DNA of 46,876 nt from an uncultured Chitinophagaceae bacterium (lineage in GTDB: Bacteria; Bacteroidota; Bacteroidia; Chitinophagales; Chitinophagaceae). Where the stretch lies: positions 1 to 46,876 of the forward strand of contig CAIRTF010000006.1 of assembly GCA_903881425.1 (NCBI GenBank). The letters run 5' to 3'. Shown here piece by piece: positions 1 through 46,876 of this stretch. A model generated the notes under the pieces. That model saw only the letters and a program-made list of their open reading frames with translations, was not told the origin of the DNA and did not search any database. How positions within the stretch are numbered: the stretch's first letter is position 1; each line of letters starts with the position of its first letter. The position numbers and the translations under genes are program-made.

Positions 1-98
1 TCTCTGTAGATTGTTTTGGCTTCTGTTCCATGTCATTTTTGGTTTAATGATTAATGATGGAAACACTCTACTAATTTAGACTATATTTTGTCCACTTT

Positions 99-587
99 AT
101 GCTGACGATTTACATTAAGATGAAGGAAGTATTGGATGTTTGGTCAAAAATGAAAGAGAAACAAACTGTTCCGCTTTTACTCAATAATATAGAAAAGGAG
201 CGAATAACTTTAGATAAACTCTTTCTTGAAATAATAGGATTTAATAAAAAGGAGATTGAAAAAGTTCTTCCCGAACTTTACAAATTCCTACATAACATTG
301 TTTCGGGTCGGTTGTTAAAGGCACAGAGTTTAAAAGGTGTAAAGACACAACGCAACAAAGTTGAATTTAGTGTTTATGTTGAACAACTAAAAGAAATGCT
401 GATAGATGGAAAAATAGATGCAAAAAATACTTTTAAGTTCGCTAAACAGTTAGAAAAACTAGTTCGTGAAATTTCATCAGAAAGCAAATTGCAAAAGAAA
501 ATATTAGATACTTATTGGAAAGAAAAGTTCGGGGAACTTTTTGATGAAAAAGAAATCGCAAATAGGCAACAACAAAAATTATTTTAA
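99..587 (+). CDS. Hypothetical protein, possible C-terminal fragment of an N-6 adenine DNA methylase
   Basis: 162 codons, Lys/Glu-rich and mostly helical, with no membrane segment. The stretch with LDKLFLEIIG, a following helix and GRLLKAQSL resembles the helical tail after the catalytic domain in N-6 adenine methylases and type IIG restriction enzymes, where a short LD-x-x-hydrophobic helix is followed by RhxKAxS. No SAM-binding motif or NPPY box is present, so an intact enzyme is excluded. The frame is closed upstream by stops at 45-50 and 72-74, so the rest of the parent gene is not in frame with it. It ends just before an IS110 remnant, which fits a decayed insertion patch. The start could also be the ATG at 120. 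The family assignment comes from residue pattern only and is tentative. Confidence 0.45.
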   Translation: MLTIYIKMKEVLDVWSKMKEKQTVPLLLNNIEKERITLDKLFLEIIGFNKKEIEKVLPELYKFLHNIVSGRLLKAQSLKGVKTQRNKVEFSVYVEQLKEMLIDGKIDAKNTFKFAKQLEKLVREISSESKLQKKILDTYWKEKFGELFDEKEIANRQQQKLF

Positions 588-654
588 CGACACATTTAGG
601 TGACACGAATTCGGGTGATGCAGATAACACGAACTGTGCATAAAAACAAATAAA

Positions 655-813
655 TCAGGCTATTTTTTTATAATAATTTCTGTCGAACAAAGTTTCGTTT
701 TTTACAACAGCAAAAACCTGTTTTAATAGTTTATTTGCCACAGCAATTACTGCCAGTTTTTTATTCTTTCCTTTAGCCACTAACCGATCAAATAATTGCT
801 TGCAGGGATGGGG
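655..813 (-). pseudogene. C-terminal remnant of an IS110-family transposase
   Basis: Read on the minus strand, the frame ending at the TGA complementary to 655-657 gives about 50 residues containing CKQLFDRLVAKGKNKK, then LAVIAVANKLLKQ and FAVVKNETLFD. This is the characteristic tail of IS110/IS116/IS902 transposases (Transposase_20 end), where a C-x-x-L/F-x-x-R-L-x-A-K-G-K block is followed by a long helix. Homology stops near 805-813; upstream codons become Pro/Arg-rich and unlike the family, so the 5' part (RuvC-like catalytic domain and most of the gene) is deleted. Just outside the stop, 602-640 holds the motif ACACGAA twice, possibly the old element end. It cannot encode an active transposase. 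The family call is from the residue pattern alone. Confidence 0.75.
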
Positions 814-860
814 GCGGACGGAAGCCGTGTTTCAACTTTTTATTTTGTCTCGTCCTGAAA

Positions 861-883
861 TAGGTTGAGTAAAAATCAACCTA
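861..883. repeat. Perfect 8-bp inverted repeat, possible insertion-element end
   Basis: TAGGTTGA at 861-868 and TCAACCTA at 876-883 are exact inverted copies separated by 7 nt. An ATG at 885 opens a 16-codon frame (MEFLTPGQV...) that stops at 933 inside the 3' end of hisS, so it looks like a cut-off gene start. With the IS110 remnant just to the left, the simplest reading is the scar of a second mobile element. There is no T-run, so it is not a standard terminator for hisS, although it lies directly downstream of the hisS stop. Confidence 0.45.
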
Positions 884-924
884 AATGGAATTCTTAACAC
901 CGGGGCAAGTCGGAATGTATAATA

Positions 925-2286
925 TCAGAAACTAAAACCAAGTAATTCATTTTGCGATAATGTCTGCTGTTCACCGCTTTGCAAGTTTTTCAATACACAA
1001 TTATTTTCTGCTAATTCCTTACTGCCAATGATAACGGCGTAAGGAATTTGTTTTTTATCGGCATATTTAAATTGCTTATCAAACTTGGTATTCTCATGGA
1101 ATATTTCGCAGCGAATATTTTTGTTACGTAGTTGTTGCATCAGCTCAAATGCTTGTCTGCTCTCGTTTTCACCGAGATTAAAAAATAAGACTTGTGTACT
1201 AGTTTCAATTTCATCAGGAAATAATTTCAGTTCTTCCATTACATCATAAATCCTATCCACACCAAAACTTATTCCCACACCCGGAATATTCGGTACACCA
1301 AATAATCCGGTAAGATCATCATAACGTCCACCACCACCAATGCTGCCCATTGTAACATGCTTGGCTTTTATTTCGAAGATGATACCGGTGTAATAATTTA
1401 AACCACGAGCAAGAGTGAAGTCAATGGTCAATGGTGAATGGTGAATAGTGAAGTTTAGCAAATATTCAATTTCTTCAATACCTTTTTTTGCAGTTGCATT
1501 TTCGTCAGCTAATTTTTTTATTGCAATTAATTTTTCTTCATTGCTTCCGCGGATAGATAAATATTTTTCAATGATATTGATTTGATTTTCATTCAATCCT
1601 CTTTGTACTAATTCTTCTTTAACTTTTTCAATTCCAATTTTATCTAATTTATCAATGGCAACTGTTATATCAATCATTTTATCTGCACCGCCGGATAGTT
1701 CAGCGAGCGCTGCTAATATTTTTCTGCTATTAATTTTTATTTCAACATCAATGCCTAATTTTTCAAAAACAGTGGCGTAAATATTAGCCAACTCTACTTC
1801 ATTCAATAAACTATTACTGCCTACCACATCTGCATCGCATTGATAAAACTCACGGTAGCGGCCTCTTTGCGGACGATCAGCTCTCCACACCGGTTGTATT
1901 TGATAACGTTTAAAAGGGAAAGTCAACTGACCATGATTCATGGCAACATAACGTGCAAATGGAATGGTGAGATCATAACGCAATGCACGCTCTGTAATAT
2001 TTTTATTATTCTTTCCTTCTAATATTTTTTCAAAATCTTCTTTTGCCTGCTCGTGTTTTGCAGGATTATCTAAACCGTTATTTAAAATTTTAAAGATCAA
2101 TTTATCGCCTTCCTCACCATACTTGCCCATCAATGTTTCTAAGTTTTCCATGGCAGGTGTTTCCAATGGTTGAAAGCCATACAATTCAAAAACATTTCTA
2201 ATGGTATTAAAAATATAATTGCGTTTGCGAATGGTTACTGCATTAAAATCTCTTGTGCCTTGTGGTATGCTTGGTTTCATGTTCAA
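925..2286 (-). CDS. hisS: Histidyl-tRNA synthetase
   Basis: This cytoplasmic class II aminoacyl-tRNA synthetase charges tRNA-His. All family landmarks are visible in 453 residues: motif 1 near residues 10-50 (GTRDF start, PAMENLETL), the RYDLTIPFARY block, motif 2 (RADRPQRGRYREFYQCDAD), the histidine-specific LARGLNYYTG and motif 3 (GGGGRYDDL, then GISFGVDRI), followed by the anticodon-binding domain. Length is normal for the longer bacterial form. Residues 281-291, immediately before LARGLNYYTG, are an 11-residue in-frame insertion of repeat DNA. The gene starts 52 nt after the stop of the phosphatase gene on the same strand and has its own candidate promoter in that gap. The identity is certain. 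Confidence 0.97.
   Translation of the reverse strand: MNMKPSIPQGTRDFNAVTIRKRNYIFNTIRNVFELYGFQPLETPAMENLETLMGKYGEEGDKLIFKILNNGLDNPAKHEQAKEDFEKILEGKNNKNITERALRYDLTIPFARYVAMNHGQLTFPFKRYQIQPVWRADRPQRGRYREFYQCDADVVGSNSLLNEVELANIYATVFEKLGIDVEIKINSRKILAALAELSGGADKMIDITVAIDKLDKIGIEKVKEELVQRGLNENQINIIEKYLSIRGSNEEKLIAIKKLADENATAKKGIEEIEYLLNFTIHHSPLTIDFTLARGLNYYTGIIFEIKAKHVTMGSIGGGGRYDDLTGLFGVPNIPGVGISFGVDRIYDVMEELKLFPDEIETSTQVLFFNLGENESRQAFELMQQLRNKNIRCEIFHENTKFDKQFKYADKKQIPYAVIIGSKELAENNCVLKNLQSGEQQTLSQNELLGFSF
1414..1454 (-). repeat. 33-bp in-frame repeat insertion inside hisS
   Basis: The octamer AGTGAAGT occurs at 1414-1421 and again at 1447-1454. The period is 33 bp, exactly 11 codons. The DNA between is built from near-tandem ATGGTCA/ATGGTGA units. 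Deleting one 33-bp period joins NFT directly to LARGLNYYTG, which is the usual arrangement in HisRS. The inserted residues are IHHSPLTIDFT. The octamers behave like a target-site or slippage duplication. Confidence 0.75.
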
Positions 2287-2301
2287 TCAAAAGTGAAAGG
2301 G

Positions 2302-2332
2302 CAAAAGTATAAAGTAAAATAGTCTTATCGAA
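2302..2332 (-). promoter_or_regulatory. Candidate Bacteroidota promoter of hisS
   Basis: On the minus strand, TTCG (complement of 2329-2332) is followed after 19 nt by TACTTTTG (complement of 2302-2309). This matches the Bacteroidota consensus TTTG-N19-TAnnTTTG with one mismatch in the distal box. The start codon lies 15 nt beyond the -7 box. It sits in the 52-nt gap between the phosphatase stop and hisS, so hisS may be transcribed independently. Confidence 0.5.
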
Positions 2333-2338
2333 TTGTTT

Positions 2339-2812
2339 TTATTGGCTGATTTGAATGCCGGCATATTTTTCAATTATTTCATCGCATGCTTTATTGATCA
2401 TGTCAAATACTTTGTGGTAGCCTTCTTCAGCACCATACCATGGATCGGGCACGCTTCTGTTTTCATTCGGATATAATTCATTCAGCAGCAAATCTACTTT
2501 TTGTTCGTTCCAATTATTACGACTGATTCTTTTCACCTCTGCATAATTTTCTTCATCCATCACATATATCTTATCAAACTCAATCATGTCTTCTTTCATG
2601 AATTGTCTTCCTCTTAAATGCGAAATATCAATGCTATTCAGTTTCGAAACTTTCTGCGATAACCGATGCGGAGGTTCATCCTTATGATAATTGGCAGTGC
2701 CGGCACTATCTACCAACCAATTCAATCCATGCTGTTTTGCCTTATGTTGTAAAATGCCTTCTGCCAAAGGACTTCGGCAAATATTGCCAAGGCATACCAT
2801 CAAAATCTTCAT
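2339..2812 (-). CDS. Low-molecular-weight protein tyrosine phosphatase
   Basis: 157 residues, the normal size. The N-terminal P-loop VCLGNICRSPLAEG holds the CX5R signature, with nucleophile Cys7 and Arg13. The general acid loop is the DPWYG segment in the C-terminal third. These enzymes dephosphorylate tyrosine-phosphorylated proteins or small phospho-substrates in the cytoplasm; some act opposite tyrosine kinases of exopolysaccharide export, but no such kinase is in this window. Located 52 nt upstream of hisS on the same strand. The family is certain; the substrate is unknown. Confidence 0.93.
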   Translation of the reverse strand: MKILMVCLGNICRSPLAEGILQHKAKQHGLNWLVDSAGTANYHKDEPPHRLSQKVSKLNSIDISHLRGRQFMKEDMIEFDKIYVMDEENYAEVKRISRNNWNEQKVDLLLNELYPNENRSVPDPWYGAEEGYHKVFDMINKACDEIIEKYAGIQISQ

Positions 2813-2972
2813 AGCTTAAAAGTAATTAAAGATTTAAGTATTGTTTGCAATTATTGCAACTTGTTATTCAGAGCTTGGTTCTTTTTATTTATGGAATTTA
2901 TTCAATGCAGCATCTTAATAACAAACAAGCGCTCTGTTTTAAATTATTCAATCATCAATAAAAATTAATTGT

Positions 2973-3785
2973 ATGAAAGCAGAACTTATTTTGCAGAGCG
3001 ATGTGCTTGACATTGTTTTCGAAAACAAAAATAAAAGTTATGGAGCTTATGAATTACGAAAACAATATCGAAGAAGATTATTCAAATCTGTTTCCATAAC
3101 TATTGCAGTGGTTATTCTATTTGCCTCTTTGATGAGTTGGAAAATTCCACGAAAAAAAGGAGGTATTGCTTTTTTACCGGATGATGTAACACTTCATGAA
3201 TATGCCATTAAAAAGGTTGAACCTAAAACGACTGAACCAAAAAAGCAACCTTCACCACAACATCCAGAACAAAAACAATTTACAGCACCAATTATTATTA
3301 AAACTGACAGTACCAATGTGCCTGATCAAAAAAGTTTGGATAAAAGTGTAATCAGCACCATCAATAAAGCAGGAAGCGAGGCAGGCATTGATGATGTAAC
3401 ACCACCGCCATCAGAAACATCCGGTAACGGAAATGCAGTAGCGGCAAAAGAAATTAAAGAAGAAGAAGTTATTCCTATTTATGATGCGCAAGTAATGCCA
3501 CAATATCCCGGCGGAATTGATGCATTAAAAAAATTCATTCAGCGAAATACACAGCAACCGGATGATTTGGAAGAAGGGCAACGAATTGTAGTGGTGGCGC
3601 AATTTGTAGTGGATGCAAACGGTAACATCACTCATATTGCCATTGAACAAAAAGGAAGAAAAGATTTAGATATGGAAGTAATGAAAGTGATTAAAAAAAT
3701 GCCTCAATGGATTCCGGGTAAACAAAATGGCCGATCTGTACCGGTTTATTTCCGATTGCCCATTACTTTTATGCCTCAGGAATAA
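2973..3785 (+). CDS. tonB: Energy transducer TonB (first copy)
   Basis: 270 residues with a short cytoplasmic N-terminus carrying LDIVFENKNKSYGAYELRK, a membrane anchor near residues 37-53, a Pro/Lys/Glu-rich periplasmic spanner, and a C-terminal TonB domain (QYPGGIDALKKFI through WIPGKQNGRSVPV). TonB transmits proton-motive force from ExbB/ExbD to outer-membrane receptors. It is a paralogue of the TonB at 29291-30112, with the same N-terminal motif. It heads a cluster with a small membrane protein, a PstS-like lipoprotein and a TPR protein; no exbB/exbD lies beside this copy. The start ATG is preceded by AT-rich sequence without a Shine-Dalgarno, as usual here. Confidence 0.92.
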   Translation: MKAELILQSDVLDIVFENKNKSYGAYELRKQYRRRLFKSVSITIAVVILFASLMSWKIPRKKGGIAFLPDDVTLHEYAIKKVEPKTTEPKKQPSPQHPEQKQFTAPIIIKTDSTNVPDQKSLDKSVISTINKAGSEAGIDDVTPPPSETSGNGNAVAAKEIKEEEVIPIYDAQVMPQYPGGIDALKKFIQRNTQQPDDLEEGQRIVVVAQFVVDANGNITHIAIEQKGRKDLDMEVMKVIKKMPQWIPGKQNGRSVPVYFRLPITFMPQE

Positions 3786-3828
3786 AATTATTAATTAAAT
3801 TGCCCGTCCCATATCAATTGATTGTTAA

Positions 3829-4062
3829 ATGGAACATGAATTCCGCGATAAGCAGAGAAAAAATTATATTTTGGTGCGCATGGCCCGGGACATGGTAATG
3901 GCATTATTATATTTAACCATGGCGGTATTTTTATTCTTTGGTGAAAGATGGAAGATTGAACAGATTATGGCCTTGGGAACGGCATTCAGTTATTTTTTTG
4001 GAAGCATTTGTTTATTGTATGGCATATTTAGGGTGTACAGAGGAATAAAGAGAGATTATTAA
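3829..4062 (+). CDS. Small two-helix membrane protein of unknown function
   Basis: 77 residues with a charged N-terminus (MEHEFRDKQRKNY) and two hydrophobic segments near residues 22-38 and 49-68, ending in a basic tail. I do not recognise a named family. It lies 43 nt after tonB and one base before the ATG of the PstS-like lipoprotein, so it is almost certainly cotranscribed with them. That placement suggests a role in the same envelope-associated unit, but no function can be assigned from sequence. Confidence 0.75.
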   Translation: MEHEFRDKQRKNYILVRMARDMVMALLYLTMAVFLFFGERWKIEQIMALGTAFSYFFGSICLLYGIFRVYRGIKRDY

Positions 4063-4063
4063 C

Positions 4064-4987
4064 ATGAAACTATTATTGATCATTACTATTGCAGCGATGG
4101 GGATGTTATTTGTTTCATGTAACAATGTGACTAAAGACAAAAACAGCATTCAGGATTCGCCCAGGCAAGGAACTATCTATATCAGTGTAGATGAAAGTTT
4201 CAAGCCGGTGATTGAAGAGCAAATAAAAGTTTATCAGTCTTCTTATCCTGATGCACATATCATCGCATCGTATAAATCGGAAGTAGATTGTTTCAGGGAT
4301 TTGCAGAAAGATAGTACCAGAATGATTATTGTGGCAAGAGGATTAAAAAAAGAGGAATCTGATTTTTTTGAGAATCAATTATCTTTCCGACCCAGATATG
4401 ATGATGTAGCATACGATGCAGTGGCTTTGATTGTCAATATCAAATCGAAAGACACTGTATATACTTTGCAAGAAGTGAGAAATATTTTGTCCGGTAAAAA
4501 AAATGTTGAAGCAATAGTTGATGGAAATAATGCTACCAGTACCGTAAGGTTTTTGCAAGACAGTGTTTTAAGAGGAGCAGCTTTTGGCAAAAATGTTACA
4601 GCAGCGCATGGTAGTCATCAAGTGGTAGAAACTATATCCAATAAGGAAAACGCCATAGGTTTTGTAGGATTGAGTTGGGTGGGAGATTCTTATGATCCGC
4701 AACAACGAGCAAATCTGAAAAAAATTCGCTTATGTTTGTTGGAGTGTACAACTTGTGGTGAAAAAGGCTTTTTTGCCAAGCCAACACAAGCAACCATTAC
4801 TTATATGCAATATCCTTTGGCAAGGCCTTTGTATTGTATAGTAAAAGAGAATGCAACCGGATTGGGAACAGGCTTTATGAATTTTATGAATTTGGAAAGA
4901 GGGCAATTGATTTTCAGAAGAGCATTTTTAGCACCGGCAAAAATGAATTTGAATAAAAGAAAAACCAACATTTCAGAGCAAGAATAA
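4064..4987 (+). CDS. PstS-like phosphate-type substrate-binding lipoprotein
   Basis: 307 residues. A signal peptide ends in the lipobox LFVSC, with Cys19 as the lipidated residue, so it is probably anchored in an envelope membrane. The body has the periplasmic-binding-protein type II pattern of the PstS family: GTIYISVDESFKPVIEEQ, then VARGLKKEE, then YDAVALIVN, VDGNNATSTVRF and a late NAIGFVGLSW. It starts 1 nt after the preceding small gene. No PstC/A/B transporter genes are nearby, and in many Bacteroidota such proteins sit with TonB/ExbD and TPR genes, so it may serve as a sensor or accessory rather than a transporter component. The ligand is inferred from fold only. Confidence 0.82.
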   Translation: MKLLLIITIAAMGMLFVSCNNVTKDKNSIQDSPRQGTIYISVDESFKPVIEEQIKVYQSSYPDAHIIASYKSEVDCFRDLQKDSTRMIIVARGLKKEESDFFENQLSFRPRYDDVAYDAVALIVNIKSKDTVYTLQEVRNILSGKKNVEAIVDGNNATSTVRFLQDSVLRGAAFGKNVTAAHGSHQVVETISNKENAIGFVGLSWVGDSYDPQQRANLKKIRLCLLECTTCGEKGFFAKPTQATITYMQYPLARPLYCIVKENATGLGTGFMNFMNLERGQLIFRRAFLAPAKMNLNKRKTNISEQE

Positions 4988-5010
4988 AAACAACTATTAA
5001 ACACCACACG

Positions 5011-6753
5011 ATGAAGAAGACCATTTCTTTTTTTGTTGCAGTAGTATTATCTGCGAATGTGCTGATGGCACAAAGTGTACAGGATGGTATTAAACTCCTG
5101 AATTACGAAAAAAATAAAAGTGCCAGAGAGTTATTACAAAAATTGTATGATGGCAATTCAAAAGATCCTCAAACCATTTATTGGTTAGGTCAGGCTTTTA
5201 TTGCATTGGATGATATTAAAGGCGCAAAAGCATTGTACGAAAAAGCCATGAATGATGGTGTGAATGATCCATGGATTTGGGTTGGATCAGGCCATGTGCA
5301 ATTATTAGAAGCCGGCGATGTGAATGCGGCCAAACAAAAATTTGAACAAGCCATTACTTCAACAACAGAAACCAAAGGAAAAAACAAAGGCAAGCCCAGT
5401 GCAGCTATTTTAAATGCCATTGGCAGAGCGAATTCTTTCGGGCATTTAAACGGCATTGCAGGCGATAGCAAATTTGGAGATGTATTATACGGTATTGAAA
5501 AATTAAAACAAGCAGAAGCTATCGATCTGACCAATCCGGATATCGCTATCAATGAAGGATTAAGTTATCGCAAATTAGGTGGCGAATATGGTGGAGATGC
5601 GCAAAAAGCTTTTGAAGAAGCTATTCATCGCGATCCTAAAAATGCCCGTGCCATGTATTTAACAGGTAAAATATATGTAACACAGAATAACAAAGAATCT
5701 TTGGAAACTTATTTCAATAATGCTATTGCAGCTGACCCAACTTTTCCTCCGGTGTATCTTGCCTTATTTGAATTTTATTCTGATAAAGATGTAAATAAAG
5801 CAAAAGATTATATTGATAATTTCTTAAAGTATGCCGATAAAGATCCGAAGAATGATTTTTATTATGCTGATTATTTATTCCGTGCAGGTAAATACAATGA
5901 GTCATTAGCTAAAGCAAAAGAAATAGAAGCATCAGCAGGTATTGCTGCTGTTCCTGCGTTGAATATTTTATATGCATATAATTATGACAGAACAGGCGAT
6001 TCTGTTTTAGCAAAATCTTATGTTGAAAAATATTTCGCTTCAGTTCCTGTATCAGAAACCAAACCGGCTGATTATAATCTGGCAGTAAAAATTTTATCTA
6101 AATTTCAGGGAAGTGAAACCGCAGCTGTCGGGTATTTGCAAAAAGCAATCGATGCTGATTCAACCAAAGCAAATAAGATGGATTTTACCAATAAGGCCAT
6201 TGAAATTTATGGAAAATCAAAAATGTACACTGATCAGTTAGTATGGTTAAAAAAATTGCAAGACTTAAAAGGCGTTCCTCCAAATGAATATGATTTTTTT
6301 AGATTAACGAGTACTGCATTTAATGCAAAAGATTATATTCAAACAATGGCTTATGCAAAAGATTATATGACAAATTTCCCTGATAAACCGCAAGGATATT
6401 CTTTTTATAGAAGATCTTCTATAGCAGCCGATCCTGATACTTCTAAGGGAATTGCAATGGGAGCTTTGGATGTGTTAGATTCTCTTTATTCAAGAGATAA
6501 AGTAAAAAACAAAAAGCAAATATTCAATAACCTTTATTTTCAATTGAGTTATTATGTATATAAAACAAAAGAATTGGAAAAGGCTTTAGAAATAACAGAC
6601 AGAATGTTAGATCTATACCCTGAAGCAGGTGGCGAAGAAAATAAATATGCTTTAGATACTAAAGCCACCATACAAGAGGGGATTAACAAACAAAAAAATC
6701 CTAAATCTGGCAGTAAATCAAGTGGCGGAGCCGCTCCTCCAAAAAATAAATAA
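5011..6753 (+). CDS. Secreted TPR-repeat protein
   Basis: 580 residues with a Sec signal peptide (MKKTISFFVAVVLSANVLMAQS, cleaved near residue 20). Degenerate tetratricopeptide repeats run through most of the chain, for example the segments around ARELLQKLYDGN, DIKGAKALYEKAM, AQKAFEEAIHRDPKNARA and AVGYLQKAIDADS. The tail is Lys/Gly/Ser/Pro-rich and low complexity. TPRs are scaffolds for protein contacts, so a periplasmic adaptor role is likely. It is the last gene of the tonB cluster, 23 nt after the lipoprotein, and is followed by a strong terminator. Confidence 0.85.
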   Translation: MKKTISFFVAVVLSANVLMAQSVQDGIKLLNYEKNKSARELLQKLYDGNSKDPQTIYWLGQAFIALDDIKGAKALYEKAMNDGVNDPWIWVGSGHVQLLEAGDVNAAKQKFEQAITSTTETKGKNKGKPSAAILNAIGRANSFGHLNGIAGDSKFGDVLYGIEKLKQAEAIDLTNPDIAINEGLSYRKLGGEYGGDAQKAFEEAIHRDPKNARAMYLTGKIYVTQNNKESLETYFNNAIAADPTFPPVYLALFEFYSDKDVNKAKDYIDNFLKYADKDPKNDFYYADYLFRAGKYNESLAKAKEIEASAGIAAVPALNILYAYNYDRTGDSVLAKSYVEKYFASVPVSETKPADYNLAVKILSKFQGSETAAVGYLQKAIDADSTKANKMDFTNKAIEIYGKSKMYTDQLVWLKKLQDLKGVPPNEYDFFRLTSTAFNAKDYIQTMAYAKDYMTNFPDKPQGYSFYRRSSIAADPDTSKGIAMGALDVLDSLYSRDKVKNKKQIFNNLYFQLSYYVYKTKELEKALEITDRMLDLYPEAGGEENKYALDTKATIQEGINKQKNPKSGSKSSGGAAPPKNK

Positions 6754-6760
6754 AGAAATA

Positions 6761-6789
6761 ACTCCTCTCGACAGAGGAGTTTTTCTTTT
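6761..6789 (+). terminator. Rho-independent terminator after the TPR gene
   Basis: ACTCCTCT (6761-6768) and AGAGGAGT (6773-6780) form a perfect 8-bp stem with a 4-nt loop, followed by TTTTCTTTT. It closes the tonB-to-TPR unit 8 nt after the TPR stop and separates it from nuo. Confidence 0.9.
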
Positions 6790-6813
6790 GTATGCTTTGC
6801 AAGCTTATTTTTG
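6787..6813 (+). promoter_or_regulatory. Candidate promoter of the nuo operon
   Basis: TATTTTTG at 6806-6813 matches the Bacteroidota -7 box TAnnTTTG exactly and lies 21 nt before the nuoA start. The distal box is poor: TTTG at 6787-6790 gives only 15 nt of spacing, while a 19-21 nt spacing falls in the T-tract of the preceding terminator. Being the only spacer between terminator and nuoA, this is where the promoter must be unless it lies upstream. Confidence 0.45.
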
Positions 6814-6834
6814 CAACTCATTTCAATCTGAGCC

Positions 6835-7233
6835 ATGAATCTGATTTCTTTCATTTTAGATGCAACAGATAATACAGCTGCTAATTATTTTCCTATCGGT
6901 ATTCAATTAATTTTTGCTGCAGGCTTTGTGGCGGCTATGCTTGCTTTATCGGCATGGGTGGGACCGAAACGTAAAACAAGCGATAAGTTAGAAACTTTTA
7001 CCAGTGGTATCGCTACTCACGGAGATGCACGTCAGCCCATCGCCATTAAATATTTTTTAGTAGCAATCTTATTTGTATTGTTTGATGTGGAAGTGATTTT
7101 CTTTTATCCTTATGCCATTAATTTCAGGGCATTGGGGTGGGATGGCTTTCTGGCTGTATTGATGTTTGTTGCTTTTTTCCTGATAGGCTTTATTTATATC
7201 ATCAAAAAAGGAGCATTGGATTGGGAAGACTAA
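6835..7233 (+). CDS. nuoA: NADH-quinone oxidoreductase subunit A
   Basis: 132 residues with three membrane segments. It is a membrane-arm subunit of complex I near the quinone site. Family signatures are visible: KRKTSDKLETFTSGI for the loop normally reading K-x-x-x-Y/F-E-C-G, with the usual Cys absent here, then YFLVAILFVLFDVEVIFFYP, the hallmark of NuoA/ND3. First gene of the operon, 45 nt after the terminator T-tract. The replacement of the loop Cys by Thr or Ser is seen in other Bacteroidota as far as I recall. Confidence 0.95.
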   Translation: MNLISFILDATDNTAANYFPIGIQLIFAAGFVAAMLALSAWVGPKRKTSDKLETFTSGIATHGDARQPIAIKYFLVAILFVLFDVEVIFFYPYAINFRALGWDGFLAVLMFVAFFLIGFIYIIKKGALDWED

Positions 7234-7235
7234 CA

Positions 7236-7306
7236 ACTATTTTAAATATTGAATGTTAAATCATAAATGTTCATTTAAAATTTTTCATTCAAAATTCAAC
7301 ATAATC
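7236..7306. repeat. AT-rich imperfect palindromic spacer repeat (nuoA-nuoB)
   Basis: The 75-nt nuoA-nuoB spacer is made of ATTGAATGTTAAAT-like words on the left and ATTTTTCATTCAAAATTCAACAT-like words in reversed orientation on the right. The nuoB-nuoC spacer (7897-7913) and nuoD-nuoE spacer (9736-9812) carry related ATGTTGAATT words. It has no coding capacity and no terminator T-run. Confidence 0.55.
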
Positions 7307-7308
7307 AT

Positions 7309-7896
7309 ATGCGTCCGGTACGTTTTAATATTCATCCGAAAGAAGCAAAAATTGAAACTGCTGTTAGTATGGCAGAAGCTCCTAACGGATATAGTGGCGA
7401 AGGATTCTTCACCGCAAAACTTAGTGATGTAGTTGGATTGGCCAGAAAAAACTCTTTATGGCCGTTACCATTCGCCACTTCTTGCTGCGGTATTGAATTT
7501 ATGGCTACAGCTGCTGCACATTATGATCTGGCTCGTTTTGGTGCGGAGCGTATGGCATTTACACCTCGTCAATGTGATTTGATGATGGTAATGGGAACGA
7601 TCTCTAAAAAAATGGCGCCTGTTGTTAAACAAGTTTATATGCAAATGGCCGAACCACGTTGGGTGATTGCTGTTGGTGCTTGTGCAAGCAGTGGCGGCAT
7701 ATTTGATACATATAGTGTATTGCAGGGAATTGATCAGGTAGTGCCTGTTGATGTGTATGTGCCCGGTTGTCCGCCAAGGCCGGAAGCCATTTTGGATGGG
7801 TTTATGCGTATCCAGGATTTAGTGGCTAATGAAAGTATCCGCAGAAGAAATAGCGAACAATACAAAGCATTGATGGAGAGTTACGGTATTGAATAA
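7309..7896 (+). CDS. nuoB: NADH-quinone oxidoreductase subunit B
   Basis: 195 residues. This hydrophilic subunit carries the N2 [4Fe-4S] cluster that passes electrons to quinone. Cluster ligands are visible: the tandem Cys59-Cys60 in FATSCCGIEFMA, Cys124 in VGACASSGG and Cys154 in VPGCPPRPEA. Length is normal with a slightly extended C-terminus. It lies between nuoA and nuoC, with both spacers carrying short repeats. Confidence 0.98.
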   Translation: MRPVRFNIHPKEAKIETAVSMAEAPNGYSGEGFFTAKLSDVVGLARKNSLWPLPFATSCCGIEFMATAAAHYDLARFGAERMAFTPRQCDLMMVMGTISKKMAPVVKQVYMQMAEPRWVIAVGACASSGGIFDTYSVLQGIDQVVPVDVYVPGCPPRPEAILDGFMRIQDLVANESIRRRNSEQYKALMESYGIE

Positions 7897-7913
7897 ATGT
7901 TGAATTAAGAATT

Positions 7914-8432
7914 ATGTCTTTAACAAACGATAGAATTAAACAAAGATTAATAGAGAAATTTGGAGAGCCTGTTTCCGGGTTTGAAGAACTGTATGGTTTA
8001 CTTTCTTTTGAAGCACCCAAAGAAATGAATTTAAAAATATTACAGTTTTTATTTGATGATGATGAATTGAAATTTCGTTTCTTAACCGATTTGTGTGCGG
8101 TAAATTATCCTGATGATAAAGGAAGAGAATTAGCTGTTGTATATCATTTGCATAATCTCGTAGATAATATTCGTTTGCGTTTTAAAGTGTTTACAAATGT
8201 GCAAGAACCGGATGTATTTACAGCATCAAAATTATTTAGTTCGGCAAATTGGATGGAAAGAGAAACCTATGATTTTTTTGGCGTGAATTTTATTGGTCAT
8301 CCAAATTTAAAAAGAATATTGAATGTAGACGAGATGGATTATTTTCCATTAAGAAAAGAATATCCTTTAGAAGATCAAACACGTATTGATAAAGATGATG
8401 CGATGTTTGGAAGAGGCGGAACAATTGTTTAA
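7914..8432 (+). CDS. nuoC: NADH-quinone oxidoreductase subunit C
   Basis: 172 residues. It is the 30-kDa subunit of the peripheral arm. The family block ANWMERETYDFFGVNFIGHPNLKRILNVDEMDYFPLRKEYPLE is clear at residues about 105-150, including the W-x-E-R-E-x-Y-D-x-F-G signature and the R-K-D/E-Y-P loop. NuoC and NuoD are separate here, not fused as in E. coli. It starts 17 nt after nuoB. Confidence 0.96.
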   Translation: MSLTNDRIKQRLIEKFGEPVSGFEELYGLLSFEAPKEMNLKILQFLFDDDELKFRFLTDLCAVNYPDDKGRELAVVYHLHNLVDNIRLRFKVFTNVQEPDVFTASKLFSSANWMERETYDFFGVNFIGHPNLKRILNVDEMDYFPLRKEYPLEDQTRIDKDDAMFGRGGTIV

Positions 8433-8457
8433 TGTGCAGATTGCAAATGTGAGAATG
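8433..8457. repeat. TGTGCA-type short repeat after nuoC
   Basis: The sequence right after the nuoC TAA begins TGTGCAGATTGCAAATGTG and shares its word pattern with the larger palindrome that directly follows the nuoI stop at 16139 and with 36928-36952. All three copies sit at or close to a gene's 3' end. Confidence 0.5.
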
Positions 8458-8482
8458 TAATTATTTCAAAAAATAAAAAATA

Positions 8483-8505
8483 AAAGTCCCTTAGGGATTT
8501 AGGGT
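8483..8505 (+). repeat. AGTCCCT/TAGGGT leader repeat at the nuoD start
   Basis: A 23-nt element ends exactly at the base before the nuoD ATG. It contains the small palindrome TCCCTTAGGGA (8487-8497) followed by TTTAGGGT. A 24-nt near-copy abuts the nuoL ATG at 17141-17164. Confidence 0.7.
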
Positions 8506-9735
8506 ATGTCAGAGCATCAGCATCATATAAAATTACCGGAAGGTTCTATTGAGAAACAGACCACTACATTGAATTTGGGTCCAACGCATCCTGCAACACA
8601 TGGTGTGTTTCAAAATATTTTAGAATTAGATGGTGAGCGCATTGTTTCATCAGAACAAACGGTTGGATACATTCATCGTGCATTTGAAAAATTAGCAGAA
8701 CGCAGACCATTATATCAAATCACACCCATTACTGATCGTCTGAATTATTGCAGCAGTCCATTGAATAATATGGGTTGGCATATCACCTGCGAAAAATTAT
8801 TAAATATACAAACACCCAAACGTGTTGATTATTTGCGTGTGATTATTATGGAACTGGCAAGAATTGCAGATCATTTAATTTGTAATTCTATTGTGGGTGT
8901 AGATGCAGGTGCTTTTACCGGTTTTGTGTATGTGATGGAGTACCGGGAATTAATTTATGAAATATATGAAGAAGTATGCGGGTCCCGTCTTACTACTAAT
9001 ATTGGGCGTATTGGCGGCTTTGAAAGGAATTTCTCAAATACAGCGTTTGAGAAACTCGAAAAATTCTTAAGAGAATATCCGAAAGTGTTGAAAGAATTTG
9101 AAAATCTTTTTACGCGCAACAGAATATTCATGGATCGTCTGGTAGGTACAGGTGCCATTAGTGCCGAACGTGCATTAAATTATGGTTTTACCGGACCTAA
9201 TCTTCGTGCAGCAGGTGTTGATTATGATGTGCGTGTACATGCACCTTACAGCAGTTATCAGGATTTTGATTTTATTGTTCCGGTTGGAAATACCGGAGAT
9301 AATTATGATCGCTTCTTAGTTCGTAACGAAGAAATGTGGCAATCACTTTCTATCATTGAACAAGCCTATCGAAAAGTACAAGAATTTAAAGGCGCTGATG
9401 CAGAAGTGTTTCATGCCAATGTTCCTGAATATTATTTGCCGGAGAAAAAAGAGGTTTACACAAAAATGGAAGCATTGATCTGGCATTTTAAAATTATCAT
9501 GGGCGAAACAGCCATTCCGAAAGGTGAAGTATATAATGCGGTTGAAGGTGCTAATGGCGAGTTAGGATTTTATTTAATTAGTGATGGTGGCAGAACACCG
9601 TATCGTTTGCATTTTCGCAGACCATGTTTTATTTACTATCAAGCGTATGGTGAATTAACAAAAGGTGCGATGTTGAGCGATGCCATTATTACCATGAGTA
9701 GTTTGAATTTGATTGCAGGAGAATTGGATGCTTAA
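8506..9735 (+). CDS. nuoD: NADH-quinone oxidoreductase subunit D
   Basis: 409 residues. This 49-kDa subunit forms the quinone pocket with NuoB. Signatures: LNLGPTHPATHGVFQ at residues about 22-36 (quinone-site His pair), YIHRAFEKLAE, ARIADHLICNS, and GELGFYLISDGG, then PYRLHFRRPCF near the C-terminus. The N-terminal MSEHQHHIKLPEGS tail is slightly longer than average. The start is fixed by the upstream leader repeat ending at 8505. Confidence 0.98.
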   Translation: MSEHQHHIKLPEGSIEKQTTTLNLGPTHPATHGVFQNILELDGERIVSSEQTVGYIHRAFEKLAERRPLYQITPITDRLNYCSSPLNNMGWHITCEKLLNIQTPKRVDYLRVIIMELARIADHLICNSIVGVDAGAFTGFVYVMEYRELIYEIYEEVCGSRLTTNIGRIGGFERNFSNTAFEKLEKFLREYPKVLKEFENLFTRNRIFMDRLVGTGAISAERALNYGFTGPNLRAAGVDYDVRVHAPYSSYQDFDFIVPVGNTGDNYDRFLVRNEEMWQSLSIIEQAYRKVQEFKGADAEVFHANVPEYYLPEKKEVYTKMEALIWHFKIIMGETAIPKGEVYNAVEGANGELGFYLISDGGRTPYRLHFRRPCFIYYQAYGELTKGAMLSDAIITMSSLNLIAGELDA

Positions 9736-9812
9736 ATAAATGTTGAATTATAAATGTTGGATGTTGAATGATTTTTCATTTAGCATTTAGCATTCAAAAT
9801 TTAAAATTAAAA
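9736..9812. repeat. Imperfect palindromic repeat in the nuoD-nuoE spacer
   Basis: Left half: ATGTTGAATTATAAATGTTGGATGTTGAATG. Right half: ATTTAGCATTTAGCATTCAAAATT-type words in roughly opposite orientation. It is the same class as 7236-7306. It is open in the nuoE frame, so gene finders may start nuoE inside it at 9768 and add 17 repeat-encoded residues. Confidence 0.55.
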
Positions 9813-9818
9813 GTGGTG

Positions 9819-10316
9819 GTGAAGTTTAATGAACAACAATTAACAGAGTTTAACCGATTGGTTGCACGTTATCCGCAAGGAAAACAAAAGAGTGCTTTAT
9901 TGCCGGTATTGCATTTGGCTCAGGAAAGTTTTGGCGGATGGTTAAGCAACGAAACAATGGATTATGTTGCAGAGTTATTGCAACTGAATCCGATTGAAGT
10001 ATATGAAGTAGCTACTTTTTACAGCATGTATAATTTAAAGCCTGTTGGTAAATATACATTTGAAGTTTGTCAAACAGGCCCGTGCATGTTAAGAGGTAGC
10101 AATGATATTATTGCATACATCAAAGAGAAATTAAACATCAAAGCCGGAGAAACGACTGCTGATGGTTTATTTACTTTGAAAACTGTAGAATGTTTAGGTG
10201 CTTGCGGTTATGCGCCAATGATGCAGTTGGGAAAAAATTATCGCGAACATTTAACTAAAGAAAAAGTAGATGCGATCATTGCTGAGTGCCAACAACACGC
10301 AACAGCCAATAATTAA
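9819..10316 (+). CDS. nuoE: NADH-quinone oxidoreductase subunit E
   Basis: 165 residues from the GTG at 9819. This 24-kDa peripheral subunit carries the N1a [2Fe-2S] cluster. Ligands are Cys84 and Cys89 in CQTGPC and Cys125 and Cys129 in CLGACG, with the thioredoxin-like fold and the helix segment VYEVATFYSMYNL before them. The frame is open back to an ATG at 9768, but that extension encodes only spacer repeat (MIFHLAFSIQNLKLK). Known NuoE proteins begin just before F-x-x-x-x-x-x-x-FN, so I prefer GTG at 9819, with 9813 and 9816 (also GTG) as alternatives. Confidence 0.93.
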   Translation: MKFNEQQLTEFNRLVARYPQGKQKSALLPVLHLAQESFGGWLSNETMDYVAELLQLNPIEVYEVATFYSMYNLKPVGKYTFEVCQTGPCMLRGSNDIIAYIKEKLNIKAGETTADGLFTLKTVECLGACGYAPMMQLGKNYREHLTKEKVDAIIAECQQHATANN

Positions 10317-10318
10317 GA

Positions 10319-10753
10319 ATGAAAAAAAGTTTTATCATATTATTCTTTTTATTTTCATCTGCGATTGTTTTTGCACAATCGAAAGATGAAAAAGAGTTGA
10401 CTGAAAAAACGTATTTATTAAGTCATACTGTTTTTGGAACAAAAGATAGTGCAACATTGGATGGCTTATTGGCTAAAACAGTTTCTTATGGTCATTCTCA
10501 TGGTAACTTGCAAACAAGAGAAGAGATGATCAAAGGCGTTAGTCATAATCTTTCCAATTATACAGATACTGCAGTATCAAGTATTAAAATTTTTATGGAA
10601 GACAATACCGCCATTGTTCGTTATCTTTTTAAAGCAAAAGAAAACAAGAAGGATGGTACTGTAACAGATTTAAATTTTAGTATGTTATTGGTTTGGATAA
10701 AAGAAAAAAGTGTTTGGAAATTAATGGGAAGACAAGCTGTTTCATTAAACTAA
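10319..10753 (+). CDS. Secreted NTF2-like (DUF4440/SnoaL-type) protein, first of a tandem pair
   Basis: 144 residues with a signal peptide (MKKSFIILFFLFSSAIVFAQ, cleaved near residue 20). The rest fits the NTF2-like cone fold of DUF4440 proteins: a long first helix with K-D-S-A-T-L-x-x-L-L, the short strand VSYGHSHG, a regulatory helix, then strands with DNTAIVRYLF and a final VWIKEKSVWKLMGRQAV. It starts 2 nt after the nuoE stop and so must be translated from the nuo transcript. It is not a complex I subunit. DUF4440 members may bind small ligands; no catalytic residue can be named. Confidence 0.8.
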   Translation: MKKSFIILFFLFSSAIVFAQSKDEKELTEKTYLLSHTVFGTKDSATLDGLLAKTVSYGHSHGNLQTREEMIKGVSHNLSNYTDTAVSSIKIFMEDNTAIVRYLFKAKENKKDGTVTDLNFSMLLVWIKEKSVWKLMGRQAVSLN

Positions 10754-10759
10754 TCTGAG

Positions 10760-11191
10760 ATGAAGAAGAGTTCATTTTTTATTTTTTTTATTGCTTTCTC
10801 ATTTCATTCGTTTGCTCAGAATGAATCGCAAAAAGGGGAAGTGATGATGAAATTGCTGATGCTGAAAACTGCCTTGGTTGCAAAAGACAGCATAACATTA
10901 TCAAAGCTTTTAGCTGATGATGTTACCTATGGGCACACAAATGGTTTGATACAAAGCAAATCAGCATTAATTCATTCTGTGATGACCGGAGAACAAGATT
11001 ATAAAAGCATTGAACCATCAGTCATGAATATCCGAATCTTTGATAAAACAGCAGTGGTTAATATGGATTCGAAAGTGGTATTGAATTATAATAAACAGCC
11101 TATGCAGATTGATATGAAAATAACTTTTGTTTGGGTCAATAAAAATAATGATTGGCAATTAGAAGCAAGACAAGCAGTAAAAATTAATTAA
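10760..11191 (+). CDS. Secreted NTF2-like (DUF4440/SnoaL-type) protein, second of a tandem pair
   Basis: 143 residues, 6 nt after its paralogue. A signal peptide (MKKSSFFIFFIAFSFHSFAQ) is followed by the same fold: AKDSITLSKLLADDVTYGHTNG, FDKTAVVNMDSKVVL and VWVNKNNDWQLEARQAVKIN. The shared YGH-S/T-x-G motif and identical ending pattern (W-x-L-x-x-R-Q-A-V) show an old tandem duplication, but overall identity is modest. Being exported, both would act in the periplasm or outside while being made with complex I. The function is unknown. Confidence 0.8.
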   Translation: MKKSSFFIFFIAFSFHSFAQNESQKGEVMMKLLMLKTALVAKDSITLSKLLADDVTYGHTNGLIQSKSALIHSVMTGEQDYKSIEPSVMNIRIFDKTAVVNMDSKVVLNYNKQPMQIDMKITFVWVNKNNDWQLEARQAVKIN

Positions 11192-11227
11192 GTATAAGTA
11201 GAAATATCCTCATTTGAAGAATAGAAT

Positions 11228-12586
11228 ATGAGTAGAAAATTATTATTAGAAAAAGCACATGTGGAAGGCATTCGTTATTACGATGTATATCGTCGCGAAG
11301 GCGGCTATCGCAGCGTGGAAAAGGCTTTAAAAGAACTGGGACCTGAAGCAATTGTGGAAGAAGTGAAGAAAAGTGGATTGCGTGGTCGAGGTGGTGCGGG
11401 ATTTCCGGCGGGTATGAAATGGAGTTTCATTGCAAAGCCCGAAGGCGTGCCACGTCATTTGGTATGCAATGCAGATGAAAGTGAACCCGGCACTTTTAAG
11501 GATAGATATTTAATGGAATTTTTGCCGCATTTATTAATTGAGGGTTTGATTGTTTCATCTTTTGCATTGGGTAGTAATGATACTTATATTTATATACGTG
11601 GAGAATATGCATGGATTGTTGATATTTTAGAACAAGCCATTACTGAAGCAAAAGACAATGGATGGTTAGGAAAAAATATTTTAGGAACCGGCTTCGATTG
11701 TAATATTCATGTACAACGTGGTGCTGGTGCTTATATATGCGGAGAAGAAACGGCATTATTAGAAAGCTTAGAAGGGAAACGCGGTAATCCAAGATTGAAA
11801 CCACCATTTCCTGCAGTGAAAGGTGTTTGGGACAGACCTACTGTTGTAAATAATGTTGAAACATTAGCGGCTGTTGTTCCCATCATAAATATGGGCGGTG
11901 ATGAATATGCAAAGATTGGTGTGGGCAGAAGTACAGGTACTAAATTAATTTCTGCATGTGGTAATATCAATAAACCCGGTGTTTACGAAATTGATATGAC
12001 CATCAGCGTAGAAGATTTTATATACAGTGATGAATATTGTGGTGGTATTGCAAACGGAAAAAAATTAAAAGCTTGTATTCCCGGTGGTTCATCAGTTCCA
12101 ATTCTTCCTGCTAATTTATTATTGAAAACAGCGAAGGGTGAAACGCGTTATATGAATTATGAAAGTTTAAGTGACGGAGGCTTTGCATCAGGAAGTATGA
12201 TGGGTAGTGGCGGATTTATTGTTTTAGATGAAGATCAATGTGTAGTAAAAAATACATTAACCTTAGCAAGATTTTATCGTCATGAAAGCTGCGGACAATG
12301 TTCGCCTTGCCGAGAAGGAACTGGTTGGATGGAAAAAATATTACACAACATCGAATACGGAAAAGGTAAGCTGAGTGATATAGATTTATTATGGGATATT
12401 CAAAGTAAAATTGAAGGCAATACGATTTGTCCGTTAGGTGATGCAGCAGCATGGCCTGTTGCAGCAGCTATCAGACATTTCAGAGATGAATTTGAATGGC
12501 ATGTATTAAATCCCGAAGAATCACAAAAAAGAAATTATGGTTTGGCGCATTATGCAGATGCAATTCATGTGCCGGTAACAGTTTAA
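11228..12586 (+). CDS. nuoF: NADH-quinone oxidoreductase subunit F
   Basis: 452 residues. This is the 51-kDa NADH-binding subunit with FMN and cluster N3. The Gly-rich NADH site GLRGRGGAGFPAGMKW is at about residues 51-66, the FMN-region block CNADESEPGTFKDR follows, then GAGAYICGEETALLESLEGKRG. Cluster N3 ligands are Cys355, Cys358 and Cys361 (ESCGQCSPCREGTGW) and Cys401 (NTICPLGDAA). Length is normal. It follows the NTF2-like pair by 36 nt and precedes the broken GxxExxY gene. Confidence 0.98.
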   Translation: MSRKLLLEKAHVEGIRYYDVYRREGGYRSVEKALKELGPEAIVEEVKKSGLRGRGGAGFPAGMKWSFIAKPEGVPRHLVCNADESEPGTFKDRYLMEFLPHLLIEGLIVSSFALGSNDTYIYIRGEYAWIVDILEQAITEAKDNGWLGKNILGTGFDCNIHVQRGAGAYICGEETALLESLEGKRGNPRLKPPFPAVKGVWDRPTVVNNVETLAAVVPIINMGGDEYAKIGVGRSTGTKLISACGNINKPGVYEIDMTISVEDFIYSDEYCGGIANGKKLKACIPGGSSVPILPANLLLKTAKGETRYMNYESLSDGGFASGSMMGSGGFIVLDEDQCVVKNTLTLARFYRHESCGQCSPCREGTGWMEKILHNIEYGKGKLSDIDLLWDIQSKIEGNTICPLGDAAAWPVAAAIRHFRDEFEWHVLNPEESQKRNYGLAHYADAIHVPVTV

Positions 12587-12591
12587 TTTTA

Positions 12592-12616
12592 CGCAACGAT
12601 GGCAACGCAAACAACG
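12592..12616 (+). repeat. Left inverted repeat of the GxxExxY cassette
   Basis: 25 nt composed of CGCAACG, then GCAACGCAAACAACG, beginning 5 nt after the nuoF stop. Its reverse complement matches 13018-13043 at about 20 positions with one gap. The presumed ATG of the GxxExxY gene (12599) lies inside it. Confidence 0.65.
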
Positions 12617-13007
12617 AATGCCATGGAAGAAAAATATGAAAATGAACTTGCGAAACTGGCATTGGATATTTGCTTTCGAATTCATCGCTTATACGGTCCG
12701 GGTTTATTAGAGAGTGTGTATGAAGAATTTTTTGTTATGAGTTGAATAAAGAAGATGTTTTTTTGAAAGGCAAATGCCTATTTCATTAATACATGAAAGT
12801 ATTAAGTTGGAAGTTGGTTTTAGGGCAGATGTGATTATAGATAAAACTTTGCTTATTGAATTCAAAAGTGTAGAAGCATTGACTAATATTCATTTTAAGC
12901 AAGTTCAGACTTATTTAAAATTGTGTGATTTAAAATTAGGGTTGCTGATTAATTTTAATCATGTTTATTAAAAAGACGGCATACATAGAATTGCCAATAA
13001 TTTGTAA
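12599..13007 (+). pseudogene. GxxExxY family protein (PDDEXK-like), broken
   Basis: Three frames together spell a GxxExxY protein (PF13366). Frame 1, 12599-12745: KLALDICFRIHRLYGPGLLESVYEE, containing the name-giving G-x-x-E-x-x-Y. Frame 2, 12736-12780: YELNKEDVFLKGK. Frame 3, 12774-12971: LEVGFRADVIIDKTLLIEFKSVEAL, with the D and E-x-K nuclease-like residues, then QVQTYLKLCDLKLGLLINFN. After an in-frame TAA at 12969 the expected tail KDGIHRIANNL continues to a TAA at 13007. So there are two frameshifts and one nonsense change; base-calling errors could explain some but hardly all. The intact family has a restriction-endonuclease-like fold of unknown role. It sits between nuoF and nuoG, bounded by inverted repeats. 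Confidence 0.85.
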
Positions 13008-13017
13008 GAATTAAACA

Positions 13018-13043
13018 CGTTGCGTTCCGTTGCGAACGTTGCG
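13018..13043 (-). repeat. Right inverted repeat of the GxxExxY cassette
   Basis: 26 nt made of CGTTGCG, TTCCGTTGCG and AACGTTGCG, 11 nt after the relic's terminal stop and 17 nt before the nuoG GTG. It mirrors 12592-12616 as described there and internally repeats CGTTGCG three times. Confidence 0.65.
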
Positions 13044-13059
13044 AGAAAAAAATAAAACC

Positions 13060-14163
13060 GTGGCAGAAGAAACATTATTTAAAGTAACTATTGATAACAT
13101 TACGATAGAAGTTCCGGCAGGAACTACTATTTTAAACGCTGCACGTAAGATTGGCGGAGAAGTGGCACCTCCTGCCATGTGTTATTACAGTAAGTTGCAA
13201 GGCAGTGGTGGTAAATGCAGAACTTGTTTAGTAGAAGTAAGTAAGGGTTCTGAAAAAGATCCAAGACCTATGCCTAAGTTGGTAGCATCTTGCAGAACAA
13301 CCGTCATGGACGGAATGGAAGTAAAAAATATTACATCACCAAAAGTATTGGATGCAAGAGCAGGTGTGGTTGAAATGTTATTAATCAATCATCCATTGGA
13401 TTGCCCTATTTGTGATCAGGCAGGTGAATGTCATTTGCAAGATCTAAGTTACGAGCATGGTAAAAACGGCACACGTTATGAATTTCAAAGAAGAACTTTT
13501 CCTAAAGTTGATTTAGGTGATAAGATTCAATTGCACATGACGCGTTGCATTTTGTGTTATCGTTGCGTGTTTACCGCCGATCAATTAACAGAGAAAAGAG
13601 AACATGGTATTTTAGATAGAGGTGATCATGCACAGATTGCCACATTCATTCAAAAAAATTTACAAAACGATTTCATTGGTAATGTTATTGATGTTTGTCC
13701 TGTTGGTGCATTAACCGATAAAACATTCCGATTCAAAAATCGTGTTTGGTTTACCAAACCGGTAGATGCACATAGAAATTGTAATAATCCAAAATGTTGT
13801 GGTGAAGTGCAGTTATGGATGAGAGGTGATGAAGTGTTTCGTGTAACTGCACGCAAAGATGAATGGGGCGAAATTAAAGAAGCGTCGAATGGTAAAACCG
13901 GATGGATTTGTAATGAATGCAGATTTGATAAAAAGAAAACAACTGATTGGATCATTGAAGGACCATCTCACATCAATCGCCATTCGGTTATTTCGCAAGG
14001 ACATTATGTGGGTGTTCACAAACCAAAAGAAACTTTTACAGCAGTGATGCATGGACGTGATCCGAAATTATTAATGAATATACATTCAGTGAGTGAGGTA
14101 AATAAACCCAATATTGATTTGAGTTTATTGGAAAGACCGGCACATTCAACAGATTTTAAATAA
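13060..14163 (+). CDS. nuoG: NADH-quinone oxidoreductase subunit G (short form)
   Basis: 367 residues from the GTG at 13060. It is the iron-sulfur subunit of the peripheral arm. [2Fe-2S] ligands are Cys41, Cys53, Cys56 and Cys78; the His-Cys3 cluster site is His111, Cys115, Cys118 and Cys124 (HPLDCPICDQAGEC). A further [4Fe-4S] site reads CILCYRC and later CPVGALTDK. A Cys-rich CNNPKCC and CNEC segment follows, and the chain then stops, so the large molybdopterin-like domain of the ~900-residue E. coli protein is absent, as in other Bacteroidota. The frame is open to a TTG at 13030, but that lies in the cassette repeat, so GTG is preferred. Confidence 0.95.
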   Translation: MAEETLFKVTIDNITIEVPAGTTILNAARKIGGEVAPPAMCYYSKLQGSGGKCRTCLVEVSKGSEKDPRPMPKLVASCRTTVMDGMEVKNITSPKVLDARAGVVEMLLINHPLDCPICDQAGECHLQDLSYEHGKNGTRYEFQRRTFPKVDLGDKIQLHMTRCILCYRCVFTADQLTEKREHGILDRGDHAQIATFIQKNLQNDFIGNVIDVCPVGALTDKTFRFKNRVWFTKPVDAHRNCNNPKCCGEVQLWMRGDEVFRVTARKDEWGEIKEASNGKTGWICNECRFDKKKTTDWIIEGPSHINRHSVISQGHYVGVHKPKETFTAVMHGRDPKLLMNIHSVSEVNKPNIDLSLLERPAHSTDFK

Positions 14164-14176
14164 CTATTAATAGACA

Positions 14177-15238
14177 ATGGAGATGCATTTATTGGCAATT
14201 GATTGGATGTTATTTGCAGAGAAACTGGTACTGATTGCAATTATCATTTTTGCAAGTTTGGGCATTGCTTTGTACACCACTTTTGCTGAAAGAAAAGTAG
14301 CGGCTATTTTGCAAGATCGTCCGGGACCCAATCGTGCCGGTCCTTTCGGCTTATTGCAACCTTTTGCAGATGGATTGAAACTGATCATGAAAGAAGAGAT
14401 CATTCCTAATCATGCAAATAAATGGTTATTTATTTTAGGTCCTGGTTTAGCAATGACTGCAGCATTAATGACTTGCGCTGTTATTCCTTGGGGCGATAAA
14501 GTTGTTTTATTTGGAAGAAATATTGCTTTACAAATTGCCGATGTGAACATTGGTATTTTATATGTGTTTGCAGTTGTAAGTTTAGGTGTGTATGGAATTA
14601 TGATTGGCGGTTGGGCAAGCAATAATAAATTTTCTTTGATGGCTGCATTACGCGGTGCATCGCAGGCAATTAGTTATGAATTGGCCATGGGATTAAGTTT
14701 AATTGCATTGTTGATGCTAACAGGTACTTTACAATTAGGTGAAATTGTAAAACAACAAATGCAAGCCGGTCATTATTGGAATATTGTATATCAACCATTG
14801 GGTTTTTTAATATTTATTATTTGTGCTTTTGCAGAATGTAACAGAACACCTTTTGATTTACCTGAATCGGAGAATGAATTGAACATGGGATTTCATCAGG
14901 AATATTCTTCTATGAAATTGGGTTTTTATTTATTCTCTGAATATGTGAACATGTTCATCAGCAGCGTAATCATGGCAACCTTATTTTTTGGCGGTTATGA
15001 TGTGCCTTTCTTTGATGAAGCCGCACATGCTAACTGGGGTAATTGGTTAGCTTTGATTGGTGTTGCAAGTATTATGATTAAAGCGGTGATCTTTATTTTT
15101 ATATTTATGTGGGTGCGTTGGACGATACCCAGATTCAGATATGATCAGTTAATGAATTTAGGCTGGAAAAAATTAGTGCCTTTGGCATTGATTAATATGT
15201 TGATTACCGGCGCTGTTATTTTATACTTTAATAAATAG
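14177..15238 (+). CDS. nuoH: NADH-quinone oxidoreductase subunit H
   Basis: 353 residues and about eight membrane helices. This subunit links the membrane arm to the quinone chamber. Signatures: AERKVAAILQDRPGPNRAGP at about residues 36-55, FAECNRTPFDLPESENELNMGFHQEYSSMKLGFYLFSEY at about 215-255, and WVRWTIPRFRYDQLMNLGWK near the end. All key acidic residues of the E-channel loop are retained. It starts 13 nt after nuoG; a second ATG two codons in (14183) is possible. Confidence 0.97.
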   Translation: MEMHLLAIDWMLFAEKLVLIAIIIFASLGIALYTTFAERKVAAILQDRPGPNRAGPFGLLQPFADGLKLIMKEEIIPNHANKWLFILGPGLAMTAALMTCAVIPWGDKVVLFGRNIALQIADVNIGILYVFAVVSLGVYGIMIGGWASNNKFSLMAALRGASQAISYELAMGLSLIALLMLTGTLQLGEIVKQQMQAGHYWNIVYQPLGFLIFIICAFAECNRTPFDLPESENELNMGFHQEYSSMKLGFYLFSEYVNMFISSVIMATLFFGGYDVPFFDEAAHANWGNWLALIGVASIMIKAVIFIFIFMWVRWTIPRFRYDQLMNLGWKKLVPLALINMLITGAVILYFNK

Positions 15239-15245
15239 TTTCTTT

Positions 15246-15482
15246 ATGAGCATATTTGTTTTAGCAAATAAGAATTTAAAAGGTAAGTGGCGCAAAATAT
15301 TAGTTAGCTTATATGCTGTGCATCTACTTTTATTTTCAGAATTTATTTATCTGAGTAAAACCAAAATTGTAAGCAGTGATACTATTGGCAATCTCATTTT
15401 AGTTTGGATGATTATAGCAATTAGTATTTGTGTTGCTGAATTCTTGTTTCACAGAAGTATGAAGAATAGAATAAAAAGTTGA
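15246..15482 (+). CDS. Small two-helix membrane protein inside the nuo operon
   Basis: 78 residues: a basic N-terminus (NKNLKGKWRK), hydrophobic helix about 18-36, a short polar loop (SKTKIVSSDT), helix about 46-64 and a basic tail. I recognise no named family. It starts 7 nt after nuoH and is cotranscribed with nuo. It is not one of the 14 core subunits. After it, 15483-15604 is a 122-nt spacer with no convincing gene; its purine-rich left part (GAACAGAAAGTTGAAGAGTG and following) looks like repeat material. Confidence 0.65.
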   Translation: MSIFVLANKNLKGKWRKILVSLYAVHLLLFSEFIYLSKTKIVSSDTIGNLILVWMIIAISICVAEFLFHRSMKNRIKS

Positions 15483-15604
15483 ATGCAGAACAGAAAGTTG
15501 AAGAGTGCGACGCAAGTAAAGATGAGTAGAGAGATAAAGTTGGAATCAATAGGTTATAAAAATATTTTTGCGAACAAATTAAAATAGTCGGAGCGGTAAA
15601 ATTT

Positions 15605-16138
15605 ATGCAGGCATTAACTACCAGAGCGAAAGCAGTTGATCGTAGACCAATGACATTCTTGGAAAGGTTATACTTATGGAATATTCTTAAAGGAATGTTG
15701 ATTACGTTTAGCCATATCTTTAAAAAACAACCTACCATTCAATATCCTGAACAAAAAAGACCGTTTAGTCCGGTGTTTAGAGGATTGCATGTATTGAACA
15801 GAGATGAGGAAGGGCGTGAAAGATGCACAGCATGCGGTTTGTGTGCGGTTGCTTGTCCGGCTGAAGCTATCACGATGGAAGCGGCAGAACGTTTGCCGGG
15901 AGAAGAAAATTTATATCGCGAAGAAAAATATGCAGCACGTTATGAAATAAATATGCTGCGTTGTATATTTTGCGGATTGTGTGAAGAAGCTTGTCCGAAA
16001 GACGCTATTTATTTAAGCGAAACTTTTGCACCGGCAAGTTTTACAAGGCAGAGTTTTATTTATGGAAAACCGGATTTGTTAATACCGGATCCAAAAACAC
16101 AACCTGCTGAATTAGCAGCAGCAAAAGGATTGAGTTAA
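15605..16138 (+). CDS. nuoI: NADH-quinone oxidoreductase subunit I
   Basis: 177 residues. This 23-kDa subunit holds clusters N6a and N6b between NuoG and NuoB. Two 8-Fe ferredoxin motifs are exact: Cys74, 77, 80 and 84 (CTACGLCAVACP) and Cys120, 123, 126 and 130 (CIFCGLCEEACP). The N-terminal amphipathic helix region RLYLWNILKGMLITFSHIF contacts the membrane arm. Length is normal. It is followed by a large palindrome that begins at its stop codon. Confidence 0.97.
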   Translation: MQALTTRAKAVDRRPMTFLERLYLWNILKGMLITFSHIFKKQPTIQYPEQKRPFSPVFRGLHVLNRDEEGRERCTACGLCAVACPAEAITMEAAERLPGEENLYREEKYAARYEINMLRCIFCGLCEEACPKDAIYLSETFAPASFTRQSFIYGKPDLLIPDPKTQPAELAAAKGLS

Positions 16139-16188
16139 TGTGCAAATGTGCAAATGTGCAGATGAATTCAATTTGCACATTTGCACAT
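16138..16188. repeat. 18-bp-stem palindromic repeat between nuoI and nuoJ
   Basis: ATGTGCAAATGTGCAAAT (16138-16155) pairs perfectly with ATTTGCACATTTGCACAT (16171-16188) around a 15-nt loop; the first base is the last A of the nuoI stop. There is no downstream T-run, so it is unlikely to be a simple terminator. An alternative internal pairing, TGCAGATG with CATCTGCA, is also available. Related words occur at 8433-8457 and 36928-36952. Confidence 0.85.
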
Positions 16189-16209
16189 CTGCAAACTTGA
16201 AATTAAACT

Positions 16210-16713
16210 ATGAGTGCAATACAAATATTATTCTGGTTCTTAAGTGGATTAGCATTGGTTAGTGCTATTATGGTATTGATCAGCAAAAATCCTGTGCATA
16301 GTGTGTTATGGTTGGTAATGGTTTTCTTTGCCATATCAGGTCATTATATTTTAATGAATGCGCAATTTTTAGCCATCGTTAATCTGATTGTGTATGCAGG
16401 TGCGATTATGGTATTGTTCTTATTTGTGATCATGTTAATGAATCTGGATAAAACATCTGATCCGCAAAAAAATTGGTGGATGAAATTGGCAGGAGTTATT
16501 TCCGGCGGATGTTTATTAATGGAAATGGCAACACTAGTCAGACAGGCAGCAGAGATGAAGGAAAAAACTGTGATGATGAAAGAAGGCAGTATTGGTTTGA
16601 TTGGTAATTTGGGAAAATTATTATTCAGCGATTATGTAGTGCCTTTTGAAATAAGTAGTGTATTGTTTTTAAGTGCGATGGTTGGTGCAGTGGTAATAGG
16701 AAAGAAAAATTGA
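16210..16713 (+). CDS. nuoJ: NADH-quinone oxidoreductase subunit J
   Basis: 167 residues with five hydrophobic segments. It is the membrane-arm ND6 subunit. The family signature KNPVHSVLWLVMVFFAISGHYILMNAQFLAIVNLIVYAGAIMVLFLFVIMLMNL is complete, including the conserved VYAGAIMVLFLFVIMLMN helix with its pi-bulge Gly. It starts 21 nt after the end of the nuoI palindrome and is followed by nuoK after 40 nt. Confidence 0.96.
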   Translation: MSAIQILFWFLSGLALVSAIMVLISKNPVHSVLWLVMVFFAISGHYILMNAQFLAIVNLIVYAGAIMVLFLFVIMLMNLDKTSDPQKNWWMKLAGVISGGCLLMEMATLVRQAAEMKEKTVMMKEGSIGLIGNLGKLLFSDYVVPFEISSVLFLSAMVGAVVIGKKN

Positions 16714-16753
16714 TTATTAAATATAAGTTGCAGGTAACAAGAAACTCGATAAT

Positions 16754-17089
16754 ATGCCTATTCAATATTATATCTTATTAGCATTAACGCTGTTCAGTAT
16801 TGGAATTGTGGGTGTACTGACACGCCGCAATGCTATTATTGTTTTTATGTGCATTGAATTAATGTTGAATGCAGTGAATTTATTATTGGTTGCATTTTCA
16901 AAAATGCAGTACAATTTAGCATTCACTAATAATAAAGCAACTGTTGCAGGTTCTGAAGCGCAATTGTTTGTATTTTTTATTATGGTAGTTGCTGCGGCAG
17001 AAGTGAGTGTTGGATTAGCCATCATTGTGATGATGTACAGAAATGTACATTCGGTGGATGTGAATTTTTTAAATAGATTGAAAAATTAA
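16754..17089 (+). CDS. nuoK: NADH-quinone oxidoreductase subunit K
   Basis: 111 residues, three helices. It is the ND4L proton-path subunit. The segment [24 protein letters not shown] carries the conserved membrane Glu (CIELMLN), and [16 protein letters not shown] carries the second conserved Glu. Length is normal. It is followed by a 75-nt spacer with two short palindromic repeats before nuoL. Confidence 0.97.
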
Positions 17090-17090
17090 C

Positions 17091-17116
17091 CCTTACTCCC
17101 CTAAAGGGGAATAAGG
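17091..17116. repeat. 12-bp-arm palindrome in the nuoK-nuoL spacer
   Basis: CCTTACTCCCCT (17091-17102) faces AGGGGAATAAGG (17105-17116) with one mismatch (wobble-compatible in RNA on one strand) and a 2-nt centre. It begins one base after the nuoK stop. No T-run follows. Confidence 0.7.
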
Positions 17117-17140
17117 AGTATCGATAAATAACAAATAAAT

Positions 17141-17164
17141 AAAGTCCCTCTGGGGATATAGGGT
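17141..17164 (+). repeat. AGTCCCT/TAGGGT leader repeat at the nuoL start
   Basis: A 24-nt near-copy of the nuoD leader element at 8483-8505: AAAGTCCCT, a variable centre, GGGATATAGGGT, then ATG directly. Both copies keep the TCCC...GGGA mini-palindrome and end on the base before the start codon. Confidence 0.7.
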
Positions 17165-19069
17165 ATGAACCAACTTGTTTACTTAGTTCCGTTGTTTCCT
17201 TTGATTGGATTTCTCATTAATGGTTTGGGAAGAAAATCTTTATCCAAATCGTTGATTGGTGTCATTGGCAGTGGTACTATTCTGGCATCTTTTATTGTTA
17301 GCCTTGTTTTATTTTTTAACGTAAAAAATAATGGAGCTGTTGTTGTTGATTATTTTAATTTTATCAATATCGATTCTTTAAAAATATCTTTTGCATTTCA
17401 GATTGATGCATTATCATCTTTATTTTTACTAATCATTACAGGCGTTGGTTTTCTCATTCATGTTTATTCAACTGCTTATATGCAGGATGAAGAACCCCAA
17501 CACTACGGACGTTATTTCGCTTACCTGAATTTGTTTGTGTTCTCGATGTTGTTATTGGTAATGGGAGCGAATTATGTAATTATGTTCATTGGATGGGAAG
17601 GTGTTGGGTTGTGTTCATACTTATTAATAGGATTTTGGTTCAAGAATGATAATTATAATTATGCAGCGAAGAAAGCATTTGTGATGAATCGTATTGGTGA
17701 TCTTGGTTTTTTATTAGCTGTGTTTTGGTTGATAGCAAAATTAGGAACAGCAAATTATGCTGATGTTTTTGCACATGCATCTTCATTAACTCCGTTTGAT
17801 GTTACTGCAATTACATTATTACTTTTTGTTGGAGCAATGGGTAAGAGTGCACAAATTCCTTTGTATACTTGGTTGCCGGATGCAATGGCTGGTCCCACTC
17901 CGGTATCAGCATTGATACATGCCGCCACCATGGTAACAGCAGGTATTTATATGATTGCACGCAGCAATGTATTATACTCCATGAGTGCTGTAACAATGAA
18001 TGTTGTTGCCATCATTGGATTAGTAACTGCATTATTCAGTGCAACGATTGCATTGAAACAAAACGATATTAAAAAAGTATTGGCTTATTCAACAGTTAGT
18101 CAGTTAGGATATATGTTTTTAGGATTGGGTGTTGGTGCATACACCGGTGCAGTGTTTCATGTAATGACACATGCATTCTTCAAAGCATTACTATTCCTGG
18201 GTGCCGGTTCAGTAATTCATGCCATGCATCATGAACAAGACATTCGTAAAATGGGCGGATTGAAAAAACATCTTCCCATTACACATCTTACTTTTTTAAT
18301 TGGATGTATTGCAATCTCCGGTATTCCTCCATTCAGTGGTTTCTTTTCAAAGGATGAAATATTAGCTGCAGCTTTTGCAAAAAATCCTGTTTATTGGGGA
18401 TTAGGCGTTGCAGGTGCTGCCATGACTGCATTCTATATGTTCCGATTATACGCAACCACTTTTTTAGGAACATTCAGAGGAACACATGATCAGGAACATC
18501 ACTTGCATGAAAGTCCTTCTGCCATGACCATTCCATTAATGGTATTGGCATTATTAAGTGTTGTTGGTGGATTTGTTGGTGTGCCTGAAATATTAGGTGG
18601 TCATCATGAGTTACATGGTTTTTTATCTTCTGTGTTAACAACTGAAGTTGCACATGAATCGTCAAAAAATACAGAATATGTATTGATGGGTATTTCGGTT
18701 GCTATTGCAGCCATTGCCATCATTTTCGCAATAAATAAATTTAGTAAGAAGCCAGAACTGCAGGATGCACAGGGCTTTGGTAAAGTGTTAGAAAATAAAT
18801 GGTATGTGGATGAATTATACGATACTTTTTTTGTGAAAACTACTTTAGCAAAAGCTAAATTCTTAAAAGATATTATTGAGAAGAATGTTATTGATGGTGC
18901 AGTGAATGGAGTTGGGAAATTGGTAAATTATTCATCAAGGCAATTACGATTGATTCAAAGCGGGCAAGTTGGTAATTATATTTTATTTATGGTATTGGCG
19001 ATTGTGGTAGTGATTTTGTTGTGGGTGAATGACAATCATCTGTACCAATATATTTCTAAATTGTTTTAG
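17165..19069 (+). CDS. nuoL: NADH-quinone oxidoreductase subunit L
   Basis: 634 residues with about 16 helices. It is the distal antiporter-like proton-pumping subunit. Signatures: FIGWEGVGLCSYLLIGFW (conserved Glu), KKAFVMNRIGDLGFLL, MGKSAQIPLYTWLPDAMAGPTPVSALIHAATMVTAGIYM, and KKVLAYSTVSQLGYMFLGLG. The C-terminal lateral helix and last anchor (GNYILFMVLAIVVVILLW) are present. Length is normal. Confidence 0.98.
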   Translation: MNQLVYLVPLFPLIGFLINGLGRKSLSKSLIGVIGSGTILASFIVSLVLFFNVKNNGAVVVDYFNFINIDSLKISFAFQIDALSSLFLLIITGVGFLIHVYSTAYMQDEEPQHYGRYFAYLNLFVFSMLLLVMGANYVIMFIGWEGVGLCSYLLIGFWFKNDNYNYAAKKAFVMNRIGDLGFLLAVFWLIAKLGTANYADVFAHASSLTPFDVTAITLLLFVGAMGKSAQIPLYTWLPDAMAGPTPVSALIHAATMVTAGIYMIARSNVLYSMSAVTMNVVAIIGLVTALFSATIALKQNDIKKVLAYSTVSQLGYMFLGLGVGAYTGAVFHVMTHAFFKALLFLGAGSVIHAMHHEQDIRKMGGLKKHLPITHLTFLIGCIAISGIPPFSGFFSKDEILAAAFAKNPVYWGLGVAGAAMTAFYMFRLYATTFLGTFRGTHDQEHHLHESPSAMTIPLMVLALLSVVGGFVGVPEILGGHHELHGFLSSVLTTEVAHESSKNTEYVLMGISVAIAAIAIIFAINKFSKKPELQDAQGFGKVLENKWYVDELYDTFFVKTTLAKAKFLKDIIEKNVIDGAVNGVGKLVNYSSRQLRLIQSGQVGNYILFMVLAIVVVILLWVNDNHLYQYISKLF

Positions 19070-19092
19070 TGCTTTAAAGCAAATAAAAAATT

Positions 19093-20520
19093 ATGGTTGC
19101 TGTTTTATTGATATTAATTCCTTTGTTAAGCGGTTTAGCGTCTTTTTTTATTAAAGAGGATAGAACCGTAAAAGGATGGTCGTTGTTTTCATCTGTCATT
19201 ACTTTATTGGCAGTGTTATATGCAATTTTCAATCCGCAGCAATTATCTTATGATGCTGCATGGCTGCCAACTTTAGGTGCTCGTTTTTCTGTTTCATTAG
19301 ATGGTATGGGCAAAATGCTTTGTTTGTTAACTGCTATTTCGTTGCCGGTTATATTCGTTTCTACTTTTAAAAACACTTATCAAAAAGCATCAGCATTTTA
19401 TGCATTGATGTTGTTAACACAAGCCGGTTTAATGGGTGTGTTTTTGGCAACAGATATTTTATTGTTTTACTTTTTCTGGGAGTTAGCATTAATACCTGTT
19501 TATTTTTTATGTTCTATTTGGGGTGGAGAAAAAAGAATTGCTGTTACATTTAAATTTTTTATTTACACATTCGTTGGTTCATTATTAATGTTGGCAGGAA
19601 TCATCTATTTATATTTTCAAACTACCGGTGGTTCATTTGCGTTAAAATCTTTATACGCTTTACATTTATCAGTTAAAGAACAAAATATTTTATTCTGGTT
19701 ATTCTTTATTGCATTTGCTATCAAGATGCCTGTTTTCCCATTTCATACATGGCAACCGGATACATACGAACAATCACCTACAGCGGTTACTATGATATTG
19801 AGTGGTGTAATGGTAAAGATGGGAATCTTTGCAGTGATACGCTGGTTGATTCCGATTTTTCCTCTTGCTGCCGATCATTTTCGTGATATAGTCATTATCA
19901 TTTCCATTATTGGAATGATCTATGCATCATTAATTGCTATTAAGCAGGATGATATTAAAAGATTAATTGCCTATTCTTCCATTGCACATATTGGGTTAAT
20001 GAATGCTGCCATCTTTGCGCATCATCAAATTGGTTTGGAAGGAGTGATGATTCAAATGTTCAATCACGGAGTTAATGTAATCGGTTTATGGATAGTAGCA
20101 GATGTTATTGAGCAACAATTAGGTACCCGTAAGTTTAGTCAGTTAGGCGGTCTTGCCCAAAAAGCACCAATATTAGCTATCTTATTAGTGGTGATGTCAT
20201 TAGCAAATATAGCATTGCCATTGACCAACTCATTCGTTGGAGAATTTTTAATGTTCAATGGATTATTTCAATACAATGCCTGGATGGCTGCAGTTGCTGG
20301 TGTGAGCATTATTTTAGCAGCAGTTTATACATTGAATATGATACAGAAAATATTTTATGGAAATACAACAGAGATAACTAATCATGCAAAAGATATCAAT
20401 GGAAATGTACAATTGATATTGGTAGTACTGGTTGTTGTTGTGATTGTTTTAGGTGTGTATCCGCAACCTATGATCAATCTTACAAAAGATTCTGTACAAA
20501 TATTTTTCGCTAATCGTTAA
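19093..20520 (+). CDS. nuoM: NADH-quinone oxidoreductase subunit M
   Basis: 475 residues with about 14 helices. It is an antiporter-like proton-pumping subunit. Signatures: FYFFWELALIPVYFLCSIWGG (conserved Glu), KMPVFPFHTWQPDTYEQSPTAVTMILSGVMVKMG, and KRLIAYSSIAHIGLMNAA. The family's HTWLPDAHxEAP loop reads HTWQPDTYEQSP, as in other Bacteroidota as far as I recall. It starts 23 nt after nuoL. Confidence 0.97.
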   Translation: MVAVLLILIPLLSGLASFFIKEDRTVKGWSLFSSVITLLAVLYAIFNPQQLSYDAAWLPTLGARFSVSLDGMGKMLCLLTAISLPVIFVSTFKNTYQKASAFYALMLLTQAGLMGVFLATDILLFYFFWELALIPVYFLCSIWGGEKRIAVTFKFFIYTFVGSLLMLAGIIYLYFQTTGGSFALKSLYALHLSVKEQNILFWLFFIAFAIKMPVFPFHTWQPDTYEQSPTAVTMILSGVMVKMGIFAVIRWLIPIFPLAADHFRDIVIIISIIGMIYASLIAIKQDDIKRLIAYSSIAHIGLMNAAIFAHHQIGLEGVMIQMFNHGVNVIGLWIVADVIEQQLGTRKFSQLGGLAQKAPILAILLVVMSLANIALPLTNSFVGEFLMFNGLFQYNAWMAAVAGVSIILAAVYTLNMIQKIFYGNTTEITNHAKDINGNVQLILVVLVVVVIVLGVYPQPMINLTKDSVQIFFANR

Positions 20521-20546
20521 CTGATTTTTGAACTGAGCAGATAATT

Positions 20547-21941
20547 ATGAATGCAATTATATTTTCGGCTTTAGCAGGTGTGGTGATGATGTTCAGTGGC
20601 ATCTTCACCAAGAACACATCTATCATTACAAACGTTGCACGAGTTGCATTGGCTGTTTTGATTGCAGTAAATTTATTAGATACTTACGGTGGTTGGATGA
20701 TTGCTGTTGATACTAAAAATTTACTCTCATTCAATAAATTCGGTTTCTTTTTCAATACCATTTTATTTGTTGCCACATTTTTATTTTTTGTTTTAAGCGG
20801 AAGAGATATTGAAAAAGTTGGCAGCTATACGGCAGAATATTATGCATTGATATTTTTCTCTTTATGCGGTATTGCGGTACTTACTTCTTTCAATAATTTA
20901 TTGATGATGTTTTTAGGAGTAGAGATCATGTCAATTCCTTTATACATTTTAACCGGTGCAGACAAAAAGAATTTAAAAAGTAATGAAGCATCGCTGAAAT
21001 ATTTTTTAATGGGATCTTTTTCAACAGGCATCATGTTAATGGGTATTACATTAGTGTATGGTGCAACAGGTAATTTTAATTTGCCGCCTATCAGTTCGGC
21101 AGTTACCGGTGCAGTGGTGAGTGATAGTATCATTGGTCCCTTAGGTTTATTATTGATCTTTGTTTCATTATGTTTTAAAGTATCGGCAGCACCTTTTCAT
21201 TTCTGGACACCCGATGTATATGATGGTGCTCCAAGTGTCTTCACTTCTTTTATGGCAACCATTATCAAAGCAGCCGGTTTCTTTGCCTTTATTAAATTGT
21301 TTGAAGAAAGAAGCAGTGATCTGAGGGTATCCTGGAAAATCATCATGCCTGTTATTATCATTGCAACATTACTGGCAGGAAATATCACAGCAGTATTTCA
21401 ACAAAGTGTAAAACGCATGTTGGCGTATTCCAGTATTGCGCAAGCAGGTTTTATGTTATTTGTAGTGTATGCAAATAATAACAGTATTGGTAAAGAAGGT
21501 ATATTATTATATGCAGCTGCGTATAGTTTAGCAACGATTGGCATTTTTGCTATTTTAATCAGAATGAAAGATTACACTTTCAATGGATATAACGGACTTG
21601 CCAAAAAAGAACCTTTCATTGCTGCAGTAAATACTATTTTGCTTTTATCATTGGCGGGAATACCTTTAACAGCGGGCTTCTTCGCAAAGTATTATATGTT
21701 AGCAGCTGCTATTAATGCAGGTGGAAAATCTGTTTTATGGTTGGTAGTAATTGCAGTTTTATTTGCAGCGGTGAGCGTGTATTATTATTTCCGAGTGATA
21801 CAAGCCATGTATTTTAAAGAAGGCGACGCTGAAGTAGAAAACGTAAACAATCGTTTTAAGTTTGGATTATTAATCATTGCTGCATTAATCATTTCAATAG
21901 GTATTTTACCATCCGTCCTTTTGAATTGGTTCTATTTCTAA
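20547..21941 (+). CDS. nuoN: NADH-quinone oxidoreductase subunit N
   Basis: 464 residues with about 14 helices. It is an antiporter-like proton-pumping subunit and the last gene of the operon. Signatures: MFLGVEIMSIPLYILTG (conserved Glu), KVSAAPFHFWTPDVYDGAPSVFTSFMATIIKAAGF and KRMLAYSSIAQAGFML. The 94 nt after it hold no clear terminator; the only hairpin is ATTGG/CCAAT around 21983-21998, without a T-run, so some read-through to the next gene is possible. Confidence 0.97.
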   Translation: MNAIIFSALAGVVMMFSGIFTKNTSIITNVARVALAVLIAVNLLDTYGGWMIAVDTKNLLSFNKFGFFFNTILFVATFLFFVLSGRDIEKVGSYTAEYYALIFFSLCGIAVLTSFNNLLMMFLGVEIMSIPLYILTGADKKNLKSNEASLKYFLMGSFSTGIMLMGITLVYGATGNFNLPPISSAVTGAVVSDSIIGPLGLLLIFVSLCFKVSAAPFHFWTPDVYDGAPSVFTSFMATIIKAAGFFAFIKLFEERSSDLRVSWKIIMPVIIIATLLAGNITAVFQQSVKRMLAYSSIAQAGFMLFVVYANNNSIGKEGILLYAAAYSLATIGIFAILIRMKDYTFNGYNGLAKKEPFIAAVNTILLLSLAGIPLTAGFFAKYYMLAAAINAGGKSVLWLVVIAVLFAAVSVYYYFRVIQAMYFKEGDAEVENVNNRFKFGLLIIAALIISIGILPSVLLNWFYF

Positions 21942-22035
21942 TAGAAAATTCGCTTTAATTTTCACCTTATCATTTTTTCTGATTGGTAACATCCAATTCA
22001 TTTATCTTTATTCATCATTAAAGTAATTCTTTTGC

Positions 22036-23301
22036 ATGACTGCAGCTGATTCTTTTCAACTGGCTTTTAGAACAGTACGGGGTAATAAACTGAGAACGGG
22101 AATAACGGTAGCTATTATCGCTTTTGGGATCATGGCATTGATTGGTATCATTACTGCGATTCAGGCAATGAATCAGAGTTTGAAAGAAAGTTTTTCTTCC
22201 ATGGGGGCTAATGCATTCAGTATCAGATACAAAACAAATATCCGATTTGGAAGAACTGCAATAATAAAAACTGTACGAAAAGGGCAGAAAGAAAAAACTT
22301 CCAACTTAAATAAAATTATCAGAAGAGAGGATGCTGAATATTTTAAAGATAATTATAAATTTCCTGCTTTAGTTAGTGTTTCAATAAATGGTCCGGGCAA
22401 TTTTGAATGCCATTATAATAATATTAAAACCAATCCTGTTTCGCAGCTTATTGGTGGTGATGAAAATTATTTAGCTGTAAACGGATTTACATTAGATGCC
22501 GGAAGAAACATGAATAATGTTGATGTGCAGAGCGGAAGAAATGTTTGTATCATTGGCAGTAATGTAGCCACTAAATTATTTTCAACAGCTCCTGAAAAAT
22601 GTATTGATAAAATTATTCGGGTAGGAAGTATGCCTTATCGTGTGATAGGGTTATTGAAAAGCAAAGGATCTTCCGGTTTTCAAAGAACGGATGATAACAT
22701 CATCACTTCGTATAATAATTGCAGAAGATTAGGTAATAATGCTGCTTCTTACGGCATTGGTGTTATGGTAGATAATATTATTCAATTAGATGAAGCTATC
22801 GATGAAGCTACATCTGTATTTCGTGCCGTTAGAAAATTAACACCAACTGATGCAGATAATTTTGTGGTAGAGAAGAGCGACAAGTTTGCTGAATTATTTA
22901 TTTCTTTTTTAAGTGGCATTACCGGTTCGGCAGGTGCAATTGGGATGATTACTTTAATTGGTGCGGCAATCGGATTGATGAATATTATGTTAGTAGCGGT
23001 GAATGAAAGAACAAAAGAAGTTGGGTTGATTAAAGCCATTGGCGGAAAAAGTAAAAATGTGCGTCAGCAATTTTTATTCGAATCGATGATCATTAGTTTA
23101 ATGGGCGCTGTGTTTGGAATTATATTAGGCGTTTTGGTAGGAAATATATTTGCTATTTTCTTAAAAACGGGTGTAGTGATACCATGGCTTTGGATTGCAC
23201 TCGGAATTTTTATCTGTTCTTTAGTGGGTTTGTTGGCGGGTATTTATCCTGCCATGAAAGCCGCCAAACTCAATCCTATCGATGCTTTGCGGTATGAATA
23301 A
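22036..23301 (+). CDS. MacB/FtsX-type ABC transporter permease
   Basis: 421 residues. There is one N-terminal helix ([21 protein letters not shown]), a MacB-type periplasmic domain (about residues 45-285) and three C-terminal helices with the FtsX core ([36 protein letters not shown], then a tail [17 protein letters not shown]). This is the mechanotransmission permease of LolCDE/MacB systems, which move lipoproteins or other substrates without a translocation channel. No ATPase gene is adjacent; the LolD-type ATPases at 35548 or 36952 are possible partners. It ends 3 nt before the convergent gene on the other strand. Confidence 0.9.
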
Positions 23302-23304
23302 ATT

Positions 23305-24030
23305 TTAATTATTTTCTTTTCTTCCAAAAAAGATTTTCAATTTGTCATTGATATAATAGATTATATCTTCCTCACTGGTATGTTTGCGTAACCAAGTATA
23401 AGATGGTCTGTTTTGTTGCATGAACAATAATAATGAATCTGCACTTAAAGTGGCATACTTACTAACTTCTTCCGGGTTAAATCGATAATTGATATACTGT
23501 TCATCTTCCATTTGATCGAACAGACCAATGGCATTTCTTTTTCTTTTTTCGCGATTGTAAAAATGATCCAGATTTAATCCAATGCCCGGTCCTTGATTGG
23601 CAGAAGAAAAAACAGGTTGTGTATGTTCACTCATCAATTGAAAAAAATCTCTTCTTCTTTCCAAACTATCCAACTGATAAGCATTGTATTTTTTAGAAGC
23701 AAATACAGTTACATCTAATAATCGATGTGTTAGTGGCGAAAGAAAGATAAATAAAGTATCCTGCGCTAATTTTTTTTCTGTGATACGAACTGTATCGAAA
23801 TTATAACCTATAGAAGCGAAAGAAATCAATTGATTTTCTTTAATGGCAATAGAAAATAAACCACGTTTATCTGCTACGCTTGTTTTGTTAGTGTATAAAT
23901 TAATGATGGTTGAATAAGCCAATGGTTGTTTAGTTACACTATCTTTTATTACGCCAATTAATATATTTTTTTGTTGTGCATTTACTTGCAGCAATGAAAA
24001 TGACAAAACGGTTATGATTAAATATTTCAT
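23305..24030 (-). CDS. Secreted protein with carboxypeptidase-regulatory-like domain
   Basis: 241 residues with a signal peptide (MKYLIITVLSFSLLQVNAQ). Residues about 22-95 fit the CarboxypepD_reg-like beta-sandwich: ILIGVIKDSVTKQPLAYSTI, then KTSVADKRGLFSIAI, ISFASIGYNFDTVRI. This domain is common at the N-terminus of TonB-dependent receptors, but here no plug or barrel follows; the C-terminal half (DSLERRRDFF..., ending GRKENN) is charged and of unknown fold. It is separated from the protease gene upstream by a terminator. Confidence 0.75.
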   Translation of the reverse strand: MKYLIITVLSFSLLQVNAQQKNILIGVIKDSVTKQPLAYSTIINLYTNKTSVADKRGLFSIAIKENQLISFASIGYNFDTVRITEKKLAQDTLFIFLSPLTHRLLDVTVFASKKYNAYQLDSLERRRDFFQLMSEHTQPVFSSANQGPGIGLNLDHFYNREKRKRNAIGLFDQMEDEQYINYRFNPEEVSKYATLSADSLLLFMQQNRPSYTWLRKHTSEEDIIYYINDKLKIFFGRKENN

Positions 24031-24087
24031 GAAGTAAAGCTACGATAGATATAAAGCTAATAGCGTAAATAAAATGGTAAATAAAAT

Positions 24088-24119
24088 AAAAACCCGTTGA
24101 ACTATTTCAACGGGTTTTT
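24088..24119 (-). terminator. Rho-independent terminator of the metalloprotease gene
   Basis: AAAAACCCGTTGAA (24088-24101) and TTCAACGGGTTTTT (24106-24119) form a perfect 14-bp stem around CTAT. It lies 19 nt beyond the protease stop on the minus strand and could work in either direction. Confidence 0.88.
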
Positions 24120-24138
24120 AAAATTTGTGAAAGACTAT

Positions 24139-26739
24139 TTATTCTTTGTCATCACTTGATTTCAAGCCTTTCTTGATTCTTTCAGATAAATCTTGTAAAT
24201 GATATTTAGTTGCTTTATCAGTTGCCGCTGCGGCTGCAGCAGTGATCTGACTTTTTAAAGCTGCTAAATGCCCTCTTGCAGTTGATGGGATGTCAGTATT
24301 CTTTAAATTAACTTGAGAAATATTAGCATTGCCACCACGGCCTCCACCAAATGTTACATTTAATACAGGCTGTGGGTTGATTAATGCAATTAAATCTTCA
24401 ACATAAGCTTTCTGTAAATTTCTGCGATAGCCGTCAATTGATTTCTTCTCAGCTAATTCACTAAATACACCACTTTCAACATCATCAAATAATTCATCAA
24501 TAGTATAAGTTTTGCCTGCACCATAACGGTTGGCTGCAATATTCAATCTGCTTAATCTCGAACTTGATACTATATTATTTAAAGTATTTGTTTGTAAAGT
24601 TGTAACGGCTTCACTTCTTGAAGGGCTGTTAATTTTATCTAAGATATCTTTATCTAATAACCAAGTTGGTGTTTGGAATAATTGTTTATTTAAAAAAGAC
24701 ACAGCTTCTTTTTGAGTAGCTTTTGGAGTAGGTTCATAAACGTTGCCTTTTTCTTCTACGCTTTTAAATGTTTCATATACACCACCAACATTATTAGCTA
24801 CATGTCCCATATATCTTCCAAATTGTGTAACAACCTGTCCGTACATTTCATTTAAGTTCTCATATCTGTCTGCTTCTTCTTTTGTCCATTCCATTAATTT
24901 AGGAACGATGCGTTTTAAATTTTTGATACCATATTCGCCTGCTTTCATGTTGTTGTCACTCAAGTCTTCTGTTTGAGCACGAGGATCGCCATTGCCGCCT
25001 TCGCCACCAAACCATAAGCGTGGATTAGCACTTAAATTATCTATGATCCATTTGTTGGTTGTTTTCTTTTCTTTTTCTACATCAGATTCGCCGGTGTATT
25101 TATAACCCCATGAAATAGCCCATTTGTCATAATCACCAATACGAGGGAATAAACCTGTTTCAGTGATATTATCTTCAGGTTGTGCAACATAGTTAAAACG
25201 AGCATAATCCATAATAGAAGCAGTATGTCCGTTTGCTTCCACCCAAGCTTTATCACGTAATTTTTCAACGGGTGTTTTACTGCTGCTGCCCATGTTATGA
25301 CGAAGCCCCAATGTATGACCAACTTCATGAGAAGAAACAAAACGAATCAAGTTGCCCATTAACTCATCATCAAATTTCATTTTTCTTGCTTTCGGATCAA
25401 CAGCTGCAGTTTGAACAAAATACCAATCGTGTACCAACTTCATTACATTATGGTACCAACCGATATGGCTTTCTAAAATTTCTCCACTGCGAGGATCGTG
25501 TACTTGCGGACCGTATGCGTTTTGAACATCAGAAGCAAAATAACGAATCACACAAAAACGAGCATCTTCCAAACTCATGGTAGTATCGTTTTCGGGCCAT
25601 TCTTTTGCAACGATGGCATTTTTAAATCCTGCTTTTTCAAAAGCTTTTTGCCAATCATTTACACCTGCAATTAAATAAGGTCTCCATTGTTTAGGTGTAG
25701 CAGGATCGATATAATAAACAATTTGTTTTTTGGGTTCAACCAATTCACCTCTCTTATATTTTTCAACATCTTCATCTTTTGGTTCTAATCTGTAACGAAC
25801 AGCGAATGTTTGGTTATCTACTTTTTGTTGATCATCACTATAAACAGTAAAGTCATCTGCAAAATAGCCAACACGTGGATCAAATAATCTGCGATTCATT
25901 GGAACTTTAGGTAATAATAACATAGAAGTATTCAACTCCAATGTAACAGCACCCGCTGCTGATGCTGCAGGTAAACTTGTTGTTTGAGGTTGAGGAGTTG
26001 TTGGAATACCAAAACCACCACCGCCTGCAGGAGTTGAAGAAAATGTTTTTACAGTTCTTATTTCTGTATTGATTGGATAAGTATTGATACTTTGAATATA
26101 AGATCTGTCAGCTGCCAAAGCAGATAAGCTTAAGTTTCTTTTAATAGCCGGCGTTAAACTAACTACCTGATTATCTGCTTTAAAAAAATCAGATACATCA
26201 ATAACAGTGCTGGCAGTATTACTTACAGAGTCTTTACCATAAGCAGCTACAGGAAATGCGGCAGCAATAGGATCTAAATAAGAATTACTAACTGCTTTTG
26301 AGATTACATTGGTAGAATCAGCTGTACTGATTAATGTAACTACACGAAGAAAAATATTATTACTCGGGCCTTTTTCAAATTTCAAAGTTTGTTCGTTCAC
26401 TAATTCACCGCCATAGTTTCTACCTCCACCGGCAATCTTGCTATAACGGGTAATGGCAATGATTTCTCTGCCTAAAATAGAATCAGGGATTTCGAAATAA
26501 AATTTGTCTTCAATTTTGTGAACAGTAAACAAACCTTTTTTGGTAATGGCTTTACTGGTTATTACTTCTTTATACGGTTTAGGGGCTGAAGTTGCAGCGC
26601 CTCGCTGTGCACCAAAATTTCCTAATCCGGCTAATTGATTAGCGCCACCACCTTGTGGTGTTGGGTTTGGCGGATTTTGTTGTGCAAAGCCTGTTGTAGC
26701 AAATGCTATCAAACTAAAAGCAATAAAAATTTTCTTCAT
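24139..26739 (-). CDS. Secreted zinc-dependent metalloprotease (DUF5117/DUF5118 type)
   Basis: 866 residues with a signal peptide (MKKIFIAFSLIAFATTGFAQ) and a Pro/Gly/Gln linker. The active site is HEVGHTLGLRH, residues 471-481, the extended metzincin-like HExxHxxGxxH: His471, His475 and His481 bind zinc and Glu472 is catalytic. About 30 residues later SIMDYARFNY supplies the Met-turn. Flanking blocks (YFADDFTVYSDDQ, YYIDPATPKQWRPYLIAGVNDWQKAFEKAGF) are the DUF5117 region typical of large Bacteroidota proteases. It is a single gene with its own terminator and a 352-nt upstream region. Its substrate is unknown. Confidence 0.9.
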   Translation of the reverse strand: MKKIFIAFSLIAFATTGFAQQNPPNPTPQGGGANQLAGLGNFGAQRGAATSAPKPYKEVITSKAITKKGLFTVHKIEDKFYFEIPDSILGREIIAITRYSKIAGGGRNYGGELVNEQTLKFEKGPSNNIFLRVVTLISTADSTNVISKAVSNSYLDPIAAAFPVAAYGKDSVSNTASTVIDVSDFFKADNQVVSLTPAIKRNLSLSALAADRSYIQSINTYPINTEIRTVKTFSSTPAGGGGFGIPTTPQPQTTSLPAASAAGAVTLELNTSMLLLPKVPMNRRLFDPRVGYFADDFTVYSDDQQKVDNQTFAVRYRLEPKDEDVEKYKRGELVEPKKQIVYYIDPATPKQWRPYLIAGVNDWQKAFEKAGFKNAIVAKEWPENDTTMSLEDARFCVIRYFASDVQNAYGPQVHDPRSGEILESHIGWYHNVMKLVHDWYFVQTAAVDPKARKMKFDDELMGNLIRFVSSHEVGHTLGLRHNMGSSSKTPVEKLRDKAWVEANGHTASIMDYARFNYVAQPEDNITETGLFPRIGDYDKWAISWGYKYTGESDVEKEKKTTNKWIIDNLSANPRLWFGGEGGNGDPRAQTEDLSDNNMKAGEYGIKNLKRIVPKLMEWTKEEADRYENLNEMYGQVVTQFGRYMGHVANNVGGVYETFKSVEEKGNVYEPTPKATQKEAVSFLNKQLFQTPTWLLDKDILDKINSPSRSEAVTTLQTNTLNNIVSSSRLSRLNIAANRYGAGKTYTIDELFDDVESGVFSELAEKKSIDGYRRNLQKAYVEDLIALINPQPVLNVTFGGGRGGNANISQVNLKNTDIPSTARGHLAALKSQITAAAAAATDKATKYHLQDLSERIKKGLKSSDDKE

Positions 26740-27091
26740 AACTAAGTTGTTTTAGAATAGTTGTTAAATATAAGGAGGATGGCACAAATACGGAACTTTT
26801 TTGAAAAAGTTATGACAAGCGGCTAAAGCTGATAATTGAAACGGTAAAAAAATATTTATTTAAAGGCGAAATTGGCCTACTTGATAGTTACCTATGTATC
26901 TTGCTCTCTGTAATTGAAATATTTTTTTGTCAAGTCTGCAAAACTTATTTGGTGCTTTCAATAAAATACCTAATTTGTAAGCCCTTTTAAAATTTTTGAA
27001 AGAATGTTTTGTAAAAATCAAAACATTTTTCAGTAGAATTGCGAAACCATTTTTAAAAATTGTATTTTAAAACCTCAAAACCAATCGAATC
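26740..27091. promoter_or_regulatory. Divergent regulatory region between the protease and exbB
   Basis: 352 nt without a credible gene, separating divergent transcripts. Two inverted repeats stand out. AATGTTTTG (27003-27011) and CAAAACATT (27019-27027) are perfect 9-bp arms with a 7-nt spacer, 64 nt before the exbB ATG, operator-like. AACTTTTT (26794-26801) and AAAAAGTT (26804-26811) form a second AT-rich palindrome near the protease side. No box pair matches the promoter consensus well, and no RNA gene was recognised. Confidence 0.4.
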
Positions 27092-27952
27092 ATGGCTGAA
27101 ACTAAACCAACTGCAGCAGCTGTAAAACCAACCACATCTGTGCAGCCGAAGAAAAGCGGAAATTCTATTTCATGGATTGCTCCAGTAACTTGTATTGTTA
27201 TCGGTTATTTATTTTGGAGATTTATACTTGGTGATGCAAGTAATTTTACTAAACCTGATAACAGTGGTGGTTTTTGGCCGGGTCATGAAGGAGCAAAAGG
27301 TGGTTTATACCGTATGTACCTTGGTGGTATCATTGTACCAATTTTGATCGGTGCTTTTTTAACTGTATTAACTTTTGTGATTGAAAGATTTTTAACTGTA
27401 ACAAAAGCAACAGGTACAGGAAGTATTGCAGAATTTATCCGCAAAGTGCAATTCCATTTAGCTAATAAAGATGTTGATAAAGCATTGGCTGAATGCGATA
27501 AACAAAAAGGAAGTGTTGGCAATGTAATGAAAGCAGGCTTACGCAAATACAAAGAAATGATCGGTAACTCTGAATTAGATACCGAACAAAAAGTATTGAA
27601 CATTCAAAAAGAAGTAGAAGAAGCTACAGCATTAGAATTACCAATGTTGGAAAAGAACTTAGTATTCTTATCAACTATCGCATCTGTTGCAACCTTGTTA
27701 GGTTTGTTAGGTACGGTATTAGGTATGATTCGTTCATTTGCTGCATTGGGCGATAGTGGTGGTGGTGAAGCTGCTGCTAAATTATCTCAAGGTATCTCTG
27801 AAGCATTGTATAATACTGCTTTGGGTATCGGTACTTCAGCAATCTCTATCATCATGTATAATGTGTTTACTACAAGAATTGATGGTATCACTTTCGGTAT
27901 TGATGAATCTGGTTTCACTTTAACTCAAAGCTTTGCTGCTAACTATAAATAA
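27092..27952 (+). CDS. exbB: MotA/TolQ/ExbB proton channel family protein
   Basis: 286 residues. An Ala/Lys/Thr-rich N-terminus leads to a first helix near residues 27-46, then helices about 77-100, 188-212 and 235-255. The conserved core VFLSTIASVATLLGLLGTVLGMIRSFAALG is the ExbB/TolQ pore helix with the T-x-x-G-L-x-G-T-V pattern, and the last helix has the A-L-Y-N-T-A-L-G motif. It forms the stator pentamer that uses proton flow to drive TonB. It is the first gene of an operon with two exbD and tonB. The extra N-terminal helix is common in Bacteroidota. Confidence 0.93.
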   Translation: MAETKPTAAAVKPTTSVQPKKSGNSISWIAPVTCIVIGYLFWRFILGDASNFTKPDNSGGFWPGHEGAKGGLYRMYLGGIIVPILIGAFLTVLTFVIERFLTVTKATGTGSIAEFIRKVQFHLANKDVDKALAECDKQKGSVGNVMKAGLRKYKEMIGNSELDTEQKVLNIQKEVEEATALELPMLEKNLVFLSTIASVATLLGLLGTVLGMIRSFAALGDSGGGEAAAKLSQGISEALYNTALGIGTSAISIIMYNVFTTRIDGITFGIDESGFTLTQSFAANYK

Positions 27953-28018
27953 TCTTAGATTATTTTATGGAATAACAACAGTTTTGAATCTTAATTAGTG
28001 AAATTTAAATAAACAACA

Positions 28019-28666
28019 ATGGCCAGACCTAAGATACCACGAAAAAGTACCAGCATTGACATGACAGCGATGTGTGACGTGGCTTTCTTGTTGTTATCAT
28101 TCTTTATCTTAACAACAAAGTTCAAGCCCGCAGAGGCCATCACTGTTAGCACACCAAGTTCAGTAGCTACCAAAGTAGCACCTGATAAAGATGTGGTGCT
28201 TATTACCATTGATAAAGATGGTAAGGTATTTCTTTCGATGGATAATGAACAAATTAAAGGCAATATTGCCGATGTGTTAAACAGCACAAAAAATTTGGGA
28301 ATTAATAAAGCTGCTTTTGTAAAAGCCGGTTTTATAGGATCATCATTCAGCCAATTAAATGCTTTCCTTGCTATTCCTGAAGAGGATAGAAAAGGAAATA
28401 ATTTACCCGGTATTCCTTGTAAAGACAGTTCTAACAATGAAGTTACCGAATGGATTAGCATTGTTAAAGGTGCTTATATGGGGTTAAAGATGAATTTATT
28501 ATTGAAAGGAGATAATTTAGCAAAATATCCTGCTTTCAAAAATGTAATTGATGCATTTAAAAAGAATGATGAATTGAAATTCTCAATGGTTACCAATCCG
28601 GAATCAGCTCCAACAGGAACAGATTTATGGAAACAAAACCAAGGTCCTGTTGACAAGAAAGAATAA
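28019..28666 (+). CDS. exbD: ExbD/TolR family biopolymer transport protein (first copy)
   Basis: 215 residues. There is a short basic N-terminus, then SIDMTAMCDVAFLLLSFFILTT, the single ExbD helix with its conserved proton-carrying Asp (CDVAF). The periplasmic part is longer than the usual 140-residue ExbD, with an inserted stretch around residues 120-170 (EEDRKGNNLPGIPCKDSSN). ExbD plugs the ExbB pore and couples protonation to TonB. It starts 66 nt after exbB. Confidence 0.9.
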   Translation: MARPKIPRKSTSIDMTAMCDVAFLLLSFFILTTKFKPAEAITVSTPSSVATKVAPDKDVVLITIDKDGKVFLSMDNEQIKGNIADVLNSTKNLGINKAAFVKAGFIGSSFSQLNAFLAIPEEDRKGNNLPGIPCKDSSNNEVTEWISIVKGAYMGLKMNLLLKGDNLAKYPAFKNVIDAFKKNDELKFSMVTNPESAPTGTDLWKQNQGPVDKKE

Positions 28667-28697
28667 ACAATTATTGATCATTTAAAAATATTGTACC

Positions 28698-29237
28698 ATG
28701 GCAGAAATGGATACCTCGGGTGGGGGTGGGCATAAAAAAGGACCAGGGGTCAAAAAATCAAAAAAACTATCTACTCGTGTGGATTTAACACCGATGGTAG
28801 ACTTAGGTTTTTTGTTGATTACTTTCTTTATTTTCACTACCACCATGAGTCAGCCTACGGCAATGAAATTAAATTTGCCAAAAGATACTGACAAACCTGA
28901 AGAGCAAAATAAAACTGCTGAATCGGGTGTACTAACATTGTTATTAGGAAAAGATAATAATGTTTTTTATTACGAGGGCACTTTAAAGAATGATGCTTCT
29001 AATTTCAAATCATCTAATTTCAAAGACATCCGTGATGTAATTATTCGCAAGAAACAATCTACACCGGAGAAAAATTTAATGTTAATCATTAAACCGTCTA
29101 ATGAATGTACCTACAAAAATGTTGTAGATATGATTGATGAAATGTCTATCAATGTTATTAAAAGGTATGCATTGGTTGATATTGCTGATGTAGAAGATAA
29201 ATTAGTGAAAATTACGGAAGGTGCAACAGGTAATTAA
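28698..29237 (+). CDS. exbD: ExbD/TolR family biopolymer transport protein (second copy)
   Basis: 179 residues. Gly/Lys-rich N-terminus (SGGGGHKKGPGVKKSKK), then RVDLTPMVDLGFLLITFFIFTT with the ExbD helix and proton-carrying Asp (MVDLGF), then a periplasmic domain ending in IKRYALVDI. It is clearly a different paralogue from the first ExbD, and two ExbDs probably form a heterodimer in the ExbB pore. It starts 31 nt after the first exbD. Confidence 0.92.
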   Translation: MAEMDTSGGGGHKKGPGVKKSKKLSTRVDLTPMVDLGFLLITFFIFTTTMSQPTAMKLNLPKDTDKPEEQNKTAESGVLTLLLGKDNNVFYYEGTLKNDASNFKSSNFKDIRDVIIRKKQSTPEKNLMLIIKPSNECTYKNVVDMIDEMSINVIKRYALVDIADVEDKLVKITEGATGN

Positions 29238-29290
29238 TTTCTTTATGGAATTAAACCTGATTTGAATCTCACCATTAAATATTATTAACA

Positions 29291-30112
29291 ATGGATGTAA
29301 ATAAAATTTTAACAGCCGATATTCTTGATATCATCTTCGAAGGAAGAAATAAAGAATATGGTGCTTACGAACTCCGTAAGACTTATAATAAGCGAATTGT
29401 AGTGGCTGTTATTGGTACAGTTTCCATTTGCTTATTATTATTATTGGGTTCGCTTATTGCCAGTACGGTTGGCAAAAGCAAAACCAACGTTATTGTGGCT
29501 GATGTTTCTTTGGAGAACGTAAAGCAGGAAGAAAAAAAACCTGAACCGCCTCCACCTCCACCACCTAAACAAGAACCTCCTAAAGTGGAGATTACTAAAT
29601 TCACTCCTCCAAAAATTGTGAAGGATGAAGAAGTAAAAGAACCACCACCGGAAGTTGAAAAATTAGAAGAAACTAAAATTGGTACTGTTAATCAGGAAGG
29701 TACTAAAGACGAAGGTATTACTGCACCGCCTGTTGAATCAGGAACCGGTAAAGTTGAAGCACCTAAGCAGGAAGAAGATTATGACAAAATATTTACTGTT
29801 GTGCAAATTCCGGCGGAGTTTCCGGGTGGATTGCCAGCATGGACAAAATACTTAACGCGTAACTTAAATAGTGATATTCCTGCTCAAAATGGCGCGCCTC
29901 CGGGCAGATACACTGTGTTTGTGACTTTCATTGTTGCCAAAGATGGTGCTATCAGTGAAGTTCAGGCAGAGAATGATCCCGGCTACGGAACAAAAGCCGA
30001 AGCTGTAAGGGTTATTCAAAAAGGTCCGGCTTGGAAACCTGCCGTTCAAAACGGACGTAATGTAATTTATCGTCATAAACAAGGTATTACATTCGTTGTT
30101 TCAGAAGAATAA
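29291..30112 (+). CDS. tonB: Energy transducer TonB (second copy)
   Basis: 273 residues. The N-terminal motif ILDIIFEGRNKEYGAYELRK is shared with the TonB at 2973, then comes a membrane anchor near residues 36-58, a Pro-rich spanner (EPPPPPPPKQEPPK) and the TonB C-terminal domain (FPGGLPAWTKYL through GPAWKPAVQNGRNV). With exbB and two exbD it forms a complete energising complex for TonB-dependent receptors. It is the last gene of the operon, followed by a terminator. Confidence 0.94.
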   Translation: MDVNKILTADILDIIFEGRNKEYGAYELRKTYNKRIVVAVIGTVSICLLLLLGSLIASTVGKSKTNVIVADVSLENVKQEEKKPEPPPPPPPKQEPPKVEITKFTPPKIVKDEEVKEPPPEVEKLEETKIGTVNQEGTKDEGITAPPVESGTGKVEAPKQEEDYDKIFTVVQIPAEFPGGLPAWTKYLTRNLNSDIPAQNGAPPGRYTVFVTFIVAKDGAISEVQAENDPGYGTKAEAVRVIQKGPAWKPAVQNGRNVIYRHKQGITFVVSEE

Positions 30113-30134
30113 TAATTACTAACGTTAATTATAT

Positions 30135-30169
30135 AAAAGCCTTCCTTGTCGGGAAGGCTTTTTATTTTT
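30135..30169 (+). terminator. Rho-independent terminator of the exbB-tonB operon
   Basis: AAAAGCCTTCC (30135-30145) pairs perfectly with GGAAGGCTTTT (30152-30162), 6-nt loop, followed by TATTTTT. It lies 23 nt after the tonB stop. Confidence 0.9.
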
Positions 30170-30218
30170 CAATCCAATCCTCTGCTTTATTATATTTTCG
30201 CATAAATCATAAATCGGC

Positions 30219-31598
30219 ATGTTAGGTAAGCTCAATGGTTGGGATGATACAATTGTTGCAATGGCAACACCGCAGGGTATTGGTGCCATTGGTGTGATAA
30301 GAGTTAGTGGAGGTAAAGCGATTGAAGTGATCAACTCTATGTTTCATTCAAAAGATATTTCTAAAGAGGCTTCACATACATTACATGTTGGGCTGTTAAA
30401 AAATGGAGATGAAATATTAGACGAAGTAGTTTTATCGCTATTTAAAAATCCGTCTTCTTATACAGGCGAGGATGTGATTGAAATAAGTTGTCATGGTTCT
30501 CCATTCATTCAGGAAAAAATTATTCAGGCAATTACAGCAAAAGGTTGCCGTTTAGCGAAAGCCGGAGAATTTACACAACGTGCTTTTTTAAATGGTAAAT
30601 TGGATTTGACACAAGCAGAAGCAGTTGCTGATTTGATTGCCAGTAATACCGAAGCGAGTAAAAATACAGCCATTAAAAATATTCGTGGTGGATTCTCTAA
30701 TGCATTAAAAGATTTGCGAGAAGAACTGATAAAATTTTCTGCATTGATTGAATTAGAATTAGATTTTTCTCAGGAAGATGTTGAGTTCGCCGATAGAAAA
30801 AAATTCACAGATCTGATAGAAAAATTGATTTCATCTACACAAGAATTAATCAGTTCTTTTCAATTGGGAAATGTGATTAAGAATGGTGTTCAAGTTGCTA
30901 TTATTGGAAAACCAAATGCAGGAAAGTCAACACTGCTCAACACTTTATTGAATGAGAACCGAGCAATTGTTAGTGATATTGCCGGAACAACAAGAGACAC
31001 CATTGAAGAAATTATTAATATTGATGGAATTTTATTTCGGTTAATTGATACGGCCGGAATTCGCGAACATGCCAAAGATATTATTGAGTCTATTGGTGTA
31101 GAAAGAAGTTTGGAAAAAATGCATTTAGCCGATGTGGTGATCTATCTTTTTGATGTGAATGAAATGAATGAAGAAGATATACAACATGTGGTAAATGATT
31201 TTGAAAAGAATAATATTCGATATGTTTTAGTAGGTAATAAATTGGATAATGCTTCGAACGCAGAACAAAAATTTTCGTCATTCAATAATATTATTTTTAT
31301 TTCTGCAAAAAATAATTTGCATATTGATTCATTGAAAAATGCATTGATCAAAAAAACAATTCATGGTAAAATCAACAATGAAGCAACCATTATAACCAAT
31401 GCAAGACATTTTGATGCATTAAAAAAATTAGCCACTTCTTTATCAGACATTCAACAAGGATTGAAAAATCAATTAACCGGAGATTTGTTGGCTGCAGATA
31501 TCAAATCTGCATTATTTTTTCTAGGAGAAATAACAGGTGAGATTACTAATGAAGATCAATTGGATTATATTTTCAGTAAGTTTTGTATCGGAAAGTAA
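30219..31598 (+). CDS. mnmE: tRNA modification GTPase MnmE
   Basis: 459 residues. With MnmG it installs the aminomethyl or carboxymethylaminomethyl group on U34 of certain tRNAs. The N-terminal folate-binding domain (DTIVAMATPQGIGAIGVIRVSG) is followed by helical MnmE segments and an inserted GTPase domain: G1 GKPNAGKST at residues 230-238, the DTAGIRE switch, and a GNKLDN-type specificity loop. The chain ends in FCIGK, whose Cys455 is the conserved C-terminal catalytic-site residue. It is preceded by the exbB operon terminator and convergent with the DUF4833 gene 23 nt away. Confidence 0.97.
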   Translation: MLGKLNGWDDTIVAMATPQGIGAIGVIRVSGGKAIEVINSMFHSKDISKEASHTLHVGLLKNGDEILDEVVLSLFKNPSSYTGEDVIEISCHGSPFIQEKIIQAITAKGCRLAKAGEFTQRAFLNGKLDLTQAEAVADLIASNTEASKNTAIKNIRGGFSNALKDLREELIKFSALIELELDFSQEDVEFADRKKFTDLIEKLISSTQELISSFQLGNVIKNGVQVAIIGKPNAGKSTLLNTLLNENRAIVSDIAGTTRDTIEEIINIDGILFRLIDTAGIREHAKDIIESIGVERSLEKMHLADVVIYLFDVNEMNEEDIQHVVNDFEKNNIRYVLVGNKLDNASNAEQKFSSFNNIIFISAKNNLHIDSLKNALIKKTIHGKINNEATIITNARHFDALKKLATSLSDIQQGLKNQLTGDLLAADIKSALFFLGEITGEITNEDQLDYIFSKFCIGK

Positions 31599-31621
31599 CT
31601 AGTTTAAGGAATTCCTTCACT

Positions 31622-32158
31622 TTACAATTGTATCCGCTCTTCTATCATTGAGCCTGTGATGGCATCCATTCCTTTTAATTCCACATATTCAATATGCGGC
31701 TTTAATAGCGAGCCTCCTTTTACTTCAAGATAAATTCTATTAACAATCATTTTTTTATCATTAATGGTTGTATAGGCATGATATAATTTATCATCTCCTT
31801 CCTGTAATAAGAATTTTAATTTTTTATAAGCCACCAGATAGAATTCAAAAAGATTTTCATTAATCTCTGTGACTTTTACACCATAGGCATATTTCTGCTG
31901 CATTTCATTCAATTCTTCTATATGTCCATTGGTTGCATAATCAATCCAATAAATATGTATGGGTTTTTGTTTGTTGATGATGTTGTTTTGTAAATTCAAT
32001 TCATAAATAAGGGTATTGGTATTGGCAGGTCGCTGCAAGTAAAATAATTGTTTAGGGTTTTGTGGTGGAACAGGAAATTCAGTTGTCTGCGCTATTGCTG
32101 TGCTTCCTGTGCTTAGTATTAAGAAAGTAGATAATAATATTTTGTGGAAGGAATGCAT
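31622..32158 (-). CDS. Secreted DUF4833 domain protein
   Basis: 178 residues from ATG at 32158, chosen because it starts a clean signal peptide (MHSFHKILLSTFLILSTGSTAIAQ); the upstream ATG at 32173 would add five charged residues. The mature part has the DUF4833 pattern as I recall it: LFYLQRPANTNTLIYELN, then KPIHIYWIDYATNGHIEELNEMQQKYAYG, and a later beta-rich half ending LKPHIEYVELKG. The function is not known. It is divergent from the symporter gene. Confidence 0.75.
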   Translation of the reverse strand: MHSFHKILLSTFLILSTGSTAIAQTTEFPVPPQNPKQLFYLQRPANTNTLIYELNLQNNIINKQKPIHIYWIDYATNGHIEELNEMQQKYAYGVKVTEINENLFEFYLVAYKKLKFLLQEGDDKLYHAYTTINDKKMIVNRIYLEVKGGSLLKPHIEYVELKGMDAITGSMIEERIQL

Positions 32159-32321
32159 TAATCTTTCTTTCATGAAAGATACTGAAAGACTTCAATAAAT
32201 GTATTCTTGATTTTCTTTCAGCATCATTACAAATAAAAGGTAATTGTATAAAATGTCTACTACAATGGGATATCATATCCAATAAAAACTTACATTTAAA
32301 TCTCATTGCAAAATCAGCTGT

Positions 32322-33995
32322 ATGAATGCATTGCACCTTACCGACTATCTTGTTTTTCTTTTTTATTTTATTGTTGTGGCTTCCTATGGTTATTGGGTAT
32401 ATCGAAGAAAAAAGAAAACAACTATTACTGCTTCGCATGATTATTTTTTAGCAGAGGGCTCACTTACCTGGTGGGCAATCGGCGCTTCATTAATTGCTTC
32501 TAATATTTCCGCAGAACAATTTATTGGCATGAGTGGCAGTGGTTTTAAAATGGGGTTAGCTATTTCCAGTTACGAATGGATGTCGGCTGCTTGTTTATTA
32601 ATTGTTGCTATATTTTTTATTCCGGTGTATTTGAAGAATAAAATTTATACCATGCCGCAATTCTTACACCAACGCTATAACTCAACCGTAGCAATGATTA
32701 TGGCGATATTCTGGTTATTGCTGTATGTGGTAGTAAACTTAACTTCTATTTTGTATTTAGGTGCATTGGCTATTAATAAAATTTCAGGAATTGATATCAC
32801 ATTATGCATGTACCTCTTAGCCATATTCGCCATCTTTATTACACTTGGTGGAATGAAAGTAATAGGATACACTGATGTGATTCAAGTTTTCTTTTTGATT
32901 TTAGGCGGATTGGTCACCACTTATATTGCTTTGAATCTCGTATCTGAAAAATTCGGAACAACAGGAATATTCAATGGATTTAAATTAATGATGCAGCATT
33001 CGAATGATCATTTTCATATGATATTTAAGAAAGACAATGCTAATTATATTGATTTACCGGGATTAACTGTTTTAATTGGAGGTATGTGGATTGCGAACTT
33101 GAATTATTGGGGTTGTAATCAATACATCACACAACGTGCTTTGGGAGCGGATTTGAAAACTGCACGCAGTGGAATTTTATTTGCATCAACGCTTAAATTA
33201 TTAATGCCCGTCATTGTTGTATTGCCGGGTATTGCTGCATATGTATTGCATCAGCAAGGAAATTTTCAAACAGAAATGTTGCAGAATGGCGAAGTAAATC
33301 CGGATAGAGCTTATCCTGTTCTGTTGAATTTATTACCAGAAGGATTAAAGGGTTTATCATTTGCTGCATTAACAGCGGCTATCGTGGCATCATTAGCCGG
33401 AAAAGCAAATAGCATCTCTACTATTTTTACTTTGGATATTTTTAAAAAGAAAATCAATCCTGATGCTTCTGAAAAATTTATGGTGCGAGTTGGTAAAATA
33501 ACTGTAGTCGTTGCAATGATCTTGGCGGTACTGATTGCGCCTTTATTAGGTATCGATAAAAAAGGCGGCTTTCAATATATACAAGAATATACAGGCTTTG
33601 TATCTCCGGGTATTTTTGCCATGTTTATTTTAGGATTCTTTTGGAAGAAAGCTACTTCTAATGCTGCATTGTTTGCTACAGTTGGTGGTTTTATTTTTTC
33701 GATTGTATTTAAATTTTTACCAAAATTTGCGGACCTATCTTTTTTATCTGCTTCCGGTTTTTCAAAAGCTAATGAAGCCGGAATTTATGAAATTCCATTT
33801 TTAGACCGAATGGGTTTTGTCTTTTTAATTTGTGTAATCGGTATGATTTTGATTAGTACTTGGGATAACAGAAAAGGCAATAAAGCCCATGGTTTAGAAA
33901 TTGAGAGAAGTATGTTTAAATTGTCAACTGGTTTTGCAGTAGGCGCATTATTTGTGTTGGGCATTCTTGCTGCTCTATATACTTTTTTCTGGTAG
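32322..33995 (+). CDS. Sodium:solute symporter (SGLT-like)
   Basis: 557 residues with about 14 helices. Family signatures: SLTWWAIGASLIASNISAEQFIGMSGSGF at about residues 48-76, GGMKVIGYTDVIQVFFLILGG, ANLNYWGCNQYITQRALGA and ALTAAIVASLAGKANSISTIFTLDIFKK. The NYWGxNQY-Q-R segment is typical of the SGLT-type sugar/inositol branch, so a sodium-coupled sugar or polyol is the likely substrate. No carbohydrate-catabolic genes adjoin it. It is followed 26 nt later by the glycosyltransferase. Confidence 0.92.
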   Translation: MNALHLTDYLVFLFYFIVVASYGYWVYRRKKKTTITASHDYFLAEGSLTWWAIGASLIASNISAEQFIGMSGSGFKMGLAISSYEWMSAACLLIVAIFFIPVYLKNKIYTMPQFLHQRYNSTVAMIMAIFWLLLYVVVNLTSILYLGALAINKISGIDITLCMYLLAIFAIFITLGGMKVIGYTDVIQVFFLILGGLVTTYIALNLVSEKFGTTGIFNGFKLMMQHSNDHFHMIFKKDNANYIDLPGLTVLIGGMWIANLNYWGCNQYITQRALGADLKTARSGILFASTLKLLMPVIVVLPGIAAYVLHQQGNFQTEMLQNGEVNPDRAYPVLLNLLPEGLKGLSFAALTAAIVASLAGKANSISTIFTLDIFKKKINPDASEKFMVRVGKITVVVAMILAVLIAPLLGIDKKGGFQYIQEYTGFVSPGIFAMFILGFFWKKATSNAALFATVGGFIFSIVFKFLPKFADLSFLSASGFSKANEAGIYEIPFLDRMGFVFLICVIGMILISTWDNRKGNKAHGLEIERSMFKLSTGFAVGALFVLGILAALYTFFW

Positions 33996-34021
33996 ATTTA
34001 TAAAATATATTCTTGGCTCAG

Positions 34022-35179
34022 ATGCTGATGATTCAAATATTTTTTTGGTGTTTAGTAGGTCTTTTATTCTATTCCTATATTGGATATAGTGCTTTACTGG
34101 CTTGTGTTTCGCTGATTAGTAAAAAAAATAAAACAAATCACTCAATATTCAATTCAAAAGTCTCAATTATTATTCCTGCTTATGATGAAGAATTATTTTT
34201 AAGACGAAAATTAGAAAACATATTTGCACTCAATTATCCAAAAGAATTATTACAGGTGATTGTTGTGACAGATGGCTCAACTGATCAATCTAACAAAATT
34301 GTTGAATCATTTCCTTTTGTACAATTGTTATTCATCAATGAACGAAAGGGTAAAGCTGCAGCTATTAATAGGGCCATGCCATTTGTTACATCACCATATG
34401 TTATTTTTACTGATGCTGACACCATCTTAAATGTAAATTCCGTCCAGTTTATTTTATCTCATTATCAAAATGAAAAGATTGGCGGTGTTGCTTGTGAAAA
34501 AAGAATATTTCTTTCAAAAAACAATTCGAAAAGCAACTATGCAGAAGGGTTGTATTGGCAATACGAATCTTTTATTAAACAAATGGAAAGTGAAGTGCAT
34601 AGTGTGATTGGTGCTGCCGGTGAATTTTTTTCCATCAAAACAAATTTGTTTCAAACATTGCCTGAAGATACTATACTGGATGATTTTATAATCTCATCTA
34701 TCATTCTAAAAAAAGGATTTCATTTTGTGTATGAAAAAAATGCCATTGCAGTTGAATTGCCAACAATATCTCTAAAAGAAGAAGCGAAAAGAAAAATAAG
34801 AATTGCAGCAGGCGCTGCACAAACGCTTTCTCGCTTGGGCATTTGGCCTTATCAAAATATGTGGTTGAATATTCAGTATCTGTCACGAAGAGTCATTCGT
34901 TGGGTCATTAGTCCGATTGCATTGATATTGGTTTTCGTGTTCAATTATGTATTAAAGAGCAATAGTGAATTCTATTGCTGGCTTTTTAGTATTCAAATAT
35001 TTTTTTATTGTTTTTCATTGACAGGCTACATCTTTTATTTATTTAAAATTCGGTCAGGCATATTATTGGCATCCATGTATTTTGTTTTTATGAATGCCTG
35101 TATGCTTATTGGTTTTGTAAAATATTTTACCGTTGGGCAGTCTGTAAACTGGAAAAAAGCCGAAAGAACTGCTATCTGA
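34022..35179 (+). CDS. Family 2 glycosyltransferase, membrane-bound
   Basis: 385 residues from ATG at 34022; the open frame extends to a TTG at 34013, which I do not favour. There is an N-terminal helix (FFWCLVGLLFYSYIGYSALL), then a GT-A domain: VSIIIPAYDEELFLRRKLEN, VVTDGSTDQSNKIV, IFTDADTILN with the DxD, and EDTILDDFIIS for the acceptor-site acidic pair. Two or three helices close the chain. It would transfer a nucleotide-activated sugar to a growing glycan or lipid at the cytoplasmic membrane. Substrate and product cannot be told from sequence. Confidence 0.88.
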   Translation: MLMIQIFFWCLVGLLFYSYIGYSALLACVSLISKKNKTNHSIFNSKVSIIIPAYDEELFLRRKLENIFALNYPKELLQVIVVTDGSTDQSNKIVESFPFVQLLFINERKGKAAAINRAMPFVTSPYVIFTDADTILNVNSVQFILSHYQNEKIGGVACEKRIFLSKNNSKSNYAEGLYWQYESFIKQMESEVHSVIGAAGEFFSIKTNLFQTLPEDTILDDFIISSIILKKGFHFVYEKNAIAVELPTISLKEEAKRKIRIAAGAAQTLSRLGIWPYQNMWLNIQYLSRRVIRWVISPIALILVFVFNYVLKSNSEFYCWLFSIQIFFYCFSLTGYIFYLFKIRSGILLASMYFVFMNACMLIGFVKYFTVGQSVNWKKAERTAI

Positions 35180-35232
35180 CCCCTCATAAAATGAAAATGG
35201 TTCATGTGAGCAATTCAGTTATTTTTGTTAAT

Positions 35233-35523
35233 ATGGAAATAACCAATGAAATGATCGATCATTTGGCACATTTATCTCGTCTTCATTTTTCAGAAGAAGA
35301 AAAAATAGCGATGAAAGATGATATGCAAAAGATGATTGCTTTTGTAGAAAAATTAAAAGAAGTAGATGTTACCGGTGTTAAACCTTTGATGCATATGAGT
35401 GATGCAGTAAATGTGTTACGTGAAGATGAAATTAAAGGTAGTGTTAGCCGGGAAGAAGCATTGTTGAATGCGCCATTGCGTGATGAACAATTTTTTAAAG
35501 TACCTAAAGTCATTCGTAAATAA
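35233..35523 (+). CDS. gatC: Asp-tRNA(Asn)/Glu-tRNA(Gln) amidotransferase subunit C
   Basis: 96 residues from ATG at 35233, where the family similarity begins (MEITNEMIDHLAHLSRLHFSEEE). The longer frame from 35191 adds 14 residues with no family match. GatC stabilises GatAB, which amidates mischarged Asp- or Glu-tRNA. The middle PLMHMSDAVNVLREDEI and the end APLRDEQFFKVPKVI are diagnostic. No gatA or gatB lies nearby, so the complex is encoded at split loci. It is followed 24 nt later by an ABC ATPase. Confidence 0.95.
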   Translation: MEITNEMIDHLAHLSRLHFSEEEKIAMKDDMQKMIAFVEKLKEVDVTGVKPLMHMSDAVNVLREDEIKGSVSREEALLNAPLRDEQFFKVPKVIRK

Positions 35524-35547
35524 TTTCTATATCATTAATTATAATTC

Positions 35548-36261
35548 ATGAACTCCATCATTCATTTAGATAATATTCAGAAAAGTTATTTCATGGGTAG
35601 CCAGGCAATTCCTGTATTAAAAGGAATATCGCTTGATATTTTTAAAAACGAATATGTTGCATTAATGGGACCCAGCGGTAGTGGTAAAAGTACTTTGATG
35701 AACATCCTGGGATGTTTGGATTCTCCAACAGGAGGCACTTATGTGTTGAATGGAAAAGATGTAAGCAAAATGCCGGATGATGATTTGGCAGAAGTAAGAA
35801 ATACCGAGATAGGTTTTGTGTTTCAACAATTTAATTTATTGCCAAGATTAACAGCGGCAGAGAATGTAGCACTGCCTTTGATTTACGCAGGTATTCCCAA
35901 AAAAGAAAGAATGGAACGTGCTTTGGAAGCTTTGAATAAAGTGGGGTTAGCAGATAGAAGTCACCATAAATCAAATGAATTAAGTGGTGGACAAATTCAA
36001 CGTGTTGCCATTGCACGTGCTCTGGTGAATAATCCATCCTTATTATTGGCAGATGAACCAACCGGTAATTTAGATTCTAAAACATCTGTAGAAGTAATGG
36101 AAATATTTGGAAAAATTCAACAAGCAGGCAATACTGTTGTATTGGTTACGCATGAAGAAGATATTGCCCGATATGCCCATCGTGTGGTTCGTTTAAGAGA
36201 TGGTTTGGTTGAAACTGATAAGCCCAGAGCAGAAGCATTTGCGCAAATGCAAGCCCATTAA
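35548..36261 (+). CDS. ABC transporter ATP-binding protein, LolD/MacB type
   Basis: 237 residues. Walker A is GPSGSGKST at residues 41-49, the Q-loop is [22 protein letters not shown], the signature is [15 protein letters not shown], Walker B is [12 protein letters not shown], and the switch His is in VLVTHEE. This pattern, with the NLDS D-loop, is the LolD/MacB (FtsE-like) subfamily that works with FtsX-type permeases. No permease gene is adjacent; the one at 22036 is a candidate. It is closed by its own terminator. Confidence 0.92.
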
Positions 36262-36287
36262 GCATTTGAAAAGGTTAAAAATTTGTG

Positions 36288-36315
36288 GAGAGAGTGAAGG
36301 CTCTCTTTTTATTTC
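36288..36315 (+). terminator. Rho-independent terminator after the ABC ATPase
   Basis: AGAGAG (36289-36294) pairs with CTCTCT (36301-36306), extended by a G-T pair, with a 6-nt loop and a following TTTTATTT tract. Confidence 0.7.
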
Positions 36316-36338
36316 TGAACAAGGCTTGTTTATTTTTG
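36308..36338 (+). promoter_or_regulatory. Candidate promoter of the cobalamin adenosyltransferase gene
   Basis: TTTA (36308-36311), 19 nt, then TATTTTTG (36331-36338): one mismatch from TTTG-N19-TAnnTTTG. The distal box lies in the T-tract of the preceding terminator. The start codon is 12 nt after the -7 box, implying a very short leader. Confidence 0.6.
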
Positions 36339-36350
36339 TTGTACTAAATT

Positions 36351-36911
36351 ATGGCGCAAAAAATTTATACCAAAACAGGCGATCTTGGAAAAACAAGTTT
36401 GATTGGTGGAACAAAAGTTCCCAAAAGCCATATTCGTATTGAAAGTTATGGAACCATAGACGAATTGAATTCTTTTATCGGATTGGTAAGTGATTCTATT
36501 CAACATCAACACACAAAAGATATTCTGAAAGAAATTCAGGACAGATTATTTACCATCGGTTCATCTTTAGCCTGTGATCCGGATAAAGAACCATTGATGA
36601 AAATCCCTGATTTGAAAGAAACGGATATTTTTTTATTGGAAAAGGAAATTGATGCAATGAATGATGTATTGCCGGTTATGAAGAATTTTATTTTACCCGG
36701 CGGGCATATATCTATCTCTTCCACACATATTGCACGTTGTGTTTGCAGAAGATCCGAAAGAATTTGTGTAAATATGCAAGAGAATGAAATGTTTGTAGAG
36801 CCTTTGGTTATTAAATATCTCAATCGTTTAAGCGATTATTTATTTGTATTGGCAAGATATATTGGCCACATATTAAGTGTTGAGGAGATTGCCTGGAGAG
36901 CGAGAGTATAA
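36351..36911 (+). CDS. Cob(I)alamin adenosyltransferase, PduO type
   Basis: 186 residues. It transfers the 5'-deoxyadenosyl group from ATP to cobalamin or cobyrinate diamide to make coenzyme B12. Signatures: the ATP-binding N-terminus IYTKTGDLGKTSLIGG at residues 4-19, SYGTIDELNSFIGL, CVCRRSERICVN with the R-R-x-E-R motif, and LNRLSDYLFVLARY. Length is normal. It is a monocistronic gene with its own promoter, convergent with the LolD-type gene. No other B12 genes are in the window, so it may serve salvage. Confidence 0.93.
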   Translation: MAQKIYTKTGDLGKTSLIGGTKVPKSHIRIESYGTIDELNSFIGLVSDSIQHQHTKDILKEIQDRLFTIGSSLACDPDKEPLMKIPDLKETDIFLLEKEIDAMNDVLPVMKNFILPGGHISISSTHIARCVCRRSERICVNMQENEMFVEPLVIKYLNRLSDYLFVLARYIGHILSVEEIAWRARV

Positions 36912-36927
36912 TAAGTAGAGTTTAAAA

Positions 36928-36952
36928 TTTGCACATCTGCATATTCGCACAT
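36928..36952. repeat. TGTGCA-type short repeat in a convergent gap
   Basis: TTTGCACATCTGCATATTCG and the next five bases resemble the right arm of the nuoI-nuoJ palindrome (16173-16195). It fills the 40-nt gap between two convergent genes and touches the stop codon of the minus-strand one. Confidence 0.5.
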
Positions 36953-37602
36953 CATATAATTTTTCCGTCTTTCATGTGCAATATTCTATCGCTCATCGCT
37001 GCTAATTCTTCGTTATGCGTTACCATTAAAAATGTTTGAGCAAATTCATTTCTCAATTGTACAAATAAATCATGCAATTCCTTTGCATTAGCGCTGTCTA
37101 AATTTCCGGTAGGTTCATCTGCAAAAACAATTTTAGGTTTATTAATTAATGCTCTTGCAACAGCAACGCGTTGTTGTTCACCTCCGCTTAATGCCTGAGG
37201 TTTGTTTTCGAATTTATCTTTCAACCCTAAAAGTGATAGTAATTTTTCAGCATCATCTTTCACTTCTTTCTTTTTTTTGCCGGCTATCCATCCCGGAATG
37301 CAAACATTTTCTAACGCCGTAAACTCAGGTAATAAATGGTGGAATTGAAAGACAAAACCAATATTCACGTTTCTGAATGCTGCTAATTTTTTTCCTTTCA
37401 AATCATGTAAAGCTGTTTCATTCAAAAATATTTTACCAGAGTCGGGTGCATCTAAAGCGCCCAGAATATGCAATAGTGTACTCTTACCTGCCCCCGAAGA
37501 GCCTACAATTGAAACAATTTCGCCTTTGTTGACTTCCAGCGAAACGCCTTTTAAAACCTGCAATGGACCGTATTTTTTGAATATCTGCTCAGCTTTCAGC
37601 AT
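36952..37602 (-). CDS. lolD: Lipoprotein-releasing-type ABC transporter ATP-binding protein
   Basis: 216 residues from ATG at 37602 (MLKAEQIFKKYG). The frame is open to 37650, but those 16 residues lack family similarity. Walker A is GSSGAGKST at residues 34-42, then FVFQFHHLLPEFTALENV, the signature LSGGEQQRVAVARAL, Walker [13 protein letters not shown] and the switch LMVTHNE. FQFHHLLPEFTALENV is the typical LolD Q-loop sequence. It powers LolCE extraction of lipoproteins from the inner membrane; lolC/E are not in the window. It is divergent from the DUF2795 gene. Confidence 0.9.
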   Translation of the reverse strand: MLKAEQIFKKYGPLQVLKGVSLEVNKGEIVSIVGSSGAGKSTLLHILGALDAPDSGKIFLNETALHDLKGKKLAAFRNVNIGFVFQFHHLLPEFTALENVCIPGWIAGKKKKEVKDDAEKLLSLLGLKDKFENKPQALSGGEQQRVAVARALINKPKIVFADEPTGNLDSANAKELHDLFVQLRNEFAQTFLMVTHNEELAAMSDRILHMKDGKII

Positions 37603-37687
37603 AGTCAGGTAAATATCAGCAAATGTAGTGTTTTCGGGCATTTCATTCAATTTGACACATTATTTACAAAGCCGTAACAAAACCCAA

Positions 37688-37718
37688 TTTGGTAATTTCA
37701 TTTATACGGTTACATTTG
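37688..37718 (+). promoter_or_regulatory. Consensus Bacteroidota promoter of the DUF2795 gene
   Basis: TTTG (37688-37691), exactly 19 nt, then TACATTTG (37711-37718): a full match to TTTG-N19-TAnnTTTG. The ATG follows 16 nt later. AGGAG at 37728-37732, only 2 nt before the ATG, is one of the few Shine-Dalgarno-like sequences in the window. Confidence 0.82.
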
Positions 37719-37734
37719 CAAAAAATTAGGAGCT

Positions 37735-37959
37735 ATGTTTTGGACATTAGAATTAGCCAGTTACCTCGAAGAAGCACCATGGCCTGCTACCAAAGATGAA
37801 TTGATCGATTATTCTATTCGTTCCGGTGCACCCATTGAAGTAGTAGAGAATTTGCAGGAATTGGAAGATGAAGGTGGTGAAGTATATGAAAGCATCGAAG
37901 ACATTTGGCCTGATTATCCAAGTCAGGAAGATTTTATGTTTAATGAGGATGAATATTGA
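37735..37959 (+). CDS. DUF2795 domain protein
   Basis: 74 residues, highly acidic: MFWTLELASYLEEAPWPATK, DELIDYSIRSGAP, VVENLQELEDEGG and a tail DYPSQEDFMFNEDEY. This is the compact DUF2795 form widespread and well conserved in Bacteroidota. The function is unknown. It has no signal peptide, so it is cytoplasmic. A perfect consensus promoter and a strong terminator make it a monocistronic, probably well-expressed gene. Confidence 0.9.
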   Translation: MFWTLELASYLEEAPWPATKDELIDYSIRSGAPIEVVENLQELEDEGGEVYESIEDIWPDYPSQEDFMFNEDEY

Positions 37960-37978
37960 TTCTTGCAGAACGAATAAT

Positions 37979-38010
37979 AAAAAAGCCATTCAATATTGAA
38001 TGGCTTTTTT
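37979..38010. terminator. Bidirectional terminator, perfect 32-bp palindrome
   Basis: AAAAAAGCCATTCAAT (37979-37994) is the exact reverse complement of ATTGAATGGCTTTTTT (37995-38010). It carries T-tracts on both strands and serves the convergent DUF2795 (plus) and SemiSWEET (minus) genes. Confidence 0.9.
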
Positions 38011-38022
38011 AATGAAAATATT

Positions 38023-38286
38023 TTATTGTTTCTTGAATGTCAACTTAAAATAAAATAATACTAGCGATAAAGTTAGTACAACTGTATTTGCGGAAATAAC
38101 AGGACCACTATTAATTCCAAAACCATATACCAACCAAACGATTGTGCTTGTTATTACAATCAATATCATCCATACACTAAGATCACCTACACTTTTACTT
38201 TTCCAGGATTTATATACTTGTGGTATAAATGTGATAGATGTTAAAAACGATCCAACATAACCAATGAATTCTGTCCAATTATTCAT
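38023..38286 (-). CDS. SemiSWEET / PQ-loop sugar transporter
   Basis: 87 residues with three helices: EFIGYVGSFLTSITFIPQVYKSWKSKSVGDLS with the PQ motif, WMILIVITSTIVWLVYGF, and NTVVLTLSLVLFYFKL. SemiSWEETs dimerise to form a small sugar uniporter. Length is exactly typical. It starts 17 nt after the fabI stop on the same strand, so the two are probably cotranscribed; no functional link is obvious. Confidence 0.9.
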   Translation of the reverse strand: MNNWTEFIGYVGSFLTSITFIPQVYKSWKSKSVGDLSVWMILIVITSTIVWLVYGFGINSGPVISANTVVLTLSLVLFYFKLTFKKQ

Positions 38287-38303
38287 ACAATGATTTTAAT
38301 TAT

Positions 38304-39119
38304 TTATTGAATGCCTAATTTTTGCATCACACCCATGCTCACACCGGTTGTTGAATAACCGCCATCATGAAATAAATTTTGCATGGTAACCATTCTGGTT
38401 AAATCGCTAAACAATGTAATGCAATAATTAGCGCAATCTTCAGCAGAAGCATTACCTAATGGAGCAATGGCATCAGCATAATCATAAAAATCACCAAAGC
38501 CTTTAATGCCGGTACCTGCTGTGGTTTTTGTTGGTGATTGAGATACAGTATTAATACGAACTTTTTTCTCTAATCCATAATGATAACCAAAACTGCGTGC
38601 AATACTTTCTAACATAGCTTTAATATCTGCCATGTCTGTATAAAATGGATAGGTACGTTGTGCTGCTGCATACGTTAATGCAACCACACTTCCCCATTCA
38701 TTGATGGCATCTAATTTTTTTGCAACGGCTAACATTTTGTGTAAAGACATTGCCGAAACATCAATGCCCTTCATAAAATATTCGTAATTAGATTCTGTAT
38801 AGGGAATATTTTTTCTGATGTTCACACTCATACCAATAGAATGTAAAACAAAATCAATCTTGCCACCTAATATTTCTTGCGATTTAGTAAATAAATTCGT
38901 TAACTCTTCCACGCTTGTTGCATCAGCAGCAATAATTTCTGAGTTTGTTTTCTCAGCTAATTTTTTTATTTCTCCCATACGCATTGCAATAGGCGCGTTA
39001 GTTAAAACAAAAGTGGCGCCTTCTTCATGTGCTTTCTCTGCTACTTTCCAGGCAATCGAATTTTCATCTAATGCACCGCTAATAATTCCTCTTTTTCCTT
39101 TTAATAAGTTGTATGACAT
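38304..39119 (-). CDS. fabI: Enoyl-[acyl-carrier-protein] reductase (NADH)
   Basis: 271 residues. It catalyses the last step of each fatty-acid elongation cycle. FabI-type SDR features: the modified nucleotide motif GIISGALDENSIAWKVA, LHSIGMS, the catalytic pair in YTDMADIK (Tyr-x6-Lys) and QSPTKTTAGTGIKGF for the substrate loop. Length is normal. It is followed on the same strand by the SemiSWEET gene and preceded by a candidate promoter. Confidence 0.95.
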   Translation of the reverse strand: MSYNLLKGKRGIISGALDENSIAWKVAEKAHEEGATFVLTNAPIAMRMGEIKKLAEKTNSEIIAADATSVEELTNLFTKSQEILGGKIDFVLHSIGMSVNIRKNIPYTESNYEYFMKGIDVSAMSLHKMLAVAKKLDAINEWGSVVALTYAAAQRTYPFYTDMADIKAMLESIARSFGYHYGLEKKVRINTVSQSPTKTTAGTGIKGFGDFYDYADAIAPLGNASAEDCANYCITLFSDLTRMVTMQNLFHDGGYSTTGVSMGVMQKLGIQ

Positions 39120-39147
39120 AGCTTTAATTTAGTATTATAATAAAAAT

Positions 39148-39180
39148 CAAAAATAAAATATTATCATGTTAATCTTCAAT
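39148..39180 (-). promoter_or_regulatory. Candidate promoter of fabI
   Basis: On the minus strand, ATTG (complement of 39177-39180), 21 nt, then TATTTTTG (complement of 39148-39155). The -7 box is an exact match to TAnnTTTG; the distal box has one mismatch and slightly long spacing. It ends 28 nt before the fabI start. Confidence 0.45.
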
Positions 39181-39198
39181 AATCTTTTTAATCAAACT

Positions 39199-40854
39199 TC
39201 AATTCATCATCATCTCTCTTGCATTTGCTAATGCAGCAGCAGTAGGCTTTTCACCACTTAGCATTTGTGCAATGGTAATAATGCGTTCATCTTCATTTAA
39301 TAAACGAATATTGGTTTTAATGGTGTCGGCTTTAATTTCTTTATATACAAAGAAATGAGCATCTGCCTTACCTGCAATTTGTGGTTGATGGGTAATGCAG
39401 ATTACTTGACGCTTAGCAGATAATTGTTTTAATATGATGCCCACTTGCTTTGCGGCCTCACCACTGATGCCGGTATCTATCTCATCAAAGATCATAGTTG
39501 GCAGATCAATACTTTCTGCTACTAATGATTTGATGCATAACATTAACCTGCTTAATTCACCACCACTCGCCACTTTTCTGATAGGTTCAAAACGATTGCT
39601 TTTATTGGCATCAAATAAAAAGTCAATCGTATTTTTCCCAAACTGATGTAATATAGTTTCTTTGATCTCAACTTTTAATTTAGCATTTGGCATCCCAACC
39701 TGAATTAATAAAGCATTCACTTTTTCTTCCAATGGTTTAGCTTGCTTATTTCTTGCTTTTGATATGATGCTTGCCTTATCTTCTAATTCTTTTAATAAAA
39801 TGGCAACTTCTTTTTCTTTCAAAACAATGGCTGCATCAATATTTAATACCGCTTGTAATTTTTCTTCTAATTGATACTGAATGGTTAATAATTCATTGGT
39901 TGTTTTTACGCCATGCTTTTTCAATAGCTTATAACCGTTTGATATTTTTTCATTAATCAATTCAATTCTTTTTTCATCATAATTCACTCCATCATTTATT
40001 CTATCTACTTCTTCAGCAATATCCTGTAACTCTATTTGAGATGATTGTAATCTTTGAATAATGGTAGCAATATCCTCATTTAAAGAAGCGTAAGCTTGCA
40101 ATTGATTGCTTAATTGTTTTAATAACTGCACAACAGGCTGCTCATTTCCTTTCAAATCAAAATATACCTTAGATAATGTTGTTTTTATGCCTTCACTGTT
40201 ATTCAATAATTTCAATTCATTGTCTAATTCTTCCAGTTCATTTTCCTGTAAATTCAACTCATTCAATTCATCAAATAAAAATTGATTGTAATCGGCCTCT
40301 TTGTTAAAATCTATTTTTTGTTTTTGCAATTCCTCTAATTCCTTCTTTGCTTGTAACCACTGCCGATAAAGGTTTTGGTATAATTCAATATTTGATTGAT
40401 TAACTGCCAAAGCATCTATCACTTCTCTTTGGAAATCACTATCGCCCAATTCTAAAGTGTCAAATTGTTGATGCAAATCAACCAGCAATGAAGCTAATTG
40501 TTTTAGTTGTTGCAATGTTGCAGGAGTATCATTAATAAAAGCTCTTGATTTTCCGTTGGAACTTATTTCTCTTCTCAATACCAATTCTTGTGTTTCCTCT
40601 AAATCATTCTCTTTTAAAAAGAATTGAATTTCTTTTTTATCGTCAGTAGAAAATATGCCTTCAATAAAACACTTCTTATCTTGTTTCAACAAAGCACTCG
40701 TATCTGCACGTTCGCCCAAAATTAAACTCAATGCACCCATTAAAATACTTTTACCGGCACCTGTTTCGCCGGTAATAATATTGAGTTGATTAGAAAAATC
40801 AATTTCTATTTCATCAATAATGGCATAATTCTGTATGTGCAGTTTTTTCAACAT
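39199..40854 (-). CDS. recN: DNA repair protein RecN
   Basis: 551 residues from ATG at 40854 (MLKKLHIQNYAIIDEIEIDF); the ATG at 40866 would add four residues. It is an SMC-like ATPase for double-strand-break repair: Walker A GETGAGKSIL near residue 31, long coiled-coil arms through the Glu/Leu-rich middle, the signature SGGELSRLMLCIKSL and Walker B TMIFDEIDTGISG with the following ITHQPQIAGKA. Length is normal. It lies alone on the minus strand, 80 nt upstream of fabI. Confidence 0.96.
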   Translation of the reverse strand: MLKKLHIQNYAIIDEIEIDFSNQLNIITGETGAGKSILMGALSLILGERADTSALLKQDKKCFIEGIFSTDDKKEIQFFLKENDLEETQELVLRREISSNGKSRAFINDTPATLQQLKQLASLLVDLHQQFDTLELGDSDFQREVIDALAVNQSNIELYQNLYRQWLQAKKELEELQKQKIDFNKEADYNQFLFDELNELNLQENELEELDNELKLLNNSEGIKTTLSKVYFDLKGNEQPVVQLLKQLSNQLQAYASLNEDIATIIQRLQSSQIELQDIAEEVDRINDGVNYDEKRIELINEKISNGYKLLKKHGVKTTNELLTIQYQLEEKLQAVLNIDAAIVLKEKEVAILLKELEDKASIISKARNKQAKPLEEKVNALLIQVGMPNAKLKVEIKETILHQFGKNTIDFLFDANKSNRFEPIRKVASGGELSRLMLCIKSLVAESIDLPTMIFDEIDTGISGEAAKQVGIILKQLSAKRQVICITHQPQIAGKADAHFFVYKEIKADTIKTNIRLLNEDERIITIAQMLSGEKPTAAALANAREMMMN

Positions 40855-40905
40855 TGCGAGATGCAAAGTATTAAATTATTAATTATACAAGGCATTGCCG
40901 AAATT

Positions 40906-40938
40906 AAAAAAGGGTTTTCATTTTGAAAACCCTTTTTT
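40906..40938 (-). terminator. Rho-independent terminator after the zinc-ribbon gene
   Basis: AAAAAAGGGTTTTC (40906-40919) pairs with GAAAACCCTTTTTT (40925-40938), loop ATTTT. It lies 19 nt beyond the zinc-ribbon gene stop on the minus strand, isolating recN from it. Confidence 0.88.
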
Positions 40939-40957
40939 ATAATATTTCAGATGAAGT

Positions 40958-41713
40958 TTATTTCACTTCAACACTGTCATTCAAATCACTGTCAGCCAAA
41001 ATACGACCACAGTTTTCGCACACAATTACTTTTTTGTGTAAACGAATTTCGCTCTGACGTTGAGGCGGAATTGAATTAAAGCAACCACCACAAGCATCAC
41101 GTTCAACAGGTACTACAGCCAATCCGTTACGATAACTTTTTCTGATTCTGTCGTAACTGTATAATAATCTTTCATCAATTTCATGACGGGCAGTATCGCT
41201 TATTTTTCTAAAATGTTTTTCTTCTTTCTCTGTATCAACAATAATCTTTTCTAATTCGCCTTTCTTATGATTTAACACACCTTCTTTAACGGCAATCTGT
41301 TTCTTTGCAGCTTCTAAAGATTTTACTTTTTCAGCCAATTCTTCATTTGCATCACGAATATGTTTTTCAGCTAATTTAATTTCTAATTGCTGCATTTCCA
41401 TTTCTTTGGTAATGGCTTCAAACTCACGATTGTTTTTTACATTATCGCTTTGTTTTTCATATTTCTTTACCAATGCTTCACTTTCTTTCATGGCATTTTT
41501 CTTGCCTTCAATAAATTCAGAAATACCATTAATCTCTTCTTCAATCCTGTTTTTACGACTATTCAATCCGGTAATTTCATCTTCCAAATCACTTACTTCC
41601 ATTGGTAATTCACCTTTCAAAATTTGAATCTCATCCAACTTGCTATCAATCTTTTGTAATTTGATCAAGCCTACCAATTTTTCTTCTACTGAATATTCTT
41701 TTACTGCTGCCAT
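40958..41713 (-). CDS. Coiled-coil protein with C4 zinc ribbon
   Basis: 251 residues. About residues 25-190 form a long Lys/Glu-rich coiled coil, followed by a C4 zinc ribbon: Cys208 and Cys211 (CGGC), Cys232 and Cys235 (CENC). This architecture is the CT398/HP0958-like zf-RING_7 family. Characterised relatives bind nucleic acid or partner proteins. It is cytoplasmic with no signal peptide. It is on the same strand as the Nif3-like gene 113 nt upstream, a pairing common in Bacteroidota. Confidence 0.9.
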   Translation of the reverse strand: MAAVKEYSVEEKLVGLIKLQKIDSKLDEIQILKGELPMEVSDLEDEITGLNSRKNRIEEEINGISEFIEGKKNAMKESEALVKKYEKQSDNVKNNREFEAITKEMEMQQLEIKLAEKHIRDANEELAEKVKSLEAAKKQIAVKEGVLNHKKGELEKIIVDTEKEEKHFRKISDTARHEIDERLLYSYDRIRKSYRNGLAVVPVERDACGGCFNSIPPQRQSEIRLHKKVIVCENCGRILADSDLNDSVEVK

Positions 41714-41826
41714 ATTATATGTTCAATTTAAAATGTACTATTTTGAATTTTGTTTTCGGCTTTAGTATTTCATAGCATCACCGCTTGTGTCACTCACTTC
41801 AACGTTCCGAAATAACTTCAGCTTCT

Positions 41827-42927
41827 CTAAATAAAATACTGCACAGGGTTCGTTCTCGCTTCACTTTTAAGGATGGCAAAAGTAGGGAAATTTGATTGTA
41901 AAACCGTAATAATTAAGTCGGGAGTAAATTGCTCACTTTCCCAGTGGCCTATATCGGCAATCACCATCTGGTCATTGGCATCAAAGAATTCGTGATATTT
42001 TACATCAGAAGTTATATAAAAATCTGCTTTGGCAGCCAAAGAATTACTAATCAAAAAGCTTCCTGCACCACCACAAACAGCTACTTTTTTCACTTTTTTC
42101 TTTAATAATTGGGTGTGTTTGATGGCTTCGAGGCCAAAAACAGCCTTTATTTTGGTCAAAAAGACTTTTTCGTCCAGTGGCTCCGGCAACTCACCAATTA
42201 AACCGCTTCCAATATGTTCAAAATAATTAGCCAAAGGAATTAAATCATAAGCCACTTCCTCGTAAGGATGCGCTTGCACCAAAGCCTGAATAATTTTTGA
42301 TTGCAAATAAGCCGGAAATATAATTTCTATTTTTAATTCTTTCTCCGCATGCTGTTTGCCAATTTCACCAACAAAAGGGTTGGTTCCTTCCGATGCTTTG
42401 AAAGTTCCTATTCCTTCTACACTAAAACTACATTCACTGTAATTACCAATCTGTCCGCCACCCGCATCAAATATCGCAGTCTTAATTTTTTCAATATGTT
42501 CAACGGGAACAAATGTATAAAGTTTGGTAAGTTGATTTTGTTTCGGCAATAGAATTTTTCTGTTTATCAATCCCAAAGCATCGGCCATCTTATCGTTTAC
42601 ACCTTTTAGCACATTATCCAAATTGGTATGTACAGCATAAATAGCAATATCATTTTTGATGGAGGCGATGATGGCTTTCTCTACATAATTCTTGCCATTG
42701 ATTTTTTTTAAACCATTAAATATAATTGGATGATGTGCGATAATCAAATTGCATTTTTTTTGTTTTGCTTCAAACACAATTTCTTCGGTAGCATCCAAAC
42801 TGCATAATACGCCGGTACAATTCCAATCAGCATTTCCGGTAATTAATCCGCAGTTGTCATAACTTTCCTGATATGCTGTTGGTGCAAATTTTTCTATCGC
42901 TCGTATAATTTCACCGATGATAATCAT
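41827..42927 (-). CDS. Nif3-like dinuclear metal-centre protein (GTP cyclohydrolase I type 2-like)
   Basis: 366 residues. Metal ligands of the NIF3/YbgI family are visible: AHHPIIFNGLKKI (His-His), YAVHTNLDNV and the C-terminal DIGHWESEQF. The ~100-residue central insertion (TKLYTFVPVEHIEKIKTAIFDAGGG through QAHPYEEVAYDL) is the PII-like domain of the long form. The family forms toroidal hexamers; the true reaction is unresolved. It is divergent from the aminotransferase gene 44 nt away. Confidence 0.93.
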   Translation of the reverse strand: MIIIGEIIRAIEKFAPTAYQESYDNCGLITGNADWNCTGVLCSLDATEEIVFEAKQKKCNLIIAHHPIIFNGLKKINGKNYVEKAIIASIKNDIAIYAVHTNLDNVLKGVNDKMADALGLINRKILLPKQNQLTKLYTFVPVEHIEKIKTAIFDAGGGQIGNYSECSFSVEGIGTFKASEGTNPFVGEIGKQHAEKELKIEIIFPAYLQSKIIQALVQAHPYEEVAYDLIPLANYFEHIGSGLIGELPEPLDEKVFLTKIKAVFGLEAIKHTQLLKKKVKKVAVCGGAGSFLISNSLAAKADFYITSDVKYHEFFDANDQMVIADIGHWESEQFTPDLIITVLQSNFPTFAILKSEARTNPVQYFI

Positions 42928-42971
42928 TGCAAGTCTTATTTTCGGCTAAATTAATCCAATCTTTTTTGTTT

Positions 42972-43823
42972 ATGCGTGAAGAATTGTATTTAAATTTCAA
43001 TGGTAAGATGCTGAAGAATGAAAAACCACTCATCTTTCACGATAATCGTTCATTCCGTTATGGCGATGGTTGTTTTGAAACAATGAAATTAATGAACGGA
43101 AAAATTATATTAGAGCCTTTTCATCTAGAAAGATTATTTACTTCTCTGCAATTACTGCAATTCAATAAACCGAATTTTTTTATTACAGATGATTTTTTAA
43201 TGCAGATCAAAGAAGTTGCTAAAAAAAATCAACATAAAAAATTAGCCAGAGTTCGGGTAACAGTTTTTAGGGGTAATGGCGGACTGTATGATACAGATAA
43301 TCATCAACCGAATTATATTATTGAAACAATGGACTTAAACAGCAGCAATAATAAATTAAATGAAAATGGTTTGGTGATGGATATTTTTAAAGATGCCAGA
43401 AGAGCATTCGATAAATTTTCCCCAATCAAAAGCAATAATTATTTGCCTTATGTAATGGCCGCCATGTGGGCGAAAGAAAATAAATTAAATGATGCTTTGA
43501 TATTGAATGCTCATGATAGAATTGCCGATGCAACCATTGCCAATGTTTTTATTATTAAAGACGGAATGATACAAACACCTGCTTTAACCGAAGCTTGTGT
43601 AGGTGGCGTGATGCGTAAGTATTTATTAAAAAGATTGAAGGAAGAAAATTATTCTGTACAGGAAACATCCATAACAGTTGACGATATTTTAAATGCTTCT
43701 GAAGTTTTTTTAACGAATGCTATTTATGGAATTCGGTGGGTAAAAGAATTGGGCAAAAGCAATTATAAAAAGCAATTATCAGAAGTGTTATACAAAAAAA
43801 TTGTAGCGCCCAACTTTTTGTAA
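42972..43823 (+). CDS. Class IV (branched-chain/ADC lyase type) PLP aminotransferase
   Basis: 283 residues from ATG at 42972 (MREELYLNFNGKML). The open frame back to 42927 overlaps the divergent Nif3 start and lacks family similarity. Fold-type IV features: SFRYGDGCFETMKLMNG, the PLP-Lys region SPIKSNNYLPYVMA with the conserved Lys, NAHDRIADATIANVFII for the E-x-x-x-x-N region (Glu replaced by Asp-x-x-Ala), and TEACVGGVMR. It may be a branched-chain aminotransferase, D-amino acid aminotransferase or aminodeoxychorismate lyase. Context does not decide. Confidence 0.85.
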   Translation: MREELYLNFNGKMLKNEKPLIFHDNRSFRYGDGCFETMKLMNGKIILEPFHLERLFTSLQLLQFNKPNFFITDDFLMQIKEVAKKNQHKKLARVRVTVFRGNGGLYDTDNHQPNYIIETMDLNSSNNKLNENGLVMDIFKDARRAFDKFSPIKSNNYLPYVMAAMWAKENKLNDALILNAHDRIADATIANVFIIKDGMIQTPALTEACVGGVMRKYLLKRLKEENYSVQETSITVDDILNASEVFLTNAIYGIRWVKELGKSNYKKQLSEVLYKKIVAPNFL

Positions 43824-43852
43824 CAATTGTTGTTATGTTTTAAAATCATTTC

Positions 43853-45169
43853 ATGAAGACTGTTATCAATATCATGTGGTTTCGAAGGGATCTGCGATTG
43901 CATGATAATGCAGCTTTATATCATGCATTGAAAGACAATAATCCTGTTCTCCCTGTTTTTATTTTTGATAAAAATATTTTGGATGACCTGCCAAATAAAA
44001 ATGACCGGCGTGTTGCTTTTATTCATCAAATATTGAAAAACCTTCAAGAACACTTAATGCAATTGAATGGCAGCTTTGAAATTCTTTATTCAACACCGCT
44101 TGAAGCTTTTAAACAATTATTGGAGAAATATACTGTTCAAAAAGTTTTTGCCAATCACGATTATGAACAATATGCTATTGACAGAGATACATTAATTGAA
44201 AATTATTTAAAAGAAAATGGAGCAAGTTTTCATACATATAAAGACCAGGTTATTTTTGAAAAGCTTGAGGTGACAAAAGATGATGGTTTACCATATACTG
44301 TATTTACACCTTATAGTAAAAGATGGAAAACTGTGTTGACTGATTTTCACTTGCAATCTTATCCAACAGAAAAATATTTTTCTAATTTTTGTAAGCAATC
44401 TTCAAAGCCAATTCCATCTTTGGAAAGCATGAATTTTATTGCTGATAAAAATATTTTTCCATCTTCCAATATAAATGATACCATCATTAAAAAATATACG
44501 GAGCAAAGAAATTTTCCTGCCGTTAATGGAACCACACAATTAGGTATTCATTTGCGTTTTGGTACTATCAGTATTCGTGCATTGGCAAGGCATGTAAGTT
44601 CTATCAATGAAACTTATTTTAATGAATTAATATGGCGGGATTTTTATCATATGATCTTATGGAATTTTCCCCAAGTGCGTCAGGGTAAAGCTTTTCGTAA
44701 AGAATATGATTTAATTGGATGGAGAAATAATGAGGTAGAGTTTAAAAAGTGGTGTGAAGGAAAAACAGGATACCCAATCGTTGATGCGGGTATGCGTGAA
44801 TTAAATGCAACGGGGTTTATGCACAATCGGGTGCGTATGATTGTTGCTTCTTTTTTAACCAAACATTTATTGATCGACTGGCGTTGGGGCGAAGCATATT
44901 TCGCTGAAAAATTATTGGATTATGATTATGCTGCCAATAATGGCGGATGGCAATGGGCTGCCGGAAGCGGTTGTGATGCGGCTCCTTATTTCAGAGTGTT
45001 TAATCCAACATTGCAGACAGAAAAATTTGATAAGGATTTGAAATATATACGTAAATGGATTCCTGAATTAGATTCATTTGATTATCCTAAACCTATTGTT
45101 GTGCATGAAGATGCAAGGAAACGTTGCTTGGAAGTATATGGAAAAGTGTTGAAGAAGATCAGTCAATAA
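43853..45169 (+). CDS. phr: Deoxyribodipyrimidine photolyase / cryptochrome family
   Basis: 438 residues. The N-terminal antenna domain starts IMWFRRDLRLHDNAALYHAL. The C-terminal FAD domain has the diagnostic TGYPIVDAGMRELNATGFMHNRVRMIVASFL, DWRWGEAYFAEKLLDYDYAANNGGWQW and DAAPYFRVFNPTLQTEKFD. The Trp residues of the electron-transfer chain are in the DWRW and GGWQW region. A class I CPD photolyase is most likely; it reverses UV pyrimidine dimers using light. It overlaps the convergent mqnD by 11 bp at their 3' ends. Confidence 0.93.
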   Translation: MKTVINIMWFRRDLRLHDNAALYHALKDNNPVLPVFIFDKNILDDLPNKNDRRVAFIHQILKNLQEHLMQLNGSFEILYSTPLEAFKQLLEKYTVQKVFANHDYEQYAIDRDTLIENYLKENGASFHTYKDQVIFEKLEVTKDDGLPYTVFTPYSKRWKTVLTDFHLQSYPTEKYFSNFCKQSSKPIPSLESMNFIADKNIFPSSNINDTIIKKYTEQRNFPAVNGTTQLGIHLRFGTISIRALARHVSSINETYFNELIWRDFYHMILWNFPQVRQGKAFRKEYDLIGWRNNEVEFKKWCEGKTGYPIVDAGMRELNATGFMHNRVRMIVASFLTKHLLIDWRWGEAYFAEKLLDYDYAANNGGWQWAAGSGCDAAPYFRVFNPTLQTEKFDKDLKYIRKWIPELDSFDYPKPIVVHEDARKRCLEVYGKVLKKISQ

Positions 45170-45995
45170 AAATATTTTGCACTGTTGTTTTTATTTCGGG
45201 ATGTAATTGCTGATACACTTCTAATAACTTCAGCACAGCGGTTCTTCCATTTTCACCTAAGTTATGCGAATAGCTGTTTACATATAAATTAATATGTTGT
45301 CGCATTACATCTTCACTCATTTCCTGCGAGTGAATTTTTATATAATCAGTTAATTCAGTTTGATAATTTGCAAACGCATATGCTACACTTTTTTTAATTA
45401 AGCGATCAACTTGTAAGCTAATCTGTTGATCAGTTTTTCTGTTAGTAATAATTCCACCTAATGGAATAGGTACTTGTAATTTTTCTTCCCAGTATTCCCC
45501 CAAATCAACAATTTTAAGCAATCCCTTTAAATGATAAGTGAATCTGTTTTCATGAATAATTACACCTGCGTCTACTTCTTCGTTTAAAACAGCATCTTCA
45601 ATTTCATGAAACACTTTAAACACTTTATTTTTTGCATTTGGATAAGCTAATGAAAATAATAAATGTGCTGTGGTATTTTCTCCCGGAATAGCTATTGTTA
45701 AATCTTCGAGTTTCGAATTTCGAGTTTCGAATTTCGAAATCAATAAAGGTCCTACACCTTTTCCTAGAGCGCCACCGCTGTTCAATAAAATATAATTATT
45801 CAATACCAATGGTAACACACCGTAACTAATTTTTGAAAAATCTAATTTACCCTGTAATGCCCACTCATTCAGCGTTTGCACATCTTCTAAGTGAACTTCA
45901 AATTCAAGTCCTTCGGTATCAATTTTATGATTGACCAATGCATCGAAAATGAAAGTATCATTCGGACAAGGAGAGAAGCCAAGCGTGAATTTCAT
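45159..45995 (-). CDS. mqnD: 1,4-dihydroxy-6-naphthoate synthase (menaquinone, futalosine pathway)
   Basis: 278 residues. MqnD cleaves cyclic dehypoxanthinyl futalosine to 1,4-dihydroxy-6-naphthoate. Signatures: LGFSPCPNDTFIFDALVNHKI at the N-terminus, GKLDFSKISYGVLPLVLNNYILLNSGGALGKGVGPLL, IAIPGENTTAHLL and GVIIHENRFTY. These distinguish it from MqnA, which lacks the SPCPNDTF box. Residues 87-98 between PLLIS and LTIAIPGE are encoded by a 14-bp tandem repeat. Its ATG follows the mqnB stop with no spacing, so the two are an operon. Its 3' end overlaps phr. Confidence 0.95.
   Translation of the reverse strand: MKFTLGFSPCPNDTFIFDALVNHKIDTEGLEFEVHLEDVQTLNEWALQGKLDFSKISYGVLPLVLNNYILLNSGGALGKGVGPLLISKFETRNSKLEDLTIAIPGENTTAHLLFSLAYPNAKNKVFKVFHEIEDAVLNEEVDAGVIIHENRFTYHLKGLLKIVDLGEYWEEKLQVPIPLGGIITNRKTDQQISLQVDRLIKKSVAYAFANYQTELTDYIKIHSQEMSEDVMRQHINLYVNSYSHNLGENGRTAVLKLLEVYQQLHPEIKTTVQNIFID
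45704..45738 (-). repeat. 14-bp tandem repeat inside mqnD
   Basis: AGTTTCGAATTTCG occurs at 45709-45722 and again at 45723-45736, with a partial unit (TCTTCG) before. Each unit holds TTCGAA, so the tract is also largely palindromic. In the mqnD frame it encodes KFETRNSKLE. The repeat lies between two conserved blocks. Confidence 0.8.
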
Positions 45996-46664
45996 TTACT
46001 TTAGTTTATATAATCTATCAACATATTTCAACAATGTTTGGTTGAGATTTTCAATGGCTTCTTTCATTTTCCATTTTGTTTTATCTCTTTCACCAACATA
46101 ATTTGAAATGCTGCGTATCTGAATAAATGGAATATTCATTTCTCTGCATACATAATGTAAGGCTGCACCTTCCATACTTTCAATAACCGGCTCGTATTTT
46201 TTTATGAGTTGATCAATACGTTCTTTATTGGAGGTTATCTCATTGACTGTGATAGAAGAAACTTCGGGCAGCCCCAATAAATTGTATTCTTTTAAATGCT
46301 GATTAGGTAATTTTCTTTTCTCAAAAGGATGGTAACTGCTTTTTTCTAATTTCAAATCAAACAGATCTTTCCATTTGCCTTCCTCTTCAACTCCTGTATC
46401 ACCCAACATTTCATTATTCACAGCCACTACTTTACCTAAATTCATTTTTTTATTGAAAGTGCCTGCAATACCTGCCTGAATGATTAGATCCGGTTTTTCT
46501 TCATACGCCATTCTTGTTATGGAAATAGCAGCAGCCAAGATACCCACACCACTTTGGTGAAACAATAATTTCATGCGTTTGCTATGATTGGTGTATAGTT
46601 CATTTACATCCAAAAATGTGGGCATCCATTCGCCGGTAGTGGCCGCGGTAATAACAACTTTCAT
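45996..46664 (-). CDS. mqnB: Futalosine hydrolase
   Basis: 222 residues. It removes hypoxanthine from futalosine in the menaquinone pathway. It is a PNP/MTAN-like nucleoside hydrolase: VVITAATTGEW at the start, DLIIQAGIAGTFN, VIESMEGAALHYVC for the nucleoside-binding MEGAA motif, and IRSISNYVGERDKTKW. The immediate link to mqnD (0 nt) supports MqnB rather than a generic nucleosidase. With complex I in the same window, the product pathway supplies its quinone acceptor. Confidence 0.94.
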   Translation of the reverse strand: MKVVITAATTGEWMPTFLDVNELYTNHSKRMKLLFHQSGVGILAAAISITRMAYEEKPDLIIQAGIAGTFNKKMNLGKVVAVNNEMLGDTGVEEEGKWKDLFDLKLEKSSYHPFEKRKLPNQHLKEYNLLGLPEVSSITVNEITSNKERIDQLIKKYEPVIESMEGAALHYVCREMNIPFIQIRSISNYVGERDKTKWKMKEAIENLNQTLLKYVDRLYKLK

Positions 46665-46703
46665 AGATGTAAAGGTCTGAATCAGTTGTCAAGCAACGAA
46701 ATC

Positions 46704-46734
46704 TTTCTTAAAACTTTTTCTTGTATTACCTTTG
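46704..46734 (+). promoter_or_regulatory. Candidate promoter of the QueD-like gene
   Basis: TTTC (46704-46707), 19 nt, then TACCTTTG (46727-46734). This is one mismatch from TTTG-N19-TAnnTTTG. The ATG follows after 14 nt. Confidence 0.65.
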
Positions 46735-46748
46735 CCGCAATTAAAGAA

Positions 46749-46876
46749 ATGGTGATGGTGTATTTAACAAGATTAGAACATTTTAATGCTGCACATAAAT
46801 TGTATAACCCAAAGTGGAGCAAAGAAAAAAATGAGGAAATTTTTGAAGGCTGTGCCAATGAAAACTGGCATGGACA
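46749..46876 (+). CDS. queD: 6-carboxytetrahydropterin synthase / 6-pyruvoyltetrahydropterin synthase family, partial
   Basis: The first 42 codons are visible before the window ends. The start MVMVYLTRLEHFNAAHKLYN has the FNAAHKL block that carries the first zinc His in QueD/PTPS enzymes, and CANENWHG is the catalytic-Cys and zinc-His region (C-x-x-x-x-x-H-G). The second ATG at 46755 is an alternative start. QueD makes 6-carboxytetrahydropterin for queuosine; a PTPS role is also possible and the missing C-terminus prevents a decision. Confidence 0.85.
   Translation, partial: MVMVYLTRLEHFNAAHKLYNPKWSKEKNEEIFEGCANENWHG

Follow-up and report, generated by a model that had tools for sequence, protein, structure and literature searches.

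Genes for predicted exported DUF4440 proteins recur between nuoE and nuoF in the complex I operons of Chitinophagaceae

Operons for respiratory complex I are usually taken as closed sets of subunit genes, among which nuoE and nuoF encode cytoplasmic subunits of the enzyme. The Chitinophagaceae operon described here retains the nuoA-N order of a bacterial nuo operon, but differs from it in that exported, non-nuo genes lie between nuoE and nuoF. The products of the two inserted genes, here called p1 and p2, match Pfam DUF4440 (PF14534), a family without assigned function, and resemble it in profile, fold and one-domain exported form. Unlike DUF4440 in general, their subfamilies are tied to the nuoE-nuoF junction, and the unlinked copies form a clade of their own. 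The best sequence-profile relatives of known structure are 2r4i, from Cytophaga hutchinsonii (CHU_1428; E 6.5e-9), and 3fsd, a Rhodospirillum rubrum "NTF2-like protein of unknown function in nutrient uptake" (E 5.9e-7). The NTF2-like fold also includes enzymes of the ketosteroid-isomerase-like, LinA and scytalone-dehydratase-like types. Among the hits listed by searches of the open-access literature, none described a DUF4440 or NTF2-like gene within a nuo operon.

The window, meaning the whole 46,876-nt stretch of Chitinophagaceae DNA that was analysed, contains a complete nuo operon, from nuoA at 6835 to nuoN at 21941. The features in and around the insert are as follows:

9819..10316, plus strand: nuoE (Pfam 2Fe-2S_thioredx, E 3.8e-57)
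10319..10753, plus strand: p1, predicted exported DUF4440 (NTF2-like) protein of the alpha subfamily, 144 aa (Pfam DUF4440, E 3.3e-14)
10760..11191, plus strand: p2, predicted exported DUF4440 protein, 143 aa, second-position paralogue (Pfam DUF4440, E 2.9e-16)
11228..12586, plus strand: nuoF (Pfam Complex1_51K, E 5.7e-47; NADH_4Fe-4S, E 1.2e-31)
12599..12971, plus strand: GxxExxY-type PDDEXK_3 gene, apparently broken, in two frames (12599-12745 and 12774-12971)

The GTG at 9819 matches the conserved N-terminus of NuoE, within a frame that is open from 9768. From the nuoE stop there are 2 nt to p1, 6 nt from p1 to p2 and 36 nt from p2 to nuoF. The reading frames, coordinates and 2-nt and 6-nt spacings given in an earlier sequence-only reading proved accurate, as did its description of both genes as co-directional with nuoE and tightly packed behind it. 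Promoter-like and terminator-like sites between 9700 and 11400 are no more numerous than expected by chance. From this layout we infer that p1 and p2 are probably co-transcribed with the nuo genes and translationally coupled to nuoE. The GC content of p1 (29.4%) and p2 (32.2%) is similar to that of nuoC (30.6%), with nuoD-F higher at 36.9–38.5%. A search at E ≤ 1e-3 of the genome to which the window belongs gave no third DUF4440 gene. Elsewhere in the operon, the nuoH-nuoI gap (15239-15604, ~366 nt) holds a 78-aa open frame, and nuoI may begin upstream of its listed start. On the 5' side of nuoA, on the same strand, positions 4064-6753 presumably encode a substrate-binding-like lipoprotein and a TPR-like protein.

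Both proteins score well above the DUF4440 gathering cut-off of 25.2 bits (p1 53.6 bits, p2 60.3 bits), and they share 33% identity over 129 residues (E 2e-18); an NCBIfam search gave no match above a cut-off. In p1, a predicted signal peptide covers approximately residues 1-19, followed by YGHSHG at 57-62 and RQ at 138-139; the p2 version of the first motif is YGHTNG. By a sequence rule, each N-terminus is a hydrophobic stretch ending in A-Q, consistent with the signal peptides that had been proposed for both proteins. PMC5837995 describes a Q-rule for Bacteroidetes, in which Gln lies right after the signal-peptidase cleavage site. A regular-expression search found a signal-peptide-like start in 52 of the 54 non-fused nuo-linked DUF4440 proteins, and Gln after the predicted cut in 46 of those 52, so that the set as a whole is probably exported by Sec and signal peptidase I. 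AlphaFold models of p1 and p2 are confident (pLDDT 87.3 and 87.5). Compared with NTF2-like chains using VIA-align, the p1 model gives Z scores of 18.3 (3rob), 18.1 (2r4i), 17.2 (3fsd) and 16.3 (NTF2), and thus has the alpha+beta, cone-shaped fold of this superfamily. The fold of the ketosteroid-isomerase-like, LinA and scytalone-dehydratase-like proteins is like that of p1 at Z ~16, with 6–14% identity among the matches seen. The NTF2-like identity assigned in the sequence-only reading is therefore supported by Pfam for both proteins and by structure for p1, and the structure prediction that it called for yields, for p1, a fold of the ligand-binding NTF2-like kind (Z 16–18).

The same reading had called for a survey of related nuo operons, holding that absence from all of them would point to a one-off insertion. 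We began with 147 same-family genomes. Divergent nuoF rows (~45% identity) and unlisted rows were left out, which gave 140 genomes with nuoF, 137 with nuoE and 135 with both; 10 with the two genes on different contigs or strands were dropped, and 125 with contiguous nuoE-nuoF remained. The gap holds a DUF4440 gene in 45 of these, only other genes in 26 and no ORF of at least 80 aa in 54, a count that includes G070, with a false negative gap at a contig end. A one-off insertion is ruled out by these 45 genomes. Gaps of at least 300 nt were present in 72 of the 125, and five of the "empty" genomes have gaps of 153–567 nt without an 80-aa ORF. In six further genomes with broken contigs or a rearranged operon (G006, G062, G068, G083, G102, G152), DUF4440 adjoins one nuo neighbour; these entered the protein tree and stand outside the 45/125. 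A collection of named genomes gave 11 loci with an alpha copy, all from Chitinophagaceae and including Flavisolibacter nicotianae (strain X7X), F. longurius and a Terrimonas MAG; in every one, the gene is preceded by nuoE and followed by nuoF. The window comes from a fragmented assembly of 217 contigs, which could suggest misassembly or miscalled genes, but dozens of independently assembled genomes, F. nicotianae X7X among them, show this arrangement too and make such an explanation negligible.

Outside Chitinophagaceae, DUF4440 was found in the gap in none of 100 genomes with contiguous nuoE-nuoF (71 class-level, 29 order-level). In this count, gaps shorter than ~250 nt were assumed to leave no room for the gene, and the 13 larger-gap loci that were read gave no profile match. 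The order-level genomes were counted by eye after six split ones had been dropped, and the class survey omitted nuoF rows of ~50% identity. The difference between 45/125 and 0/100 gives p ~6e-14 by Fisher's test, which treats the genomes as independent despite their relatedness. Gaps of at least 300 nt were present in 12 of the 100, and we take the gap outside the family to receive toxin-antitoxin-like and other small genes. Elsewhere in the class, 13 more DUF4440 proteins were found in 12 non-family genomes. The best profile is gamma, the unlinked type, for six of them (5 at ~160 bits, 1 at 108) and delta for two, whereas the other five match the second-position profile best but weakly (80–98 bits); none of the 13 is of the alpha type.

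DUF4440 is not the only occupant of the junction. Among the 71 occupied family genomes, the gap also takes VOC/PhnB-like (18), NlpE-like (10), AHSA1/SRPBCC (5), AlkD-like (4) and aspartyl-protease-like (4) genes; these categories were assigned by motif, with one or two representatives per type checked in Pfam, and one extra AHSA1-like row was left under "other". In L100, L101, L102 and L104, the gap holds a DUF4440 domain fused behind a SecDF P1-head domain as one exported protein, by profile matches in L100 and L102 and by sequence likeness in L101 and L104. Across 21 whole operons (the window and 20 chosen genomes, 14 of which were chosen for their nuoE-nuoF insert), gaps of at least 300 nt occur at nuoE-nuoF in 15 and at nuoF-nuoG in 10, against 6 of 230 other junctions. 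The tenants of nuoF-nuoG are GxxExxY genes, toxin-antitoxin-like and other small modules. The two PDDEXK_3 pieces found there in the window match at E 5.4e-4, which is below the Pfam cut-off, and 4.6e-17, and L108 has one intact PDDEXK_3 frame at this junction. By sequence likeness, L241, L243, L246, L251 and L254 carry a GxxExxY gene at nuoF-nuoG as well.

These inserts would fit a reading in which p1 and p2 are passengers, the flanks of nuoF tolerating inserts and DUF4440 merely riding in an operon that is strongly expressed, without gaining anything from having complex I genes as neighbours. Unrelated genes occupy the same gap, and long gaps gather at the two junctions that flank nuoF, albeit in a sample enriched for nuoE-nuoF inserts. 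Against it, DUF4440 recurs at nuoE-nuoF and was not found at nuoF-nuoG in the operons examined. We regard the passenger reading as a possible, though rather unlikely, explanation, and the history of the genes bears on it from both sides. On a nuoE+nuoF tree of the 125 genomes, the presence of DUF4440 changes 22 times, fewer than in any of 500 shuffles (mean 36.8). DUF4440 in this slot is old within Chitinophagaceae and has often been lost or regained; the 22 changes imply frequent loss or gain, which fits a passenger as well.

A tree of 111 DUF4440 proteins, 58 nuo-linked and 53 encoded elsewhere, shows only 3 changes of location against a shuffled mean of 37.2, although many inner forks are weak in this alignment of 119 columns. 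The nuo-linked copies are thus old subfamilies, and not ones repeatedly drawn from unlinked genes, as a passenger might be; 47 of the unlinked copies group apart in a clade of their own. The alpha clade, to which p1 belongs, has 19 members, 17 of them nuo-linked. The other two (in G001, from the window's genus, and in G025) are encoded at a distance from nuo, with a VOC gene between nuoE and nuoF instead, so that the linkage of an alpha copy to nuo can be broken. Two nuo-linked copies occur in seven genomes (G000, G011, G020, G068, G092, G149, G152), and the alpha gene comes first in all seven. In the protein tree, p2 forms a divergent pair with its second-position counterpart in G068, and has no firm place among the other second-position genes. 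Since the nearest relatives of p1 are the p1 proteins of other genomes and not p2, the pair is ancient. The proposal that p1 and p2 are diverged duplicates needs qualifying, since a recent duplication within this genome is ruled out by the protein tree.

The spacing of the genes and the constraint on them also weigh against passengers that simply drift. In 28 of the 36 loci with DUF4440 immediately behind nuoE, its start lies -4 to +8 nt from the end of the nuoE stop, the choice of start codon being partly set by the analyst. None of the 56 minus-strand ORFs in the gaps matched the DUF4440 profile, so the gene is always in the operon direction. Pairwise dN/dS is ~0.07–0.24 where dS was computable; many dS values are saturated, including those of most alpha pairs. 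With dN/dS low and the linkage to nuoE old and tight, the word "passenger" does not by itself do justice to these genes.

Old and tight linkage to nuoE could equally be expected of a complex I factor, with p1 and p2 acting on the periplasmic face in assembly, stability or a quinone- or redox-linked step. The closest relatives agree with this, since in L108, L109 and L110 p1 is 85, 82 and 76% identical and nuoE 83, 85 and 75%. Elsewhere, however, identity drops far faster than that of nuoE (in L117, 50% versus 81%). Exported proteins could not meet the cytoplasmic NuoE and NuoF, and a subunit or assembly factor would be present in most operons of the clade, whereas DUF4440 is missing from 80 of the 125 family operons that retain nuoE and nuoF, and from all 100 checked outside, which makes such a role unlikely. 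The same absences, together with the unrelated genes in the gap, weaken an assembly or redox link.

The sequence-only reading had also suggested that YGH-S/T-x-G may mark a binding site. Every one of the 111 proteins, including the 53 encoded away from nuo, has His59 and Arg138, and Tyr57, Ser60, Gly62, Trp133 and Gln139 are each kept in 104–109 of the 111. The motif is ruled out as a mark of complex I, being equally invariant in unlinked copies; its residues would instead mark the protein's own chemistry. The position of the His-Ser pair is occupied by IP in 2r4i and DH in 3fsd. A motif common to unlinked relatives further speaks against a subunit role, and we consider the complex I factor improbable overall. 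Among the 53 unlinked DUF4440 loci, a gene that we take to be GH28-like lies near 10 and one that we take to be GH43-like near 8, a hint that these copies may serve in loci for the use of pectin; in this neighbour search (L132-L171, L179-L191), one cluster of 10 antisense-looking ORFs was ignored.

The explanation that we favour, with somewhat better than even confidence, is that p1 and p2 are co-expressed, exported accessory proteins that bind or convert a small molecule and are long-standing guests of the slot, not complex I subunits. Their ligand or substrate would be a small organic molecule encountered beyond the cytoplasm, and they would be co-expressed with complex I by sitting in its transcript behind nuoE. 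The nuoE-nuoF junction of Chitinophagaceae would be a long-lived variable slot of the operon, in which DUF4440 is the commonest tenant. The gene has probably been passed down over long spans, at times as two copies with alpha ahead of the other, and has often disappeared, become fused or given way to small genes of other kinds. Its absence from 80 of the 125 operons indicates that the gene is dispensable. We infer that the pocket of p1 and p2 holds a ligand and that being made with respiratory enzymes is of benefit. A more specific version, which is speculative and decidedly unlikely as it stands, would have Chitinophagaceae carry a lineage-specific exported module, consisting of the DUF4440 alpha protein alone or together with a second paralogue, that is dosed with complex I through translational coupling to nuoE. 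On the outer side of the inner membrane, it would bind a metabolite that is lipophilic or redox-active, for example a quinone-like compound or an electrophilic by-product of respiration. If it were true, the VOC/PhnB, NlpE-like and SRPBCC tenants would be different responses to one and the same respiratory stress.

In Chitinophagaceae, nuoF is thus flanked by two variable slots that take different genes: those for pocket-fold and exported proteins at nuoE-nuoF, and GxxExxY and toxin-antitoxin-like genes at nuoF-nuoG. If these tenants matter for respiration, they offer a route to new physiology linked to complex I; if they do not, the slots preserve a clear record, left by nature, of genes becoming established within an essential operon. 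In both cases, they provide a handle on DUF4440.
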